In this document: positions 1 through 64,000 of the stretch, one piece after another
Layout: each line of letters begins with the position of its first letter
Position numbering within the stretch: the stretch's first letter is position 1
Source: Devosia chinhatensis
GTDB lineage: Bacteria > Pseudomonadota > Alphaproteobacteria > Rhizobiales > Devosiaceae
Assembly: GCF_000969445.1 (NCBI RefSeq)
Contig: NZ_JZEY01000061.1
Location: 62,001-126,000 of the forward strand
DNA length: 64,000 bases
Direction of reading: 5' to 3'
Program-made: the position numbers and the translations under genes
The notes under the pieces: generated by a model
What the model was told of the DNA's origin: nothing
Database searches by the model: none
What the model saw: only the letters and a program-made list of their open reading frames with translations

Positions 1-716
1 AACCGCCCACGATGCCGCGTTCCTCGGCAACCTGCAGGGCAGCCGGGCCGTCGGTGTGCTGGGCAATCACGTCGATGCCCTGGTCGATCATGGCGCGGGC
101 CGCGTCGGCCTCCCTGGCCGGGTCGTTCCAGCTCGAGATGAACACCGGAGTGATGGTGAAGTCAGGGTTCACCTTGCGGGCGGCCAGCACGAAGGCATTG
201 ATGCCCATGACCACTTCGGGGATCGGGAACGAACCGATATAGCCTGCCTTGCCGGTCTGGCTGAGATGGCCGGCAATGGTGCCGCAAACGGCACGGCCTT
301 CATGGAAGCGGGCATTATAGGTGCCCACATTGGCCGCGCGCATATAGCCGGTGGCGTGCTCGAAGGTAATGTCGGGGAACTGCTCGGCAACCTTGATCAC
401 CGAGTCACCGAAGCCGAAGCTGGTGGCGAAGATCAGCTTGCAGCCCTGCTGGGCCAGCTCGCGCAGCACGCGCTCGCAGTCTGGGCCTTCCGGCACGTTC
501 TCGACATAGACGGTTTCGACCGCATCGCCCAGCTGCTCTTCAAGATAGAGACGAGCCTGGTTATGCGCATAGTTCCAGCCATTGTCGTTGATCGTGCCGA
601 CGAGCACGAAGCCGACCTTGAGCGGTTCGGTCTGGGCGAAGGCGCGCGAGCCAAGCAGCGGCAATGCCGCGGCGACGGCGCCGGCCTTGAGCAGGTTACG
701 ACGATTGAGCGTCATG
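1..716 (-). CDS. BMP-family ABC transporter substrate-binding protein (3' end off window)
   Basis: Periplasmic binding protein of a BMP/PnrA-type (Med) importer. The family typically binds purine nucleosides; the substrate here is inferred. The protein starts MTLNRRNLLKAG, a twin-arginine-like signal (RRNLLKAG) with a cleavage region at SRAFA-Q. The mature part begins EPLKVGFVLVGTINDNGW, typical of BMP proteins (lipobox form absent). About 238 codons are visible and the C-terminus lies beyond base 1. The start ATG at 716 follows a GGAGAAA Shine-Dalgarno. It is the last visible gene of the leftward operon, 52 nt after the second permease, and follows the xdh genes, so xanthine, urate or nucleosides are likely ligands. 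Confidence 0.88.
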
Positions 717-768
717 GGTTTCTCCTGAGTGACGGGCTTGTTGATCAGGTCAGTCATTGTCCGCTGGC

Positions 769-1698
769 CTAATTGGAGGGCAAGAACGGCCTGCCGAGAC
801 AGGCCGGAGCATTGGAGGACGCATCGCGGCGGATCGAGATCAGCACCAGGACCACGATGGTGGCGAGATAGGGCATGGCGGCCCAGAGTTCGGCCGGGAT
901 GGCCGCCAGCGGACCGCCGCCGGCCTTGGAATAGAGTTCCATGGTCATGACGAGGCCGAAGAGATAGGCGCCCGCAAGCAGCCGGAAGGGTTTCCAGCTG
1001 GCAAAGACCACCAGCGCCACCGCGATCCAGCCGCGGCCCGCGGTCATCCGCTCGGCCCATTGCGGGGTCAGCAGCAAGGGGAAGCATGCGCCGGCGATCC
1101 CCGCCATGGCACCGCCGAATGCCACCGCGGCAAAGCGCACCCCGATTACCGAATAGCCGATGGAATGGGCGGAATGATCGTTCTCACCGACCGCACGCAG
1201 GATCAGCCCCGCCCGCGTCTTCTTGAGGAAGAACCACACCACGACCACCATGATCAGCGAGAAATAGACCAGCGCCGAATAGCCGAACAGCACGCGCCAG
1301 ATCGGATGGGTCGCCATTTCGCCGGGGAACAGCGGTCCCAGGAGGGTCACCGGCCGGGCCGAATAACCCTGCCCCGCCAGCGCTGAAAAGCCGGTGCCGA
1401 AAATGGTCAGCGCCAGGCCTGTGGCGGTCTGGTTCGCCGAAAGGCTGAGCGTGAGGAAGCCGAAGATCATCGAGGCCGCAATACCGGCCCCGGCTGCGCA
1501 GAGGATGGCAAGGTAATGATTGCCGGTCGTGAAGGTCACGACAAAGGCAGTGATCGCTCCGATCAGCATCATGCCTTCGACGCCCAGGTTGAGCACGCCC
1601 GACTTTTCCACCACCAGTTCGCCCAGCGCGGCAATGAGGATCGGCGTCGAGGCGCCGACCACGGTGACGATGATCGCGATCAGCAATTCTGTGGTCAT
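769..1698 (-). CDS. BMP-type nucleoside/purine ABC importer permease 2
   Basis: Inner-membrane permease of the BPD_transp_2 (branched-chain/ribose) type, 309 aa, almost entirely hydrophobic with about 8-9 predicted membrane helices. It contains the stretch GVLNLGVEGMMLIGA, diagnostic of the NupQ/YufQ-like permease that partners BMP proteins. It overlaps the upstream permease gene by 4 nt (ATGA), implying translational coupling. The ligand is inferred from the purine context, not visible in the sequence. Confidence 0.9.
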   Translation of the reverse strand: MTTELLIAIIVTVVGASTPILIAALGELVVEKSGVLNLGVEGMMLIGAITAFVVTFTTGNHYLAILCAAGAGIAASMIFGFLTLSLSANQTATGLALTIFGTGFSALAGQGYSARPVTLLGPLFPGEMATHPIWRVLFGYSALVYFSLIMVVVVWFFLKKTRAGLILRAVGENDHSAHSIGYSVIGVRFAAVAFGGAMAGIAGACFPLLLTPQWAERMTAGRGWIAVALVVFASWKPFRLLAGAYLFGLVMTMELYSKAGGGPLAAIPAELWAAMPYLATIVVLVLISIRRDASSNAPACLGRPFLPSN

Positions 1699-2777
1699 GC
1701 CCGCGCCTCCTCCTGGGACGCGACCCGCCTGAGACGGTATCGCACCAGGATATCGCCGGCGAGCAGGAAGAACAGCATCATCGACTGGAAGATGCCGCTC
1801 GCCGCCGATGGCAGGCCGATCGTGGTCTGCGCAATCTCGCCGCCCACAAAGGTGATCGCCATGATGATGCCCGCAAAGATCACGCCGAGCGGATTGAGCC
1901 GGCCGAGGAACGCCACGATGATGGCGGTGAAGCCGTAATTGGTTGGAAAACCGGGCACCATGCGCTGGAAGGGTCCCGCCACTTCAAGCATGCCGGCAAA
2001 GCCCGCCAGCCCGCCGCTCACCAGCAGCGCCAGCCAGATCGTTTTCTTTTCGGAAAACCCGCCATAGCGCGCCGCATGCGGAGCCGCGCCCACCACTTTC
2101 ATCTGGTAGCCGAAAACCGAGCGGGACATGATGAACCAGGCCACCAGCGCCACGATGATGGCGATCGGTATGCCCGCATGCACGATGGTCTGCGGAATGA
2201 TATTGGGCAGCAGCGCATCGGCTGCAAAGCGCCGCGTCTGCGGGAAGCCCATGCCCATCGGGTCTTTCCAGGGCGCGCGGACGAGGTAATAGATCAACTG
2301 CACCGACGCATAGGTCAGCATCAGCGAGGTCAGGATTTCGTTGACGTTGAGCCGTGTCTTGAAGAAGGCCGGAATGGCTGCAAAGGCGGCGCCGCCCAGC
2401 ACGCCGGCAATCATCATGGCCGGCAGGATCCAGAAGCCTGTCATGCCATGGGTCGAGAGCGCCACCCAGGTCGCCGCGAGCGCGCCCATGATATACTGGC
2501 CTTCCGCCCCGATGTTCCAGACATTGGCCCGGTAGGCGATGGAAAGCCCCACCCCGATGATGATCAGCGGCGATGCCTTGACCGCCAGGTCCTGCCATTT
2601 GAGCGAATTGGTCAGCGGCGTCAGGAAAATCTCCCGCACCGCGCCAACGCCATCATAGCCGATGGCGGAAAAAATGATGGCGCCGAAAAACATGGTCAGC
2701 AGCACCGCGATCAGCGGCGCGGCATAGAGAACCGCCTTGGACGGCTCGCGGCGCTTTTCGAGACGGAACTGCATCAT
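1695..2777 (-). CDS. BMP-type nucleoside/purine ABC importer permease 1
   Basis: Permease of 360 aa, the larger partner (NupP/YufP-like). A cytoplasmic basic N-terminus (MMQFRLEKRREPSK) precedes about ten hydrophobic helices. The motif NVWNIGAEGQYIMGA matches the family signature of the first permease in BMP systems. It overlaps the ATPase gene by 4 nt and the downstream permease by 4 nt. It would form the heterodimeric channel with the 769-1698 product. Confidence 0.9.
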   Translation of the reverse strand: MMQFRLEKRREPSKAVLYAAPLIAVLLTMFFGAIIFSAIGYDGVGAVREIFLTPLTNSLKWQDLAVKASPLIIIGVGLSIAYRANVWNIGAEGQYIMGALAATWVALSTHGMTGFWILPAMMIAGVLGGAAFAAIPAFFKTRLNVNEILTSLMLTYASVQLIYYLVRAPWKDPMGMGFPQTRRFAADALLPNIIPQTIVHAGIPIAIIVALVAWFIMSRSVFGYQMKVVGAAPHAARYGGFSEKKTIWLALLVSGGLAGFAGMLEVAGPFQRMVPGFPTNYGFTAIIVAFLGRLNPLGVIFAGIIMAITFVGGEIAQTTIGLPSAASGIFQSMMLFFLLAGDILVRYRLRRVASQEEARA

Positions 2778-4291
2778 GCCGCCTCCACCGAATTGTGCAC
2801 GCCGCCCATCAGCAGGCCGATTTCGTCCACGCTGAAATTCTCCACCGGCCGTACCGGGCTCAGCCGCCCCATATTGATCACCGCCAGGCTGTCCGCCAAA
2901 GCGCGCAGTTCGTCGAGGTCCTGGCTGATGACGACGATGGCGGAACCGGCCGCCGCCAGATCCACCAGCGCCTGGTGGATCGCCGCAGCCGCGCCCGCAT
3001 CCACGCCCCAGGTGGGCTGGCTGACCACGAGCACGCTGGGCTTTTGAAGGATTTCCCGCCCCATGATGTATTTCTGCAAGTTCCCGCCCGACAGCGATCC
3101 CGCCGTCGAACCGGGCCCCAGGGCCTTGACCGCGAAGTCGGCGATCACCTTGCCCGTATAGGTCCGGGCCGCGCCTGAATTGATCAGCCCCATGACCACC
3201 ATGCCCAGCCGGTCGCGCGCCGTCAGCACGGAATTGTCGGCCAGCGAGAAGTCGCCGACTGCCGCGTGTCCATTGCGCTCCTCGGGCACGGCGCAGAGCC
3301 CGTGCCGGCGCCGCTCGGTGGTGTTCATCGTGCCGATCCCGAGCCCGTCGATCGTGACCGCCTCGCGGTCATCGCCCGGCATTTCTCCGCTCAGCGCATC
3401 GAGCAAGGCGTTTTGTCCGTTGCCCGCCACACCGGCAATGCCCAGGATTTCCCCGGCCCTTACCGTGAACGTGACATTATCGGCCGGAACGTCAAAATGG
3501 CCGGTCTTCAACGTTGACAGTCTGTTAACGACAAGCTTCGGCTGACCGAAAGTGCGACCCTCGTCCTTGACGATGTCGCGCAGGTTCGTGCCGATCATTT
3601 TCTCTGCCATCGAGCGGCTGGTTTCCGCTTTCGGGTCGCAGGTATCCACCAGCTTGCCGCCGCGCAAAATCGTCGCCGTGTCGCATAAGGCTTTGATTTC
3701 GTGGAGCTTATGCGAGATGTAGAGGATCGAGCACCCTTCCGCCGCCAGCTTGCGCAGCACGGTGAACAGCTGCTCCACCTCCTGCGGCGTCAGCACCGAA
3801 GTCGGCTCATCCATGATCAGCAATTGCGGGTTGAGCAGCAAAGCTCTAACGATTTCAATACGTTGGCGCTCACCGACGGAGAGCGTCGCCACCGTCCGGT
3901 GCGGGTCCAGCGCCAGCCCATAGGTCGCCATGACCTCCCGGATCCGCGCTTCCAGCTCCCGGGACGGGATCTTGGCATCCATGCCCAGCGCGATATTCTC
4001 CAGCACCGTCAGCGCCTCGAACAGCGAAAAGTGCTGGAATACCATACCGATACCCAGCCTCCGCGCTGCCTTGGGATTGGGCACGTTGACCTTCAGGCCG
4101 TTCCAGAAAATATCGCCGGCATCGGGCTGCATGATCCCGTAGATCATCTTCACCAGCGTCGACTTGCCTGCCCCGTTTTCCCCCAGCAGGGCATGGATTT
4201 CTCCCGGTTTGACCGCAAAGGAAACGTTGTCATTGGCCAGGACGCCGGGGAACTGCTTGGTGATGCCGCTCAATTCGAGCCGATTGACCAT
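2774..4291 (-). CDS. BMP-type nucleoside/purine ABC importer ATPase (double NBD)
   Basis: Duplicated ATP-binding protein of 505 aa. The first NBD has Walker [10 protein letters not shown], signature LSVGERQRIEI and Walker B LLIMDEPTSVLT. The second NBD is degenerate at Walker A (GVAGNGQNALL) but keeps the signature LSGGNLQKYIMGRE, as usual in ribose/BMP-type double ATPases. I chose ATG 4291 (MVNRLELSG) because it sits 1 nt after the xdhC stop codon and starts the conserved domain; an in-frame extension up to 4363 would overlap xdhC. It belongs to the xdh operon. Confidence 0.9.
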   Translation of the reverse strand: MVNRLELSGITKQFPGVLANDNVSFAVKPGEIHALLGENGAGKSTLVKMIYGIMQPDAGDIFWNGLKVNVPNPKAARRLGIGMVFQHFSLFEALTVLENIALGMDAKIPSRELEARIREVMATYGLALDPHRTVATLSVGERQRIEIVRALLLNPQLLIMDEPTSVLTPQEVEQLFTVLRKLAAEGCSILYISHKLHEIKALCDTATILRGGKLVDTCDPKAETSRSMAEKMIGTNLRDIVKDEGRTFGQPKLVVNRLSTLKTGHFDVPADNVTFTVRAGEILGIAGVAGNGQNALLDALSGEMPGDDREAVTIDGLGIGTMNTTERRRHGLCAVPEERNGHAAVGDFSLADNSVLTARDRLGMVVMGLINSGAARTYTGKVIADFAVKALGPGSTAGSLSGGNLQKYIMGREILQKPSVLVVSQPTWGVDAGAAAAIHQALVDLAAAGSAIVVISQDLDELRALADSLAVINMGRLSPVRPVENFSVDEIGLLMGGVHNSVEAA

Positions 4292-4292
4292 G

Positions 4293-5153
4293 TCAGAACC
4301 CACTGGTCGCCCCCTCTTTCGCAGGGGCGGACACGCGCCCGACAGATGCTTCCCGGCCGCCAATGTGGACCATAATTTCCGCCGCCGCCAGTGCTGCGAT
4401 CACCGCTGGCCGTTTATCCCCAAGCCCTTGCGCGCCAATCGGTAAAACCAGTCGTTCCAAGGCTTTGGCGTCCCCGCCCTGGTCGATGAACCAGCTGGCG
4501 AACTTGGCACGCTTCGTCTGCGATCCAACCATGCCGACATAGGCCGCATCCGTCCGGCCCAACGCCTCCGCGACGATAAGAAAATCGAGCGCATGGTCGT
4601 GCGTCATGATCACGAAGGCGCTTCCGGCGGGCGCCGCGCGCACCACCATTTCGGGCATCGCCACCAGCCGCTGTGAAATGCCTGGCGCCAGCAGCGACAA
4701 TTCCTCGCGTCGAGTGTCGATCACCTCGACCCGTACCGGTAACAGTGCCAGGATCTGCGCCAGGACACGACCCACATGCCCGGCACCGAAGACAGCAATA
4801 TAAGGCGCTCTTTCCGTTTCCGCCCGGATGATGTCGGCCAGCGCTAACCGCAGGTTCTTGTCCGCAACGCGCAGCGAGACCGCCACCCGCCCCCCGCAAC
4901 ATTGCCCAATTTCCGGCCCCAATGGCACATCCATCGCCGCTTCGGCTCGGCCTTCGGCAATCAGCCGGCGGGCATGGTCGATCACCATATATTCGAGAGC
5001 GCCACCTCCGATCGTTCCGAAAGTCGTCTCCCGTCCAACCAGCATGAACGTGCCCTGCTCGCGAGGCGAAGAGCCACGCACCGAGGTCAGTTCGCACGCA
5101 ATCGCGTCAGGATTGTTAGCGAAAAAGACTTCGAGCGCAGAGGACTGGTTCAT
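4293..5153 (-). CDS. xdhC: Xanthine dehydrogenase accessory protein XdhC
   Basis: XdhC/CoxI family protein, 286 aa. It binds molybdopterin cofactor, promotes its sulfuration and inserts it into XdhB. The N-terminal CoxI domain carries LTSVRGSSPREQGTFMLV and GGGALEY, and the cysteine pair region GQCCGGRV. The C-terminal Rossmann-like domain carries AVFGAGHVGRVLAQ and MTHDHALDF. The start ATG lies 1 nt downstream of the end of xdhB (TGA-A-ATG), showing operon coupling. The order xdhA-xdhB-xdhC is the standard one. Confidence 0.95.
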   Translation of the reverse strand: MNQSSALEVFFANNPDAIACELTSVRGSSPREQGTFMLVGRETTFGTIGGGALEYMVIDHARRLIAEGRAEAAMDVPLGPEIGQCCGGRVAVSLRVADKNLRLALADIIRAETERAPYIAVFGAGHVGRVLAQILALLPVRVEVIDTRREELSLLAPGISQRLVAMPEMVVRAAPAGSAFVIMTHDHALDFLIVAEALGRTDAAYVGMVGSQTKRAKFASWFIDQGGDAKALERLVLPIGAQGLGDKRPAVIAALAAAEIMVHIGGREASVGRVSAPAKEGATSGF

Positions 5154-5154
5154 T

Positions 5155-7485
5155 TCAGCTGGCCTTCGCCCCGCGCATCCGCTCGACGCCCATCAGCACC
5201 CGCTCCGGCGTGACGGGCGTATCGAGTTGGGGGGCGATCCTGTAATCCGCCACGCTTGCCACCGCCATGCCCAGCGCCTCGACCACCGAGATCGCCAGCA
5301 TGAAGGGGGGCTCTCCCACGGCCTTGGACCGGCCAATCGTCGGCTCGCGGTTTACCGACCACTCGGCCAGCCTGACGTTGAAAACGGGCGGCACGTCCGA
5401 CGCGAGCGGGATCTTGTAGGTCGATGGGGCATGCGTCCGCAGCTGCCCCTTAGCGTCCCACACCAGCTCTTCGGTTGTCAGCCACCCCATGCCCTGGATG
5501 AAACCGCCCTCGACCTGGCCGATATCGATGGCAGGGTTCAGCGACTTGCCGACATCATGCAGGATATCGACGCGATCGACGACATATTCTCCCGTCAGGG
5601 TATCGATCGTGACCTCGCTCACCGAGGCGCCATAGGCAAAGTAGTAGAAGGGATGACCCCGTCCGGTCGCTCGATCCCAATGGATGTCGGGGGTCTTGTA
5701 AAACCCGGCCGCCGACAATTGCACCCGATTGAGATAGGCCGAAGCCGCAAGTTCGGCGAAGGGCACGAACTCGCGGCCAACCTGCAGGCCGCCCTCTATC
5801 CACCGACAATCGCTCTCGTCGGCCTGATAGAGCTTGGCCGCGTGGGCGACCAGACGCCTCTTGATCTGCTCGCAGGCATCCCAGGCGGCCATGCCATTCA
5901 GGTCCGAGCCGGAAGACGCAGCAGTTGCCGAAGTATTCGGCACCTTGCCAGTCGAGGTCGCCATGATCTTGACTGTGTCGAGATTGACGCCGAAGGCTTC
6001 GGCAACCACCTGGGCTACCTTGATATAAAGCCCCTGGCCCATCTCGGTGCCGCCATGGCTGAGATGGATCGAGCCATCTTTGTAGACATGCACCAGAGCG
6101 CCGGCCTGATTGTACCAGGTCGCGGTGAAGGAAATGCCGAACTTGACCGGCGTCAGCGCGATGCCCTTCTTGAGCACCGTGCTTGTCCGGTTGAACGCAA
6201 TGATCGCCGCGCGTCGCGCCTGGTAATCGGACGATGCTTCAAGCTCGTCCACCACGCGATGGATGACATTGTCCTGCACCGTCTGGTGATAGGGCGTTAC
6301 ATTGTTGGTGTCGGTGCCGTAAAAATTGGCCTTGCGGATATCGAGCGGATCCTTGCCCAGCGCATAGGCAATGTCCTCGATCCAGCGCTCGGCGCCCATC
6401 ATGCCCTGAGGTCCGCCAAAACCGCGAAACGCCGTATTGGAGACGGTATTGGTATAGAGCGGCTCAGACCGGGCGCGCACGGCAGGGTACCAATAGGCAT
6501 TGTCGCAATGGAACAGCGCCCGGTCCGATACCGGACCGCTGAGGTCGGACGAGAACCCGGCCCGGGTGCCATAGACGGCGTCAACGGCGAGGATCTTGCC
6601 ATTGTCGTCATAGCCGACATCGTAATCGACCACGAAGTCATGGCGCTTGCCGGTGGCCTGCATGTCGTCATCGCGGTCGGGCCGGATCTTGCAGGCGCGG
6701 TTCCATTTCTTCGCCGCGACAGCAGCCACCGCCGCAAACAAGTTGCCCTGCGTTTCCTTGCCCCCAAAGCCGCCACCCATCCGGCGGACATTGATGGTCA
6801 CCGCATTGTGGCGGATGCCCAGGACCTGCGCCACCATCAGCTGCACTTCGCTCGGATGCTGGGTCGAGGAATGGATGACGATATCCTCGTCCTCGCCGGG
6901 AATGGCAAAAGCGATCTGGCCTTCGAGATAGAAGTGATCCTGGCCGCCGATAGCGATGGCGCCTTTTGCCCGGCGTGGCGCGCCGGACAGGCCGGCCTCG
7001 ACGTCGCCACGCTCAAGCTTGAGCGGTTCGGTGACCAACTTCCCACCGGCCGCCTGTGCCGAGCGCACATCCGCAATCCAGTCGAGATCGGCATAATCGA
7101 TCTTCGCCAATTGCGCCGCCCGCCGTGCCGCATCGCGCGTTTCAGCGATCACCGCAAAAACCGGCTGCCCCCAGAACTGCACCTTGCCCACCGCAAAGAT
7201 GGGCTCGTCATGCTTGTGGCTTGGAGAGACGTCGTTTTCGCCGGGAATATCGTCTGCCGTCAGCACGCCGATGACGCCAGGAAAGGCCTCGACAGCAGAA
7301 AAATCCATCGCGACAATGTCCGCGTGCGCCTTGGTCGAAAGGCCCAGATAGGCGTGCATCGTTCCGACTGGTTCGATCATGTCGTCGATGTATTCGGCGG
7401 TTCCGGCAACATGCTTGGGCCCGCTGTCATGGCGGGTATTGGTGTGAAGCACCGAAAGGGAAATCGGGGTGTCGTGCTTGTTCAT
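5155..7485 (-). CDS. xdhB: Xanthine dehydrogenase molybdopterin-binding subunit
   Basis: Large subunit, 776 aa, converting hypoxanthine to xanthine and urate with XdhA in the cytoplasm. Visible features are the N-terminal a/b hammerhead domain, the cofactor loops RRMGGGFGGKETQ and FRGFGGPQGMMG, the Moco contacts around GTEMGQGL, and the C-terminal VGEPPFMLAISVVEAL containing the catalytic glutamate of the family. The start ATG 7485 has a GGGAGG Shine-Dalgarno and overlaps xdhA by 4 nt (ATGA). The frame stays open further upstream, but that part lies antiparallel in reading frame to nothing known and falls inside xdhA, so it is not coding. Confidence 0.95.
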   Translation of the reverse strand: MNKHDTPISLSVLHTNTRHDSGPKHVAGTAEYIDDMIEPVGTMHAYLGLSTKAHADIVAMDFSAVEAFPGVIGVLTADDIPGENDVSPSHKHDEPIFAVGKVQFWGQPVFAVIAETRDAARRAAQLAKIDYADLDWIADVRSAQAAGGKLVTEPLKLERGDVEAGLSGAPRRAKGAIAIGGQDHFYLEGQIAFAIPGEDEDIVIHSSTQHPSEVQLMVAQVLGIRHNAVTINVRRMGGGFGGKETQGNLFAAVAAVAAKKWNRACKIRPDRDDDMQATGKRHDFVVDYDVGYDDNGKILAVDAVYGTRAGFSSDLSGPVSDRALFHCDNAYWYPAVRARSEPLYTNTVSNTAFRGFGGPQGMMGAERWIEDIAYALGKDPLDIRKANFYGTDTNNVTPYHQTVQDNVIHRVVDELEASSDYQARRAAIIAFNRTSTVLKKGIALTPVKFGISFTATWYNQAGALVHVYKDGSIHLSHGGTEMGQGLYIKVAQVVAEAFGVNLDTVKIMATSTGKVPNTSATAASSGSDLNGMAAWDACEQIKRRLVAHAAKLYQADESDCRWIEGGLQVGREFVPFAELAASAYLNRVQLSAAGFYKTPDIHWDRATGRGHPFYYFAYGASVSEVTIDTLTGEYVVDRVDILHDVGKSLNPAIDIGQVEGGFIQGMGWLTTEELVWDAKGQLRTHAPSTYKIPLASDVPPVFNVRLAEWSVNREPTIGRSKAVGEPPFMLAISVVEALGMAVASVADYRIAPQLDTPVTPERVLMGVERMRGAKAS

Positions 7486-8948
7486 GCTACCTCCCGCCTC
7501 AGCCGCTCGCCGCGGCCCTGCGTGTCGAGGAAGAAACGCTTGAGCAGGTTCTGCGCTGCCAGCAGGCGATAGTCTGCCGAGGCCCGCATGTCGCTTATGG
7601 GCTGATAATCCTCGCCAAAGGCAGAGACCGCCGCCTCGATGGTCTCGATGGTCCACGGCTTGCCGACGAGAGCGGCCTCCACGGCCTTGGCCCGCTTGGG
7701 CGTCGCCGCCATGCCGCCAAAGGCGATACGGGCCATGCCGACACGGCCACCGTCGCTGACAAATACCCGGAAGGCCCCGCACAGCGCCGAGATATCTTCC
7801 TCGCGGCGCTTGGAAATCTTGTAGGTCGCGAAATGTTCGCCAGCGGGCAGGAGCGGCACGGTGACGCTCTCGACGAACTCGCCGGGCTGCCGGTCCTGCT
7901 TGCCATAGGCGAGGAAATAATCCTCGAGCTTGATCTCGCGCCGATGCTCGCCGCGCCGCAGGCTGAGCCTGGCCCCAAGTGCGATGAAGGGCGGCGGCGT
8001 ATCGCCGATGGGCGAGCCATTGGCAATATTGCCGCCGATCGTACCCATGTTGCGCACCTGCTCGCCGGCGAACCGGTTCCATAGCTCGCCCAGTTGCGGA
8101 AAGCTGCTGGTGATGACCGGTAGGGCCTCCGAATAGCTCACGCCTGCATAAAAGCGGACCTCGCTGGCATTCTCGGCGATGCGTTTCAATTCCTGGAGAT
8201 GGCCGATGAAAATGACCGGCCCGATCGGACGCATGAACTTGGTGACCCAGAGGCCCACATCGGTGGATCCCGCCACGACCCTCGCCTCGGGATGCTCTTC
8301 GTAGAGCGCTGCGAAATCGTCGAGGTTCGCGGGAATGAAAATCTTGTTTTCGCCTGATCCGATCTCGACCCGACGCCCGTCGACGATCGCCCCGATCTTG
8401 TCCTTGACGGCAATACGCTCCGCCCAGAGCGGATCACCCTGCGGCATGCCATAGGTGGAGATGGCCTGGGCGGCACGAATGATCGGTGCATAGCCCGTGC
8501 AGCGACAAAGATTGCCTTGAAGAGCCTTCTCGATGGCCGGCCGGGACGGATTGGGGTCGCGCATCCACAACCCGTAGAGGCTCATGACGAAGCCCGGCGT
8601 GCAGAAGCCACATTGCGATCCGTGATGGTCCACCATCGCCTGCTGCACCGGGTGCAGATTGCCGTTCTCCCCGCGCAGATGCTCGATAGTCACCACATGG
8701 GTGCCGTGCAGGCTGGCGACGAAGCGGATACAGGCGGTCACCGAATCGTAGATGATCTCGTCACCCATAAGCCTGCCCACCAGAACGGTGCAGGCGCCGC
8801 AATCGCCTTCCGCGCAGCCCTCCTTGGAGCCGCGCAGGCGACGCTCGAGGCGCAACCAGTCGAGCAGCGTCAGGTCCGGCGCCACATCGACGAGGGTGAT
8901 TTCCTCGCCGTTGAGCAGAAAGCGGATCGCGTTGGTGACCTCGACCAT
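7482..8948 (-). CDS. xdhA: Xanthine dehydrogenase small subunit (2Fe-2S and FAD)
   Basis: 488 aa subunit passing electrons from the Mo site to NAD+. The plant-type 2Fe-2S domain has GCAEGDCGACTVLVG; the second cluster domain has QCGFCTPGFVMSLYG and LCRCTGYAPI; the FAD domain has VVAGSTDVGLWVTK and MGTIGGNIANGSPIGD. The C-terminal CO-dehydrogenase flavoprotein domain closes it. The start ATG 8948 lies 3 nt after uraH with a GGGGGAG ribosome site. It forms the A4B4- or A2B2-type bacterial enzyme with XdhB. Confidence 0.96.
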   Translation of the reverse strand: MVEVTNAIRFLLNGEEITLVDVAPDLTLLDWLRLERRLRGSKEGCAEGDCGACTVLVGRLMGDEIIYDSVTACIRFVASLHGTHVVTIEHLRGENGNLHPVQQAMVDHHGSQCGFCTPGFVMSLYGLWMRDPNPSRPAIEKALQGNLCRCTGYAPIIRAAQAISTYGMPQGDPLWAERIAVKDKIGAIVDGRRVEIGSGENKIFIPANLDDFAALYEEHPEARVVAGSTDVGLWVTKFMRPIGPVIFIGHLQELKRIAENASEVRFYAGVSYSEALPVITSSFPQLGELWNRFAGEQVRNMGTIGGNIANGSPIGDTPPPFIALGARLSLRRGEHRREIKLEDYFLAYGKQDRQPGEFVESVTVPLLPAGEHFATYKISKRREEDISALCGAFRVFVSDGGRVGMARIAFGGMAATPKRAKAVEAALVGKPWTIETIEAAVSAFGEDYQPISDMRASADYRLLAAQNLLKRFFLDTQGRGERLRREVA

Positions 8949-8951
8949 GCC

Positions 8952-9302
8952 TCAGCTCCCCCGATAGGTGGAATAGGAGAACGGGCTGACCAGCAACGGC
9001 ACATGATAATGCTTGTCTTCGGAGATGGTGAAGCGCAGCGGCACCACGTCGAGGAACGGCGTTTCGATCTCGACACCCAGTCGCTCGAAATATTGCCCGA
9101 CGTGAAAGCGGATTTCGAATTCGCCCTGCTGGAAATCCTCGTCCAGCAGGGGCCGATCCACGCGGCCGTCCTCATTTGTATAGCTGTCCAACAAGTGGTG
9201 CGTGTGGTCGCCGTGCACATAATGCAGTTCGAGACGCATGCCCCGTGCCGGCTTCCCGTGCATCGTGTCGAGGACATGGGTGGTGAGGCTTCCGCCCGCC
9301 AT
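8952..9302 (-). CDS. uraH: 5-hydroxyisourate hydrolase (transthyretin-related)
   Basis: HIU hydrolase, 116 aa, second step after urate oxidation: opens 5-hydroxyisourate to OHCU. The N-terminal signature LTTHVLDTMHGKPA and the C-terminal YRGS tetrapeptide, both active-site hallmarks of this family, are intact. I chose ATG 9302 (MAGGSLTTHV) with CAGGAG upstream; a longer reading to 9368 would run through the promoter region. It is the first gene of the xdh/importer operon and is divergent from puuE-uraD, which handles the next steps. Confidence 0.95.
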   Translation of the reverse strand: MAGGSLTTHVLDTMHGKPARGMRLELHYVHGDHTHHLLDSYTNEDGRVDRPLLDEDFQQGEFEIRFHVGQYFERLGVEIETPFLDVVPLRFTISEDKHYHVPLLVSPFSYSTYRGS

Positions 9303-9360
9303 GCTTGCTGCTCCTGGATATTCCCCTCCGGCAAGACTATCGCAACCGGAACGATGCGCA

Positions 9361-9397
9361 ATGCACATTTTTTACCAAGTGGTCCACTTTTGTGCAT
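9361..9397. promoter_or_regulatory. Operator-like nested palindromes between uraH and puuE-uraD
   Basis: The divergent promoter region contains AAGTGG-T-CCACTT (9377-9389), a perfect inverted repeat, inside outer arms ATGCACA (9361-9367) and TGTGCAT (9391-9397). The core ACCAAGTGGTCCACTTT recurs, with two changes, upstream of the 5'-nucleotidase gene at 25338-25354. A repressor binding site for ureide genes is inferred; no regulator of purine catabolism is encoded in the window. Confidence 0.5.
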
Positions 9398-9455
9398 CTT
9401 GTGTGCAGCGCCATCGACATTAAACTCTGCCCATCCCGCCCAAAGAGATTCTGCC

Positions 9456-10874
9456 ATGAACCGCTATCCTCGCGACATGCACGGCTACGGAGCCAACCCG
9501 CCAGATGCCAACTGGCCCGGCAAGGCGCTGGTGGCTGTGCAATTCGTGCTCAACTACGAAGAGGGTGGGGAAAACAACATCCTGCATGGCGACGGCGCTT
9601 CAGAAGCCTTCCTCGTGGACGTTCTGGGCGCGCAGCCTTGGCCGAACCAGCGGCATGCCAATGTCGAATCCATGTATGAATACGGCGCCCGCGCCGGCTT
9701 CTGGCGCCTGCATCGCCTGTTCACCGATGCCGGCCTGCCCCTCACTGTCTATGGTGTTGCCACCGCCCTGATGCGCGCCCCCGCACAGGTGGCTGCCATG
9801 CAGGAGGCGGGCTGGGAGATCGCCAGTCACGGTCTCAAGTGGGTGCAGCACAAGGACATGCCGCCAGCCGAGGAAAGCGCGCAGATCGCCGAAGCGGTGC
9901 GGCTTCATACCATCGCCACTGGCAGCCGGCCACGCGGATGGTACACGGGCCGCTCGAGTCTTAACACGGTTGACCTCGTGGCCGATTACGGCGGTTTCGC
10001 CTACATTTCGGACACCTACGACGACGACCTGCCCTATTGGAAACGTGTTGGCGGCAAGCCGCAGCTGATCATTCCCTATTCCCTGTCCACCAACGATATG
10101 CGCTTCGTCACCGGCCCCGGCTTTGACAATGGCGAGGAATATTTCACCTTCCTCAAGGACAGTTTCGACTGCCTCTACGCAGAGGGACAGGCCGGTCAGC
10201 CCAAGATGATGTCGATCGGCCTGCATTGCCGCCTTGTCGGACAGCCCGGTCGCGTCCAGGGGCTCCGAAAATTCATCGACTACATCAAGCTTTTCGACCG
10301 GGTCTGGGTACCGACGCGACTACAGATTGCCGAGCACTGGGCGCGCGAGCACCCCTATGTGCCACCCGAGACCTTTCCCAGCATGCTTGAGAGGGGGGAG
10401 TTCGTTGCCCGCTACGGTTCGATCTTTGAACATTCGCCCTGGATCGCCGAGCGCGCCTGGGAGGCGGAGATGGGGCCGGCAAACGACACGGCCATCGGAC
10501 TTCATTTCGCTCTACGCAGCCAGTTCCGCATGGCCAGCGATGCGGAGCGCTTGGATGTCCTCAAGGCCCACCCCGATCTGGCCGGAAAGCTCGCCGCCGC
10601 AAAACGGCTCACCGCCGAATCCACCGCCGAACAGGCTTCTGCAGGCCTCGATGCACTGACCGATGCAGAACGCGCCCGCTTTACCGCCCTCAACGATGCC
10701 TATGTCGAAAAGTTTGGGTTTCCCTTCATCATTGCCGTGCGGGACCACGACAAGGCCTCCATCCTCGAGAATTTCGAGCGGCGCTTATCCAATACGGTGG
10801 AAACCGAGTTTGCCACCGCCTGCGCGCAGGTGGAGCGCATCGCCCTTCTGCGGCTGAGCGCCATCTTGCCCTAG
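9456..10874 (+). CDS. puuE-uraD: Allantoinase (PuuE type) fused to OHCU decarboxylase (UraD)
   Basis: Bifunctional protein of 472 aa. Residues 1 to about 305 are a cofactor-light polysaccharide-deacetylase-fold allantoinase (PuuE), starting MNRYPRDMHGYGANPP with VQFVLNYEEGGENN and ISDTYDDDLPYW. Residues about 310-472 are a UraD domain with the conserved HPDLAGKLA and EKFGFPFIIAVRDH, ending close to LRLSAILP. The fusion couples OHCU to allantoin conversion with allantoin hydrolysis. Start ATG 9456 fits the conserved PuuE N-terminus; ribosome site AAAGAGA. Urate oxidase, the preceding enzyme, is not in the window. Confidence 0.93.
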   Translation: MNRYPRDMHGYGANPPDANWPGKALVAVQFVLNYEEGGENNILHGDGASEAFLVDVLGAQPWPNQRHANVESMYEYGARAGFWRLHRLFTDAGLPLTVYGVATALMRAPAQVAAMQEAGWEIASHGLKWVQHKDMPPAEESAQIAEAVRLHTIATGSRPRGWYTGRSSLNTVDLVADYGGFAYISDTYDDDLPYWKRVGGKPQLIIPYSLSTNDMRFVTGPGFDNGEEYFTFLKDSFDCLYAEGQAGQPKMMSIGLHCRLVGQPGRVQGLRKFIDYIKLFDRVWVPTRLQIAEHWAREHPYVPPETFPSMLERGEFVARYGSIFEHSPWIAERAWEAEMGPANDTAIGLHFALRSQFRMASDAERLDVLKAHPDLAGKLAAAKRLTAESTAEQASAGLDALTDAERARFTALNDAYVEKFGFPFIIAVRDHDKASILENFERRLSNTVETEFATACAQVERIALLRLSAILP

Positions 10875-11017
10875 CCGTCTTCCCGTTTCAGCAAGGCGGG
10901 CCGGTCCATATCGACCGGCTCGGGGCGAAACAGCAGCGCGAACGCGGTAAGCCACGGCAGATTGTGCCGCATCCACACCCCGGAAAGTCCCTCATAGATC
11001 CAGAACACCTCACGCAT
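10871..11017 (-). CDS. Possible small protein (48 aa), unknown
   Basis: Reading frame filling the 194-nt gap between puuE-uraD and the SRPBCC gene, with its stop codon overlapping the convergent puuE-uraD stop. The peptide begins MREVFWIYEGLSGVWMRHN and has a short hydrophobic stretch (PWLTAFALLF). No clear Shine-Dalgarno precedes ATG 11017, so it may be spurious or a remnant of a longer gene. I do not recognise it. Confidence 0.25.
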   Translation of the reverse strand: MREVFWIYEGLSGVWMRHNLPWLTAFALLFRPEPVDMDRPALLKREDG

Positions 11018-11068
11018 GGCAATGAGTGTGGCAGCCAAGTTTGAACAATCGGTAACCCTACCGAAGCC

Positions 11069-11527
11069 TTACTTGTAGAAGTCCTGACGCAGATTGATCC
11101 CGTGCTCGAGATAGACTTTCATCGCCGCCAGCATACCGGTCCAGCCTTCACAATTGCCGTAGGATGCCTTTTGGCCAGCCGCGTTTTCTCGCCATCCTGC
11201 CTCATGGATCTTTACCAGCGTACGGTCCGGCGCAATGGCCTCGAAAGTCATGGTGACGGTAGTGTCGTAGGTGCCTGCGGCGTCGCCATCCTCCGGCGCT
11301 TCCCATTTGAGCACAATACGTTCGTCTTGAACGACCTCTGTCACGTGCACGGGGAACGCGCCGGGAAAATCATGGAAATCCCATTGGACCACCGCACCGG
11401 TTTCCAGCCGCCCCTGCGCGCCACCTGTGGTGAAGTACCCCGAGAGCTTGGCTGGGTCGGCAACGGCTTCGAAAACGTCGTGGACCGGCTTGGAAATACG
11501 ACCGCTGATGGTGAATTCGTAGGCCAT
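11069..11527 (-). CDS. SRPBCC / AHSA1-domain protein
   Basis: Polyketide-cyclase/START-like helix-grip protein of 152 aa, beginning MAYEFTISGRISKPVHDVFEAVADPAKLSGYF and containing VVQWDFHDFPG and the typical C-terminal GWTGMLAAMKVYLEHGI. It is related to Aha1-domain (YndB/CalC-like) proteins that bind small hydrophobic ligands. It is divergent from an ArsR-type regulator, the usual partner of this family, and the two share a 49-bp promoter region. ATG 11527 follows GGAGCG; an alternative 10-residue extension starts upstream without a ribosome site. Confidence 0.85.
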   Translation of the reverse strand: MAYEFTISGRISKPVHDVFEAVADPAKLSGYFTTGGAQGRLETGAVVQWDFHDFPGAFPVHVTEVVQDERIVLKWEAPEDGDAAGTYDTTVTMTFEAIAPDRTLVKIHEAGWRENAAGQKASYGNCEGWTGMLAAMKVYLEHGINLRQDFYK

Positions 11528-11540
11528 CGCAACGCTCCAT

Positions 11541-11578
11541 CTTGAACGCTCACACAATATGTTATAATATCATAACAT
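11541..11578 (+). promoter_or_regulatory. ArsR promoter and operator overlapping the start codon
   Basis: A perfect -10 hexamer TATAAT lies at 11563-11568 with a -35-like CTTGAA at 11541-11546 (16-nt spacer). The perfect inverted repeat ATGTTAT-AATATC-ATAACAT (11559-11578) covers the -10 and the first two bases of the regulator ATG. Transcription would start about 7 nt after the -10, almost on the ATG, so the regulator mRNA would be essentially leaderless. Autorepression by steric block is the natural reading. Confidence 0.6.
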
Positions 11579-11909
11579 GTCAAATGACGATAAAGACGAC
11601 CTCGTTTTCAAGGCGTTGAGCCACCGCGTGCGCCGCCGCCTTCTCGATCATCTTAAGCAGGCCCCCCAGACCACTGGCGCCCTTGTTGCGATGTTCCCGG
11701 ATCTGGATCGCTGCACCATCATGCAGCATCTCGGCGTGCTGGAAGGGGCAGGCCTCGTGCATGCCGAAAAGCGTGGCCGAAAGCGCTGGAACCATCTGGA
11801 CGCCCTCCCCGTGCACGCAATTCACGAGCGCTGGATTGGTCCCTACGCCGCCTACGCTGCGGCAATGTTGTCCCGTCTCTCTAGGGCGGTGGATATGCCC
11901 GCTGATTGA
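11577..11909 (+). CDS. ArsR-family winged-helix regulator
   Basis: Metal-less ArsR/SmtB-type regulator of 110 aa: DLVFKALSHRVRRRLLDHL at the N-terminus, recognition region MQHLGVLEGAGLVHAEKRGRKRWNHL. This type, paired with SRPBCC/AHSA1 proteins, generally acts as a repressor of the neighbour; no cysteine metal motif (ELCVCD) is present. No Shine-Dalgarno precedes ATG 11577, consistent with a leaderless transcript. The protein likely controls itself and the divergent 11069-11527 gene. Confidence 0.9.
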   Translation: MSNDDKDDLVFKALSHRVRRRLLDHLKQAPQTTGALVAMFPDLDRCTIMQHLGVLEGAGLVHAEKRGRKRWNHLDALPVHAIHERWIGPYAAYAAAMLSRLSRAVDMPAD

Positions 11910-12008
11910 TCACGCCATTGTCAGGGCTTTTCGCGGCGCGGATCGAAACCCTCGCGTTTCTGCGTCGTTCGCTTTTCAGCACACCATCGTGATGAAAGGA
12001 AATGCCGC

Positions 12009-13127
12009 ATGCTTTATGTCGATATCCCGACGCATAAGGACCTTGACGCCCTTCGCGCCGCCCGGAACGAGGCCAGTGTTTCGATCTACCTCGAAACCAC
12101 TCCGATCACCCAGGATATCGAAAAAAGCAGGATTGCCCTAGGCAATCTCGGCAAGCAGGCTCTTGCCCAGCTTTCCGATGCCGGTCTTGACAAGCGTCGT
12201 CTCGCCGCCCTTGGCGAACACCTGGACGATCTGGGCGAAGACGAGGATTTCTGGCGCCATCAGGCTCATAGTCTTGCCATCTTCGCGACCCCGGAATCCA
12301 TCCGCACCTTCCGGCTTGCCAATCGGCTGACCGACCTGGTCGAGGTTTCAGACCGCTTTCACCTCAAACCGCTCCTGCGCGCCGTGACCTTCCGCAATGC
12401 CGCCCATGTTCTGGCTGTTTCAGAAAACTCGGTGAGACTGATTGAGATCGCAGCGGACCTGCCGGCGACTGTGGTGAACGTACCCGATTTCCCCGATGGG
12501 GCCGCCGACGCGGTCAACAAGTCCACCATCAACGATCGCTCGCATGCGCGCCGCATTCATGGCTCCGAGGGCGAAAAGGTTCAGCTCACCAAATATGTTC
12601 GGCGCATTGACGCGGCGCTGCGGCCGGTAATCGGTGCGCAGGACCTGCCGCTTATCCTGGCAGCAACCGAACCGGTGGCCTCCCTTGTGCGCTCAGTGAG
12701 CGGCTTTGACTTCGAGCCCGATATCATCGCCGGCAGCCCTGATCGCCTCAGCGAGACCGAACTGGCGGATGCGGCAAGAGCGGTGCTCGACGCCCGCTAT
12801 GCCCGTAAACTCGAAGACTTCGCAGAACTATTCGAGACCCGGGCAGGACAGAACCGCGCCACCGGCGATCTATCGGACGCCGCCCGCGCCGCCACGTTCG
12901 GCGCCGTGGACACTTTGCTTGTGGACATCGACCATACGGTGCACGGGCAAGTCGATGAAGAAACCGGTGCGGTCACGTTCTCCGATACGCCCGATGCCTT
13001 CGACTATGGCATTGTCGATGAAATCGCCGGCCGCGCCCTCGCTTCCGGTGCAAGCGTTCTGGCCGTGCGCCGTGACGATATTCCCCGCGGCGGCGATCTG
13101 GCGGCAATCCTGCGCTACCCGGTCTAG
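12009..13127 (+). CDS. baeRF-like protein (archaeo-eukaryotic release factor-related)
   Basis: 372 aa protein without signal peptide. The N-terminal region (RNEASVSIYLETTPITQDIEKSRIALGNL), the middle HVLAVSENSVRLIEI and the C-terminal LLVDIDHTVHGQVDEETGAV region resemble bacterial proteins with eRF1-like domains (baeRF families), thought to act on ribosome-bound or tRNA-linked targets. The histidine-rich linker DRSHARRIHGSEGEKVQLTKYVRRID matches the pattern of those proteins. Family assignment is from recalled sequence patterns. A ribosome site AAAGGA precedes ATG 12009. It is probably monocistronic. Confidence 0.6.
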   Translation: MLYVDIPTHKDLDALRAARNEASVSIYLETTPITQDIEKSRIALGNLGKQALAQLSDAGLDKRRLAALGEHLDDLGEDEDFWRHQAHSLAIFATPESIRTFRLANRLTDLVEVSDRFHLKPLLRAVTFRNAAHVLAVSENSVRLIEIAADLPATVVNVPDFPDGAADAVNKSTINDRSHARRIHGSEGEKVQLTKYVRRIDAALRPVIGAQDLPLILAATEPVASLVRSVSGFDFEPDIIAGSPDRLSETELADAARAVLDARYARKLEDFAELFETRAGQNRATGDLSDAARAATFGAVDTLLVDIDHTVHGQVDEETGAVTFSDTPDAFDYGIVDEIAGRALASGASVLAVRRDDIPRGGDLAAILRYPV

Positions 13128-13200
13128 CCAAGCGCCCCGACTTGCCGTTACTCATTGGGTGGTGGCCTCAAGGCCGCTGCCCAACTATTGATTGTGAGTC

Positions 13201-14019
13201 ATGGCCTCCTCCTACGCCTCTCCCCCAGCCGGCCTGCCCGGCCAGATGACCCTTCACACCGGCCGCGCCGTATTCACCGAGGCCTATGCGCTTATCCCGG
13301 CCGGCGTGATGCGCGATATTGTCACCTCCTATCTTCCCAATTGGCGCGATACGCGCGCATGGATCATCGCCCGTCCGATGAGCGGCTTCGCCGAGACGTT
13401 CTCGCAATATGTCGTGGAAGTCCTGCCCGGCGGTGGCAGCGAACGGCCGGAGCCCAACCCGGAAGCTGAAGGCGTCCTTTTTGTCGTTGCAGGGGAAATG
13501 ACCCTGACCCTTGCGGGCCAGACCCATCATCTCCGCGAGGGCGGCTACGCCTTCGTTCCGCCTGGGGCGGCCTGGAGCCTTGTCAACAAGTCCACCGAAC
13601 CAGTGCGTTTTCACTGGGTGCGCAAGCGCTACGAGGCCGCCGAGGGCATCGCCCTGCCCGACGCCTTTGTCACCAACGAGCAGGACCAGCCGATCCGCTG
13701 GATGCCCGGCACCTCGGACACATGGGGCACGACGCGCTTTGTCGAGCCGACTGACCTTCGCCACGACATGCATGTCAACATCGTCACGCTCGAGCCTGGC
13801 GCGGTAATTCCGTTCGAGGAAACCCATGTCATGGAGCACGGACTTTATGTGCTTGAGGGCAAGGCCGTCTACCGGCTGAACCGCGATTGGGTGGAAGTGG
13901 AGCCAGGCGACTTCATGTGGCTGCGCGCCTTCTGTCCGCAGGCCTGTTATGCCGGCCCGCAACGGTTTCGCTATCTGCTCTACAAGGACGTCAACCGCCA
14001 TGCCAAGCTGCCATTCTGA
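13201..14019 (+). CDS. allE: (S)-ureidoglycine aminohydrolase (bicupin)
   Basis: 272 aa double-cupin enzyme releasing ammonia from (S)-ureidoglycine to give (S)-ureidoglycolate; Mn2+ dependent in the family. Two cupin domains are visible: about 60-140 (EGVLFVVAGEMTLTLAGQTHHL) and about 185-262 (NIVTLEPGAVIPFEETHVMEHGLYVLEG), the latter with the E-x5-H-x3-H-type metal ligands. Only 3 nt separate it from allA, the next enzyme, so both form one unit. No good Shine-Dalgarno is seen before the ATG. Allantoate amidohydrolase, the step before, is not in the window. Confidence 0.92.
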   Translation: MASSYASPPAGLPGQMTLHTGRAVFTEAYALIPAGVMRDIVTSYLPNWRDTRAWIIARPMSGFAETFSQYVVEVLPGGGSERPEPNPEAEGVLFVVAGEMTLTLAGQTHHLREGGYAFVPPGAAWSLVNKSTEPVRFHWVRKRYEAAEGIALPDAFVTNEQDQPIRWMPGTSDTWGTTRFVEPTDLRHDMHVNIVTLEPGAVIPFEETHVMEHGLYVLEGKAVYRLNRDWVEVEPGDFMWLRAFCPQACYAGPQRFRYLLYKDVNRHAKLPF

Positions 14020-14022
14020 GCC

Positions 14023-14517
14023 ATGAGCGATCGTCTCCTGCCCATCAAGCCGCTTTCCGTCGAAGCCTTCGCGCCATTCGGCCAGGTCATAACGACCGAT
14101 GGCGCCCATCATTACCCGATCAATGCCGGTATGACTGAACGCTACCATGACCTGGCGCGGGTCGAGCTCGGGGGCGTCCATCCCCGCCCCCTCATTTCCA
14201 TCTTTCGCGGTCAGCCCTATCCGCTCCCGCTGGATCTGCGCATGGTGGAACGTCATCCCCTGGGCAGCCAGGCATTCTACCCTCTCGCCGACACCGAATG
14301 GCTGGTGATCGTCGCCGAGGACAAAGCCGGCCTGCCGGTGCGCATTCGGGCCTTCCGCCCGGCGCGCGGGCAAGGCGTCAACATTGCCATGAATACCTGG
14401 CATGGGGTGCTGACGCCTCTGGGCAGCCCCGCGGACTTTCTCGTCGTGGACCGGGGCGGCGAGGGCAACAACCTCGAAGAGCACGTCTTCGACCGGCCTT
14501 GGCGCATTGTAGGCTGA
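14023..14517 (+). CDS. allA: Ureidoglycolate lyase
   Basis: 164 aa cupin-fold lyase splitting ureidoglycolate to glyoxylate and urea. Family hallmarks: start LLPIKPLSVEAFAPFGQVI, FRGQPYPLPLDLRMVERHPLGSQAF, and AMNTWHGVLTPLG near the C-terminus. Length matches the usual 160-170 aa. It closes the ureide branch begun by puuE-uraD and allE. Confidence 0.94.
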   Translation: MSDRLLPIKPLSVEAFAPFGQVITTDGAHHYPINAGMTERYHDLARVELGGVHPRPLISIFRGQPYPLPLDLRMVERHPLGSQAFYPLADTEWLVIVAEDKAGLPVRIRAFRPARGQGVNIAMNTWHGVLTPLGSPADFLVVDRGGEGNNLEEHVFDRPWRIVG

Positions 14518-14606
14518 GCGCGTCGTAACCCTGATTTGTGCTTCGCCTCGCATCTCTTGCGGCGCTGCTATAGTTTGGGGTCGTGAAACGGGGAGAAGGC
14601 CAGACC

Positions 14607-15353
14607 ATGTTCAGACTGCTCCAAATCGTCCTGGTGTTTCTGGCCATGATAGTCCCGGCCTGGGCCCAGCCCGTTACCATTTCCGGCACCGTGACCTATA
14701 GAGAGCGGATTGCCCTCCCGTCCGGCGCCCAATTGCGCGTTACTCTTGTGACGCTGCCGGAGGGCCAATCCCTCGCTGGGGCAACCGCCCGAATTCCGGC
14801 AAAGGGACAGGTACCCCTCTCCTATTCCCTGAACGTGCATCGACCTCTTGGGAACGGCATCTATGGCCTTGTCGCCGAAATCCAGGCCGGCGACGCCGTC
14901 CTGTTCCGGAATGCGGCGCCGGCTCCGGTCGATCCGACTTCGAGCGAGCCGGTCGAGATCGTTGTCCAGTCCCAGCCGCGCCAACTGGCGCGGCCTCCCG
15001 CGCCCACCTTTCCCGCTGCCCTTATCGACACCGAATGGACCGTAACCAGCATCGGCGGCCGCCCCACACTGAATGGACGCCCCGTGACGTTGCTCATTGC
15101 AGCCGACCTGCGCGCGGGCGGCAAGAGCGGGTGCAACGACTATTTTTCTGAAGCCAGCATCTCAGAAGGCGCCATCACGTTCGGGCCAGCCGCTGCCACA
15201 CGCATGGCCTGTGCTCCAGACGTCATGGCACAGGAGGCCGGTTTCTTCGCCGCGCTCGAAGCCGTGGCCGAATTCGATCTCGATGGTACGCGCCTGCGCC
15301 TGCTCGATGCGGCCGGCATTCCGCTCATCGGCCTCGTGCGAGAAGGAGAATGA
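14607..15353 (+). CDS. Exported YbaY-like plus META-domain protein
   Basis: 248 aa predicted periplasmic protein. A signal peptide (MFRLLQIVLVFLAMIVPAWA-Q) is followed by a YbaY/YscW-type beta domain (VTISGTVTYRERIALPSGAQL, residues about 25-115) and a META (HslJ-like) domain (TEWTVTSIGGRP to IPLIGLVREGE, about 140-245) with GKSGCNDYF and a second cysteine (RMACAPD) that could pair with the first. META/YbaY proteins are linked to envelope stress and antibiotic tolerance, but the function here is unknown. Start ATG 14607 has GGAGAAGG upstream. Confidence 0.8.
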   Translation: MFRLLQIVLVFLAMIVPAWAQPVTISGTVTYRERIALPSGAQLRVTLVTLPEGQSLAGATARIPAKGQVPLSYSLNVHRPLGNGIYGLVAEIQAGDAVLFRNAAPAPVDPTSSEPVEIVVQSQPRQLARPPAPTFPAALIDTEWTVTSIGGRPTLNGRPVTLLIAADLRAGGKSGCNDYFSEASISEGAITFGPAAATRMACAPDVMAQEAGFFAALEAVAEFDLDGTRLRLLDAAGIPLIGLVREGE

Positions 15354-15355
15354 GC

Positions 15356-15979
15356 ATGGACCGCGCCGCACTCGTTTCGCGCTTTTTCGACGTGATCGAA
15401 AACGACATCGCGCCGCGCACGGCAGAGGGTGTGCGCAAGGGCAACAAGCTCTTCGGCGCCGCTATCCTGCGCAAGTCGGACTTGTCCCTGGTCGTGGCCG
15501 AAACCAATAACGAGATCGAAAATCCGCTCTGGCACGGCGAAATGCATGCCATCAAGCGCTTCTTCGAACTTCCCGAAGACCAGCGCCCGAAACCCGCCGA
15601 ATGCCTGTTCCTCGCAACGCATGAGCCCTGTTCGCTCTGCCTTTCTGGCATCACCTGGTCAGGCTTCGACAATTTCTATTATCTCTTCAGCCATGCCGAC
15701 AGCCGCGACAGCTTCGCCATTCCCTACGATATCGAAATTCTCAAGGCGGTTTACGCTGTGCCCGATCCACAAACCGGAAGCGTGGCGCCGGACCGCGATC
15801 TCTACAATCGCAGCAATGCCTTCTGGACCAGCCATGGCATCCAGGACATGCTGGCAGGCCTCGACAGAAGCAGCCGCGAAGCCCTGCTCGAGCGGTTCGA
15901 CGACATCGCAGCATATTATGGCGAATTGTCCGCCACCTATCAGAAGGATAAGGGGCAGCGGAACATTCCGCTGGCTTGA
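15356..15979 (+). CDS. Nucleoside/base deaminase (CMP/dCMP-type zinc deaminase)
   Basis: 207 aa protein of the cytidine/guanine deaminase superfamily. The zinc motif is H-x-E (WHGEMHAIKRF) and PCxxC (EPCSLCLSGITWSG); the body is longer than TadA. The exact base is not determinable; a purine-base substrate would fit the neighbouring purine genes. The ATG at 15356 has AGAAGGAGA at proper distance, whereas ATG 15350, which overlaps the previous stop, is too close. It is translationally linked to the META-domain gene. Confidence 0.8.
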   Translation: MDRAALVSRFFDVIENDIAPRTAEGVRKGNKLFGAAILRKSDLSLVVAETNNEIENPLWHGEMHAIKRFFELPEDQRPKPAECLFLATHEPCSLCLSGITWSGFDNFYYLFSHADSRDSFAIPYDIEILKAVYAVPDPQTGSVAPDRDLYNRSNAFWTSHGIQDMLAGLDRSSREALLERFDDIAAYYGELSATYQKDKGQRNIPLA

Positions 15980-15981
15980 GC

Positions 15982-16119
15982 CTATTTGATGGCCAGATCG
16001 GCAGGCACGAAGCTGCTTTGCGGCACCTCGGCCTGCGACGCGACAAAGGTAAGGGCACTAAGACCGAGGGCAAAAATCGCCCCTGCCAGGAATTGCATCA
16101 AGGCTTTCCGTGTCGGCAT
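15982..16119 (-). CDS. Small exported or membrane protein, 45 aa
   Basis: Short gene with a well-placed GAGGGG Shine-Dalgarno before ATG 16119. The product starts MPTRKALMQFLAGAIF and has one hydrophobic segment (residues about 7-27) ending FVASQA-EVP, which looks like a signal peptidase site; only about 15 residues (VPQSSFVPADLAIK) would be exported. It is divergent from otsB and convergent with the deaminase. Function unknown. Confidence 0.5.
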   Translation of the reverse strand: MPTRKALMQFLAGAIFALGLSALTFVASQAEVPQSSFVPADLAIK

Positions 16120-16287
16120 AGTCCACCCCTCGCGTCCGGGTCTCAAGCAATTGCTCGAAGCGCTGTGACTATGCCGTCTTGGGGTCCTGCGTAAATCCTG
16201 CCGGACGCATGTCAGCCATGCTGACCGAACCTTTTCCGGGCAGCGGCGTTTCACTTGATGACGACTTGTGCAACCAGGGGAACACCC

Positions 16288-17082
16288 ATGTCCGACCCGA
16301 TGATACAAAACGGCGGCGGCGCGGTCCCGCGGCTCGCCGTTTTTACCGATTTCGACGGCACGCTGGTCGAAATTGCCGAAACGCCTGATGCCATTGATGT
16401 GCCGTCCGAGCTGACCGAGCGCATCGACCGCGCTTTGCAGGATTTCGACCATGCCTTTGCGGTTTTGACCGGCCGCGAAATTGCTGAGATCGACCATTAT
16501 CTGGCACCATTGCAATTGCCCGTCGCAGGTGCGCACGGAGCACAGCGCCGTCGCGCCGACGGCACACTCGAAGCAATCGACGATGCCGTCATTTCCGGCG
16601 CCGACGCCATAGCGCAATCGCTTCAGCCGCTTGCCATTGCCAATCCCGGCCTGCTGGTCGAGGCCAAGGACGGCGCGGTGGCTATGCATTTTCGCCAGGC
16701 CCCGGAGCTGGAGGGCGAGGTGCACCAGGCGATGCAGGAAGCGCTGGTCGAGCATCCGCAATTCACGCTCGTTCCGGGCAAGATGGTGCTCGAGGCTCGC
16801 CCTGTAGGCTTCGACAAGGGCGCCGCCCTGCGCGCCTTCATGCAGGAAGAGCCTTTTGCCGGCCGGACCCCGATCTTTATCGGCGATGACCGAACCGACG
16901 AGGACGCCTTTCGGGCCGCGCAGGAACTGGGCGGCATCGGCATCAAGCTGGGTTCGGGGGATACTGTTGCCCGCATGCGCATAGCCGACGTGGACTCGGT
17001 CTACGCCTTGCTTCGCGGGCTCGGCGACCTCGCCCATCGCGATCCTGAAGCTGAGCCGCTTTTGTCGGACGCCACACACTGA
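16288..17082 (+). CDS. otsB: Trehalose-6-phosphate phosphatase
   Basis: HAD-superfamily phosphatase, 264 aa, dephosphorylating trehalose-6-phosphate. Motif I FTDFDGTLVEI, motif II region VLTGREIAEID, motif III lysine in GFDKGAAL, motif IV FIGDDRTDEDAF. ATG 16288 has AGGGGA upstream; an 11-residue extension to 16255 lacks one. otsA follows 60 nt downstream, together making trehalose, a common osmoprotectant. No regulatory element was recognised. Confidence 0.94.
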   Translation: MSDPMIQNGGGAVPRLAVFTDFDGTLVEIAETPDAIDVPSELTERIDRALQDFDHAFAVLTGREIAEIDHYLAPLQLPVAGAHGAQRRRADGTLEAIDDAVISGADAIAQSLQPLAIANPGLLVEAKDGAVAMHFRQAPELEGEVHQAMQEALVEHPQFTLVPGKMVLEARPVGFDKGAALRAFMQEEPFAGRTPIFIGDDRTDEDAFRAAQELGGIGIKLGSGDTVARMRIADVDSVYALLRGLGDLAHRDPEAEPLLSDATH

Positions 17083-17142
17083 TCGACCGGCCGGATTGTT
17101 CCGGTTGTTGCTGAAGAGAGCCGAAAAGGAGCCAGAACCCTC

Positions 17143-18555
17143 ATGAGCCGCATTGTCATCGTATCGAACCGCACTCCCGGCAAAGGCCCGGTCGCTGGCG
17201 GCCTGGCAGTGGCATTGCGCAAGGTACTGAGCGAACGCGAAGGGTTCTGGTTCGGCTGGTCGGGAAAGTTGACCGAGCAGCCGGCGCGAGAGGCCCGCTT
17301 CGAGGATATCGATGGCCTGCAGGTGGGCCAGATCGATCTCACCCGCGATGATCACCACGCCTATTATGCGGGATTTTCCAATTCTATCCTCTGGCCGAGT
17401 TTTCACCTCCGCCTCGACCTCGCAACCATAGAAAGCCATTGGTACGAAGGTTATCGCCGGGTGAACCACCAGTTCGCCCGCGCTTTGCTGCCCCTGCTCA
17501 AGCCGGATGACGTCATCTGGGTGCATGACTACCATCTCATCCCGCTGGCTTCCGAACTGCGCGCGCTCGGTGCGCGCAATCGCATCGGCTTCTATCTGCA
17601 CATCCCCTTTCCCACGGCGGATGCGCTCTATGCAATTCCGCACCATGAGGAATTGATGCGCGATCTCTCGCGCTATGATCTCGTGGGCATGCAGGCCCGC
17701 CGCGACGTGGCCGCCTTCACGGAATTCGCCGAGCATCAGATGCCCTCCACTTTTGGCGGCCATCGCAGCGAAACCATCGATTTCAGCCGCACGGAAGTCG
17801 ATGCCTTCCCGATCGGCTCGGACCCGGATGCCTTCGCGCGGCTTTCTGTCAGCCCGGCGGGAACCAAGATGGTGCATCGGATGAAGCGGGCCTTGGGGGA
17901 TCAGCGGCTTATTCTTGGCGTGGATAGGCTCGATTATTCCAAGGGCCTGCCGCAACGGGTCGAGGCCTATGAAAAGCTCCTGGCCAACAATGCCCGCTTG
18001 CGTCGCTCCGTGCACCTGCTTCAGGTAGCGCCGCCCTCGCGCGACAGCATCAAGGAATATCAGGAAACGAGCGATACGCTCGACGCTATGTGCGGACGCG
18101 TCATGGGGCATTTCGCCGAACCTGACTGGCAGCCTCTGACCTATGTGAAGCGCGCCTACGGCCAGCCGAGCCTGGCCGGGCTTTATCGCTTGGCCAAGGT
18201 GGGCCTGGTGACACCGCTTCGCGATGGCATGAACCTTGTGGCCCACGAATATGTGGGGTCGCAGAATCCGGCCGATCCAGGCGTGCTGGTCCTGTCCCGT
18301 TTTGCCGGTGCTGCGGAAATCTTTCCCGAGGCGCTTCTCGTCAACCCGTTCGATACCGACGAGACTGCCGAAGCACTGCGCATCGCTCTCGACATGCCGA
18401 TCGAGGAACGCCAGCAGCGCTGGCAGGCCCTGATGAACGCGGCCAAGCACCACAATGTCGATAACTGGGCCGCAAGCTTTCTTGACCGCCTTGCCCCAGG
18501 GTCGATGCCGCAGAGCGGCACCCGCGACATTCTTTACCTCGCCTCCGTCGCCTGA
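17143..18555 (+). CDS. otsA: Trehalose-6-phosphate synthase
   Basis: GT20 glycosyltransferase, 470 aa, joining UDP-glucose and glucose-6-phosphate. Visible motifs: NRTPGKGPVAGGLAVAL near the N-terminus (donor/phosphate loop), WVHDYHLIPLASELR, HIPFPTADALYAIP, GVDRLDYSKGLPQRVEAY and the C-terminal TPLRDGMNLVAHEYV. Length matches the family (about 460-480 aa). The AAAAGGAG ribosome site lies 10 nt before the ATG. It is the second gene of otsBA and is closed by a strong bidirectional terminator. Confidence 0.96.
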   Translation: MSRIVIVSNRTPGKGPVAGGLAVALRKVLSEREGFWFGWSGKLTEQPAREARFEDIDGLQVGQIDLTRDDHHAYYAGFSNSILWPSFHLRLDLATIESHWYEGYRRVNHQFARALLPLLKPDDVIWVHDYHLIPLASELRALGARNRIGFYLHIPFPTADALYAIPHHEELMRDLSRYDLVGMQARRDVAAFTEFAEHQMPSTFGGHRSETIDFSRTEVDAFPIGSDPDAFARLSVSPAGTKMVHRMKRALGDQRLILGVDRLDYSKGLPQRVEAYEKLLANNARLRRSVHLLQVAPPSRDSIKEYQETSDTLDAMCGRVMGHFAEPDWQPLTYVKRAYGQPSLAGLYRLAKVGLVTPLRDGMNLVAHEYVGSQNPADPGVLVLSRFAGAAEIFPEALLVNPFDTDETAEALRIALDMPIEERQQRWQALMNAAKHHNVDNWAASFLDRLAPGSMPQSGTRDILYLASVA

Positions 18556-18586
18556 CGACAGAGGCGAGAACGCTTCAGAACAAAAA

Positions 18587-18612
18587 AAGGGCGGTCCATC
18601 GGGACCGCCCTT
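18587..18612. terminator. Bidirectional terminator between otsA and the DEAD-box helicase gene
   Basis: An 11-bp perfect stem AAGGGCGGTCC / GGACCGCCCTT with a 4-nt loop, flanked by A7 on the left and a T-rich tail on the right, so it can act on both strands. It sits between two convergent stop codons (18555 and 18619). Confidence 0.9.
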
Positions 18613-18618
18613 AATTTG

Positions 18619-20073
<1,455 letters not shown>

Positions 20074-20367
20074 GGTGCGCGATGCCGCGCAGGCGCCATG
20101 CTGCACGCAGCGTGACGCTTCTTCAAAATGCAATCGGGCGATAGGAAATATCGCGCGGGTGCTGGCTCAAACCCGGTATGAGATCATCGGGCCGACTTCG
20201 CCGCTCACCGCATGAGTAAGAAGAGAAGTCCATCGACGGCCCTAGGCCGCGACGCAGGGCACATATGGGGGAACTGCCCGAAAATAGCAAGCTTTGGCTG
20301 CGCATGGGTGAACTGCAGCGGCAAGATCACCCCGCATGACGCGGGCTCATGTCAGACGGGTACGGGG
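20074..20367. other. Intergenic region, helicase leader and end of the molybdo-enzyme operon
   Basis: 294 nt without a convincing gene. A small hairpin CCCGC-ATGAC-GCGGG (20331-20345) lies just past the end of the leftward molybdo-enzyme operon but has no T-run. The part next to the helicase start holds GC-rich inverted repeats that could fold in its mRNA leader. No operator or promoter could be assigned with confidence. Confidence 0.4.
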
Positions 20368-21159
20368 CTAGATGCCGCCGTACCAGTCATAGCCATTGTC
20401 CTCCCAATAGCCGCCCTTGCCGCGACCGAACGGCGCGAGGTCATCCACCAGCTCGATCGTGTGCAGATATTTGGGCTGCTTGTAACCCAGCGCCCGCTCT
20501 ATCCGCAGGCGGATTGGCGCACCATTGCTCACCGGCAATGCCTGGTCATTGAGCCCATAGCTGAGAATACTCTGCGGGTGATAGGCGTCGACGAGATCCG
20601 AGCTCGTGTAATAGAGCACGTCCCCGCTCAGTGTCCGCTGGATATTGTCGAAGCAGTGATAGACGGCATAGCGAGCGCCAGGCCTCACCCCCGCCTGATC
20701 CAGCACCGGGCCGAGCGGCGTCCCCGTCCATTTGGCAATACAGCTCCATCCCTCGACGCAATCATGGCGCGTGATCTGGGTGCGGCTGGGCATGTTGCGC
20801 AATTCGGCCAGCGAAAAGCTGACCTCGCGGTCGACCATGCCCTTGATGGTCAGCCGATAGGGCTCGAAATTGGCTTCGCGCAGGAACATGTATTCGGGCG
20901 TTGTCGGCTCGGTCGAACCATTCGGCTTCATCCCCTGCCGGATTTCGCTTTGCGCATATTCCCGCGCCAGCACCTGATCGCCAATCAGCGCACGCTGCGC
21001 GGAATAGGTCAGCACATTGGCGCGCTCCATGACTGCGCGCACCCTATTGTCGCGTTGAGCGAGGAAATCGAACTGGTCGCAGCCCGACACGGCAAGGCCC
21101 GAGCCCAGTGCGGCCGAACCGAGCAGGAAGCGGCGGCGATTGATGATCAGCCGGCTCAT
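20368..21159 (-). CDS. Molybdopterin-dependent oxidoreductase (sulfite oxidase/YedY-like), exported
   Basis: 263 aa. The N-terminal MSRLIINRRRFLLGSAALG is a twin-arginine signal, so the folded cofactor-loaded enzyme would be exported. The sulfite-oxidase-type Mo domain is visible with the conserved cysteine in ITRHDCVEGWSC and the adjacent VSFSLAELRNMP. Family members include MsrP (methionine sulfoxide reductase) and sulfite dehydrogenases; which substrate applies is unclear. Its start overlaps the cytochrome gene stop by 4 nt, and that cytochrome is the probable electron partner. The operon is headed by an ECF-type promoter at 22425-22450. Confidence 0.85.
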   Translation of the reverse strand: MSRLIINRRRFLLGSAALGSGLAVSGCDQFDFLAQRDNRVRAVMERANVLTYSAQRALIGDQVLAREYAQSEIRQGMKPNGSTEPTTPEYMFLREANFEPYRLTIKGMVDREVSFSLAELRNMPSRTQITRHDCVEGWSCIAKWTGTPLGPVLDQAGVRPGARYAVYHCFDNIQRTLSGDVLYYTSSDLVDAYHPQSILSYGLNDQALPVSNGAPIRLRIERALGYKQPKYLHTIELVDDLAPFGRGKGGYWEDNGYDWYGGI

Positions 21160-22004
21160 GAGCGATCTCCCTCTTGGCTTTGTGTACCGGGACTGGTCCG
21201 ATACCAGCCGGTAATCATCGAGCGCAGCTCGTTAATCGGCCCGGCCAGCAAGACCATGGCGATATGGACGATGAAGAACGCCACGAGGAGCACCATGACG
21301 ACGAAATGGATGGTGCGTGCCGTCTGACGCCCCCCGAACACGTCGAGAAGCCACGGCCAGGCAGCATCCATGCCAGGGCTCATGGTCAGGCCGGTGAGGA
21401 TGATCAGCGGAAAGAGGACGAAGAAAACGGTGAAATAGCTCAGCTTCTGCAACGGCGAATAGACCCGCCCATGATGGAAGCGGAAGCGTGCGTGGTCGAG
21501 AACATCCCGTGGCAGGCCGCCGACATCGCTTGGCTTGGGGAGGATGTCCCGCCGCAGATGCCCGTTGATGAAGCTCGCCAGGAACCAGACGAACAATGCC
21601 GCAACGAAGATCCAGCCGAAGAAAAAGTGTACGACGCGCCCTGTCGCAAGATCACGAAACGAAGGAATGGTAACGCTGCCTGGAAAAGCCGTATAGACAG
21701 GATTGCCCTCCGGTCCGCTCATCCCCAGGATGCCGCTTGTATCATAGGTCTGCCCGAAAACGGTCGTTTGCCCGCGCGGTCCTTCGGGCGTGTTGATGGC
21801 CCCGATCCGCAAGACGGCGTTGTCGAATTCGAACCCGCTCTGCTGCCCTATATACAGTGCTGGATGGGCGTTGAAGATCTGCAACCCCGACAGCAAAAGG
21901 AAGAACAGGCAAAGCGCCCATGTCCAATGGGTCAGCCGCGTCCAGATGGACTGGCGATAGACCAGTGGGCCACGTTGCGGCGGCGCAATTTCCGGCTCTG
22001 TCAT
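21156..22004 (-). CDS. Membrane b-type cytochrome (b561/thiosulfate reductase-like)
   Basis: 282 aa inner-membrane protein with four or five hydrophobic helices and histidines placed to bind heme b (RLTHWTWALCLFFLLL, GRVVHFFFGWIFV, RTIHFVVMVLLVAFFIVHIAM). It would carry electrons between the quinone pool and the Tat-exported molybdo-enzyme encoded next (4-nt overlap). The ATG at 22004 is 5 nt from GGGAGG; ATG 22007 is too close and the longer frame to 22058 has no ribosome site. Confidence 0.85.
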   Translation of the reverse strand: MTEPEIAPPQRGPLVYRQSIWTRLTHWTWALCLFFLLLSGLQIFNAHPALYIGQQSGFEFDNAVLRIGAINTPEGPRGQTTVFGQTYDTSGILGMSGPEGNPVYTAFPGSVTIPSFRDLATGRVVHFFFGWIFVAALFVWFLASFINGHLRRDILPKPSDVGGLPRDVLDHARFRFHHGRVYSPLQKLSYFTVFFVLFPLIILTGLTMSPGMDAAWPWLLDVFGGRQTARTIHFVVMVLLVAFFIVHIAMVLLAGPINELRSMITGWYRTSPGTQSQEGDRS

Positions 22005-22088
22005 CATTCCCTCCCACCAAAAACGTGGCGACCACCTGCACTCATAACGTTGCATCATATTGCGCAGATGGCCGCCGTCACGACAACT

Positions 22089-22370
22089 TTACTGCGCGGA
22101 CGTCATTGAGTCGCCGCCCATGGCATCGTGTCCCTTGTGAAAGTCCTGGCACGCTGTCTCGGCCACCATGGCGACATCCGAAAAGGTGATGGCCTTGGCC
22201 TGCGCTATGCAGGTGGCGAAGTCTTCCTCGCTCATCGTGGCCATCATGCTGTCGCCACCCATACTGTCCATCATCGGATCGGTGGCCACGGCATCCTGCG
22301 CCTGGGCTGCGCTAGCCAGCGTCATCAGCAGAGCAGACAATACAGAGATTGCAAGAAATTTGGTGGACAT
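22089..22370 (-). CDS. Small Met-rich exported protein, two MGGDSM repeats
   Basis: 93 aa. A signal peptide (MSTKFLAISVLSALLMTLASAAQA-Q) precedes a mature part with many methionines, two copies of MGGDSM (residues 37-42 and 84-89) and two cysteines (C54, C74). It recalls the MXKDX-type Met-rich peptides found beside SigF-like sigma factors; metal (copper) binding or methionine oxidation sensing are possible roles, both inferred. ATG 22370 has GGGAG. It is first in the leftward operon. Confidence 0.75.
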   Translation of the reverse strand: MSTKFLAISVLSALLMTLASAAQAQDAVATDPMMDSMGGDSMMATMSEEDFATCIAQAKAITFSDVAMVAETACQDFHKGHDAMGGDSMTSAQ

Positions 22371-22424
22371 GATCAGGCTCCCTTGAACGACCGCAGCCCA
22401 TTGCCAGCGATTCATGCAAGCCCA

Positions 22425-22450
22425 TTCGTGCGCCTCCCAAACTTGGTTAC
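22425..22450 (-). promoter_or_regulatory. ECF sigma promoter for the Met-rich/cytochrome/molybdo-enzyme operon
   Basis: On the minus strand GTAACC (22450-22445), exactly 16 nt, then CGAA (22428-22425). This is the same bipartite motif as at 22496-22521 on the other strand, and from memory it matches the reported Caulobacter SigF promoter GTAACC-N16-CGAA. The predicted transcript would start near 22418, giving a leader of about 48 nt before ATG 22370. Confidence 0.75.
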
Positions 22451-22495
22451 GGCTTCACGCAGCCGTGTTCTGTGATCGCTTTTTTATCCAGCCAT

Positions 22496-22521
22496 GTAAC
22501 CTCTCCCATGCCGCAAGCGAA
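22496..22521 (+). promoter_or_regulatory. ECF sigma promoter for the sigma/anti-sigma pair
   Basis: GTAACC (22496-22501), 16-nt spacer, CGAA (22518-22521), exact. Transcription would begin about 22528, just 4 nt before ATG 22532, so the sigma gene would be nearly leaderless. The motif overlaps the alternative start ATG 22508, which argues against that start. Its identity with the divergent motif implies autoregulation by the sigma factor encoded here. Confidence 0.75.
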
Positions 22522-22531
22522 TGGGCTGGTG

Positions 22532-23083
22532 ATGCAGGCAGATGCCATTGAAGAACGGATGCGCACACTCATGCTCGCGGCGCTGGATGGCGACGCGGTG
22601 GCATACAGGAAGCTTTTGTCCGAGCTCACCCGCTATCTTAAGCCTTGGTTTGCCCGCCGCCTGAGCCCTGCCCATGCCGCCCATGCGGAGGACCTCGTGC
22701 AAGAGACCCTGCTCGCGATACATTCGCGTCGCGCGACCTATGACAGGAACCGCCCTTTCACCGCCTGGCTTCATGCCGTGGCGCACCACAAATTCGTCGA
22801 TCATATCCGCCGCTATTCCATCCGCCCAACCATCGCTCTGGAAGACGACGCGTCTGTTTTTGCAGTGGATGAAAGCGGCCAGAGCGCAGATCGGCACGAC
22901 GTGGAAATCGCCTTGGCGCACATTCCTGATCGCACCGCCGACCTCATCCGCCAGACTCGCATTGAGGGCGCCAGCATCGCCGAAGCTGCCGCACGCCATA
23001 ACATGAGCGAGACCGCCGCCAAGGTGAGCATTCACCGTGGCCTCAAATCCCTGATGCAACGCTTTGCCGGAGGCGACACATGA
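22532..23083 (+). CDS. sigF: ECF sigma factor (SigF-like)
   Basis: 183 aa sigma-70-family factor: region 2 (AHAEDLVQETLLAIHSRRATYDRNRPFTAWLHAVAHHKFVDHIRR) and region 4 (ALAHIPDRTADLIRQTRIEGASIAEAAARHNMSETAAKVSIHRGLKSL). The neighbouring DUF1109/NrsF membrane protein identifies it as the SigF type, which responds to metals or oxidative stress in Caulobacter. ATG 22532 was chosen since the promoter motif lies over the alternative ATG 22508. It overlaps the anti-sigma gene by 4 nt. Confidence 0.88.
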   Translation: MQADAIEERMRTLMLAALDGDAVAYRKLLSELTRYLKPWFARRLSPAHAAHAEDLVQETLLAIHSRRATYDRNRPFTAWLHAVAHHKFVDHIRRYSIRPTIALEDDASVFAVDESGQSADRHDVEIALAHIPDRTADLIRQTRIEGASIAEAAARHNMSETAAKVSIHRGLKSLMQRFAGGDT

Positions 23084-23715
23084 CAAACGATCTCATTGAT
23101 CGCCTCGCCTCCGATCTCAAGCCCACCCCGCCGCGCGCCATGGAACGGCGTTTGGCATTTGCATTCACCATCGGCCTCATCATGGCCTGCATCGGCGGCG
23201 CCATCCTGCTCACCGCCATCGGACGACCTTTCGGTGCGGCTTTCGGCAGCCCGATGTTCTGGGTAAAGGCCGGCTATACGCTCGCCTTCGGCATGCTCGG
23301 CCTCGCCGCCACGCCCGTTCTGGCTCGGCCCGATGGGCGCATAATCTGGCCGCTGGCCGGCGCCGCCCTGCTTGTCGTGCTCGCGCTCTCGCTAGGCACG
23401 ATATCATGGATGGCTGACGATTGGGCCCGGCCAGCGCTAATGGGCGGCACGGCCATGGTTTGCCCCTGGCTGATCACCCTCACCGGCGCGCCGATCCTTT
23501 GTGCCCTGCTCGCAGCTCTGCGCACGGCCGCCCCTCGGTCAGCGACGTTGGCAGGCTTTGCCGCCGGGCTTGTCGCCGGAGGGTTTGGCGCCTGGGCCTA
23601 TGCCTTCTATTGCGGGGAAACCGGCCTGATGTTCATGGCTGTCTGGTACACTCTCGGGATTCTGATGACGGCCCTGCTCGGGGCCATCCTGGGGCGCCTG
23701 CTTCTGCGCTGGTAA
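23080..23715 (+). CDS. nrsF: Membrane anti-sigma factor, NrsF/DUF1109 family
   Basis: 211 aa inner-membrane protein. A short cytoplasmic N-terminus (MTNDLIDRLASDLKPTPPRAMERRLAFAF) precedes six hydrophobic helices, the last reaching the C-terminus. NrsF proteins sequester their SigF partner and release it upon metal or oxidant stress; three periplasmic or membrane cysteines (e.g. in AYAFYCGETG and GTAMVCPW) are candidate sensing residues. The start overlaps the sigma stop by 4 nt, so both are translationally coupled. Confidence 0.87.
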   Translation: MTNDLIDRLASDLKPTPPRAMERRLAFAFTIGLIMACIGGAILLTAIGRPFGAAFGSPMFWVKAGYTLAFGMLGLAATPVLARPDGRIIWPLAGAALLVVLALSLGTISWMADDWARPALMGGTAMVCPWLITLTGAPILCALLAALRTAAPRSATLAGFAAGLVAGGFGAWAYAFYCGETGLMFMAVWYTLGILMTALLGAILGRLLLRW

Positions 23716-23783
23716 CCGGCCTGCCAATGAGAACGACGCCGCAGCCAAGGCCGCAGCGTCCACAGGTTAAAAGGCCGGCATGC

Positions 23784-24479
23784 TTACTCGGCGAGTGCCT
23801 GGGCGTAACGGTCGGACACTTCATCCCAGTTCACCACATCCCACCAATTGCTCAGATATTCCGCGCGGCGGTTGTTGTAGGTGAGATAGTAGGCGTGTTC
23901 CCACACGTCATTGCCCAAAACGGGCGTGCCCTGCACTTCGGCCAGGTCCATCAGCGGATTATCCTGGTTTGGCGTCGTGGTGATTTCGAGTTCACCGGCA
24001 TCGGTTACCACCAGCCATACCCAGCCCGAACCGAACCGACCAGCACCGGCTTCCTCGAAGGCCGCCTTGAACTCGTCCATTGAGCCATAGACCGCATCGA
24101 TCGCCGCCGCAAAGTCATCGCTGGGCTCACCGGCTTCTTCGACCGGCCCGATGATCTGCCAGAAGAAGGTATGGTTCCAATGGCCGCCGGCGCTATTGCG
24201 GATCCCCGTAGGATATTCGCTCGCCGATGCGACCAAGTCCTCGACATTGGCGTCAGCAGGGATGGTGCCGTCTTCGACAGCATTGTTGAGGTTGTCGACA
24301 AAGCTCTGATGGTGCTTGCTGTGATGCAGCTCCATCGTTTGCGCGTCGATCACTGGTTCGAGCGCGTCATAATCGTAGCCGAGCTCCGGCAGGCTGAAGG
24401 CTGCACTTTCCTGGGCCATGGCCGGCATGGAAAGGGCGAGGACGGCGATCGCGGCGCCGGTAGCGGGCATGAAATTCAT
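23784..24479 (-). CDS. sodA: Exported Fe/Mn-family superoxide dismutase, Mn-like signature
   Basis: 231 aa including a signal peptide (MNFMPATGAAIAVLALSMPAMA-Q), so it acts outside the cytoplasm. Metal ligands are in ELHHSKHHQSF, GGHWNHTFFW and NDVWEHAYYL. GG before the second ligand and NQDNPLM in the C-terminal domain are the E. coli MnSOD-type pattern; FeSOD has AAQ and no NQD. Mn or cambialistic metal use is inferred. The start has AAAGGA. It is close to, but not under a visible motif of, the SigF pair. Confidence 0.88.
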   Translation of the reverse strand: MNFMPATGAAIAVLALSMPAMAQESAAFSLPELGYDYDALEPVIDAQTMELHHSKHHQSFVDNLNNAVEDGTIPADANVEDLVASASEYPTGIRNSAGGHWNHTFFWQIIGPVEEAGEPSDDFAAAIDAVYGSMDEFKAAFEEAGAGRFGSGWVWLVVTDAGELEITTTPNQDNPLMDLAEVQGTPVLGNDVWEHAYYLTYNNRRAEYLSNWWDVVNWDEVSDRYAQALAE

Positions 24480-24583
24480 CGTTTGGGTTCCTTTGACGAT
24501 ACAGGGAGCAAACCTGCCCCCTGCACATCAAGTTCCCCGGCAATTTTCGCGAGGCGATAAGACTTTCGTGTTCGCGGTGCCGC

Positions 24584-25234
24584 CTATTGCTCGTCGCGGG
24601 CAGCCCAGTTCATGCCGCGACGCAGGATCGTGGCCATATTGGCGTTCTCGAATTCCTTGGCGCTGTGCCCCAGCGTCATATGGAACACGCGCCCTTTGCC
24701 GTGCTGGCGCTTCCAGGCGACCGGCATCACCACACCGTCGATCCAGTCGGCATGCTCGCCGGTAAAGGTCGTGGTCGCCAGCACTTCGATCGACGGATCG
24801 ACATGCATGTAATATTGCTCGGACGTGTAGGGGAACGACTTGATCCCCGCCATGATCGGATCGTCGGGCTTGGCGACGTCCACCGTATAGTCGATGATAT
24901 TGCCCGGATGGGCGACCCATTGGCCACCGACCATGAACTGATAATCCACCGCATCGCGGAACGCATCGCTCATGCCGCCATGATGGCCGGCGAGCCCCAC
25001 ACCGCTCTGCACGGCCTTGGTAAGGTTCTCGACCTCTTCTTTGGCGATCTTGCTCATGGTGTAGATCGGGATGATCAGCGACAGCTCATGAATGGACGGA
25101 TCGGCAAAGGCGCTGGTTTCCGTTGCGGTGCGCACCGAGAATCCATCTTCATGCAGCCAGCGGCGATAGATAGAGGCACACTCCTCCGGGTCATGACCTT
25201 CCCAGCCACCATAGACGATCAAAGCACTGCGCAT
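24584..25234 (-). CDS. ThuA-like glutamine-amidotransferase-fold protein
   Basis: 216 aa ThuA family protein (class I glutamine amidotransferase-like fold, no cysteine nucleophile obvious), a family tied to 3-keto-sugar metabolism. Features: SALIVYGGWEGHDPEE, VGLAGHHGGMSDAFRD, QWVAHPGNIIDY, KGRVFHMTLGHSAKEF. Only weak similarity to the thuA gene product at 30313-31101 is apparent, so it is a distant paralog, not a duplicate. ATG 25234 fits the domain; ribosome site GGGG-like. Confidence 0.8.
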   Translation of the reverse strand: MRSALIVYGGWEGHDPEECASIYRRWLHEDGFSVRTATETSAFADPSIHELSLIIPIYTMSKIAKEEVENLTKAVQSGVGLAGHHGGMSDAFRDAVDYQFMVGGQWVAHPGNIIDYTVDVAKPDDPIMAGIKSFPYTSEQYYMHVDPSIEVLATTTFTGEHADWIDGVVMPVAWKRQHGKGRVFHMTLGHSAKEFENANMATILRRGMNWAARDEQ

Positions 25235-25325
25235 CTGGATACCCCGCAAATCAAACGCGCGGAGAATACCCTACTGGTTCGGTATTGAAACCCCATCGCC
25301 GCCATCGTGTGCAGGAGGCTTCACA

Positions 25326-25364
25326 GGTCAAAATTTGACCAAAAGGTCCACTTTCGCCTGTCAT
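25326..25364 (+). promoter_or_regulatory. Operator cluster upstream of the 5'-nucleotidase gene
   Basis: Perfect palindrome GGTCAAA-A-TTTGACC (25326-25340) runs into GACC-AAAA-GGTC (25337-25348) and CCACTTT; three GGTC-type half-sites are thus phased. The core ACCAAAAGGTCCACTTT closely matches the puuE-uraD promoter sequence at 9373-9390 (15 of 18 bases over the aligned segment). CTGTCATAAAT (25358-25368) matches the first half of a PhoB box but the second half is poor. Confidence 0.45.
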
Positions 25365-25457
25365 AAATAGCTGCTTAACTGCTTCTCGACGCGGACGCCT
25401 AACGTCTGGTGCGGCATTGCTGCGACGTCGAACACAAAAAGCAAAGGGATAACAGGG

Positions 25458-27065
25458 ATGAAAAAAATACTGTTGGGCGCCACCGCGCTCACACTCTGTG
25501 CCGGCTTCTCCAGCGCGGCCTATGCTGAGTTCACGCTCAACATCCTGCACATCAATGATTTCCATTCCCGCTTCGGGCCCATCACCGGCACCGATTCCAA
25601 TTGTGATGTCGAGACCGACGCCGCCGGCGAATGCTTTGGCGGCATCGCCCGCCTGAAGACGGCGATCGACACGAAGCGCGCCGAGCTCGACGGCCAGAAC
25701 GTTGTTCTGGTTGACGCTGGCGATCAGTTCCAGGGGTCGCTGTTCTACACCCAATATCGCAGCGAGATCATCGCCGAGTTCGCCAATGACCTCGGGATCG
25801 AGGTCATGGCGGTCGGCAATCACGAGTTCGATGACGGTCCCGAGGAACTTGCCGCCTTCCTCGAGGCCGCAAACTTCCCGATCATCTCGGGCAATACCAA
25901 TGTCGAGAATGAGCCGCTGCTGGCCGGAAAACTCGAGGGCACCTACGTGCTCGACGTTGGCGGCGAGAAGATCGGCTTCGTGTCCGCCCTTGCCGAAGAC
26001 ACCGATGAAACCTCTTCGCCAGGCGATGGCGTTGAATTCGATGACACCATCACAAGCCTGCGCACCCAGGTCGACGCCCTGACCGCTGCCGGCGTCAACA
26101 AGATCATCGCGCTGACCCATGTTGGCTATACCCAGGACCTGCAGATCGCGGCCAATGTGCCGGGCATCGACGTTGTCGTTGGCGGCCATTCCCACACGCT
26201 TCTGTCCAACACCGACGAGGCCGCGGCTGGCCCCTATCCGACGATGGTCAACAATCCGGATGGCGCGGAAGTCCCGGTCGTGACCGCGGGCGCCTATGCC
26301 AAATATCTGGGCGACCTGGTCGTCACTTGGGACGATGAGGGCAATGTCATCTCCGCCGAGGGCGCACCCATCATCATGGACGCCTCGGTCGAGCCTTATG
26401 AAGCCTATGTCACCCGCCTCGCCGAACTCGAGGAGCCGATCCAGGCATTGATGGCTGAAGTCATCGGCACCACAACCGAGCCACTCGAAGGCAGCCGCGA
26501 AGTCTGCCGCGTCCAGGAGTGCTCCATGGGCAACCTGCTGGCCGACGCGATTCTGGATCGCGTCGCCGACCAGGGTGCGACCATCGCCTTCCAGAACGGC
26601 GGCGGCATTCGCTCCTCCATCGATGCAGGCGACATCACCATGGGTGAAGTCCTCACCGTCCTGCCTTTCTCCAACACGCTGGCAACCGTTGAAATCTCGG
26701 GCGCTGACGTCATCGACGCTCTGGAAAACGGCGTGAGCGACATCGAAAACGGCGCTGGCCGCTTCGCTCAGGTCGCCGGGCTGAAATATTCCTACACGCT
26801 GGCCAATCCTGCTGGCGAGCGCATCAGCGATGTCATGGTGCGTGGCGAGGGCGACGAATGGGTGCCGATCGACGAAGAGGCCACCTACAAGATCGTCACC
26901 AATAACTACGTACGCGGTGGCGGCGATGGTTACGGCACTTTTGCCGAAGGCGACAATGCCTATGATTTCGGCCCGCCGCTGGAACAGGTCGTTGCCGACT
27001 ATATCGCCAAGCAGGGCGGCACCTATACGCCCTATACCGACGGCCGCATCACCGTGGTCGAATAG
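25458..27065 (+). CDS. Secreted 5'-nucleotidase / UshA-like metallophosphoesterase
   Basis: 535 aa periplasmic nucleotidase. Signal peptide MKKILLGATALTLCAGFSSAAYA-E; calcineurin-like metallophosphatase domain (about 22-300) with HINDFHSRFG, DAGDQFQGS, GNHEFDDG, THVGYTQD and VGGHSHT; C-terminal 5'-nucleotidase domain (about 330-530) with GNLLADAILD, FQNGGGIRSSIDAG. It would release nucleosides and phosphate from nucleotides, feeding the BMP importer and purine pathway. Start ATG 25458 has AAAGGGAT. A terminator follows. Confidence 0.9.
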   Translation: MKKILLGATALTLCAGFSSAAYAEFTLNILHINDFHSRFGPITGTDSNCDVETDAAGECFGGIARLKTAIDTKRAELDGQNVVLVDAGDQFQGSLFYTQYRSEIIAEFANDLGIEVMAVGNHEFDDGPEELAAFLEAANFPIISGNTNVENEPLLAGKLEGTYVLDVGGEKIGFVSALAEDTDETSSPGDGVEFDDTITSLRTQVDALTAAGVNKIIALTHVGYTQDLQIAANVPGIDVVVGGHSHTLLSNTDEAAAGPYPTMVNNPDGAEVPVVTAGAYAKYLGDLVVTWDDEGNVISAEGAPIIMDASVEPYEAYVTRLAELEEPIQALMAEVIGTTTEPLEGSREVCRVQECSMGNLLADAILDRVADQGATIAFQNGGGIRSSIDAGDITMGEVLTVLPFSNTLATVEISGADVIDALENGVSDIENGAGRFAQVAGLKYSYTLANPAGERISDVMVRGEGDEWVPIDEEATYKIVTNNYVRGGGDGYGTFAEGDNAYDFGPPLEQVVADYIAKQGGTYTPYTDGRITVVE

Positions 27066-27076
27066 GTTGAAACAGG

Positions 27077-27099
27077 AAGGGCGCCCTCGAGGCGCCCTT
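27077..27099. terminator. Terminator after 5'-nucleotidase
   Basis: Nine-bp perfect stem AAGGGCGCC / GGCGCCCTT with loop CTCGA, then TTCTTT. It lies 12 nt after the stop codon and before the convergent receiver gene. Confidence 0.85.
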
Positions 27100-27124
27100 T
27101 CTTTATCATCTGTTCAGCTCTGCA

Positions 27125-27493
27125 TCAGATGCCGCCGATGGCGGCCGAAAGCGCATCCTGGTTCCAGGGTTTGGCGATAAAGGCCGTGTCAGCTGGCAAT
27201 TCACCGGTCAGCGGCTTGCGCCCTGCAGAAACGACGATGATGCGGATATGCGGCCAGACGACCCTCACATGATTGGCCAGGACGAAGCCGCTGCGCGAGC
27301 CCGGCATGTTCACATCGGTGATGAGCCCTGAAAAGCTCTCTGCCGCCCGTTCCAGCACGGCGAGCGCTTCTGACGTGCTGCCGGCCTCATAGGCCTCCAG
27401 GCCGCATTCCCGCACCAGCTCCGCAAGGTCCATCCTGACGAAGGGTTCATCATCGACGACAAGAAAAGCACGTTTGACAGGATCTGGGCTCAT
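27125..27493 (-). CDS. CheY-like single-domain response regulator
   Basis: 122 aa receiver domain only, no output domain. Conserved acidic pair D14-D15 (VVDDEPFVR), phospho-acceptor D60 (LITDVNMPGSRSG), S89 and K108 (FIAKPW). The PGSxxG signature after D60 is common in alphaproteobacterial receivers associated with HWE kinases; no kinase is in the window. It follows a GlsB-like gene on the same strand by 39 nt. Confidence 0.9.
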   Translation of the reverse strand: MSPDPVKRAFLVVDDEPFVRMDLAELVRECGLEAYEAGSTSEALAVLERAAESFSGLITDVNMPGSRSGFVLANHVRVVWPHIRIIVVSAGRKPLTGELPADTAFIAKPWNQDALSAAIGGI

Positions 27494-27532
27494 TTTTGCT
27501 AAACGCGGAAGGATTTGAGAAGTTGCAGAGCT

Positions 27533-27784
27533 TTAGCGGCGACGCGCCAATTGTCCCCAGATCAGCAGCACGATCACCGCACCAACAATCGAGGCGATGA
27601 AGCCGGCCCCGTCTCCGGGCCCATACCAGCCGATCTGCTGCCCGAGCCAGGTCGCCACTACCGAGCCGACGATCCCCAGAACGGTCGTGAGGATGAACCC
27701 GCTGGGCTTGTTGTCGCCAGGTGTGACCCACTTGGCGATAAGACCGGCAAAAAAGCCGATGATGATGGCTCCGAGAATGGACAT
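27533..27784 (-). CDS. GlsB/YeaQ/YmgE-family small membrane protein
   Basis: 83 aa protein with three hydrophobic helices and the family signature MSILGAIIIGFFAGLIAKWV and GSVVATWLG. Family members (transglycosylase-associated proteins) are stress-induced membrane proteins with unclear role. ATG 27784 has GGAGCG. It may be co-transcribed with the downstream receiver gene. Confidence 0.88.
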   Translation of the reverse strand: MSILGAIIIGFFAGLIAKWVTPGDNKPSGFILTTVLGIVGSVVATWLGQQIGWYGPGDGAGFIASIVGAVIVLLIWGQLARRR

Positions 27785-28108
27785 GTGACGCTCCGTTGTT
27801 TGGTGCCCAAATAATTCGGCAGGCCCCAACCGGGTTGCACCGCATCTGCGACGTCCGAAGGATGCAGCCTTGCCTTATGAGCGCGGGTTGGCTTAAGCTT
27901 TGCTCGTCCACAGGGGTGCTTCCGCTCGGAAGCTGAGATGCGGCGCAGGCTGCGAACCCTTCAAGCTGATCTGGATAATGCCAGCGGAGCGAGATGGAAT
28001 GCACGATGCGCATCGCCAAATCCTGCTCTTTGCCTTGTCTTGCGACAGGAAAGAGAGACCCGACTCTATCCGGATCGATTTCGACTGCATCGATTTTCAG
28101 GATAGAGC
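27785..28108. other. 324-nt leader region holding the TPP riboswitch
   Basis: No gene is supported here. 27785-27900 is the upstream region of the GlsB gene and the thiY promoter; 27906-27996 is the TPP riboswitch; 27997-28108 is the linker to thiY and contains ATCGATTT-type inverted repeats (around 28076-28096) that may form the expression platform, but no clear terminator stem was identified. Confidence 0.6.
27906..27996 (+). ncRNA. TPP (THI-box) riboswitch
   Basis: Conserved THI-box bases are in order: GGGGTGC (27913-27919), CTGAGA (27933-27938), GAACCC (27954-27959), CTGATCTGGATAATGCC (27966-27982) and GGAGCGA (27986-27992, usual GGAGGGA). Thiamine pyrophosphate binding normally lowers expression. 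The controlled gene, thiY-like, is 112 nt downstream. Confidence 0.92.
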
Positions 28109-29068
28109 ATGTCTTTCAAGCACAGCCTTTGCGCCGCCAGCCTGGCCTGCGCGCTCACCACGCCGCTTCAAGCCGCCGAACCGGTTTCGGTCACGCTGGA
28201 CTGGACCCCGAATACCAATTTCGTCGGCCTCTATATTGCTCAGGCGCTGGGCCTTTACGAAGACGCCGGCCTCTCGGTCACCATAGAACCATTTGTTTTC
28301 GGGCAGGCCCATGGTGATGTAGCCGCCTTCGGCATTCTCGATTTCTACACCGCGCGCGCCGCCGGGCTCGACGCGGTCGGCGTTTATGCAGTTACCCAGA
28401 CCGAAACCGGGCGGCTGGCCTATCAAGGCCACGACATTCACCGCCCCCGCGATTTGGTCGGCAAGCGCTATGGCGGCTTCGGCACCACTTGGGAAAAAGC
28501 AGTGGTGGATGCGATGATCATGGCCGACAACGGCGTGCCGGACTACGAGATCGCCACCTATGACGGCTCTCTCTATGATGCCTTGCGCGCAGGCCAGATC
28601 GACTTCACCCTCGAAGTCCTGACCTGGCAAGGTGTCGAGAACGACTTGGCCGGTCGGGATATCGGTGCCTTCCGCTATGCCGATTATGGCGTTCCCGAAC
28701 AGCATACAATCCTGCTGGCAGCTGATGCCGCCTTCCTCGCCGAGCGTCCGGAGACAGCTTTAGCCTTCGTCGAGGCCACGCGCGCTGGCTATCGTCTGGC
28801 CGTCGAGAACCCTGCCCAGGCCGCCGAAATTCTCATGGCCGCTGCACCCGAGCTCGACCCGGAACTCGTACTTGCCTCCAGCAGGCTCATGGTCGATGGG
28901 CACTACCTCATGGCCGAGGATGGCACGATCGGAGAGTTCGATGGCCGCCGCATGGAGCAGCTTGCCGACTTCCTCTTCGACGCAGGCGCCCTGGTCGATC
29001 GCGATGGCGCCGCCCTGGCGCAACGCCCGGACATCTCGGAATGGTACACCAACAGATATCTGGACTGA
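28109..29068 (+). CDS. thiY: ThiY-type thiamin-precursor (pyrimidine) binding protein
   Basis: 319 aa NMT1/THI5-like periplasmic binding protein: signal peptide (MSFKHSLCAASLACALTTPLQA-A), then VTLDWTPNTNFVGLYIAQALGLYEDAGLSV, GFGTTWEKAVVDAMI and a C-terminal DISEWYTNRYLD. ThiY binds formylaminopyrimidine or HMP precursors for salvage. Usually thiX (permease) and thiZ (ATPase) follow; here the next gene is convergent after a terminator, so the partners must be elsewhere or absent. Controlled by the upstream TPP riboswitch. Confidence 0.85.
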   Translation: MSFKHSLCAASLACALTTPLQAAEPVSVTLDWTPNTNFVGLYIAQALGLYEDAGLSVTIEPFVFGQAHGDVAAFGILDFYTARAAGLDAVGVYAVTQTETGRLAYQGHDIHRPRDLVGKRYGGFGTTWEKAVVDAMIMADNGVPDYEIATYDGSLYDALRAGQIDFTLEVLTWQGVENDLAGRDIGAFRYADYGVPEQHTILLAADAAFLAERPETALAFVEATRAGYRLAVENPAQAAEILMAAAPELDPELVLASSRLMVDGHYLMAEDGTIGEFDGRRMEQLADFLFDAGALVDRDGAALAQRPDISEWYTNRYLD

Positions 29069-29075
29069 CCCATGT

Positions 29076-29101
29076 AAAAGGGCGCCGCGTGGCGCCCTTT
29101 T
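29076..29101. terminator. Bidirectional terminator between thiY and thuB
   Basis: Eleven-bp stem AAAAGGGCGCC / GGCGCCCTTTT with loop GCGT. A-run on one side and T-run on the other serve both converging genes. Confidence 0.9.
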
Positions 29102-29102
29102 C

Positions 29103-30146
29103 TCAAACCGAATGTTCGCTCCGGTCCCGGTCCGTCAGCGTGCCCAGATCGAGCACTTTCTGGATATTGGTCGCGTGGCGGAAGCTGGGCTCGAGGTTCT
29201 TGCCAGTGCGCACGGCATCGACGAAGCGCTGATAATTGGTCGGTACCGGGTCGACCTCGACCTCGGTCCATGTTCCGGTTTCCACATCGTCACCCAGGCA
29301 GGTGAAGAGCTTGGACCAGTCATGGCGGTGCTGCACTTCCACCGAGCCCTTTTCGCCATAGACACGCAGGCGCAGCTCGTTGAAATGCCCGGTCGCCCAA
29401 CGCGTCGCATGGATGACGCCCAGCGCGCCATTCTCGAGCTGTGCGGTCATGGCAAAGCTGTCATTGGCATCGAGATCATATTCGCCGATGACATTTCCAG
29501 GGGCCTTGTCGAAAGTTTCGAGGCGACAGAACACCTTGGAGAAATCGCTGCCGGCGCCATAGGCGGCAAAGTCGAGGATATGCACCCCGATGTCACCCAG
29601 GACGCCGTTGGAGCCGTGCTTCTTGGACAGTCGCCACAGCCACTGGCTCTCGGTACGCCAATCGCCCCAGGCCTTGGACACGAGCCAGCTCTGCAGATAG
29701 CTTGCCTCGAAATGCTTGACCGTACCGACCTGCCCGGACTGTACGATGTCGCGCGCCTTCTGCAATTGGGCGACGTTGCGGTAGGTCAGGTTCACCATGT
29801 TGACCAGGCCGAGCCGCTCGGCGGTCTCGGTCATTTCCATGGCCTTGGCATGGTCGGTCGCCAGCGGCTTCTCGCAGAAGACGTGCTTGCCGCCGGCCAG
29901 GGCCGCCATGGTGGTCGGGTGATGGATGCTGTCCGGGGTCACGTTGGCGACGGCGTCGAACTCGCCCCAGGCCAGCGCCGCATCCAGCGAGCCGAAGCCG
30001 CGTTCGATGCCATGCATGGCATTGAAGGCCTCCACCCGCGCGGGCTCGACGTCGACCCCGCCGGCAAGGGTTACCCCTTCGATGGCTGCAAAATGCTTGG
30101 CATGCGTATTGGCCATGCCGCCGGTTCCTAGGATGAGGATCCGCAT
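29103..30146 (-). CDS. thuB: Gfo/Idh/MocA oxidoreductase, ThuB
   Basis: 347 aa NAD(P)-dependent dehydrogenase. Rossmann motif MRILILGTGGMANTHAKHFAAI, catalytic EKPLA motif (CEKPLATDHAKAMEM) and HILDFAAYGAG. In Sinorhizobium ThuA and ThuB convert trehalose or related disaccharides to 3-keto derivatives, imported by ThuEFGK; the order here thuE-F-G-K-A-B is the same. ATG 30146 begins the conserved domain; the frame runs open upstream without homology. Confidence 0.9.
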   Translation of the reverse strand: MRILILGTGGMANTHAKHFAAIEGVTLAGGVDVEPARVEAFNAMHGIERGFGSLDAALAWGEFDAVANVTPDSIHHPTTMAALAGGKHVFCEKPLATDHAKAMEMTETAERLGLVNMVNLTYRNVAQLQKARDIVQSGQVGTVKHFEASYLQSWLVSKAWGDWRTESQWLWRLSKKHGSNGVLGDIGVHILDFAAYGAGSDFSKVFCRLETFDKAPGNVIGEYDLDANDSFAMTAQLENGALGVIHATRWATGHFNELRLRVYGEKGSVEVQHRHDWSKLFTCLGDDVETGTWTEVEVDPVPTNYQRFVDAVRTGKNLEPSFRHATNIQKVLDLGTLTDRDRSEHSV

Positions 30147-30274
30147 AGTCTGATTCCCTGGGCACCCAGCCCGCTTGATTTCGCAACGGCCCCCGCCAGC
30201 GCTGGAGCCGAATGAAGACGAATGTCTGTTATCCGGGCGCAACCGAACGAAGCCGGCCCGGACGAATTTGCTAG

Positions 30275-30302
30275 GGGTGCATCCTGTGTTCCGGATGCAC
30301 CC
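30275..30302 (-). repeat. Hairpin between thuA and thuB
   Basis: Ten-bp stem GGGTGCATCC / GGATGCACCC with an 8-nt loop, in the 166-nt gap between thuA and thuB. No T-run follows on the minus strand, so it is likelier an mRNA-stabilising or processing structure than a terminator. Confidence 0.5.
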
Positions 30303-30312
30303 GGGGCCCGGT

Positions 30313-31101
30313 TCAGGCCTTCACTTCGCCGGCATGGTCTGCGGCCGAGAGCTTGGCGCCGCGTTCCTCGATCTTTTCGATCGCTTCGCCGACCGGCGTA
30401 TTCGGAGCCTTCATCAGATGGGCGTGACGGTCGCCGTTATAGGCCCAGTTCACCGCATTGCGCAGCACCGTGCCGACATTGGCGTCGTGATAGGTCGGAT
30501 AAGTTTCGTGGCCGGGACGGAAATAGAAGATGTTGCCGGCGCCGCGACGATAGGTCAGACCGCTGCGGAACACTTCACCACCCTGGAACCAGGAAACGAA
30601 CACGGTTTCCAGCGGCTCTGGCACGGTGAAGGGCTCGCCGTACATCTCTTCGTATTCGAGCTCGAAATAGGGCGGCAGGCCCTTGGCGATCGGGTGGCCC
30701 GGATTGACGACCCAAAGACGCTCGCGCTCACCGGCCTCGCGCCAGTGAAGATTGGCCGGCGAGCCCATCAGGCCCTTGAACACTTTGGAATGGTGCCCCG
30801 AATGCAAGACGATCAGCCCCATGCCCTGCCAGACATGTTCCATGACGCGCTTGACGACGGCGTCATCGACCTTGTCGTGGGCGGCATGACCCCACCAGAG
30901 CAGCACGTCGGTCTCGGCCAGAACGGCGTCGGTCAGGCCGTGCTCGGGCTCCTGCAGCGTCGTGGTCTTGACCGAAAGATTGGCGTCCTGCTGCAGCAGC
31001 GAGGCAATCTGGTTGTGCATGCCGTTGGGATAGTTCTCGGCAACGACCTTGTTCTTCTGCTCGTGAACGTTTTCACCCCAGACCAGGGTACGGATCGGCA
31101 T
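30313..31101 (-). CDS. thuA: ThuA trehalose-utilisation protein
   Basis: 262 aa ThuA, class I glutamine-amidotransferase-like fold. Features: [52 protein letters not shown] and [19 protein letters not shown]. It works with ThuB in 3-keto-disaccharide formation in rhizobia. ATG 31101 follows AGGAGA. A 167-nt gap separates it from thuK, unusually large for this operon, so thuAB could have a promoter of its own. Confidence 0.92.
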
Positions 31102-31268
31102 TGTCTTTTCTCCTAGTGTTGCGGCCAGTTGGGAGGAGCCGCAGTAATCGTCCGGGTCAATCCTGAGAAGGCGGAACTCCCTGTCTTGCAACAGAGGGTC
31201 CCGCCCGTCCCGATCAATGCACCCTCGTTCAAGAAAGTGACGATCCGATGGACCGTCGCAAATTGGGC

Positions 31269-32276
31269 CTAGCGAATGGGTTTGCCCGCGGCGTCGAAGC
31301 GATGGACCTTGTCTTCCATGGGGGAAATATGGACGACGTCGCCGCTCTTGTAGGTCGATGTGCCATCGAGACGCACTACGACCGGCTCTTCGGTACCCAT
31401 TTCGAGGTACACATAGGAATCGGCGCCCAGGTTTTCCGTATGGATCACCGTGCCACTCCACACCCCGTTATCCGGAACGATCGTGAGATGTTCGCCACGG
31501 ATGCCCACGGTGTCGGCGTTGAAGGCGGATGCCTTGTCGCCGGAAATGAAGTTCATCTTGGGCGAACCGATAAAGCCGGCCACGAACACCGAATTGGGGC
31601 TTTCATAAAGCTCCATCGGCGTACCCACCTGCTCGACCAGGCCATCGCGCAGCACGCAGATGCGGTCGGCCAGCGTCATGGCTTCCACCTGATCGTGCGT
31701 CACGTAGATCATCGTGACGTCATGCATTTCCTCGTGCAGCTTGGCGATCTCGATACGCGTGGCCACGCGCAATGCGGCGTCGAGGTTGGACAAGGGCTCG
31801 TCGAAGAGGAACACCTTGGGATCGCGGGTGATGGCGCGGCCAATGGCCACGCGCTGGCGTTGGCCGCCTGATAGCTGCTTTGGCAGGCGGTCGAGATATT
31901 GCCGGATCTGCAGCATGTCGGCAGCGCGCTCGACGCGCTGGCGGATCTCTTCCTTGCCCTTGCCCTTTTCGAGCGTCAGGCCGAAGGCCATGTTTTCGTA
32001 GACCGTCATATGCGGGTAAAGCGCATAGGACTGGAACACCATGGCGATGCCGCGCTTGGATGGCGCCAGCGCATTGACCACTTGCCCATCGAACAGCATC
32101 TCACCCGATGTGATGTCCTCGAGGCCAGAGATCAGGCGCAGGAGCGTGGACTTTCCGCAGCCCGAGGGGCCGACGAATACCATGAACTCGCCCTTTTTGA
32201 CTTCGAGGTCGACGCCCTTGATGACGTTGACGGCACCGAAGGACTTTCGAACGTTGCGGAGCTCAATAGAAGCCAT
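31269..32276 (-). CDS. thuK: ThuK-like ATPase of disaccharide ABC importer
   Basis: 335 aa MalK/UgpC-type ATPase. Walker [15 protein letters not shown]-loop [18 protein letters not shown], signature [14 protein letters not shown], Walker [17 protein letters not shown], and a C-terminal OB/TOBE regulatory domain ([11 protein letters not shown]). It powers ThuFG. It is 6 nt from thuG. Confidence 0.93.
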
Positions 32277-32282
32277 TTGTGA

Positions 32283-33128
32283 TTATCCTTTCACGCCGCC
32301 GGCGGTGAGGCCCGACACAATCTTGCGCTGGAAAATGAGGACGAGGGCAACGAGCGGCACGGTGACGATCACCGAAGCGGCCATGATGATGCCCCAGGGG
32401 ATTTCATATTGCGAGCCGCCCGAGAGCAGTGCGATGGCCACTGGCACGGTGCGCGTCTGGTTCGACACCGTAAAGGTCAGCGCGAACAGGAACTCGTTCC
32501 AGGCCGAGATGAAGGCCAGCAGGCCTGTGGTCACCAAGGCCGGCCACATCAGTGGCATGAACACGCGGGTGATGATGACCCAGGGCGAAGCGCCATCGAC
32601 GATCGCGGCTTCTTCGATTTCCACCGGGAGGTCGCGCATGAAGGTGGTCAGGACCCAGACGGTGAAGGGCAGCGTGAAGATCGTATAGGAGAAAATCAGC
32701 GCCCAGGGGGTGTTGTAGATGCCCAGGAACCGGATCACCTCGAAGAGCCCTGCCAGAACGGCGATCTGGGGGAACATGGAGACGGCCAGGATCGTCATCA
32801 GCAAGAGGCTTCGGCCACGGAACCGCACCCGGCTGAGAGCGAACGACGCCGTCACCGCCAGGAACAGTGCCAGCAACACCGTGACCGTCGCCACGAACAC
32901 CGAATTCAGCAGATTGCGGGGGAATGCGCCCTGCGAAAACACCGACTGATAATTGGCCAGGCTGAACGAGGTCGGCCAGTAATTGATACGGAACAGGTCC
33001 GTGCCCGCTTTGAAGCTGGTCAGGATCGCGTAGTAGAACGGAAACACCGACACCACGACGATAACCACCACCAGAGCGTAGAACAGCACTCGCTTGGTGA
33101 GTTTCCAGAGATCGAAACTGGCGGTCAT
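32283..33128 (-). CDS. thuG: ThuG-like permease of disaccharide ABC importer
   Basis: 281 aa MalG-type permease with six helices and the EAA-loop EEAAIVDGASPWVIITRVFMPLMWP. Starts MTASFDLWKLTKRVLFYALVVVIVVVSV. Its start overlaps the thuF stop by 1 nt (TGATG), a tight coupling for equal subunit amounts. Confidence 0.92.
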   Translation of the reverse strand: MTASFDLWKLTKRVLFYALVVVIVVVSVFPFYYAILTSFKAGTDLFRINYWPTSFSLANYQSVFSQGAFPRNLLNSVFVATVTVLLALFLAVTASFALSRVRFRGRSLLLMTILAVSMFPQIAVLAGLFEVIRFLGIYNTPWALIFSYTIFTLPFTVWVLTTFMRDLPVEIEEAAIVDGASPWVIITRVFMPLMWPALVTTGLLAFISAWNEFLFALTFTVSNQTRTVPVAIALLSGGSQYEIPWGIIMAASVIVTVPLVALVLIFQRKIVSGLTAGGVKG

Positions 33129-34108
33129 CAGCGGTCTCCCCCATCAAAATTGACCTTGCCCAGCCAGATATAGAGGATGGTGAAAATCGCGATCAAAAGG
33201 AAGAGCAGCGTTGATTGCGCGGAGCCCTCTGCGAACTTGTTGAACTGGAAAAGGTTCTCCTGGCTCATCACCGACATCGTCTTGGTCGCAGCCGAATTGG
33301 GCGTCAGCACATAGATGAGGTCGAAGATGCGCAGCGCGTCGAGCACGCGGAAGATGATCGCCACCATCAGCGCCGGCCGCACCAGCGGCAGGGTGATGCG
33401 GAAGAACTGCTTTACCGGATGCACCCCGTCGATATCGGCGGCTTCATAGATATCCTTTGGGATCATCTGCAGGCCGGCAAGGATCAAGAGCGCCATGAAC
33501 GGAGTTGTCTTCCAGATATCGACCACCAGAACGGCGAACATTGCCGTATCGGGCGTCGCAGTCCAGGCCACGGCGCGATCGAGCAGGCCCAGGCGCATGC
33601 CCAGGTCGTTGAGAATGCCGAACTGATCGTTCAGCATCCAGCTCCACATGCGGGCCGAAACAATGGTTGGGATCGCCCAGGGGATCAGGATAGCCGCGCG
33701 GACAATGCCGCGGCCCTTGAACTCGGCGTTGAGCACCAGCGCAACGATCATCCCCAGGATGGTCTCCCAGAGCACCGACCAGAATGCGAAGCGCACCGTG
33801 TTCCAGACCGCGTTCCACCAGCTGGGGTCTGCCAGCACGCCGCGATAAATGGTGCGACCGCTTTCGAGCACGCGGATCTGCAGGTAATTGCCGAAGCCGA
33901 TCCATTCGGCCCCGTAGAGATCGTTGAGCGTCGCGTCGGTAAAGGAGAAGTAGATCGAACGGGCCAGCGGCCATCCTGCCACGATCGCCAAGGCGATCAT
34001 CATCGGCAGCAGGAACAACCGAGCCGCGCGCACGCGCTGCTGCATCAATTCCGATCGCGGCTGCGCTTTTGCCACCGCTACCGGCGCGCCAAGCGTTTCG
34101 CTTGTCAT
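33128..34108 (-). CDS. thuF: ThuF-like permease of disaccharide ABC importer
   Basis: 326 aa MalF-type permease with a long N-terminal region and six helices; EAA-loop YEAADIDGVHPVKQFFRITLPLVRPALMVA. Start MTSETLGAPVAVAKAQPRSEL. Separated from thuE by a strong hairpin (34138-34161), so expression is probably lower than for thuE. Confidence 0.92.
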   Translation of the reverse strand: MTSETLGAPVAVAKAQPRSELMQQRVRAARLFLLPMMIALAIVAGWPLARSIYFSFTDATLNDLYGAEWIGFGNYLQIRVLESGRTIYRGVLADPSWWNAVWNTVRFAFWSVLWETILGMIVALVLNAEFKGRGIVRAAILIPWAIPTIVSARMWSWMLNDQFGILNDLGMRLGLLDRAVAWTATPDTAMFAVLVVDIWKTTPFMALLILAGLQMIPKDIYEAADIDGVHPVKQFFRITLPLVRPALMVAIIFRVLDALRIFDLIYVLTPNSAATKTMSVMSQENLFQFNKFAEGSAQSTLLFLLIAIFTILYIWLGKVNFDGGDR

Positions 34109-34137
34109 GCGCTCCCCCCATTTTGGAAAAGTAAGAA

Positions 34138-34161
34138 AATGCGGGCCCGAAGGCCCGCATT
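34138..34161 (-). terminator. Partial terminator/attenuator after thuE
   Basis: Ten-bp perfect stem AATGCGGGCC / GGCCCGCATT with loop CGAA, followed on the minus strand by TTTTCTTACTTTT. It probably lets most transcripts end after the binding-protein gene. Confidence 0.75.
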
Positions 34162-34174
34162 CGCGTCGATCTGC

Positions 34175-35431
34175 TTACTGCAGCAGGTCTTCGAGGTCGA
34201 TCTCGAGAACTTCGAGGTTCTCGGCGGCCGAGCCATTACCGGAGAGCGTGTTGTGCACGGCGCTCCAGAACAACGAGGAAGCCTCGTTGTAATTGGCCTG
34301 GGTCGGGGCAGACGGCCGCGGCACGGCGTTCTGGAAGATGGCTTCCCAGGCGCCCATGAAGGGAGCGGCGGCCAGTACTTCTTCATCCGTATAGAGCGAC
34401 TGGACGGTCGGCAGGTTGTTCTGCGCGATCGCACGACGCTTCTGCGATTCGGGCGAAGCCAGGAACAGGGCCAGCTCGGTTGCCGCTTCCGGTTCGGTCG
34501 AGTAGCTCGACACAGCCCAGTTCCAGCCGCCCAGCGTTGCCGAGGACTTGGCGCCTTCGCCTTCACCGGCCGGGAGCGGAGCCACGTCGAACTTGCCCTT
34601 GACGGCAGCGTCGTCGTTATTGCTCAGCGCGTAGGCATAGGGCCAGTTGCGCATGAACACCGCATTGCCCAGCTGCCAGACGCCACGGGCTTCTTCTTCG
34701 CCATAAGCGAGGACGCCTTCGGGCGCGATGGTGCCGACCCAGCTTGCGGCTTCTTCGAGAGCGGCAACGGCATTCTCGTTATTGATCGAGATCGTGCCGT
34801 CGGCTTCGATGATCTGGCCGCCGCCGTAAGAATTGACCCATTCCAGGGCGTTACAGGTCAGGCCTTCATAAGCGTTGCCCTGGAACACGAAGCCCCACAG
34901 TTCCGAATTGCCTTCGGCGCGTTCGGCATCCATGATTTCCTGAGCGGTCTGGCGCAGCTCGACCCAGGTGGTGGGGACTTCCTTGTTGTACTTTTCGAGG
35001 AGATCCTTGCGGTAGTAAAGGGCCGGAGCGTCGGTGAAGGCCGGGACGGCGACGAGCTTGCCGTTCACGGTCTGCGACTCGATCACAGAGGGGAAGTGTT
35101 CGCCGGCATAGGGAGCAAAGGCATCGGTCAGGTCGATGAACTGGTCGGCCAGCTGGGGAGCCCAGATCACGTCGGTATTGTAGACGTCGATGTCGGAATT
35201 GCCGGCAGCGAGCCACAGGCGATATTGGCCGAACTGGTCGCTGGTCGACGACGGCATCGGCACGATGGTGACGGTGTGGCCGCTCTCCTGGGCGAAAAGA
35301 TCAAGCTCGGACTGCAGGAACTGCAGGCCGGTGCCGGTGTCGCCCGAAACGATGGACAGGTCAGCAGCCTGCGCCACGCTGACCAGGGTCACACTTGCCA
35401 GCATGCCCAAGGCTAGTTTCTTCAAATTCAT
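34175..35431 (-). CDS. thuE: ThuE-like disaccharide-binding protein
   Basis: 418 aa family-1 extracellular binding protein. Signal peptide MNLKKLALGMLASVTLVSVAQA-A, mature part starting DLSIVSGDTGTGLQFLQSELD. Closest in pattern to ThuE/AglE-type trehalose, maltose and sucrose binders. Its ATG directly abuts a 21-codon upstream ORF (stop TAG at 35432-35434). Ribosome site GGGAGG lies within that upstream ORF. Confidence 0.92.
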   Translation of the reverse strand: MNLKKLALGMLASVTLVSVAQAADLSIVSGDTGTGLQFLQSELDLFAQESGHTVTIVPMPSSTSDQFGQYRLWLAAGNSDIDVYNTDVIWAPQLADQFIDLTDAFAPYAGEHFPSVIESQTVNGKLVAVPAFTDAPALYYRKDLLEKYNKEVPTTWVELRQTAQEIMDAERAEGNSELWGFVFQGNAYEGLTCNALEWVNSYGGGQIIEADGTISINNENAVAALEEAASWVGTIAPEGVLAYGEEEARGVWQLGNAVFMRNWPYAYALSNNDDAAVKGKFDVAPLPAGEGEGAKSSATLGGWNWAVSSYSTEPEAATELALFLASPESQKRRAIAQNNLPTVQSLYTDEEVLAAAPFMGAWEAIFQNAVPRPSAPTQANYNEASSLFWSAVHNTLSGNGSAAENLEVLEIDLEDLLQ

Positions 35432-35497
35432 CTAGAACCTCCCGGTGAACAATAGTTGGGAGAGGCATGCCTCAATGGCCAGCACGAACCGGTGCAT
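35432..35497 (-). CDS. Leader ORF upstream of thuE, 21 aa
   Basis: Short frame MHRFVLAIEACLSQLLFTGRF with a purine-rich GGGGGAGGGG site upstream and a stop codon that touches the thuE ATG with zero spacing. Translation of it would pass over the thuE ribosome site, so it could couple or gate thuE translation. Real peptide function is unproven. Confidence 0.45.
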   Translation of the reverse strand: MHRFVLAIEACLSQLLFTGRF

Positions 35498-35551
35498 GGC
35501 CTGACCCCTCCCCCATCAAAGCGCCTGTCGAAGCTCTTGAAGCTTCAGTTT

Positions 35552-35567
35552 TTTAAAGCGCTTTGAA
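35552..35567. promoter_or_regulatory. LacI-type operator O1, thuE side
   Basis: Near-palindrome TTTAAAGCGCTTTGAA centred on CpG (AAAGCGCTTT perfect). The central CG between half-sites is typical of LacI/GalR operators. A related site, sharing GCTTTGAATG, lies at 35770-35779. Confidence 0.65.
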
Positions 35568-35769
35568 TGAAAAAGAACCAGAGCCCAGATTTTCTGTCAA
35601 GCGGCCACGCAGTTGAATTTAAGACATTTTCTGCGCAAGGCTATAAATACATAATGATATCAATAACTTGACGATAAGCACATCGAATTGTCGTTAATTT
35701 TTACGGCGCGGCAATGAGGTACGCACCTCAGAAATTTGCACACGATCTCACCCCTTGCGCGAAAATTTG

Positions 35770-35779
35770 AAATCGCTTT
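35770..35779. promoter_or_regulatory. LacI-type operator O2, thuR side
   Basis: AAATCGCTTT, one mismatch from O1; both continue with GAATG. Centre-to-centre distance to O1 is about 215 bp, which would permit looping by a tetramer or two dimers. Confidence 0.5.
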
Positions 35780-35909
35780 GAATGCACGCAATGGAGGAGG
35801 GTGCGCGCTGATCCCGAACAATGGGAAGCCGCCTGTTCCGGTTGCAATGTCGATGGGGCGCCCCGGGTTCCGGACAGCCCAAGGTATTGCGCCGGAACCA
35901 AATGCCGCA

Positions 35910-36923
35910 ATGAGACTGAAAGATCTCGCCGAGCATCTCGGCCTGTCGCAAACCACGGTATCCCGGGCCCTGAACGGCTATCCGGAAGTCAACGAAGCCA
36001 CGCGCCGTCGCGTTTCGGACGCAGCGGACCTGCTGGGCTATCGCCCCAATGCCAGTGCCTTGCGCCTGGCCACGGGCCGGGCCGGTGCCGTTGGCCTCGT
36101 CCTGCGGGGCGCTGACGAGCTGGGGCCTCACATGTCCGAATTCCTGTCCGGCGTCGGCTCGCACATGGCCAGCCGCGAGATCGACATGCTGGTCACCACC
36201 GTCGCAACCCATGCCGAGGAGCTGTCGGCCTATCGGCGCCTTGCGGCCAGCCAGAAGGTCGATGCGGTAATCCTGCATTCGCCCACAACGCGCGATGAGC
36301 GTGCCGAACTGCTGCTCGATCTCAACATTCCCTTCGTGCTGCATGGCCGCACCGAAATCGGCCATCCTGTCGCCTGGCTGGACATCGACAACAAGGGCGC
36401 CCTCCAGCGTGCAACCGGCCACCTGCTCGATCTCGGCCACCAGCACATCGCGCTGCTCAACGGTCTTAAGGGGCAGACTTTTGCCGAACATCGGGAACAG
36501 GGTTATCTGGCTGCTCACGCCGCAAGCGGCACACCGGTCGAGCGTGCGCTCATGGCCAATGGCGTCTTTACCGACGAAGCCGCATTCCGCACGGCTCAGG
36601 CCATGCTTGAGCGTCGACCCCGCCCCACCGCCTTCCTTGCCGGCTCGATGATGACGGCGCTGGGCATATTCCGGGCTATCCGTCAGGCAGGGCTGGAGCT
36701 GGGCCGAGACATTTCCATGATCGCCCATGACGATGTGTTCCCCTATCTCAATGCCGACAACATGTATCCGACCATGTCCACCACCCGGTCCTCGATACGC
36801 CAGGCCGGCACGCGCATCGCCGAGCTGATCACCCAGGTTCTCGCCGGCAAACCCGTCGCTGACGTGCATGAATTGTGGCCAGTCGAACTGGTCCTTCGCG
36901 AAAGCTCCGCCCCGGTCCGCTAA
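35910..36923 (+). CDS. thuR: LacI-family regulator of the thu operon
   Basis: 337 aa LacI/GalR regulator. HTH at the N-terminus (MRLKDLAEHLGLSQTTVSRALNGYPEVNEATRRR), hinge YRPNASALRLATGRA, then a periplasmic-binding-like sensor domain. Divergent from thuEFGKAB and hence its likely repressor; trehalose or a derivative is the expected inducer. ATG 35910 begins the HTH as usual; longer frames up to 35736 lack similarity. No clear ribosome site was seen before 35910. Confidence 0.88.
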   Translation: MRLKDLAEHLGLSQTTVSRALNGYPEVNEATRRRVSDAADLLGYRPNASALRLATGRAGAVGLVLRGADELGPHMSEFLSGVGSHMASREIDMLVTTVATHAEELSAYRRLAASQKVDAVILHSPTTRDERAELLLDLNIPFVLHGRTEIGHPVAWLDIDNKGALQRATGHLLDLGHQHIALLNGLKGQTFAEHREQGYLAAHAASGTPVERALMANGVFTDEAAFRTAQAMLERRPRPTAFLAGSMMTALGIFRAIRQAGLELGRDISMIAHDDVFPYLNADNMYPTMSTTRSSIRQAGTRIAELITQVLAGKPVADVHELWPVELVLRESSAPVR

Positions 36924-36965
36924 GCCTTACAGGCCCAGCGACCGGTCGGTTCTGGTGTAATCGTC

Positions 36966-36994
36966 CTGTCATTTTTCCGTCATTGCACCGTCAT
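36966..36994 (+). promoter_or_regulatory. PhoB box (PHO box) upstream of 37075 importer
   Basis: Three 7-bp direct repeats, CTGTCAT (36966-36972), CCGTCAT (36977-36983) and CCGTCAT (36988-36994), each separated by exactly 4 nt (TTTT, TGCA), giving the 11-bp phase of PhoB binding sites (consensus CTGTCAT-N4-CTGTCAT). A fourth weak repeat may follow. It predicts induction in phosphate limitation. Confidence 0.75.
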
Positions 36995-37074
36995 CGGGTC
37001 GCTCTACTCCCTCGCCGTGTTCCGGGGCTGCCATCAGCATTGGCGCCTGCGCGGAATCGTCCAGGGAGTTCCCA

Positions 37075-38181
37075 ATGACCACGAAATATCTGCTGTCCGC
37101 CTCGGTCAGCGTACTGACCGCACTTGGCCTTGCCGCACCCGTTTTTGCCCAGACCGACCTCGACGCGCTCTATGAAGCCGCCAAGGCCGAGGGCCAGCTC
37201 ACCACGATCGCCCTGCCCCACAATTGGTGCGGCTATGGCGAAGTGATCGCCGGCTTCAAAGCCAAATATCCGGGCATCACCGTCAACGAGCTCAATCCCG
37301 ACGCCGGCTCCGCCGACGAGCTCGAAGCCGTGCGCGCCAATCAGGGCAATACCGGCCCCCAGGCGCCCGACGTGCTCGATATCGGCCTCGCCTTCGGCCC
37401 GCAGGCCAAGGAAGAGGGCCTGCTTCAGCCCTATAAGGTCTCGACCTGGGATGAGATCCCCGACGACGCCAAGGATGCCGAAGGCTATTGGTATGGCGAT
37501 TATTACGGCGTCATGGCGTTCCTCGTGAACAAGGACCTGGTCTCCACCATGCCGGCCGACTGGTCTGATCTGACCAGCGCCGAATATGCCAATGGCGTTG
37601 CCCTCGCCGGTGACCCGCGCGCCTCGGCCCAGGCCATTCAGTCCGTCTATGCCGCTGGCCTCGCCCAGACCGGCGCCGACGAAGGCGCGGCCCAGGCCGG
37701 CCTCGACTTCTTCAAGTCCGTCAATGATGCAGGCAATTTCGTCCCGGTGATCGGCAAGGCCGCCTCTGTCGCACAAGGCACCACTCCAATCCTCGTTGCC
37801 TGGGACTACAATCTGCTCGCCTGGCGCGACAGCTTTGAAGGCAATCCTGAGGCCGAGATCGTCGTGCCGGAAACCGGCGTCGTAGCCGGTGTCTATGTGC
37901 AGGCTATTTCCGCCTATGCACCGCACCCCAATGCAGCCAAGCTCTGGATGGAATATCTCTATTCTGACGAAGGCCAGCTCGGCTGGCTCAAGGGCTATTG
38001 CCACCCGATCCGCTTCAACGCCATGTCCGAAGCGGGGCTCATCCCGCAGGACATGCTCGACGCGCTGCCGCCGGCCGAAGCTTATGCCAAGGCTGTCTTC
38101 CCCACTATCGAGCAGCAGAACGCGGCCAAGGACGTCATCACCTCCGGCTGGGATGCGACAGTGGGCGCCAACGTTCAGTAA
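37075..38181 (+). CDS. Family-1 periplasmic binding protein, Pho-box controlled
   Basis: 368 aa. Signal peptide MTTKYLLSASVSVLTALGLAAPVFA-Q, then EGQLTTIALPHNWCGYGEVIAGFKAKYPGI, typical of AfuA/FbpA-like binding proteins of PotABCD or AepX type. In other bacteria AfuABC transports hexose phosphates and related systems transport 2-aminoethylphosphonate; combined with the PHO box, an organophosphate or phosphonate ligand is inferred. Iron is an alternative, but no FbpA tyrosine pair was established. A terminator follows within the operon. Confidence 0.8.
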   Translation: MTTKYLLSASVSVLTALGLAAPVFAQTDLDALYEAAKAEGQLTTIALPHNWCGYGEVIAGFKAKYPGITVNELNPDAGSADELEAVRANQGNTGPQAPDVLDIGLAFGPQAKEEGLLQPYKVSTWDEIPDDAKDAEGYWYGDYYGVMAFLVNKDLVSTMPADWSDLTSAEYANGVALAGDPRASAQAIQSVYAAGLAQTGADEGAAQAGLDFFKSVNDAGNFVPVIGKAASVAQGTTPILVAWDYNLLAWRDSFEGNPEAEIVVPETGVVAGVYVQAISAYAPHPNAAKLWMEYLYSDEGQLGWLKGYCHPIRFNAMSEAGLIPQDMLDALPPAEAYAKAVFPTIEQQNAAKDVITSGWDATVGANVQ

Positions 38182-38190
38182 GACTTGAGA

Positions 38191-38214
38191 GGAGAGGCTC
38201 CGGCCTCTCCTTTT
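38191..38214 (+). terminator. Attenuating terminator after the binding-protein gene
   Basis: Eight-bp stem GGAGAGGC / GCCTCTCC with loop TCCG followed by TTTT. It lies between the binding protein and the permease genes. Confidence 0.8.
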
Positions 38215-38309
38215 CCCGACACGCCTGCCACGAGCTGCAACCTAACCTGGCTCCGCGCCGGGATGACCGCCGGTGGGTAATCGGTCTCGCACCGCATCTC
38301 TGGATTGCC

Positions 38310-39185
38310 ATGAGCCTAACCACCGCACCGCCGCCCAGCCGCCGCCTTTCCTTTGAATGGCTCGGCATTGCGCCCTTTGTCATCTTTGCGGTGATGTTCC
38401 TCATCCTGCCCATGCTCTACCTCTTGGGGGCGGCCTTTATTAGTCGCGATGGGCAATTTACGTTCGACAACATCGCCGGTCTCTTCAGCGAACAGATCCT
38501 GGCCGCCTACTGGATTTCCATCCGCATTTCCGGCGCCTCCGCCCTGATCGGCGCGCTGATCGGGCTTGCCATAGCGTTGGCTCTCATTCGCGGCCGCCTG
38601 CCCGCGCCCCTGCGCTCCGCCGTCATGACCTTTTCCGGGGTCACGTCGAACTTTGCCGGCGTACCCCTCGCCTTCGCCTTCATCTCGACACTGGGGCGAC
38701 TGGGCCTTGTCACCATCATCCTCAAGACCGTCTTCGATATCGACATCTACCGCGCCGGCTTCAATCTCCTCAGCTTCTGGGGCCTCACGCTCACTTATCT
38801 CTATTTCCAGATCCCGCTCATGGTCCTGCTGATCGCGCCCGCTATCGACGGGCTCAAGAAGGAATGGAGCGAAGCCGCCCAGACGCTCGGCGCCTCGACC
38901 GGTCAGTTCTGGCTCTATGTCGGCCTGCCCATAATCTTTCCCAGCATCCTCGGCACGCTATCGCTGCTTTTTGCCAACGCCTTCGGCGCCATCGCCACCG
39001 CCTATGCGCTCACCGGATCCTCGCTCAACATCGTGCCCATCCTGCTTTATGCGCAGATCCGCGGCGATGCGCTGCAGAACCCCGGCCTCGGGGCTGCCCT
39101 CGCTTTGGGCATGATCGCCATAACCGCCCTGGCCAATATCATCTACCTCGTCATTTCCGCCCGGGCCGAAAGGTGGTTGCGGTGA
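38310..39185 (+). CDS. ABC permease 1 (PotB/FbpB-like)
   Basis: 291 aa permease with six helices starting LGIAPFVIFAVMFLILPMLY, EAA-loop SEAAQTLGASTGQFWLYVGLPIIFPSILGTL. First permease of the 37075-41046 importer. ATG 38310 (MSLTTAPPPSRR) was chosen; the frame is open upstream through the terminator but that is not coding. Its last bases overlap the next start (GTGA). Confidence 0.9.
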   Translation: MSLTTAPPPSRRLSFEWLGIAPFVIFAVMFLILPMLYLLGAAFISRDGQFTFDNIAGLFSEQILAAYWISIRISGASALIGALIGLAIALALIRGRLPAPLRSAVMTFSGVTSNFAGVPLAFAFISTLGRLGLVTIILKTVFDIDIYRAGFNLLSFWGLTLTYLYFQIPLMVLLIAPAIDGLKKEWSEAAQTLGASTGQFWLYVGLPIIFPSILGTLSLLFANAFGAIATAYALTGSSLNIVPILLYAQIRGDALQNPGLGAALALGMIAITALANIIYLVISARAERWLR

Positions 39186-39973
39186 AGACCTCCAGGGCTT
39201 GGGCCTGGTTGATTTTCAGCCTCGGCGCCGCCTATTTCCTCGTGCCCCTCATCGCCACCTTCGAATTTTCGCTGCGGATGCGGCGGGGCTATTACAGCTT
39301 CGATGCCTACGCCTCGGTATTTTCCGATCCCGCTTTTCAGGCGACGTTCGGCTATTCCGCCCTCATCGGCCTTTGCGCGGTCCTTGCCGGCGTGTTGATC
39401 GTCGTGCCGGCAGTCTATTTCGTCCGCCTGCGTTTGCCCCATCTGCGGCCGCTGATGGAGTTCATCACGCTGTTGCCGCTCATCATACCGGCCATCGTCC
39501 TGGTCTATGGCTATATCCGGCTCTACAATTCTTCCGCGCTGATCCCTTTCACCGGCTCGGCCCTGGGCACCGACATCCTGCTTGTTTTTGGCTATGTGAC
39601 GCTCGCCCTGCCCTACATGTATCGGGCCGTCGACACCGGCATGCGCACCATCGACATCAAGACACTCACCGAAGCGGCGCAAATCATGGGCGCCTCTACC
39701 GCCACCATCATCGCCCGCATCATTCTGCCCAATATTCTGGTCGCCGTTCTGTCCGGCGCCTTCCTCACCTTTGCCATCGTCATTGGCGAATTCACCATTG
39801 CGAGCCTGCTCAATCGGCCGGCCTTTGGTCCCTATCTGCAAAATATCGGCGCCAACCGAGCCTATGAGCCGTCTGCGCTTGCAATCCTCTCCTTCATCAT
39901 CACCTGGGGCGCCATGGGCATGATCAGCCTGCTCGGCCGCTTCGCGCCCCGCACTTCCGCCCGGACGGACTGA
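39182..39973 (+). CDS. ABC permease 2 (PotC/FbpB-like)
   Basis: 263 aa permease with six helices and EAA-loop EAAQIMGASTATIIARIILPNILVAVLSG. Start is GTG 39182 (VKTSRAWAWLIFSLG), overlapping the previous stop by 4 nt; no ATG lies near. 2 nt separate it from the ATPase gene. Confidence 0.88.
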   Translation: MKTSRAWAWLIFSLGAAYFLVPLIATFEFSLRMRRGYYSFDAYASVFSDPAFQATFGYSALIGLCAVLAGVLIVVPAVYFVRLRLPHLRPLMEFITLLPLIIPAIVLVYGYIRLYNSSALIPFTGSALGTDILLVFGYVTLALPYMYRAVDTGMRTIDIKTLTEAAQIMGASTATIIARIILPNILVAVLSGAFLTFAIVIGEFTIASLLNRPAFGPYLQNIGANRAYEPSALAILSFIITWGAMGMISLLGRFAPRTSARTD

Positions 39974-39975
39974 CC

Positions 39976-41046
39976 ATGACCGACGAAAGCTTCCTCCGCG
40001 TCGATGCACTGACCAAGAATTACGGCGCCAGCCAGGTGGTCAAGGGCGTCGGCTTTGGCTTCGCCCGGGGCGAGTTCATTTCGCTGCTGGGCCCATCCGG
40101 CTGCGGTAAGACCACCATTCTGCGCATGATCGCCGGCTTCGAAACGCCCACCAGCGGCACTATTCACGTCGATGGCCACGACATCACTCATCTGCGCCCC
40201 AACCAACGCCGTTTGGGCATGGTCTTCCAGGCCTATGCGCTCTTCCCCAACCTCACGGTCGCCGACAACATCGCTTTTGGGCTCAAGGTCGCCGGCATGG
40301 GTCGGGACGAACGCCATGCCCGGGTCGCCGATATGCTCCAGCTTATCGGCCTGCCCGGCTATGCAAAGCGATATCCCTACGAAATGAGCGGCGGCCAGCA
40401 GCAGCGCGTCGCACTGGCCCGCGCGCTCGCTCCCAGGCCGCGCCTGCTTCTGCTCGACGAGCCCTTGTCAGCGCTCGACGCCAAGATTCGCATTTCCCTG
40501 CGCCAGGAAATCCGTGCGATCCAGCGCGAAATGGGCATCACGACACTATTCGTCACCCACGATCAGGAAGAGGCGCTCTCCATCTCCGACCGCATCGTGG
40601 TAATGAATGCCGGCCGTATCGAGCAGATCGGCGGGCCTCAGGAGATTTACGACCAGCCGACAACGCCTTTCGCGGCTGCCTTCATCGGTCAGCTCAACCG
40701 CCTCCCCGCCTTGATTATGGATGCCCGGGCCGGACAGGTCCGGGTCGGGGACAAGCAGGTCACTCTGCCCGCCCTGCCGGCTCATCTCCCCAGCGGCGAC
40801 AGCATCGCCCTCGCCCTCCGCCCCGAGATGATGACCCTGGTCCAGCGGCCCCACCAGGACGTGACCCTCCTCGGCACGATCCGCGACATCAGTTTCCTGG
40901 GTTCAGTCATTCGGGTCCATGTCGATGTGGCGGGGACACCGCTTCATATCGATACATTCAATGATCGCACCGCACCGCTGCCGGGTCGGGGCGAGACGGT
41001 CAGCGTGCATCTGTGCGGGCGTGACGTGCTGGTATTGCCGCAATAA
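39976..41046 (+). CDS. ABC ATPase (PotA/FbpC-like)
   Basis: 356 aa ATPase. Walker A GPSGCGKTTILRM, Q-loop FQAYALFPNLTVADN, signature MSGGQQQRVALARA, Walker B LLLLDEPLSALDAKI, C-terminal TOBE domain (IALALRPEMMTLV). Fourth gene of the Pho-box operon. Substrate inferred only from the regulatory context. Confidence 0.92.
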   Translation: MTDESFLRVDALTKNYGASQVVKGVGFGFARGEFISLLGPSGCGKTTILRMIAGFETPTSGTIHVDGHDITHLRPNQRRLGMVFQAYALFPNLTVADNIAFGLKVAGMGRDERHARVADMLQLIGLPGYAKRYPYEMSGGQQQRVALARALAPRPRLLLLDEPLSALDAKIRISLRQEIRAIQREMGITTLFVTHDQEEALSISDRIVVMNAGRIEQIGGPQEIYDQPTTPFAAAFIGQLNRLPALIMDARAGQVRVGDKQVTLPALPAHLPSGDSIALALRPEMMTLVQRPHQDVTLLGTIRDISFLGSVIRVHVDVAGTPLHIDTFNDRTAPLPGRGETVSVHLCGRDVLVLPQ

Positions 41047-41106
41047 TTCTTGCAGGCTCTTTCGACGGGGCGTACCAAAGTCAGCGTCGCGGCAAGGAGC
41101 TAGACC

Positions 41107-41940
41107 ATGACCTCTCCCTTCGTCACGCCTGCCTGGCTCGCCAAGCGCCTTAGCGATCCCAACTTGGTTGTCGTCGATGCGAGCTGGCACATGCCCAATG
41201 CCAAGCGCAACGCCCAGGCCGAATATCTGAGCGGTCATATTCCCGGCGCGGTATTCTTCGACATCGACGCCATTGCCGACACCAGCACCGATTTGCCGCA
41301 CATGCTGCCAGCGCCTGCCGATTTCGCTCGCGCCGTCGGCGCACTCGGCATTTCCGAGGACATGACGATCGTCGTCTATGACGAGGTCGGCCTGTTCAGT
41401 GCCCCCCGCGCCTGGTGGACCTTCCGCACCTTCGGCGCAAGCAATGTGCTGATCCTTGAGGGAGGCGGCCCGGCCTGGCGCGCCGGCAAGCATCCGACGG
41501 AAACCGGGCTCGTCGAGCGTCAGCCGGCCCTTTTCCGCACGCATTTTGATGCCGAGGCCGCCGCCGATTTCGGCCGGGTGGCAGCCCGCTCCAGAGACGG
41601 CGAAGCGCAGATCGTCGATGCCCGCCCGGCGCCGCGCTTTCACGCCGAGGTCTCAGAGCCCCGCCCCGGTCTTCGGTCGGGCCACATCCCCAACAGCCTT
41701 AATGTGCCGGTAGCCCTGCTCAGCGACAATGGCGTCCTCAAGTCTGCCGGGGCGCTGCGCGATCTCTTTGCCGAGCGCGGCATCGATCTCGACCGCCCCA
41801 TCATCACCTCATGCGGCTCCGGGATCACGGCGGTGGTGTTGGCCCTCGCCCTCGAACAGGCCGGTGCCGCCAATGTCGCCGTTTATGATGGCTCCTGGGC
41901 CGAGTGGGGAGCCCGCCCCGATGCCGAAGTGGAAAGCTAG
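41107..41940 (+). CDS. sseA: Thiosulfate/3-mercaptopyruvate sulfurtransferase
   Basis: 277 aa with two rhodanese domains; N-terminal one inactive, C-terminal one carrying the active-site loop CGSGITA, which is the mercaptopyruvate-sulfurtransferase type (CGSGVTA). Conserved HIPGAVFFDIDAIAD. Ribosome site AAGGAG precedes ATG. A cytosolic or periplasmic location cannot be told; there is no signal peptide. Confidence 0.92.
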   Translation: MTSPFVTPAWLAKRLSDPNLVVVDASWHMPNAKRNAQAEYLSGHIPGAVFFDIDAIADTSTDLPHMLPAPADFARAVGALGISEDMTIVVYDEVGLFSAPRAWWTFRTFGASNVLILEGGGPAWRAGKHPTETGLVERQPALFRTHFDAEAAADFGRVAARSRDGEAQIVDARPAPRFHAEVSEPRPGLRSGHIPNSLNVPVALLSDNGVLKSAGALRDLFAERGIDLDRPIITSCGSGITAVVLALALEQAGAANVAVYDGSWAEWGARPDAEVES

Positions 41941-42027
41941 GGTCTTGGTCTGAGACCTCGTGTTCAGCGCAGTCCGGCTGCCTCTATTCCAGACTTCGAA
42001 GCCGCGCGGTTAAGGAGCACCGGGCGT

Positions 42028-42702
42028 TCATGCTGCATAAGCCACCCAGCCGCGAAAACTCAAACCGGCATAGAAGAGGCTGACGTCGCTGAACCCCGCC
42101 TGGGCCAGCATGGCTTCCTCTTCTTCCGGGGCCAGAATGGTCAGGTGAGCGCCCATGGCCGTGAGCGCAGTGTCCAGCGCGGCGCCGCTGGCCGTGACGC
42201 CTTCGGCATAACCGGCATGGCGGGCAATCCACTGGCTCCGCACCGGCTCTTGCTGAGAAAAGCTGATATGGGCCAGCACCAGAGGCGCGCCGGGCTGCAA
42301 CCGCCCCCGCAATTGGCGCAAGGTTTCCATGCGATCCTCACGGGCGATGAAATGAAATGTCAGCAAGCACACGGCGCCATCGAACGGCCCTTCGGGCGCC
42401 GAGCCGACATAGCCCTCGTGCAGGCGAACGCGCTGGTTTGGGCCCACGACCTCACGCGCCAGCGCCAGCATGTCCGGTGAGGGATCGACGCCGTCGAATT
42501 CCCAGCCTGGATGCGCATGCGACAGCGCCTTCAACTCCAGCCCGCCTCCGGCCCCGAGTACCAGAACGCTGCCCTGTTCCGATACGCGCTCCCCCAGAAG
42601 CATCCCCGTCATCTGGTGCAGGCTTTCCAACCCCGGCACCTGCCGCTTTGGCCGCTCGGCATACCCGCGGGCCGCCTGTGCCCCAAAATGATTGTTAGCC
42701 AT
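42028..42702 (-). CDS. SAM-dependent methyltransferase
   Basis: 224 aa class I methyltransferase: motif I VLVLGAGGGLELKAL, VDPSPDMLALA (acidic motif II), VCLLTFHFI. Starts MANNHFGAQAARGYAERPKRQVPGL. ATG 42702 has GGGATC upstream; 42717 would add five residues. It lies downstream of a WYL regulator on the same strand and has a palindrome in its promoter. Substrate unknown. Confidence 0.85.
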   Translation of the reverse strand: MANNHFGAQAARGYAERPKRQVPGLESLHQMTGMLLGERVSEQGSVLVLGAGGGLELKALSHAHPGWEFDGVDPSPDMLALAREVVGPNQRVRLHEGYVGSAPEGPFDGAVCLLTFHFIAREDRMETLRQLRGRLQPGAPLVLAHISFSQQEPVRSQWIARHAGYAEGVTASGAALDTALTAMGAHLTILAPEEEEAMLAQAGFSDVSLFYAGLSFRGWVAYAA

Positions 42703-42719
42703 TGCCGATCCCGCCATAA

Positions 42720-42738
42720 TGTAACACATATAGTTACA
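42720..42738 (-). promoter_or_regulatory. Inverted repeat TGTAAC-N7-GTTACA ahead of the methyltransferase
   Basis: Perfect six-bp arms, 7-nt spacer (42720-42725 and 42733-42738), 18 nt upstream of the 42702 ATG. It sits in the 55-nt gap from the WYL regulator gene, and its AT-rich spacer could overlap a -10. Likely operator; the cognate regulator is not proven. Confidence 0.5.
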
Positions 42739-42757
42739 CATGAGCCATGGCGCGGCG

Positions 42758-43444
42758 TCAAGTCTGCGCATTGAGCCTTTTAAGATAGCTGCGCAACAGG
42801 CTCGCCCGCTGCGGCCGGAAGCTCTCCCCGGTCCGCACGGCTGCCGCAATCCGGTCGGCGCGGAAAATCCGGAAGTCCGCGCGCAGGCAGCACCAGGCCA
42901 GCACTGCCAGCACATTCTGGTGATAGGCCAGTGCCAGCGGTCGGATCGTCCTCTCGGTAACGCTGCCGTCAGCGTCCGCATAGCGGATCGCCAAAGCCTG
43001 CTCATGCCAGCAGGCTTGCCGGACCAGCCCCATGTCGAGCGCCAGGCGATACCGCGCCTGCGGACGATAGACTTGCGACACGGCATGCAGCATCTGCTGT
43101 TCCCGTCCATCGGGCAAGGTTGCCGCCACCTTGGCCAGAGCCGAGCGCGCCGCTGCCGCCAGTTCCCCGTCGCCCATATGCTGCACCTCGCCCAGGCCAA
43201 GCACTAGCGCTTCGATTTCCAGCCGGTCGAAGGTCTGCGGCGGCAGGGCGAAATCCTCGATCAGCCGATATCCATAGCCGCGTTCCCCCTCGATCCGGGC
43301 GCCGGCCGCCCGCAGGCTGTCGATATCGCGATAGAGCGAGCGCAACGACACACCAGTCTCTTCCGCCAGTCGCGCTGCCGTAATGGGCGGTGCCATGACA
43401 CGCATGGCCTGCAACAGTCGCAATAACCGGTCTGGTCGGCCCAT
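42758..43444 (-). CDS. WYL-domain (YafY-type) transcriptional regulator
   Basis: 228 aa. N-terminal HTH (MGRPDRLLRLLQAMR to VSLRSLYRDIDSLRAAGARIEGERGYGYRL) and C-terminal WYL sensor domain (ALAIRYADADGSVTERTIRPLAL) ending FRPQRASLLRSYLKRL. Divergent from the VOC gene with a 70-bp promoter, a common arrangement for this regulator and PhnB-like proteins. ATG 43444; a TTG two codons upstream is possible. Confidence 0.88.
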   Translation of the reverse strand: MGRPDRLLRLLQAMRVMAPPITAARLAEETGVSLRSLYRDIDSLRAAGARIEGERGYGYRLIEDFALPPQTFDRLEIEALVLGLGEVQHMGDGELAAAARSALAKVAATLPDGREQQMLHAVSQVYRPQARYRLALDMGLVRQACWHEQALAIRYADADGSVTERTIRPLALAYHQNVLAVLAWCCLRADFRIFRADRIAAAVRTGESFRPQRASLLRSYLKRLNAQT

Positions 43445-43514
43445 TTTCAACTGCCCCGAATTGTCAGTTGAGCGCGCTTATAAAGCTGTCATCAGAAACG
43501 GCAAGGAGCTCGCC

Positions 43515-43931
43515 ATGACCATCCAGACCACCACTCACCTTAATTTCCGCGGCAATGCCCGGGAGGCCCTCGGCTTCTACCAATCCGTTTTTGGCGGCGA
43601 GCTGATAATTGCCACCCACGCCCAGGCCTATCCCTCCTTCCCTGAGGAGGAAGCCGATCTCGTCGCCTTCGGACAGGTGGAAAGCGCCAACGGCTTCCGC
43701 ATCATGGCCTACGACGTCCCTGCAGCCCGCGCCTATGACGCCGGAATCGCACCGGTCTTCGTTTCCATTCGTGGCACCGATACGCAGGAGCTGACCGCCA
43801 TATGGTCCGCGCTCGCAGAAGGCGCGACCATCATTCAGCCATTGGCCCCGTCCGGCTGGGCGCCGCTGTTCGGCATGCTCACCGACCGCTTCGGCATCAC
43901 GTTCGTCCTCGATATTGCCGCTGCCTATTGA
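43515..43931 (+). CDS. VOC-family protein (PhnB/glyoxalase-like)
   Basis: 138 aa vicinal-oxygen-chelate protein: TTHLNFRGNAREALGFYQSVFGGELI and DRFGITFVLDIA. PhnB-like, function not established. ATG has AAGGAGCT. Probably controlled by the divergent WYL regulator. An efficient terminator follows. Confidence 0.87.
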   Translation: MTIQTTTHLNFRGNAREALGFYQSVFGGELIIATHAQAYPSFPEEEADLVAFGQVESANGFRIMAYDVPAARAYDAGIAPVFVSIRGTDTQELTAIWSALAEGATIIQPLAPSGWAPLFGMLTDRFGITFVLDIAAAY

Positions 43932-43943
43932 GACCAAGAAAAA

Positions 43944-43969
43944 AGGCCGCCGGATCGCTCCGGCGGCCT
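43944..43969. terminator. Bidirectional terminator between VOC gene and gguB
   Basis: Eleven-bp stem AGGCCGCCGGA / TCCGGCGGCCT with loop TCGC, with an A-run on the left (T6 on the minus strand). It ends the leftward chvE-gguAB operon and the rightward VOC gene. Confidence 0.88.
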
Positions 43970-43990
43970 CGTTCTCATAGGCCCTAAGGA

Positions 43991-45268
43991 TCAGGCCGAC
44001 TTGTTCTTGTTGTAGAGATCGAAGAACACGGCCGCGAGCAGCACCACACCCTTGATCATCTGCTGCCAGTCGATGTTGACGCCCATGATCGACATGCCAT
44101 TGTTCATCACACCCATGATGAAGGCGCCGATCACCGCGCCGGCGACCTGGCCCACACCGCCCAGCGCCGAGGCGCCGCCGATGAACACGGCCGCGATCAC
44201 GTCGAGTTCCAAGCCCTGGCCTGCCTTCGGCGTCGCCGAATTGAGACGGGCGGCATAGATCATGCCCGCAAGAGCGGCCAGCGCACCCATGATGGCGAAA
44301 ATGTAAAAGGTGGTGCGTTCGGTCTTGATGCCGGACAGCGCCGCCGCCTTGAGATTGCCACCCAGCGCATAGATGCGACGACCGAAGGTCAGCTTCTTGG
44401 TGAGGAAGACGAAGCCCGCGATCAGGATGCCCATGACAACGAGGACATTGGGCAGGCCGCGATAGGAGGCCAGCATATAGGCGAAGAACATCACGAGGAC
44501 CGCGATGACCACGTTCTTGATGATGAACAGGCTGAACGGCTCGACCGTGTAGCCGCGTGCCATGCGGCGGGCGCGGGTGCGGATCGAGAGGAACACCATG
44601 GCCACGAGCGCTGCGATGGCGATGACCATCGTGGTCGTGTGCAGCACCACGTTCTGCCCGTTTTCGGCCAGCCAGGGCATGGTCGTCGGCCCGATGACGT
44701 CGGGGATGAAGCCGGCCGAGAGCAACTGGAATTCGGCCGGGAATGGTCCCACGGACTTGCCGGCCAGGATCGCGAGCGACAGGCCCTTGAAGATCAGCAT
44801 ACCGGCCAGCGTCACGATGAAGGCCGGGATGCGGTGATAGGCGATGAGATAGCCCTGCGCCGCGCCGATGGCCGCGCCCGCGACCAGGCAGATGGCGCCG
44901 GCGACGATGGGGTTCGCAAGGAAAGCCAGTTCGGGAGGAAAGCGCCAGCCCACCATCAGCATGGCGGCCAGCGCGCCGATGAAACCAGACACCGAGCCCA
45001 CCGAAAGGTCGATATGTCCGGCCACGATCACCAGCAGCATGCCCAGCGCCATCACGATGATATAGCTGTTCTGCAGGATGATATTGGTCAGGTTCACCGG
45101 CTTGAACAGCACGCCATTGGTGAAATACTGGAAGAACAGCATGATGAGGATGAGCGCCAGCAGCAGCCCGTAATCGCGCATATTGGCGCGCAGGGCCCCG
45201 ATCAGCGACAGTTCCTGGGGCTTGGCCTGATCGGCCGGGGCTCCGGTCGGTACAGTTTCGGTTGTCAT
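43991..45268 (-). CDS. gguB: GguB-type sugar ABC permease
   Basis: 425 aa permease of the MmsB/XylH type with about 12 hydrophobic segments; motifs [21 protein letters not shown] and GVILLA-type C-terminus ending [12 protein letters not shown]. Longer than RbsC, as usual for GguB. Works with GguA and ChvE in arabinose, galactose, glucose and xylose uptake in Agrobacterium. Overlaps gguA by 4 nt. Confidence 0.92.
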
Positions 45269-46797
45269 GATGCCTTTCCTTCAGCGCGCACGATGGAGCG
45301 CATGATCTTTTCCTGGCTCGCCTCGCTGGTCGGCATTTCGCCCACGATGCGGCCTTCGTTCATTACGTAAAGTCGGTCGGTGATGCCGAGCAGTTCCGGC
45401 ATTTCCGAAGAGATCACCAGGATCGCCTTTCCCTGGGCGGCGAGCTGGTTAATGATCGTGTAGATTTCATATTTCGCGCCGACATCGATGCCGCGTGTCG
45501 GCTCGTCCAGGATCAGCACGTCCGGATTGGCGAAGAGCCATTTGGACAAAACGACCTTCTGCTGGTTGCCGCCCGAGAGATTGCCGGTCGCCTGGTAGAT
45601 GCTCGAAGAGCGGATATTGGTCTTCTTGCGATAATCGTTGGCCACGTCCATTTCGGCCAGGTCGTCGATCACGCCCATGCGCGATACGCCCATCAGATTG
45701 GCGATCGTCGTATTGTGCTTGATGTGGTCGATGAGGTTGAGACCATAGGTCTTGCGGTCTTCGGTGGCATAGGCAATCCCGTGCCGGATCGCCCGGTCCA
45801 CCGTGCCGGTATCCACCTTCTGCCCGTTGAGGTGAACCTCGCCGGAAATCTTCTGGCCATAGGACTTGCCGAAGAGGCTCATGGCGAACTCGGTCCGGCC
45901 CGATCCCATCAGCCCGGCAATGCCCACCACCTCGCCCTTGCGCAGGGTGATGCTGACATCCTTGATCACCTGCCGTTCGCGGTGCTGCGGATGGAAGACG
46001 TTCCAGTTCTTCACCTCCAGCACCACTTCGCCCACCTTGGGCTGGCGCGCCGGATAGCGGTCCTCGAGCGAGCGCCCCACCATGGAGGTGATAATGCGGT
46101 CCTCGGTAATCTGGTCGGTGTCCATCGTCTCGATGGTACGGCCGTCGCGGATCACCGTCACGCGGTCGGCGATGCGGGAAATTTCGTTCAGCTTGTGGCT
46201 GATGATGATCGAGGTAATGCCCTGCTTCTTGAATTCGAGCAGCAGGTCGAGCAGCGCCTGGCTGTCCTTTTCCGACAGCGATGCCGTCGGCTCGTCCAGG
46301 ATCAGCAATTGCACCTGCTTGGACAATGCCTTGGCGATTTCGACCAGTTGCTGCTTGCCCACCCCGATATTGGTGATCAGCGTATCTGGATCTTCGTTAA
46401 GACCGACCATGGACAGCAGCTTGCGCGCGCCGTCGCGGGTTTCGTCCCAGTCGATGACGCCGTTTTTGGCCTGTTCATTGCCCAGGAAGATATTTTCCGC
46501 GATCGACAGCAGCGGCACCAGGGCGAGTTCCTGGTGGATGATGACGATGCCCTTGTGTTCGCTGTCGCGGATGGAGCGGAAGTGCTGCTCTTCACCCTGA
46601 TAAATGATCTGGCCGTCGTAGGAGCCATGCGGATAGACCCCGCTCAGCACCTTCATCAGCGTCGACTTGCCGGCCCCGTTCTCCCCGCAGATGGCGTGGA
46701 TTTCGCCTTCGCGCACATCGAGGTTCACGTCGGACAAGGCCTTGACGCCCGGGAAGGTCTTGGTGATGCCGCGCATCTCCAGAATGGTCTTGGTCAT
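45265..46797 (-). CDS. gguA: GguA-type sugar ABC ATPase (double NBD)
   Basis: 510 aa duplicated ATPase of the multiple-monosaccharide type. First [24 protein letters not shown] with [15 protein letters not shown] and [13 protein letters not shown]; second [46 protein letters not shown] 46797 ([10 protein letters not shown]) selected; a 13-residue extension has no support. A 177-nt gap with a hairpin lies upstream towards chvE. Confidence 0.93.
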
Positions 46798-46929
46798 GAA
46801 GGACCCTGTTCTTGGCTCGTCGGGAGGGCGCGCCAAGGCTCACCCCCCTTCGTTTTTCGCTCCGGCACCGTGTCCGGCTCAGCCGGACATCAGGCGGTCA
46901 CGCCGCCAGGCATCTCCGGAAAATTCTGA

Positions 46930-46956
46930 AAGGGCCCCGCGCGTCGCGGGGCCCTT
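46930..46956 (-). terminator. Attenuating hairpin after chvE
   Basis: Eleven-bp stem AAGGGCCCCGC / GCGGGGCCCTT with loop GCGTC, followed on the minus strand by TTTCAGAATTTT. It lies 19 nt past chvE, before gguA. Confidence 0.75.
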
Positions 46957-46974
46957 CCTGATGGTCGGAACCGC

Positions 46975-48051
46975 TTACTGCAGTTCTTCTTCCTTGATGT
47001 AGCCCGAAGCGATGACGCGTTCTTCGTAATTGGTCGCGTCGACTTCGTAGGGGGTCAGCAGGATCGACGGCACGACCTTGACGCCATTGTCATAGGTGGT
47101 GGTGTCCAGGCCGCCGGGCTCTTCACCCGAAAGCACGGTGTCGAGCAGCTGGGCGGTGTACTGAGCCAGTTCGCGGGTATCCTTGAACACGGTCGAGTAC
47201 TGCTCGCCGGCGATGATCGCCTTGATCGAGGGCACTTCGGCATCCTGGCCGGTGATGATCGGCCAGGACAGGTCGCCCGAGCCGTAGCCAACGCCGCGCA
47301 GCGACGAGATGATGCCGCGCGAAAGCCCGTCATAGGGAGCCAGGACGCCATGGACGCGGCTGCCATCCGAGTAGTTGGCCGACAGGATGTTGTCCATGCG
47401 AGCCTGGGCGACTGCACCGTCCCAACGCAGCGTGCCGACCTGTTCCATGCCCTGCTGGCCGGACTTGATCACCACATCGCCGGCATCGATCATCGGCTGC
47501 AGCACAGCCATGGCGCCGTCGTAGAAGAAGAAGGCATTGTTGTCGTCGGGCGAACCGCCGAAGAGCTCGACATTCCACGGCTTGTCGTCGGGGAAGCGCT
47601 CGTTGAGGCCCTTCACCAGCGAATTGGCCTGCAGCACGCCGACCTGGAAATTGTCGAACGTGGTGTAGTAGTCGACATTGCCGCTGTCGCGGATCAGGCG
47701 GTCATAGGCAATGACCTTGACGTCCTGGTCGGCGGCCTGCTGCAGCACGGCGCTGAGCGTGGTGCCGTCGATGGAGCCGATCACGAGGGCCTTGGCGCCC
47801 TTGGTGACCATGTTTTCGACCTGGGCCAGCTGGTTCGGGATTTCGTCTTCGGCGAACTGCAGGTCGACGGTGTAGCCCATGCCCTCGAGGGCAGTCTTGA
47901 GCTCGTTACCGTCCGAGATCCAGCGCAGCGACGACGAGGTCGGCATAGCAACGCCGATGAGACCCTTGTCCTGGGCCAGCACGGCGGTCGCCGCGGTGGT
48001 CATGAGCGCGCCGGCGGTGATAACGGTCATGATCGATTTGAAAAGCTTCAC
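46975..48051 (-). CDS. chvE: ChvE-type monosaccharide-binding protein
   Basis: 358 aa periplasmic sugar binder; signal [27 protein letters not shown], then [21 protein letters not shown] and [19 protein letters not shown], matching ChvE/MmsB-system binders. In Agrobacterium it also signals to VirA. The start codon is GTG at 48051 with GGGAG at 7 nt. A 23-codon ORF with an ideal ribosome site lies just upstream. First structural gene of chvE-gguAB. Confidence 0.93.
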
Positions 48052-48107
48052 GTCTCGACTCCCTTTGATATTCGAGATGATTTTCTGGTCAGGGGGCGTA
48101 GCTCAGC

Positions 48108-48179
48108 TCACGCAGTGGCGGCCGCGGCCGCGTCGCGACGGCTCGGCGCAGCGCGCCTCAACACCAGTCCGAACTGCAT
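48108..48179 (-). CDS. Leader ORF upstream of chvE, 23 aa
   Basis: Frame MQFGLVLRRAAPSRRDAAAAATA with a perfect GGAGGA ribosome site 6 nt before ATG 48179. It ends 56 nt ahead of the chvE GTG. Arg- and Ala-rich C-terminus. The ribosome site is better than that of most genes in the window, suggesting real translation, as a regulatory leader peptide or small protein. Confidence 0.55.
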   Translation of the reverse strand: MQFGLVLRRAAPSRRDAAAAATA

Positions 48180-48446
48180 GAAATCCTCCGGTACGAACGG
48201 CATTGCGCCGCCTTGGACCCTCCCAGCCCATTGCCGGTGACGCTAAAATAATCAGATAGGTCTGTAAAGCGGCATAACGCGGCTGCACGTTATTTTTTCG
48301 ATTCTCTAATAAAACTGTAACCCCCGTTGCATGGGCGGTTAAGAGAACGTTATGGTCGCTGCCCGAAAGAGTATCGTTGCCGCCAAGCGCTGGACAACAG
48401 GCGCCGGAAACGAAAAGGTATCTGATACCTTTGAGGGAGAGACATC
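48180..48446. other. chvE/GntR divergent promoter region
   Basis: About 270 nt holding the promoter of the chvE operon and of the GntR gene, AT-rich around 48240-48320. The only defined site is the palindrome at 48414-48432. Nothing else is recognised. Confidence 0.6.
48414..48432. promoter_or_regulatory. GntR/FadR operator
   Basis: Perfect palindrome AAAGGTATC-T-GATACCTTT immediately upstream of the GntR-type gene (12-60 nt depending on start). Its size and symmetry fit FadR-family sites, indicating autoregulation. Confidence 0.65.
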
Positions 48447-48494
48447 ATTCAGACCGGCGAAAACCGGCCCGATCAGCCCAGCGCCGCCCGCGCC

Positions 48495-49208
48495 GTGGCC
48501 GACGATCTGGCAGACATGATTCTGACGAGCATGGCACCCGGCAGCAAACTGCCCAGCGAGGCTGAGCTGGCCGAGCGCTACGCCGTCAGTCGCCTGACCA
48601 TACGCGAGGCGGTCAAGCTTCTCGCCGGTCGCGGACTGCTCGACCTGGCACGCGGTCGACGCGCCACCGTCCGCGAGCCGGACGGCACCGCCTTCGCCGA
48701 TTTTCTCGTCTCGGTGCTTCGTAATGATTCGAAGGGCCTTTTCGATCTGGTCGAAGTCCGCATGTCGCTCGAAGTGCAGTCCGCTACGCTGGCTGCCAAG
48801 CGCGCCAGCCGCGCCGGTCTTGCCGCCATCGAAAACGCCCTTCAGGGCATGCGTGACGCCGCCGCCGATACCGACCCGGGGGCGGAAGGACGCTTTCACG
48901 ATTGCGACGTGGCCTTTCATGAAGCCGTAGCCCTGGCCAGCGGCAACCGGATTCTGGGCTATCTGTTCGAGGCCATGGCCGGCCCCCTGCGCAAGGGCAT
49001 CCAGATCAGCCGGCAGGGCCACGCCAATCGCGGCCACACCCTCCTCGATACGATTGCGCATCACCAGCGCATTCTCGATGCCGTCCGGGCCGGCAATGCC
49101 CGCGCCGCCGCCGAGGCCATGCGCGTCCACCTCAAGGACACCGAACGCGACATCGGCAATGCCGTCACCAACATCGGAACCACGGCCCCACAGCGTCCAG
49201 ACCGGTAA
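48495..49208 (+). CDS. GntR/FadR-family regulator
   Basis: At least 237 aa. Winged HTH at the N-terminus (SKLPSEAELAERYAVSRLTIREAVKLLAGRGLL) and FadR-type FCD sensor with metal-ligand pattern (HDCDVAFHEAV, NRI, HHQRI). It likely controls chvE-gguAB. Start is uncertain: the GTG at 48495 lacks a ribosome site, whereas a GAGGGAGAG site (48433-48441) precedes only ATC (48444) and ATT (48447), which would add 16 residues and complete the HTH. Confidence 0.85.
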   Translation: MADDLADMILTSMAPGSKLPSEAELAERYAVSRLTIREAVKLLAGRGLLDLARGRRATVREPDGTAFADFLVSVLRNDSKGLFDLVEVRMSLEVQSATLAAKRASRAGLAAIENALQGMRDAAADTDPGAEGRFHDCDVAFHEAVALASGNRILGYLFEAMAGPLRKGIQISRQGHANRGHTLLDTIAHHQRILDAVRAGNARAAAEAMRVHLKDTERDIGNAVTNIGTTAPQRPDR

Positions 49209-49266
49209 ATTCCCTTGCGATGCGCCGCGCGATCCGAATAATCGCATGAAACCGCAAGGGGGCTTC

Positions 49267-50220
49267 ATGGCCGCGCGACAGGACAATTCAGCGACCCGCT
49301 TGGACGACGCAGCTCGCGCCGGCTGGCTCTATTACGTCGCCGGCAATACCCAGGAAGAGATCGCCGCCAAGATGGGGATTTCCCGTCAATCGGCGCAGCG
49401 CCTCGTCTCGCTTTCAGTGAGCGAAGGCCTGATCAAGGTGCGCCTCGATCATCCCATCGGGCGTTGTCTCGATCTTGCCGAGCAATTGCGCCAGCGATTC
49501 GCCCTCGACCATTGCGAGATCGTCCCCTCCGACCCCGGCAGCACTGCCACCACGATTGGCATCGCCGAGGCTGGCGCCGCCGAAATCGAGCGCAGTCTGC
49601 GCCTTGCCGATCCCCAGATCATTGCCATCGGCACCGGCCGCACACTCAAGGCCGCCGTCGAGCAACTCCAGCCGATGGACTGCCCCCACCACAAGGTGGT
49701 GTCGCTCACCGGCAATATCGCGCCCGACGGGTCCGCGGCCTTCTACAACGTGATTTTCAACGTGGCCGACACCGTCAAGGCGCGCTCCTTCCCCATGCCC
49801 CTGCCGGTCATCGCCTCCTCGGCGCGCGAGCGCGAGCTGCTCCATGCCCAGCCCATGATCCGCTCCACGCTCGAACTGGCCGCCAAGGCCAATATCAGCT
49901 TTGTGGGCATCGGCCATCTCGACCCCGATGCGCCGCTGATCCTCGATGGGTTCCTCACCGAAACCGAGCAGCGGTCATTGCAGAAGGCCGGCGCTGTCGG
50001 CGAGATCTGCGGCTGGTGCTTTGACGCCGAGGGACGCCTTCTCGACCTGCCGATCAATGACCGCGTCGCCTCCGCCCCCATACCCAGCCGCGAAGCCGGC
50101 CGGGTCGTAGCCATCGCCATGGGCGATCGCAAGGCACCGGCGATCCGCGCTGCGTTGATCCGCCGTCTTGCCAATGGCCTCATCACCGATGAGCGCACGG
50201 CCCAGCACCTGCTGGCCTGA
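49267..50220 (+). CDS. SorC/DeoR-type sugar-binding regulator of the polyol cluster
   Basis: 317 aa. N-terminal HTH (YYVAGNTQEEIAAKMGISRQSAQRLVSLSVSEG) and C-terminal sugar-phosphate-binding SorC domain with IGTGRTLKAAV. It precedes smoEFGK-mannitol dehydrogenase-kinase on the same strand, so polyol induction is inferred. ATG 49267 has AAGGGGG; ATG 49246 is a weaker alternative. Confidence 0.9.
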   Translation: MAARQDNSATRLDDAARAGWLYYVAGNTQEEIAAKMGISRQSAQRLVSLSVSEGLIKVRLDHPIGRCLDLAEQLRQRFALDHCEIVPSDPGSTATTIGIAEAGAAEIERSLRLADPQIIAIGTGRTLKAAVEQLQPMDCPHHKVVSLTGNIAPDGSAAFYNVIFNVADTVKARSFPMPLPVIASSARERELLHAQPMIRSTLELAAKANISFVGIGHLDPDAPLILDGFLTETEQRSLQKAGAVGEICGWCFDAEGRLLDLPINDRVASAPIPSREAGRVVAIAMGDRKAPAIRAALIRRLANGLITDERTAQHLLA

Positions 50221-50414
50221 TCTTCGCGTGCCATCCTGACGCGCTCGCGCCGGGCAATCGCCCGTCCGCGCGGCAATTCTTTGCGCAAGCATCAACCGAA
50301 ACAAGCTTAGCAGCGAAAATCTCGGGGCAACCCGCTTGACTCGCGACACGCACCTGATGAACATATGCCCACAAGCAAAGCAAATGCTCGCTTTGGTTCT
50401 TGGGAGGAACATTG
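50221..50414. promoter_or_regulatory. smoE promoter region
   Basis: 194 nt. It contains CTTGAC (50335-50340), a good -35 box, and an imperfect inverted repeat AAGCAAAGC (50373-50381) / GCTTTGGTT (50390-50398; 8 of 9 bases), a plausible SorC operator just before the GGGAGG of smoE. Confidence 0.45.
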
Positions 50415-51725
50415 ATGAAACTGACACCCCTTTTCGTGGGCGCGACCTTGCTCGCACTCACCGGCTCCGCATCGGCACAGACGCTCACCATCGCCACCGT
50501 GAACAATGGCGACATGATCCGCATGCAGGGTCTGTCGAGCCAGTTCACCGAGGAAACCGGCATCGCCCTCAACTGGGTCGTGCTCGAAGAAAACACCCTG
50601 CGCCAGAACGTCACCACTGACATCGCCACCAATGGCGGTCAGTATGACATCATGACCATCGGCACCTACGAAGCGCCGATCTGGGCCAAGCAGGGCTGGC
50701 TCAAGCCGCTCGATGCGCTTTCCGCCGATGCCGATTACGACGTCGACGACCTGCTACCCGCTATTCGCGGCGGCCTCTCGGTGGATGGCACGCTCTATGC
50801 AGCGCCCTTCTACGGCGAAAGCTCCTTCATCATGTATCGCACCGATCTGATGGAAAAAGCCGGCCTCGAAATGCCCGAAGCGCCGACCTGGGAATTCATC
50901 GGCGAAGCTGCACGCGCCATGACCGATCGCGACAACGACATCAACGGCATCTGCCTGCGCGGCAAGGCCGGTTGGGGCGAGAACATGGCCTTCCTCACCG
51001 CGATGTCCAATTCGTTCGGCGCCCGCTGGTTCGACGAGAACTGGCAGCCCCAGTTCGATCAGCCCGAGTGGAAGAATACGCTCGACACCTATCTTTCGCT
51101 GATGGCCGATGCCGGCCCCTCCGGCGCCTCCTCGAACGGCTTCAACGAAAACCTGACCCTGTTCCAGCAGGGCAAGTGCGGCATGTGGATCGACGCCACG
51201 GTTGCCGCGTCCTTCGTGACCAATCCCGAGGATTCCACCGTTGCCGACAAGGTCGGCTTCGCCCAGGCTCCCGATAACGGCCTCGGCAAGCGCGGCAACT
51301 GGCTCTGGGCCTGGTCGCTGGCGATCCCGGCTTCCTCGCAGAATGCCGAAGCCGCCGAAACCTTCATCAACTGGGCAACGTCCAAGGACTATCTTGCCCT
51401 CGTTGCTGAAAACGAAGGCTGGGCCAACGTGCCTCCTGGCACCCGCACCTCGCTGTACGAGAACCCGGATTACCAGGCTGCCGCCCCCTTCGCTGCCATG
51501 ACCCTGGCATCGATCGACTCGGCTGATCCCAACGCACCGACCGTCGAGCCCGTGCCCTATGTCGGCGTGCAGTTCGTGGCCATTCCCGAGTTCGCCGGCA
51601 TCGGCACCAATGTCGGCCAGCTGTTCTCGGCTGCGCTGGCTGGACAGATGTCTGCTGACGACGCCCTGGCTCAGGCCCAGGAAGCCACCCTGCGCGACAT
51701 GACCCGCGCCGGCTACATCAAATAA
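50415..51725 (+). CDS. smoE: Polyol-binding protein SmoE-like
   Basis: 436 aa family-1 binding protein. Signal peptide MKLTPLFVGATLLALTGSASA-Q, mature TLTIATVNNGDMIRMQGLSSQFTEETGI, DIMTIGTYEAPIWAKQGWLKPL typical of sorbitol/mannitol binders. ATG 50415 follows GGGAGGAA. First structural gene of smoEFGK. Confidence 0.92.
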   Translation: MKLTPLFVGATLLALTGSASAQTLTIATVNNGDMIRMQGLSSQFTEETGIALNWVVLEENTLRQNVTTDIATNGGQYDIMTIGTYEAPIWAKQGWLKPLDALSADADYDVDDLLPAIRGGLSVDGTLYAAPFYGESSFIMYRTDLMEKAGLEMPEAPTWEFIGEAARAMTDRDNDINGICLRGKAGWGENMAFLTAMSNSFGARWFDENWQPQFDQPEWKNTLDTYLSLMADAGPSGASSNGFNENLTLFQQGKCGMWIDATVAASFVTNPEDSTVADKVGFAQAPDNGLGKRGNWLWAWSLAIPASSQNAEAAETFINWATSKDYLALVAENEGWANVPPGTRTSLYENPDYQAAAPFAAMTLASIDSADPNAPTVEPVPYVGVQFVAIPEFAGIGTNVGQLFSAALAGQMSADDALAQAQEATLRDMTRAGYIK

Positions 51726-51775
51726 GGCCTCCTCCCGTGCAGCGGTCGGCGCATTCTGTGCCGGCCGCCCATCCT

Positions 51776-51893
51776 CCTGCCCCCTCTCCAGAGGGGCAAG
51801 GGAACTGCATCCAGAGTTTGGCGAGATTCCGCCTCGATCACCGACCTACCCCTCGTCCCGCTGGGGAGAGGGCTGGGGTGAGGGGCCTGCCCT
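51776..51893. repeat. Intergenic GC-rich palindromic repeat between smoE and smoF
   Basis: CCCCTCT-CC-AGAGGGG (51781-51796) and, 50 nt later, CCCCTCGTCCCGCTGGGGAGAGGGCTGGGGTGAGG (about 51849-51884) form complementary arms (CCCCTCTCC versus GGGGAGAGGG). The GGGGAGAGGGnTGGGGTGAGGGG string resembles a repeat dispersed in many proteobacterial genomes. It replaces the usual short spacer in the operon. Confidence 0.6.
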
Positions 51894-51911
51894 TTAAGGG
51901 AAAGCGCAACA

Positions 51912-52784
51912 ATGGCCACCAGACAAACCCGCATTCTCGCCCGCACCATGATGGCCCCCGCCGTCATCGTGCTGCTGATCTGGATGGCCGTTCCGCTGGC
52001 CATGACCCTGTGGTTCAGCTTCCAGAACTACAGCCTCATCAACCCGATGCTGACCGGTTTCGCCGGCTGGGCCAATTATGCCTATGTCATCGGCGATCCC
52101 AGTTTCACCCAGGCGCTGGTCAATACTCTCATTCTGGTCGGTGGGGTCTTGCTGATCACCATTATCGGCGGCACGTTTCTTGCGCTTCTGCTCGATCAGC
52201 CCATCTGGGGCCAGGGCATCCTGCGCATACTCGTCATTTCCCCGTTTTTCGTCATGCCGCCGGTTGCAGCCCTGATCTGGAAAAACGGCTTCATGCATCC
52301 CGGCTATGGCATGCTCGGCCATCTCTGGAAGGCCTTTGGCCTGCAGCCGGTGGACTGGTTCAACCAATATCCGCTTTTTTCCGTCATCGTCATCGTCGCC
52401 TGGCAATGGCTGCCCTTCGCGACATTGATCCTGTTGACGGCCCTGCAATCGCTCTCCGAAGAGCAGCGCGAGGCAGCCGAGATGGATGGCGCCAACGCCG
52501 TCAACCGCTTCCGCTTCATCATCCTGCCGCACATGGCGCGGGCGATCACCATCGTGATCCTGATCCAGACCATTTTCCTGCTCGGCATCTTCGCGGAGAT
52601 TCGCGTCACCACCGGCGGCGGCCCGGGCTACGCCTCCACCAACATCGCCTTCCTGGTGTTCCGCACCGGTATTCTCAGCAACGATATCGGGGCGGGGTCC
52701 GCCGGCGGTGTCGTGGCCGTCATCATCGCCAACATCGTCGCCATCTTCCTGATGCGCGCCGTCGGCAAGAACCTCGACGCGTAG
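51912..52784 (+). CDS. smoF: Polyol ABC permease SmoF-like
   Basis: 290 aa MalF-type permease, six helices, EAA-loop REAAEMDGANAVNRFRFIILPHMARAITIV. Starts MATRQTRILARTMMAPAVIVLLIWMA. Downstream of the repeat, 10 nt from smoG. Confidence 0.92.
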   Translation: MATRQTRILARTMMAPAVIVLLIWMAVPLAMTLWFSFQNYSLINPMLTGFAGWANYAYVIGDPSFTQALVNTLILVGGVLLITIIGGTFLALLLDQPIWGQGILRILVISPFFVMPPVAALIWKNGFMHPGYGMLGHLWKAFGLQPVDWFNQYPLFSVIVIVAWQWLPFATLILLTALQSLSEEQREAAEMDGANAVNRFRFIILPHMARAITIVILIQTIFLLGIFAEIRVTTGGGPGYASTNIAFLVFRTGILSNDIGAGSAGGVVAVIIANIVAIFLMRAVGKNLDA

Positions 52785-52794
52785 GAGAAACACA

Positions 52795-53625
52795 ATGGCT
52801 CGCCGCGTTCCCGTTCAAACCCGCATCGGCTTTACCATCCTGGCCTGGGCCATCGCGCTCCTGCTGTTCTCGCCCATCCTGTGGACGATCGTCACGGCCT
52901 TCAAGACCGAGGCGGAGGCCATCGCTTCTCCCCCCACTTTCCTGCCACAAACCTTTACGCTCGAAAATTTCGGCGCCGTGCAGGATCGCTCCGACTACAT
53001 CAAGCACGCGACCAATTCGATCATCGTCTCCTTCGGTTCGACGCTTCTGGGCCTGCTGATCGCCATTCCGGCGGCCTGGTCCATGGCCTTCGCGCCCACC
53101 AAGCGCACCAAGGACATCCTGATGTGGATGCTTTCCACCAAGATGATGCCGGCCGTTGGCGTGCTGATCCCGATCTATCTCATCTTCCGCGACCTGCGCC
53201 TGCTCGACACCCTGCATGGCCTGACGCTGATCATGACGCTGATCAACCTGCCGATCATCATCTGGATGCTCTACACCTACTTCAAGGAAATCCCGGTCGA
53301 TATCCTCGAAGCCGCCCGCATGGACGGGGCCGAACTCTGGAACGAGATCACCCATGTGCTTGTGCCCATGGCCGTGCCCGGCATCGCCTCGACCTTGCTG
53401 CTCAACGTCATCCTCGCCTGGAACGAAGCGTTCTGGACCATCACGTTGACCTCGGGCCGCTCTGGCACGCTCACCGCCTTCATCTCCTCGTTCTCCTCGC
53501 CGCAAGGTCTTTTCCTCGCCAAGCTCTCCGCCGCCTCGCTTCTGGCCATCGCCCCCATCCTGCTGCTCGGCTGGTTCAGCCAGAAGCAGCTCGTGCGTGG
53601 CCTGACCTTCGGCGCAGTGAAGTAA
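52795..53625 (+). CDS. smoG: Polyol ABC permease SmoG-like
   Basis: 276 aa MalG-type permease, six helices, EAA-loop [29 protein letters not shown]; ends [12 protein letters not shown]. Ribosome site GTAGGAGAAA overlaps the smoF stop region. Confidence 0.92.
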
Positions 53626-53636
53626 AGGGACTAAAA

Positions 53637-54641
53637 ATGGGCTCCATCACCCTCGAAAACGTCAACAAGTCCTTCGGCGAAGTCGAAATCATTCCCGACA
53701 TCTCGCTCGACATCAAGGACGGTGAATTCGTCGTCTTTGTCGGTCCCTCCGGCTGCGGCAAGTCCACGCTTCTGCGGCTCATTGCCGGCCTCGAGGACAC
53801 CACGTCCGGCAAGATCCGCCTCGACGGGCAGGATGTCACCGATGCGCCGCCGGCCCGCCGGGGCCTCGCCATGGTGTTCCAGTCCTACGCGCTCTATCCG
53901 CATATGAGCGTGCGCGACAACATCGCCTTCCCGCTCAAGATGGCAAAGGTTCCGCAGGCCGAAATCGACCGCAAGGTCGAATATGCCGCCCGCACCCTCA
54001 ATCTGGGGTCCTATCTCGATCGCAAGCCGCGCGCCCTTTCGGGGGGACAGCGTCAGCGCGTTGCCATCGGCCGTGCCATCGTGCGCGAACCCAAGGCTTT
54101 CCTTTTTGACGAACCCCTGTCCAATCTCGATGCCGCGCTGCGCGTCAACATGCGCCTCGAGATCACCGAATTGCATCAGCAGCTCAAGACCACCATGGTC
54201 TATGTCACCCATGATCAGGTCGAGGCCATGACCATGGCCGACCGCATCGTCGTGCTCAACGCGGGCAATGTCGAGCAATTCGGCTCGCCGCTCGAACTTT
54301 ACAAAAAGCCCGCCAATCGCTTCGTCGCCGGCTTCATTGGCTCTCCGAAGATGAACTTCATCGATGGCGCGGAAGCGGCCCGGCACAATGCCCATTCCAT
54401 TGGTGTTCGCCCCGAGCATTTCGCCCTCTCGACCACGCCGGGCGCCGGGCAGTGGAAAGGCAAGGTCAACGTCGCCGAACAGCTCGGCTCGGATACTTTC
54501 CTGCATGTCGATGTGGAAGGCCTTGGCCTCATGACCGTCCGCACCGATGGTGACCAGACCTTCAGGCATGGCGACGAAATCCACCTCACGCCCGACCCCA
54601 ACCGCATCTATAAGTTCGATGCGGCCGGCAAGGCGATCTGA
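53637..54641 (+). CDS. smoK: Polyol ABC ATPase SmoK-like
   Basis: 334 aa MalK-type ATPase: [61 protein letters not shown]-terminal TOBE domain ([10 protein letters not shown]). ATG 53637 ([14 protein letters not shown]) begins the conserved domain. The frame is open far upstream, antisense-free but not coding. 11 nt from smoG. Confidence 0.93.
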
Positions 54642-54728
54642 TCATGCACGGCGATCTTCCGCTTCTGGTCATTACCGGTCCGGTAATCCGTCAGGCGGCA
54701 GGCCGTCGTGCTGTTCCATTAGCGCAGC

Positions 54729-54795
54729 GTCATTCCCGCAGAGGCGGGAACCCCTGTTTTCCCTCAACGGAGCTTGCCGCCAGCCCGGCAATGAC
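54729..54795. repeat. REP/MITE-like element between smoK and mannitol dehydrogenase
   Basis: 67-bp element with ends GTCATT (54729-54734) and AATGAC (54790-54795), containing TTCCCGC-AGAG-GCGGGAA (54733-54750). The GTCATTCCCGC...GCGGGAACCC pattern is typical of dispersed palindromic repeats in alphaproteobacteria. It lies within the 169-nt gap and displaces any ribosome site until near ATG 54811. Confidence 0.65.
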
Positions 54796-54810
54796 TTCGG
54801 GACTTAAGCC

Positions 54811-56286
54811 ATGACCACCAAACTCTCGCTCGCCTCCCTTCCCGCGATCACCACGGCTGCAAAACCGACATATAGTCGGGCTGACCTCTCGCCCGGCATC
54901 GTCCATTTCGGGGTGGGCAATTTCCATCGCGCCCACCAGGCCGTCTATCTCGATGCCCTCTTCAATTCCGGCGAAGGACATGACTGGGCCATTATCGGCG
55001 CCGGCACCCGCGCGTCCGACGCTGCCATGCGCGATGCGCTCTCCGCCCAGGATTGGCTGACCAGCGTTGTCGAGCAGGAAGCTGACAGCTCCAAAGCGCA
55101 CGTGACCGCTGTCATGCTCGATTATCTTGAACCCGGCGACAGCCAGGCCGTCATCGCCGCCCTGACCGATCCGGCGATCCGCATCGTTTCCCTGACCATT
55201 ACCGAAGGCGGCTACTACATCGATCCGGCCAGCCAGAAATTCGACCCGACCCACCCGGACATCGCCTATGACGCTGCCAATTTCGCCGCGCCGAAAACCG
55301 CTTTCGGGCTGATCCTAGCCGGACTGGTGAAGCGCCGCGAAGCCGGCATTGCTCCCTTCACCATCATGTCCTGCGACAACATTCCGGGGAATGGTCACGT
55401 CACCCAGAACGCCATTGCCGGCCTTGCCAACCTGATCGATCCGGCCCTGGCCGAATGGGTCCACACCGCTGTCGCCTTCCCCAATGGCATGGTCGACCGC
55501 ATCACGCCCGCCACTTCGGACCGCGAAAAAGCCATCCTCGCCGAACAATACGGCATTGAGGATGCCTGGCCGGTCTTTTGTGAAAACTTCAAGCAATGGG
55601 TGCTGGAAGATCACTTCCCGTCAGGGCGGCCGGCGCTCGAAAAAGTGGGCGTCCAGTTCGTTGCCGATGTTGCGCCCTACGAGCATATGAAGATCCGCAT
55701 CCTCAATGGTGGCCACGCTACCATAGCCTATCCCGCGGGCCTTCTGGATATTCACTTCGTTCATGAGGCAATGGAGCATCCCCTGGTTTCCGCTTTCCTC
55801 AAGAAGGTTGAGAGCGAAGAAATCATCCCCATCGTTCCCCCGGTGCCCGATACCGATCTCAACGATTATTTCGCGCTCTGCGAACAGCGCTTCGCTAATC
55901 CCAAGATCGGCGACACCATCCGCCGCCTGGCGCTCGATGGCTCCAACCGGCAGCCCAAGTTCATCATTCCCAGCGCTCTCGACCGGGTCAGTGCTGGCGA
56001 CGGGGTCATGGGGCTGGCTTTGGTCTCGGCCCTCTGGTGCCGCTATTGCTACGGAACCACCGAAAGCGGCGCGGTCATCGAGCCCAATGACCCGAATTGG
56101 GACCGCCTCACCGCCCAGGCCCGCAAGGCCAGGGACAATCCGGCGGCCTGGCTCGAAATGGGCGACATCTATGGGGCACTGGCCGGCGATCCGGCCTTTG
56201 TCGCGGCCTTCACGCATTGCCTGACCGCCCTCTGGGCCAATGGCACCACCGCTACGCTCGAAGCCTATCTGGCAGACCGCCTCTAG
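54811..56286 (+). CDS. mtlK: Mannitol dehydrogenase family oxidoreductase
   Basis: 491 aa polyol dehydrogenase, NAD-dependent, oxidising mannitol or arabinitol to the ketose. Nucleotide loop IVHFGVGNFHRAHQAVYLD, catalytic region MVDRITPA and KIRILNGGHATIAYPAGL with catalytic lysine/asparagine/histidine of the LSDR family, C-terminal domain DGSNRQPKFIIP. Length 480-500 is standard. Follows smoEFGK after a 169-nt spacer containing the REP-like element. Confidence 0.93.
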   Translation: MTTKLSLASLPAITTAAKPTYSRADLSPGIVHFGVGNFHRAHQAVYLDALFNSGEGHDWAIIGAGTRASDAAMRDALSAQDWLTSVVEQEADSSKAHVTAVMLDYLEPGDSQAVIAALTDPAIRIVSLTITEGGYYIDPASQKFDPTHPDIAYDAANFAAPKTAFGLILAGLVKRREAGIAPFTIMSCDNIPGNGHVTQNAIAGLANLIDPALAEWVHTAVAFPNGMVDRITPATSDREKAILAEQYGIEDAWPVFCENFKQWVLEDHFPSGRPALEKVGVQFVADVAPYEHMKIRILNGGHATIAYPAGLLDIHFVHEAMEHPLVSAFLKKVESEEIIPIVPPVPDTDLNDYFALCEQRFANPKIGDTIRRLALDGSNRQPKFIIPSALDRVSAGDGVMGLALVSALWCRYCYGTTESGAVIEPNDPNWDRLTAQARKARDNPAAWLEMGDIYGALAGDPAFVAAFTHCLTALWANGTTATLEAYLADRL

Positions 56287-56340
56287 CCCGCTTCGATACC
56301 ATCCGCTATGGTCCGCGCCGGACCAAGAAGAGAGGCCGGC

Positions 56341-57927
56341 GTGGCGCAAGACCTCCTGGTGGGAGTGGATGTCGGAACGGGCAGTGCTCGGGCTGGCGTT
56401 TTCACGCGCTCCGGCAAGATGCTGGGGCGGCAGGAAAATCCAATCCTGATGCGGCGCGAAGACGCCAATTTTGCTGAGCATGACAGCACCCAGATCTGGT
56501 CTGCCGTCTGTGCGGCCGTGCGCGGCGCCATGGCGAAGGCCGGCGCCGCCCCCGGCGATGTTTCCGGCATCGCCTTCGACGCCACCTGCTCCCTCGTCCT
56601 GCTCGACGCTCAGGGCGAGCCGGTCAGCGTCGCCCGCAATGGCGAGGATCGCTGGGATACTGTGGTGTGGATGGACCACAGGGCCCTGGCCGAGGCCGAG
56701 CAATGCACCGCCACTGGCCATGAAGTGCTCAACTACATCGGCGGCGTCATGTCACCGGAGATGGAAGTGCCCAAGCTCATGTGGCTCAAGCGCCACCTGC
56801 CGGGGAGCTGGGACCGCGCCGGCATGATCTTCGATCTCGCCGACTTCCTGTCCTGGAAAGCCACCGGCTCGCTGGCCCGGTCACAATGCACGCTGGCCAC
56901 CAAGTGGACCTATATTCCCCACCACGCCGAAAGCTGGAAGGCCGATTTCCTGGCCCAGGTCGGCCTCTCCGATCTCATCGACAAGGCCGCTCTGCCGCAA
57001 AAGGCCTCTCCTGTCGGCGCGGATCTGGGTCCGTTGACGCCCCATGCCGCCGACCAGCTGGGCCTTACCATTTCCTGCCGCGTCGGCGCAGGTGTCGTCG
57101 ATGCCTATGCCGGTGCCCTGGCGGAACTGGGGCCCATCGCCACCGATCCGGGCCGCATGCACCGCCATTGTGCCCTTATCGCCGGCACGTCCAGCTGCGT
57201 CATGGCCATGTCCGGCGAAACCAAGGCGATCCGCGGTATCTGGGGCCCCCATCAGGGCACCATTCTCGGCGATTTCTGGCAATTGGAGGGCGGCCAGTCC
57301 GCTTCGGGCGCCTTGCTCGATCATATCGTGCGCTGGCATTCAGCGGGCGGCGATCCGACGCCGGAACGCCATCGCGCCATCTGCGCGCGGGTCGTGGAAT
57401 TGCGCGCGACCGAAGGGCTGGCGCTCGCCAGCCGGCTCCACGTCCTCCCCGATTTTCACGGCAATCGCTCCCCGCTCGCCGCGCCCAACGCTCTGGGCGT
57501 CATTTCGGGGCTGACCCTCGACAGCGATTTCGACAGTCTCTGCCGGCTTTACTGGCGCACCTGTGTCGGCATCGTCCTGGGCATCCGTCACATCCTGGAC
57601 GCCATGCACGAGGGCAATTACGACATCGACCACCTCCACATCATTGGCGGGCACACCAAGAACCCGCTGCTGATGGAGCTTTATGCCGACGCCACGGGCT
57701 GCACCGTCGTCGAGCCGACGACGCCCGATGCCACGCTTTTGGGCATGGCCATGATCGCCGCCAATGCCGCCGACCTCTACCCCACCCTGGAAGAGGCCTG
57801 CCGTGCCATGCATCAGGGCGGCGTCTTGCACGCACCCAATCCGGCGGCGCGGGCGCATTATGACCGCGACTACCGCATCTTCCTCGAAATGCTGCGCCAG
57901 CGTCAGGCCATCGACACGATGCACTAG
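56341..57927 (+). CDS. FGGY-family carbohydrate kinase (ribulokinase-like)
   Basis: 528 aa FGGY kinase, ATP-dependent. Phosphate-1 loop LLVGVDVGTGSARAGVF, GIAFDATCSLVLLD, substrate region WMDHRALAEAEQ, and C-terminal HIIGGHTKNPLLMELYADATGC. Closest to D-ribulokinase/FGGY (YDR109C) type; the product of polyol dehydrogenase (e.g. ribulose, xylulose or fructose) would be its substrate. GTG 56341 with GAGAGG preferred over ATG 56308, which lacks a ribosome site. Confidence 0.9.
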   Translation: MAQDLLVGVDVGTGSARAGVFTRSGKMLGRQENPILMRREDANFAEHDSTQIWSAVCAAVRGAMAKAGAAPGDVSGIAFDATCSLVLLDAQGEPVSVARNGEDRWDTVVWMDHRALAEAEQCTATGHEVLNYIGGVMSPEMEVPKLMWLKRHLPGSWDRAGMIFDLADFLSWKATGSLARSQCTLATKWTYIPHHAESWKADFLAQVGLSDLIDKAALPQKASPVGADLGPLTPHAADQLGLTISCRVGAGVVDAYAGALAELGPIATDPGRMHRHCALIAGTSSCVMAMSGETKAIRGIWGPHQGTILGDFWQLEGGQSASGALLDHIVRWHSAGGDPTPERHRAICARVVELRATEGLALASRLHVLPDFHGNRSPLAAPNALGVISGLTLDSDFDSLCRLYWRTCVGIVLGIRHILDAMHEGNYDIDHLHIIGGHTKNPLLMELYADATGCTVVEPTTPDATLLGMAMIAANAADLYPTLEEACRAMHQGGVLHAPNPAARAHYDRDYRIFLEMLRQRQAIDTMH

Positions 57928-58011
57928 CCCGCTATCCAGCCGCCGCAAACACCGCTAAGGTCCGCGTCGGGAAGTCATTTTCGTGGCCTTATAGCGAGCG
58001 ACAGTAGCTGC

Positions 58012-61000
58012 ATGTCGATCAAAGCCGCCATCTATCATCTCACGCACTACAAATATGATCGACCGGTGGTCCTGCAGCCGCAGGTCATTCGTCTGCAGCC
58101 GGCGCCTCATTCCAAGACCAAGGTTCTCAGCCATTCGCTGCGCGTCAGCCCGAGCCTGCACTTCGTCAATGTGCAGCAGGACCCCTATGGCAATTTCCTG
58201 ACGCGCTTCGTCTTTCCCGAGCCGGTCACCGAGCTCAAGATCGAAGTCGACCTCGTCGCCGACATGACGGTCTATAATCCCTTCGATTTCTTCGTCGAGG
58301 AAAGCGCCGAAACCTGGCCCTTCGATTATCCCGAGGAGCTGCGCGAAGACCTGGCCATCTATCGCCGCGCCGAGCCCGCCGGCCCGCTGCTGGCCCAATT
58401 TCTGGCCTCCATCGACCGATCGCCGCAAAACACCGTCACCTTCGTCACCGGGCTCAATGCGCGCCTCCAGCAGATGACGAATTACATCGTGCGCATGGAA
58501 ACCGGCGTCTGGTCGCCCGAGGAAACCCTTGCCAATGCCAAGGGCTCATGCCGCGATTCAAGCTGGCTCCTGGTCAATATCCTGCGCCATCTCGGCTTTG
58601 CCGCCCGCTTCGTCTCCGGCTATCTCATCCAGCTCAAGCCGGACCTTGTCTCCCTCGACGGCCCCGCCGGCACCGATCGCGATTTCACCGATCTGCATGC
58701 CTGGTGCGAGGTCTACCTGCCCGGCGCCGGCTGGATCGGGCTCGACCCGACATCCGGTCTGCTCACCGGCGAAAGTCACGTCCCCCTCGCCGCCACGCCA
58801 CATTATCGCAACGCCGCGCCCATTTCCGGTTTCGCCTCCTATGCCGAAGTCGACTTCGCCTTCGACATGCAGGTCACCCGCGTTGCCGAGCATCCGCGCA
58901 TCACCAAGCCCTTTTCCGATGCAAGCTGGCAGCGCCTCGATGCTTTGGGCAAGCAAGTCGATGCCAGGCTGGCGCAGCAGGACGTGCGCCTCACCATGGG
59001 CGGCGAGCCCACTTTCGTTTCCATCGACGATTTCGAGGCAGACGAATGGAATGCCGGCGCCGTCGGCCCCACCAAGCGCGCCTTGGCCGATGACCTCATC
59101 CGCCGCCTCCGCCAACGCTTCGCGCCCAAAGGCATGCTCCATTACGGACAGGGCAAGTGGTATCCGGGCGAAACGCTCCCCCGCTGGACCTTCTCGCTCT
59201 ATTGGCGCCATGACGGCAAGCCGCTCTGGACGGACGAAAGTCTCATCGCCCGCGAAGGCGTCAAGACCAGCGCCACCCACGAGGATGCACGGCGCTTCCT
59301 TGATGCCTTCGCCCGCAATCTCGGCCTGACCGGCGACACCATTGCCGAGGCCTATGAAGATCCCGGCGAATGGCTGCTCAAGGAAGCCAACCTTCCCGCC
59401 AATGTCGATCCGGCCAATTCCGAGCTTGCCGATCCCGAGGCGCGGGCCCGCATCGCCACCGTCTTTGCGCGCGGCCTGACCAATCCCACCGGCTATGTAT
59501 TGCCGGTGCAGCGCTGGAACGCCGCCGCCTCCAGCCCCTGGCTCACCGAAAAATGGAAGACGCGGCGCGGTAAGCTCTTCCTGGCCCCCGGCGACAGCCC
59601 GGCCGGCTATCGCCTGCCGCTCAGTTCCCTCAAGCACCTCAAGGCCACCGACTATCCTCATGTGGTGCCGCTCGATCCGGCGGCACCGCGCGCCGCCCTG
59701 CCCGATCCGGAGGAAATGCTCGCCCGCCGCAGCACCGGGCTCGAGATCGATCCTCGCGCGCAGAACACCGCGGCCTTCACCGCCGCTACCGAGCAGCAGG
59801 ATATCACCGAGCAGGTCATCAGTGAAATCGAAGGGCAGGTCCGCACCGCCGTCACCGCCGAATTGCGCGATCATCGCCTTTGCGTCTTCCTGCCCCCGGT
59901 CGAAAAGCTCGAGGATTATCTGGAACTGATCGCCGCCACCGAGGCCGCCGCCCGCGAGATCGGCCAGCCGATCCATCTCGAAGGCTATGCCCCGCCGTCT
60001 GATCCGCGCCTCAACGTCATCCGCGTCGCGCCCGATCCGGGCGTCATCGAGGTCAATATCCACCCCGCCTCCAGTTGGGATGATTGCGTCGCCACCACCA
60101 ACGCCGTCTATGAGGAAGCACGTCAGTCACGCCTGGGTGCCGACAAGTTCATGATCGATGGCAAGCATGTCGGCACTGGCGGCGGCAATCATGTCGTCGT
60201 CGGCGGCGCCACCCCGCAGGACAGTCCGTTCCTGCGGCGCCCCGACCTTTTGAAGTCGCTGGTGCTGCACTGGCAGCGCCACCCTTCGATGAGCTACCTG
60301 TTCTCGGGGCTGTTTATCGGCCCCACCAGCCAGGCGCCACGCTTCGACGAGGCCCGTCACGATAGCCTCTACGAGCTCGAAATCGCCATGGCCCAGGTTC
60401 CTGGGCCGGGCGAGGGCGAAGCGCCTTTGCCCTGGCTGGTCGATCGCCTGTTCCGCAACCTTCTCACCGACGTCACCGGCAATACCCATCGCTCCGAAAT
60501 CTGCATCGACAAGCTCTTCTCGCCCGATGGCCCCACCGGCCGGCTGGGACTTGTCGAGTTCCGCGGGTTCGAGATGCCGCCCAATGCCCGCATGAGCCTG
60601 GCCCAGCAATTGCTGATCCGCGCGCTCATCGCCCGCTATTGGGAACGCCCGTTTTCGGGCGACTTTACCCGCTGGGGTACGAGCCTGCATGATCGCTTCA
60701 TGCTCGGCACCCATGTCTGGCAGGATTTCCTCGGCGTGCTCGCCGATCTGCGCGAACATGGTTTCGACTTCGATCCGCAATGGTTCGCCGCCCAGCGCGA
60801 ATTCCGCTTTCCCTTCTGCGGCGAGGTCAGCGTCGAAGACGTCCGGCTCGAACTGCGCCAGGCGCTCGAGCCCTGGCACGTCATGGGCGAACAAGGTGCC
60901 ATCGGCGGCACTGTGCGCTTCGTGGACTCGTCGCTCGAACGCCTCGAAGTCACCCTCGAAACCGCTAATCCCGCTCGCTACACCGTCACCTGCAACCAGC

Positions 61001-61359
61001 GTCCGGTGCCGCTCAGGGCCGCCGGCGCAGCGGGCACTGCCGTCGCCGGGGTACGGTTCAAGGCCTGGCAGCCTGCCTCGGGCATGCATCCGGCGCTTCC
61101 GGTCAATGCCCCGCTGGTCTTCGACATCTATGACACCTGGACCGGTCGGGCCATCGGTGGCTGCACCTATCATGTCGCCCATCCGGGCGGCCGCAATTAC
61201 GAAACCTTCCCTGTCAATGGCAACGAGGCCGAGGCCCGTCGCCTCGCCCGCTTCGTGCCGCACAATTACACGCCCGGCACCTATGCCCTGCGCCCCGAAA
61301 AGCCTGCGGACGATTTCCCGCTGACGCTTGACCTGCGGCGCCCGCCACGGTTCACGTAA
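58012..61359 (+). CDS. Transglutaminase-like / DUF2126 fusion protein
   Basis: 1115 aa. N-terminal bacterial transglutaminase domain (residues 1-90) then the papain-like core: C180 in [11 protein letters not shown]229 in [11 protein letters not shown] and D245 in IGLDPTSG, a complete catalytic triad. Residues about 300-1115 are DUF2126 ([49 protein letters not shown]), probably a GS-like amidoligase, from memory of the family. No signal peptide. First of a tight cluster; 3 nt from the next gene. Confidence 0.9.
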
Positions 61360-61362
61360 GCC

Positions 61363-63774
61363 ATGACTTCGCGGAATCAGGAAACCCGCGGCAAGCCCCC
61401 GGCCGGACCCAGCATCATTGCTGATTACCGGCTGATGCCGGGCGTGCCGGACGAGATGATCGACCCGTCCGGCGCCATCAGGCCGGGCTGGGACAAGCTG
61501 ATGTCGGCCTTCGATGCTCTGGGCCCCACCGAGCTGGCCGCCCGCTTCGAGCGCGCCGATCAATACCTGCGCGATGCCGGCGTGTTCTATCGCAAATATG
61601 ACGGCGCCGAAGGCAAGGAGCGGGCCTGGCCGCTCGCCCATATTCCGCTGTTGATCGACGAAACCGACTGGACCGCCATTTCCAGTGGCCTTACCCAGCG
61701 TGCCGATCTGCTCGAACGTATCGTGGCCGACATCTATGGCGACAACCGCCTGGTCCAGGAGGGCTTGCTGCCACCCGAACTGGTGGCACAGAATGGCGAA
61801 TTCCTGCGCCCAATGGTCGGCATTCGCCCGGTCAACGGCCATTTCCTGCACTTCTGCGCCTTCGAGCTGGGGCGCGGCCCCGATGGCGCATGGTGGGTTT
61901 TGGGCGACCGGACGCAGGCCCCCTCGGGTGCCGGCTTTGCGCTCGAAAACCGCGTCGCCACCACCCGCGCCCTTTCGGACATCTATGGTGACATGAACAT
62001 CAACCGGCTGGCCGGTTTCTTCCGTGATTTCCGCAACACGCTCTTTGCTCAGGCCCGCCGCGATGGCGGCCGCGTCGGCATTCTGACGCCCGGCCAGCTC
62101 AACGAGACCTATTTCGAGCATGCCTATATCGCCCGCTATCTCGGGCTCATGCTGCTCGAAGGCGAGGATCTGGTGGTTTCCGATGGTCAGGTCATGGTGC
62201 GCACCGTGGCCGGGCTCAAGCCGGTCAGCGTGCTCTGGCGGCGCATGGATGCCAGCTTCGTCGATCCGCTCGAGTTGCGCTATGACAGCCATATCGGCAC
62301 GCCCGGCATGGTCGAGGCCCTGCGCAGCGGCTCCATCGCCATGATCAATGCGCTGGGCACCGGCATTCTCGAGACCCGGTCCTTGGCCGCCTTCATGCCG
62401 CGCGTCAGCAAGCACCTGCTCGGCTCCGAACTGCAATTGCCCGAAATCGCCACCTGGTGGTGCGGCCAGCCCGCCGAGCGCGACTATGTCCTCGACAATT
62501 TCGATCGGCTGATGATCGGTCCCGCCTTCTCCACCGCCCTGCCTTTCGACGATTTGCGCGGCACCGCCTTGGGCGCCGGGATGACGCCCGATCAGAAAGC
62601 CCAGCTCAAGGACCGCATCGCGCGCAACGGCAAGGATTATGTCGGCCAGGAGCCGGTGCAGCTCTCTACCGCCCCCGTTTATGTCGATGGGCGGCTCGAA
62701 CCACGCCCCATTACCCTGCGCGTCTATGCGGCGCGTACCGAGACCGGCTGGACCATCATGCCGGGAGGCTTCGCCCGCGTCGGCTCCACCAACGATACCA
62801 GCGCCATCGCCATGCAGCGCGGCGGTCAGGCAGCCGACGTCTGGGTCCTGTCCTCCCGCCCCGTCGAAGTGGTGTCGCTGCTGCCGCGTGAAGACGAAAA
62901 ACTAGTGCGCAATTCGCCTGGCAGCCTGCCCAGCCGCGCGGCCGACAATCTTATCTGGCTGGGCCGTTACGCCGAACGCTGCGAAGCCACCGTCCGCATC
63001 CTGCGCGCCTATAATGCGCGCCTCGCCGAACTGTCCAAGCCCGACCTGCCCATTCTGACCCATTGCGCTAAATTTCTCGAAAGCATCGATGTCGATGCCA
63101 CCGAGGCCATGCCCCATGGCCTGCTGGCCTCCATCGACAGTGCCGTGCACAGCGCAGGCCAGATTCGCGATCGGTTTTCCCCCGATGGCTGGCTGGCGCT
63201 CAACGATCTCCAGAAGTCCGCCCGTCGCTTTGCCGAACGCGTCAGCCCCGGCGACGATGCCACGCGCGCCATGACCGTCATCCTGCGCAAGCTTGCCGGG
63301 TTCTCCGGCCTTGTGCACGAGAACATGTATCGCTTTGCCGGCTGGCGCTTCCTCGAACTCGGCCGCCGGCTCGAGCGCGCCGTGCAGATGGCGCGGGTCA
63401 CCGGCTGGCTCTCCGGACCCGATGCGCCCGATGGCTCTCTCGAAATCCTGCTCGAAATCGGCGACAGCGTCATGTCGCATCGCCGCCGCTATTCGGTCAG
63501 TGCCGGCCCGCAAAGCGCCATCGACCTCCTCATCCTCGACCCGCTCAATCCACGCTCGGTGCTGTTTCAGCTCACCGAGCTGCGCGCCCAGGTCGAGACC
63601 CTGCCCGGCGGCATCGAGGACGGGCAGCTGTCGCCGGTGGCGCGGGCCGCCTTGCAGCTGCATACCGACCTTGTCATCGCCGAGCCGCGTGACATGACGC
63701 CGGAACGGCTCGAACGGCTCGCCGACGACATCGCCATGCTGGCCAGCCTCATTGCTGCCGCCTATTTCACCTGA
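61363..63774 (+). CDS. Circularly permuted ATP-grasp / alpha-E fusion protein
   Basis: 803 aa. Residues about 60-500 are a type 2 circularly permuted ATP-grasp (DUF404/DUF407: FLRPMVGIRPVNGHFLHFCAFELGRGPDG, GDRTQAPSGAGFALENR, LNETYFEHAYIARYLGLMLLEGEDL). Residues about 520-803 are alpha-E/DUF403 (RAADNLIWLGRYAERCEATVRILRAYNARL, GFSGLVHENMYRFAGWRFLELGRRLERAVQMA). The two are often separate genes. Partner of the transglutaminase on both sides; predicted carboxylate-amine ligation. Confidence 0.9.
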   Translation: MTSRNQETRGKPPAGPSIIADYRLMPGVPDEMIDPSGAIRPGWDKLMSAFDALGPTELAARFERADQYLRDAGVFYRKYDGAEGKERAWPLAHIPLLIDETDWTAISSGLTQRADLLERIVADIYGDNRLVQEGLLPPELVAQNGEFLRPMVGIRPVNGHFLHFCAFELGRGPDGAWWVLGDRTQAPSGAGFALENRVATTRALSDIYGDMNINRLAGFFRDFRNTLFAQARRDGGRVGILTPGQLNETYFEHAYIARYLGLMLLEGEDLVVSDGQVMVRTVAGLKPVSVLWRRMDASFVDPLELRYDSHIGTPGMVEALRSGSIAMINALGTGILETRSLAAFMPRVSKHLLGSELQLPEIATWWCGQPAERDYVLDNFDRLMIGPAFSTALPFDDLRGTALGAGMTPDQKAQLKDRIARNGKDYVGQEPVQLSTAPVYVDGRLEPRPITLRVYAARTETGWTIMPGGFARVGSTNDTSAIAMQRGGQAADVWVLSSRPVEVVSLLPREDEKLVRNSPGSLPSRAADNLIWLGRYAERCEATVRILRAYNARLAELSKPDLPILTHCAKFLESIDVDATEAMPHGLLASIDSAVHSAGQIRDRFSPDGWLALNDLQKSARRFAERVSPGDDATRAMTVILRKLAGFSGLVHENMYRFAGWRFLELGRRLERAVQMARVTGWLSGPDAPDGSLEILLEIGDSVMSHRRRYSVSAGPQSAIDLLILDPLNPRSVLFQLTELRAQVETLPGGIEDGQLSPVARAALQLHTDLVIAEPRDMTPERLERLADDIAMLASLIAAAYFT

Positions 63775-63779
63775 TCGCC

Positions 63780-64000
63780 ATGCTTTATGACGTCCGCCTG
63801 ACGCTCGAATATGATTATGACGCACCCGTCCATGGCGGCGCTCACCATATCCGCGTGGTGCCCGCCAACATGCGCAACGTTCAGCGCGTCGTGGCCTCCT
63901 CGCTGACCATTTCGCCCCGTCCACACCGGCAGACGAGCTTCATCGACTTCTTCGGCAATCCGGTGACGGCCATCACCATGGTCGAGCCGCATGACAAGCT
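63780..64000 (+). CDS. Transglutaminase-like protein (N-terminal part; cut by window end)
   Basis: Begins MLYDVRLTLEYDYDAPVHGGAHHIRVVPANM, a bacterial transglutaminase N-terminal domain, and continues beyond base 64000 after about 73 residues. ATG 63780 is 3 nt after the ATP-grasp/alpha-E stop region. Together with the two preceding genes it makes the standard three-gene set. Confidence 0.85.
   Translation, partial: MLYDVRLTLEYDYDAPVHGGAHHIRVVPANMRNVQRVVASSLTISPRPHRQTSFIDFFGNPVTAITMVEPHDK

Follow-up and report, generated by a model that had tools for sequence, protein, structure and literature searches.

A divergent pair of promoters in Devosia chinhatensis very probably belongs to a self-contained switch of the ECF16 (SigF/NrsF) type, which would respond to oxidation in the envelope and serve methionine repair. 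Switches of this kind have already been described, in Brucella and relatives, and what is new is the comparative picture: the sigma cassette has been lost repeatedly in the genus with the enzymes kept, distant promoters have decayed to match, and the genome studied here seems to be midway. The argument, made from sequence only, is that methionine-sulfoxide repair is the function of this branch of SigF circuits, and the genus amounts to a natural experiment on how a sigma circuit is dismantled, the same enzymes being found with and without the switch and promoters decaying where the switch is gone. The window is the whole stretch of DNA that was analysed (64 kb), and the features of interest in it are given in Table 1.

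Table 1. Predicted features of the divergent locus, with positions in the window
Feature	Positions	Strand	Details
SigF-type promoter P-	22425..22450	-	-35 GTAACC 22450-22445, -10 CGAA 22428-22425; exact match
SigF-type promoter P+	22496..22521	+	-35 GTAACC 22496-22501, -10 CGAA 22518-22521; exact match
ECF sigma factor, SigF/ECF16 type, 183 aa	22532..23083	+	PF04542, PF08281 over cut-off
NrsF-type anti-sigma factor, 211 aa	23080..23715	+	Cys128 and Cys178; PF06532 165.5 bits, cut-off 26.8
mrpX-like gene, 93 aa	22089..22370	-	ORF; signal peptide by eye; Shine-Dalgarno AAGGGAG 22384-22378
b-type cytochrome, 282 aa	21156..22004	-	PF01292 79.2 bits, cut-off 30.1
Molybdo-enzyme, MsrP-like, 263 aa	20368..21159	-	Twin-arginine signal; PF00174 104.4 bits

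The divergent promoter pair

As the first-pass annotation had reported, the exact motif GTAACC-N16-CGAA stands on both strands of a 161-nt intergenic region, where it forms a divergent, outward-facing pair between the probable start codons of an mrpX-like gene (22370) and of a sigma factor gene (22532). The annotation had taken the motif for a Caulobacter SigF promoter, which agrees with the GTAACC-N16-CGAA given in PMC3511200, and P+, upstream of the sigma gene, matches exactly the ECF16 consensus tGTAACc-N16-CGAA as quoted in PMC3420878. Only 0.03 such sites are expected in the 64-kb window and none of 100 shuffles had two. P- is predicted to start transcription of the mrpX-like, cytochrome and molybdo-enzyme genes at ~22418, and P+ that of sigF-nrsF at ~22528. 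Among the 28 genus relatives having the module, P- is kept at the same place in 27 and P+ likewise in 27, with both present in 26 (L077 and L081 have one site each).

The frequency of the motif, which had been proposed earlier as a test, gives function no support. Genome-wide, GTAACC-N16-CGAA has three exact matches versus eight for the reversed pattern (130 versus 246 with one mismatch) and GTAAC-N17-CGAA has 10 versus 23, while GTAAC-N17-CGAATR has two, both at the divergent pair, versus two. Reversed-pattern controls being as frequent or more so, the bare motif shows no genome-wide enrichment; its frequency was rejected as proof and the case for function rests on position and phylogenetic conservation. 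The third exact site (C61:126927-126952, minus strand) was discarded as a target and is probably a chance match; it lies antisense over what appears by eye to be the ribosome-binding site of a small ORF. The eight other GTAAC-N17-CGAA sites all overlap, on one strand, open frames of 151 aa or more; one of them, at C54:1576236-1576261, is also 162 nt upstream of an HxlR-like gene, of which it may be a promoter.

The sigma factor and its anti-sigma factor

The earlier reading of the plus-strand genes as a sigma factor and NrsF is borne out by the PF06532 match of the second product, whose gene lies directly downstream of the sigma gene, as in ECF16 loci, and overlaps it by 4 nt. The NrsF-type protein scored 117.3 of the 300 bits needed for the NCBIfam equivalog NF042994. 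It has the two conserved cysteines of ECF16 anti-sigma factors, Cys128 being found in 32 of 36 aligned rows and Cys178 in 34; in the relatives L074, L076, L077 and L078, Cys128 has been lost and Cys178 kept. A change of the equivalent cysteine was described as de-repressing in both Caulobacter (PMC3511200) and Bradyrhizobium japonicum (PMC3420878).

The sigma start codon is 11 nt past the -10 box of P+, and the ATG is found 10 to 12 nt after it in all 28 loci of the genus that have P+, among them that of the window (17 nt in L071, from another family). Variation in codons 2-12 is mostly at third positions, the pattern of translated codons (22 sequences). With this spacing, and with transcription starting as far from the -10 box as was mapped for ecfF of B. 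japonicum (~6 nt; PMC3420878), the sigF mRNA is probably nearly leaderless. The SigF loci L147 and L165 have no in-frame ATG, GTG or TTG in the conserved N-terminal stretch within the first 45 nt after the -10 box, and translation there may begin at an unusual codon or further downstream.

The minus-strand operon

Behind P- are found in a row, as in bcrXQP/MrpX-type modules, genes for an exported Met-rich peptide, a b-type cytochrome and a twin-arginine molybdo-enzyme, which are predicted to form one operon. These assignments had all been made in the first-pass annotation and they stand, although the Tat signal model itself scores under its cut-off on the molybdo-enzyme (15.5 of 22.7 bits). 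The mrpX-like gene starts ~50 nt downstream of the -10 box, and its product has nine Met in the 69 residues after the signal peptide, around a Cys-pair segment, and reaches 15.6 of the 41 bits required by the MXKDX model TIGR02953. Ten of the 28 relatives have no such gene at that place, and their P- reaches the cytochrome gene after 82-150 nt (for L077, which has no P- match, the absence was read from gene order), suggesting that the circuit can do without the Met-rich scavenger.

The cytochrome, in which His 26, 126, 233 and 247 are invariant (32 of 32 aligned rows), belongs to PF01292 instead of PF01794, the family of MsrQ (YedZ). A PF01794 search of the genome gave no match, with four of 14 control genomes positive, E. 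coli included. In the modules that were examined (the window, Brucella tritici and one beta-proteobacterial type), the membrane partner is PF01292 and not of the MsrQ family.

The molybdo-enzyme gene overlaps the cytochrome gene by 4 nt. MsrP (YedY) is the top-scoring NCBIfam model on its product, at 79.6 of the 207 bits of the equivalog cut-off, ahead of SorA (59.9 bits) and SoxC (47.6 bits), and its best solved relative is 1xdq (E 1.4e-13), which is filed as a bacterial sulfite oxidase and which we take to be E. coli YedY/MsrP. Cys134, aligned with 1xdq within a CVEAWS-like stretch (CVEGWS) and present in 33 of 33 rows, is the probable Moco cysteine, the Cys of such stretches being presumably the residue that binds Moco. 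The sequence VSGC at 24-27, with Cys27 in 32 of 33 rows, is presumably a lipobox and the enzyme a probable lipoprotein. MsrPQ was rejected as a family name for the module, the enzyme being below the MsrP cut-off and the cytochrome PF01292.

Conservation and probable targets in the genus

NrsF was searched in 61 genomes (the present one, 36 others of the genus and 24 of the order) and found in 34, namely the present one, 29 of the 36 and four of the 24. In 28 of the 29 NrsF-bearing genus relatives, the sigma gene adjoins the cytochrome and molybdo-enzyme genes. Devosia equisanguinis has the module as well, with a molybdo-enzyme and cytochrome 86% and 85% identical to those of the window. The whole module is also found in L071 (another family) and in Brucella tritici (L143).

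A search for GTAAC-N17-CGAATG in 41 genus genomes gave 94 matches versus 45 for the reversed pattern in the 28 cassette relatives and five versus 10 in the seven genomes without NrsF (two versus one in the present genome, one versus none in G022, and 11 versus seven in four genomes unscored for NrsF). Forty sites besides the local ones were taken out for inspection. In the genus, the motif precedes genes for exported MsrB, cytoplasmic MsrB, exported and cytoplasmic-type MsrA and DsbD-type proteins, as well as DUF2189, DUF3179 and DUF1223 genes, and in one relative (L350) it is directly upstream of a DUF2282 gene; seven of 23 inspected sites (L344, L349, L351, L352, L355, L360 and L122) are inside genes and look like chance. 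The partial protein of L348, which has no Pfam match, was called DsbD-type because it is 68% identical to the L125 protein, which does. This regulon points to methionine-sulfoxide repair.

The association is sharpest for MsrB. A census of 77 of the 82 PF01641 matches (three in G033, one in G034 and one in G062 were left out) found the motif at exported MsrB genes in 28 of 28 cassette genomes versus none of seven without NrsF, and at cytoplasmic MsrB genes in 19 of 27 (eight lack it) versus none of six; motif and cassette are thus lost together. Reversed and antisense control patterns gave no match in the main census rows. The motif was present at two of two exported and one of three cytoplasmic MsrB genes in the NrsF-unscored genomes G061-G064, and at neither of two in G022, whose NrsF is in another type of locus and one of whose MsrB genes, labelled exported by the script, may not be. 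Seventeen of the MsrB loci (L106-L120, L123 and L124) were first found through the motif, after which the exported MsrB of every cassette relative was examined; the msrB locus L300 has the motif too. At cytoplasmic msrB genes (L116-L120, L124 and L245), a CTATAT sequence stands between the two boxes of the SigF site and is kept where these have decayed, perhaps as part of an overlapping second promoter or an operator. DUF1223 genes may recur with ECF16 sites: one is behind the motif in the genus (L346), and a cluster represented by L140, found in six of 107 divergent loci among the matches listed, resembles DUF1223.

In the present genome, none of the two msrB and two msrA genes has the motif. 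At the cytoplasmic msrB gene, the CCTATAT core is kept and the box positions read CGCAC (-35) and CCAAGA (-10). The wider stress regulon supposed in the first-pass annotation is thus unsupported in this genome, where the motif picks out just the two local promoters. Judged by it, the regulon seems to have shrunk to the divergent pair, probably by contraction, although the site before the HxlR-like gene may belong to it and there may be further, strongly altered sites.

Loss of the cassette and decay of its promoters

In nine genomes of the genus, the cytochrome gene is beside ThuA with no sigF-nrsF between; seven of them are without NrsF (G007, G012, G013, G016, G017, G029 and G032), one has the other NrsF (G022) and one is unscored (G064). 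The molybdo-enzyme gene is visible in eight of these loci, the sequence of the ninth breaking off within the cytochrome gene. A gene for an exported Fe/Mn superoxide dismutase is found in the window at 23784-24479, between nrsF and ThuA, and in G032 between the cytochrome gene and ThuA, and is missing from six cassette relatives compared. In an rpoB tree built from 26 genomes of the genus with one outgroup (G017, which is 62% complete, and G064 are not included), the absence of the cassette needs seven changes, at least four of which are forced by well-supported branches. Losses are likelier than gains because the whole module is also found in L071 and in Brucella tritici L143, and the tree and gene order thus indicate that the sigma cassette was lost several times within the genus, the cytochrome and molybdo-enzyme being retained.

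G032 is sister to the cassette genome G014 (100/99, rpoB tree), and the boxes of its cytoplasmic msrB read GTAAG (-35) and CCAATG (-10), with CGTATG as the -10 of its exported msrB. The present genome is itself sister to G013, which has no cassette (100/99, rpoB tree). Re-acquisition of the cassette is disfavoured by the module tree, which places its module near those of G001 and G004, and by the synteny of the locus with ThuA; for the same reasons vertical descent is more likely, although there may have been allelic exchange. It is an even call whether all this reflects a contracting ECF regulon, in which the cassette is deleted repeatedly, msrB boxes decay by point changes and distant targets are possibly lost before the sigma factor. 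The last point is suggested by the present genome, which has kept the sigma gene and lost the motifs at msr genes and whose nearest rpoB relative, G013, has no cassette.

A proposed mechanism and its alternatives

In the scheme that we infer, the membrane protein NrsF, with its two conserved cysteines, would hold SigF until an oxidant acts on it, most likely through Cys178. The SigF so freed would bind and start transcription at both promoters, P+ yielding more SigF and NrsF from the nearly leaderless mRNA. The products of P- would be the Met-rich peptide, absorbing oxidant in the periplasm, the membrane cytochrome and the exported, probably membrane-anchored molybdo-enzyme. The cytochrome would hand electrons from quinol to the molybdo-enzyme, which would reduce methionine sulfoxide both in the peptide and elsewhere among the envelope proteins. 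SigF would, in most of the relatives sampled, drive MsrB, MsrA and DsbD-type genes as well, an outer ring that the present genome appears to have lost.

The first-pass annotation had suggested that the operon repairs oxidised or metal-stressed targets. Oxidised envelope methionine is favoured by the MsrB/MsrA/DsbD-type regulon of the genus, and metal stress is the less likely signal because the DUF692/DUF2063-type operons of Caulobacter SigF and of RpoE7 (PMC6180224) are not found beside this sigma gene. A circuit for metal stress (chromate, cadmium or copper), with a Met-rich peptide that binds metal and a molybdo-enzyme of side function, would explain why the promoter and NrsF family are shared with the chromium- and cadmium-responsive SigF of Caulobacter (PMC3511200), why a DUF2063-represented cluster is found in 69 of 107 divergent ECF16 loci among the matches listed and why one relative has a DUF2282 gene directly behind the motif, but it is rather improbable given that methionine-sulfoxide reductases and DsbD-type genes make up most of the sigma neighbours and motif-linked genes in the genus.

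We also regard it as unlikely that the molybdo-enzyme and cytochrome form a sulfite or other small-molecule oxidoreductase, methionine being repaired only by MsrA and MsrB elsewhere. PF00174 does include sulfite oxidases, the SorA and SoxC models score on the enzyme, and plasmid-borne pairs (see below) are accompanied by a TetR regulator and by a protein of 202-210 aa in stretches where no sigma factor is annotated. However, a CVExWS stretch aligns with 1xdq, the best solved relative, MsrP is the highest of the NCBIfam models and the sigma factor seems to drive both MsrA and MsrB in the genus. As for the two motif copies having arisen by chance, the genes being under other control, the genome-wide counts no higher than reversed-pattern controls would allow it, but it is scarcely credible for exact, divergent copies conserved together in nearly all module-bearing relatives, with distant copies missing or decayed where the sigma gene has been lost.

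Relation to known systems

Methionine repair under an ECF16 factor has close parallels. The bcrS-abcS/bcrXQP system of Brucella, an ECF16 system responding to HOCl, has the same divergent GTAACC-N16-CGAA pair, an NrsF-type anti-sigma factor and the same peptide-cytochrome-molybdo-enzyme order (PMC8315932). In Brucella tritici, where a Met-rich peptide completes the same layout, the cytochrome and molybdo-enzyme are 57% and 59% identical to those of the window; the window differs from Brucella in its peptide, where a Cys-pair segment takes the place of plain MXKDX repeats, and in its NrsF, which shares only 37% identity with the B. tritici protein. Judged from the B. tritici cytochrome, which is PF01292 and not PF01794, MsrQ as the Brucella authors use it seems to be the name of a role. 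The hypochlorite system of Azospira likewise combines SigF/NrsF and the Met-rich MrpX with a putative reductase and membrane partner, YedYZ (PMC4623255), but among the matches listed, loci of this type (largely beta-proteobacterial by record title) have the peptide gene after the enzymes, which are 26-44% identical to those of the window.

EcfF/OsrA of B. japonicum, also ECF16 and autoregulated, drives three methionine-sulfoxide reductases and a DsbD-like gene, targets that resemble the regulon proposed for the genus, although its motif is GTAAC-N14-15-CG and the Msr genes of the present genome lack a motif (PMC3420878). Caulobacter SigF/NrsF and Sinorhizobium RpoE7/EcfR7 share the promoter, the type of sigma/anti-sigma pair and the conserved cysteines, and the latter the divergent layout too, but their main targets as described are DUF692/DUF2063-type operons, with metal stress in Caulobacter (PMC3511200, PMC6180224). 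E. coli MsrPQ is similar in that a periplasmic molybdo-enzyme is fed by a membrane haem protein (PMC8315932); it differs in the family of the membrane partner, PF01794 being without a match in the present genome, and in the MsrP cut-off that the present enzyme does not reach. A literature search, with most subscription journals outside its coverage, returned no account linking Devosia with NrsF; the matches listed for methionine sulfoxide reductase together with Devosia deal with hens, seeds and animal diets, and the genus is not named in the titles or abstract beginnings of papers on MrpX, bcrXQP, YedY1 or SigF.

When 84,980 species, each represented by one genome, were scanned for the divergent pair, it was found in at least 119 stretches from other genomes, of which, among the matches listed, 107 have an adjoining sigma homologue and 12 do not. 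Opposite the sigma gene in these 107 are, besides the DUF2063-represented cluster, a DUF2282-represented one (28), the molybdo-enzyme (20), a PF01292-type cytochrome (19), an MXKDX-like peptide (16; its cluster representative has no Pfam match), MsrB (five) and MsrA (four), the last two named by eye.

The cytochrome/molybdo-enzyme pair is also found on plasmids of Agrobacterium, Paroceanicella, Rhizobium and Variovorax (L101 2913-5277, L103 3771-6116, L104 3727-6089 and L105 2959-5277), with no sigma factor or NrsF annotated nearby. There it follows a TetR regulator and is preceded by the 202-210-aa protein, which has a signal-like start and no clear family, an arrangement that is perhaps a second way of controlling the pair.
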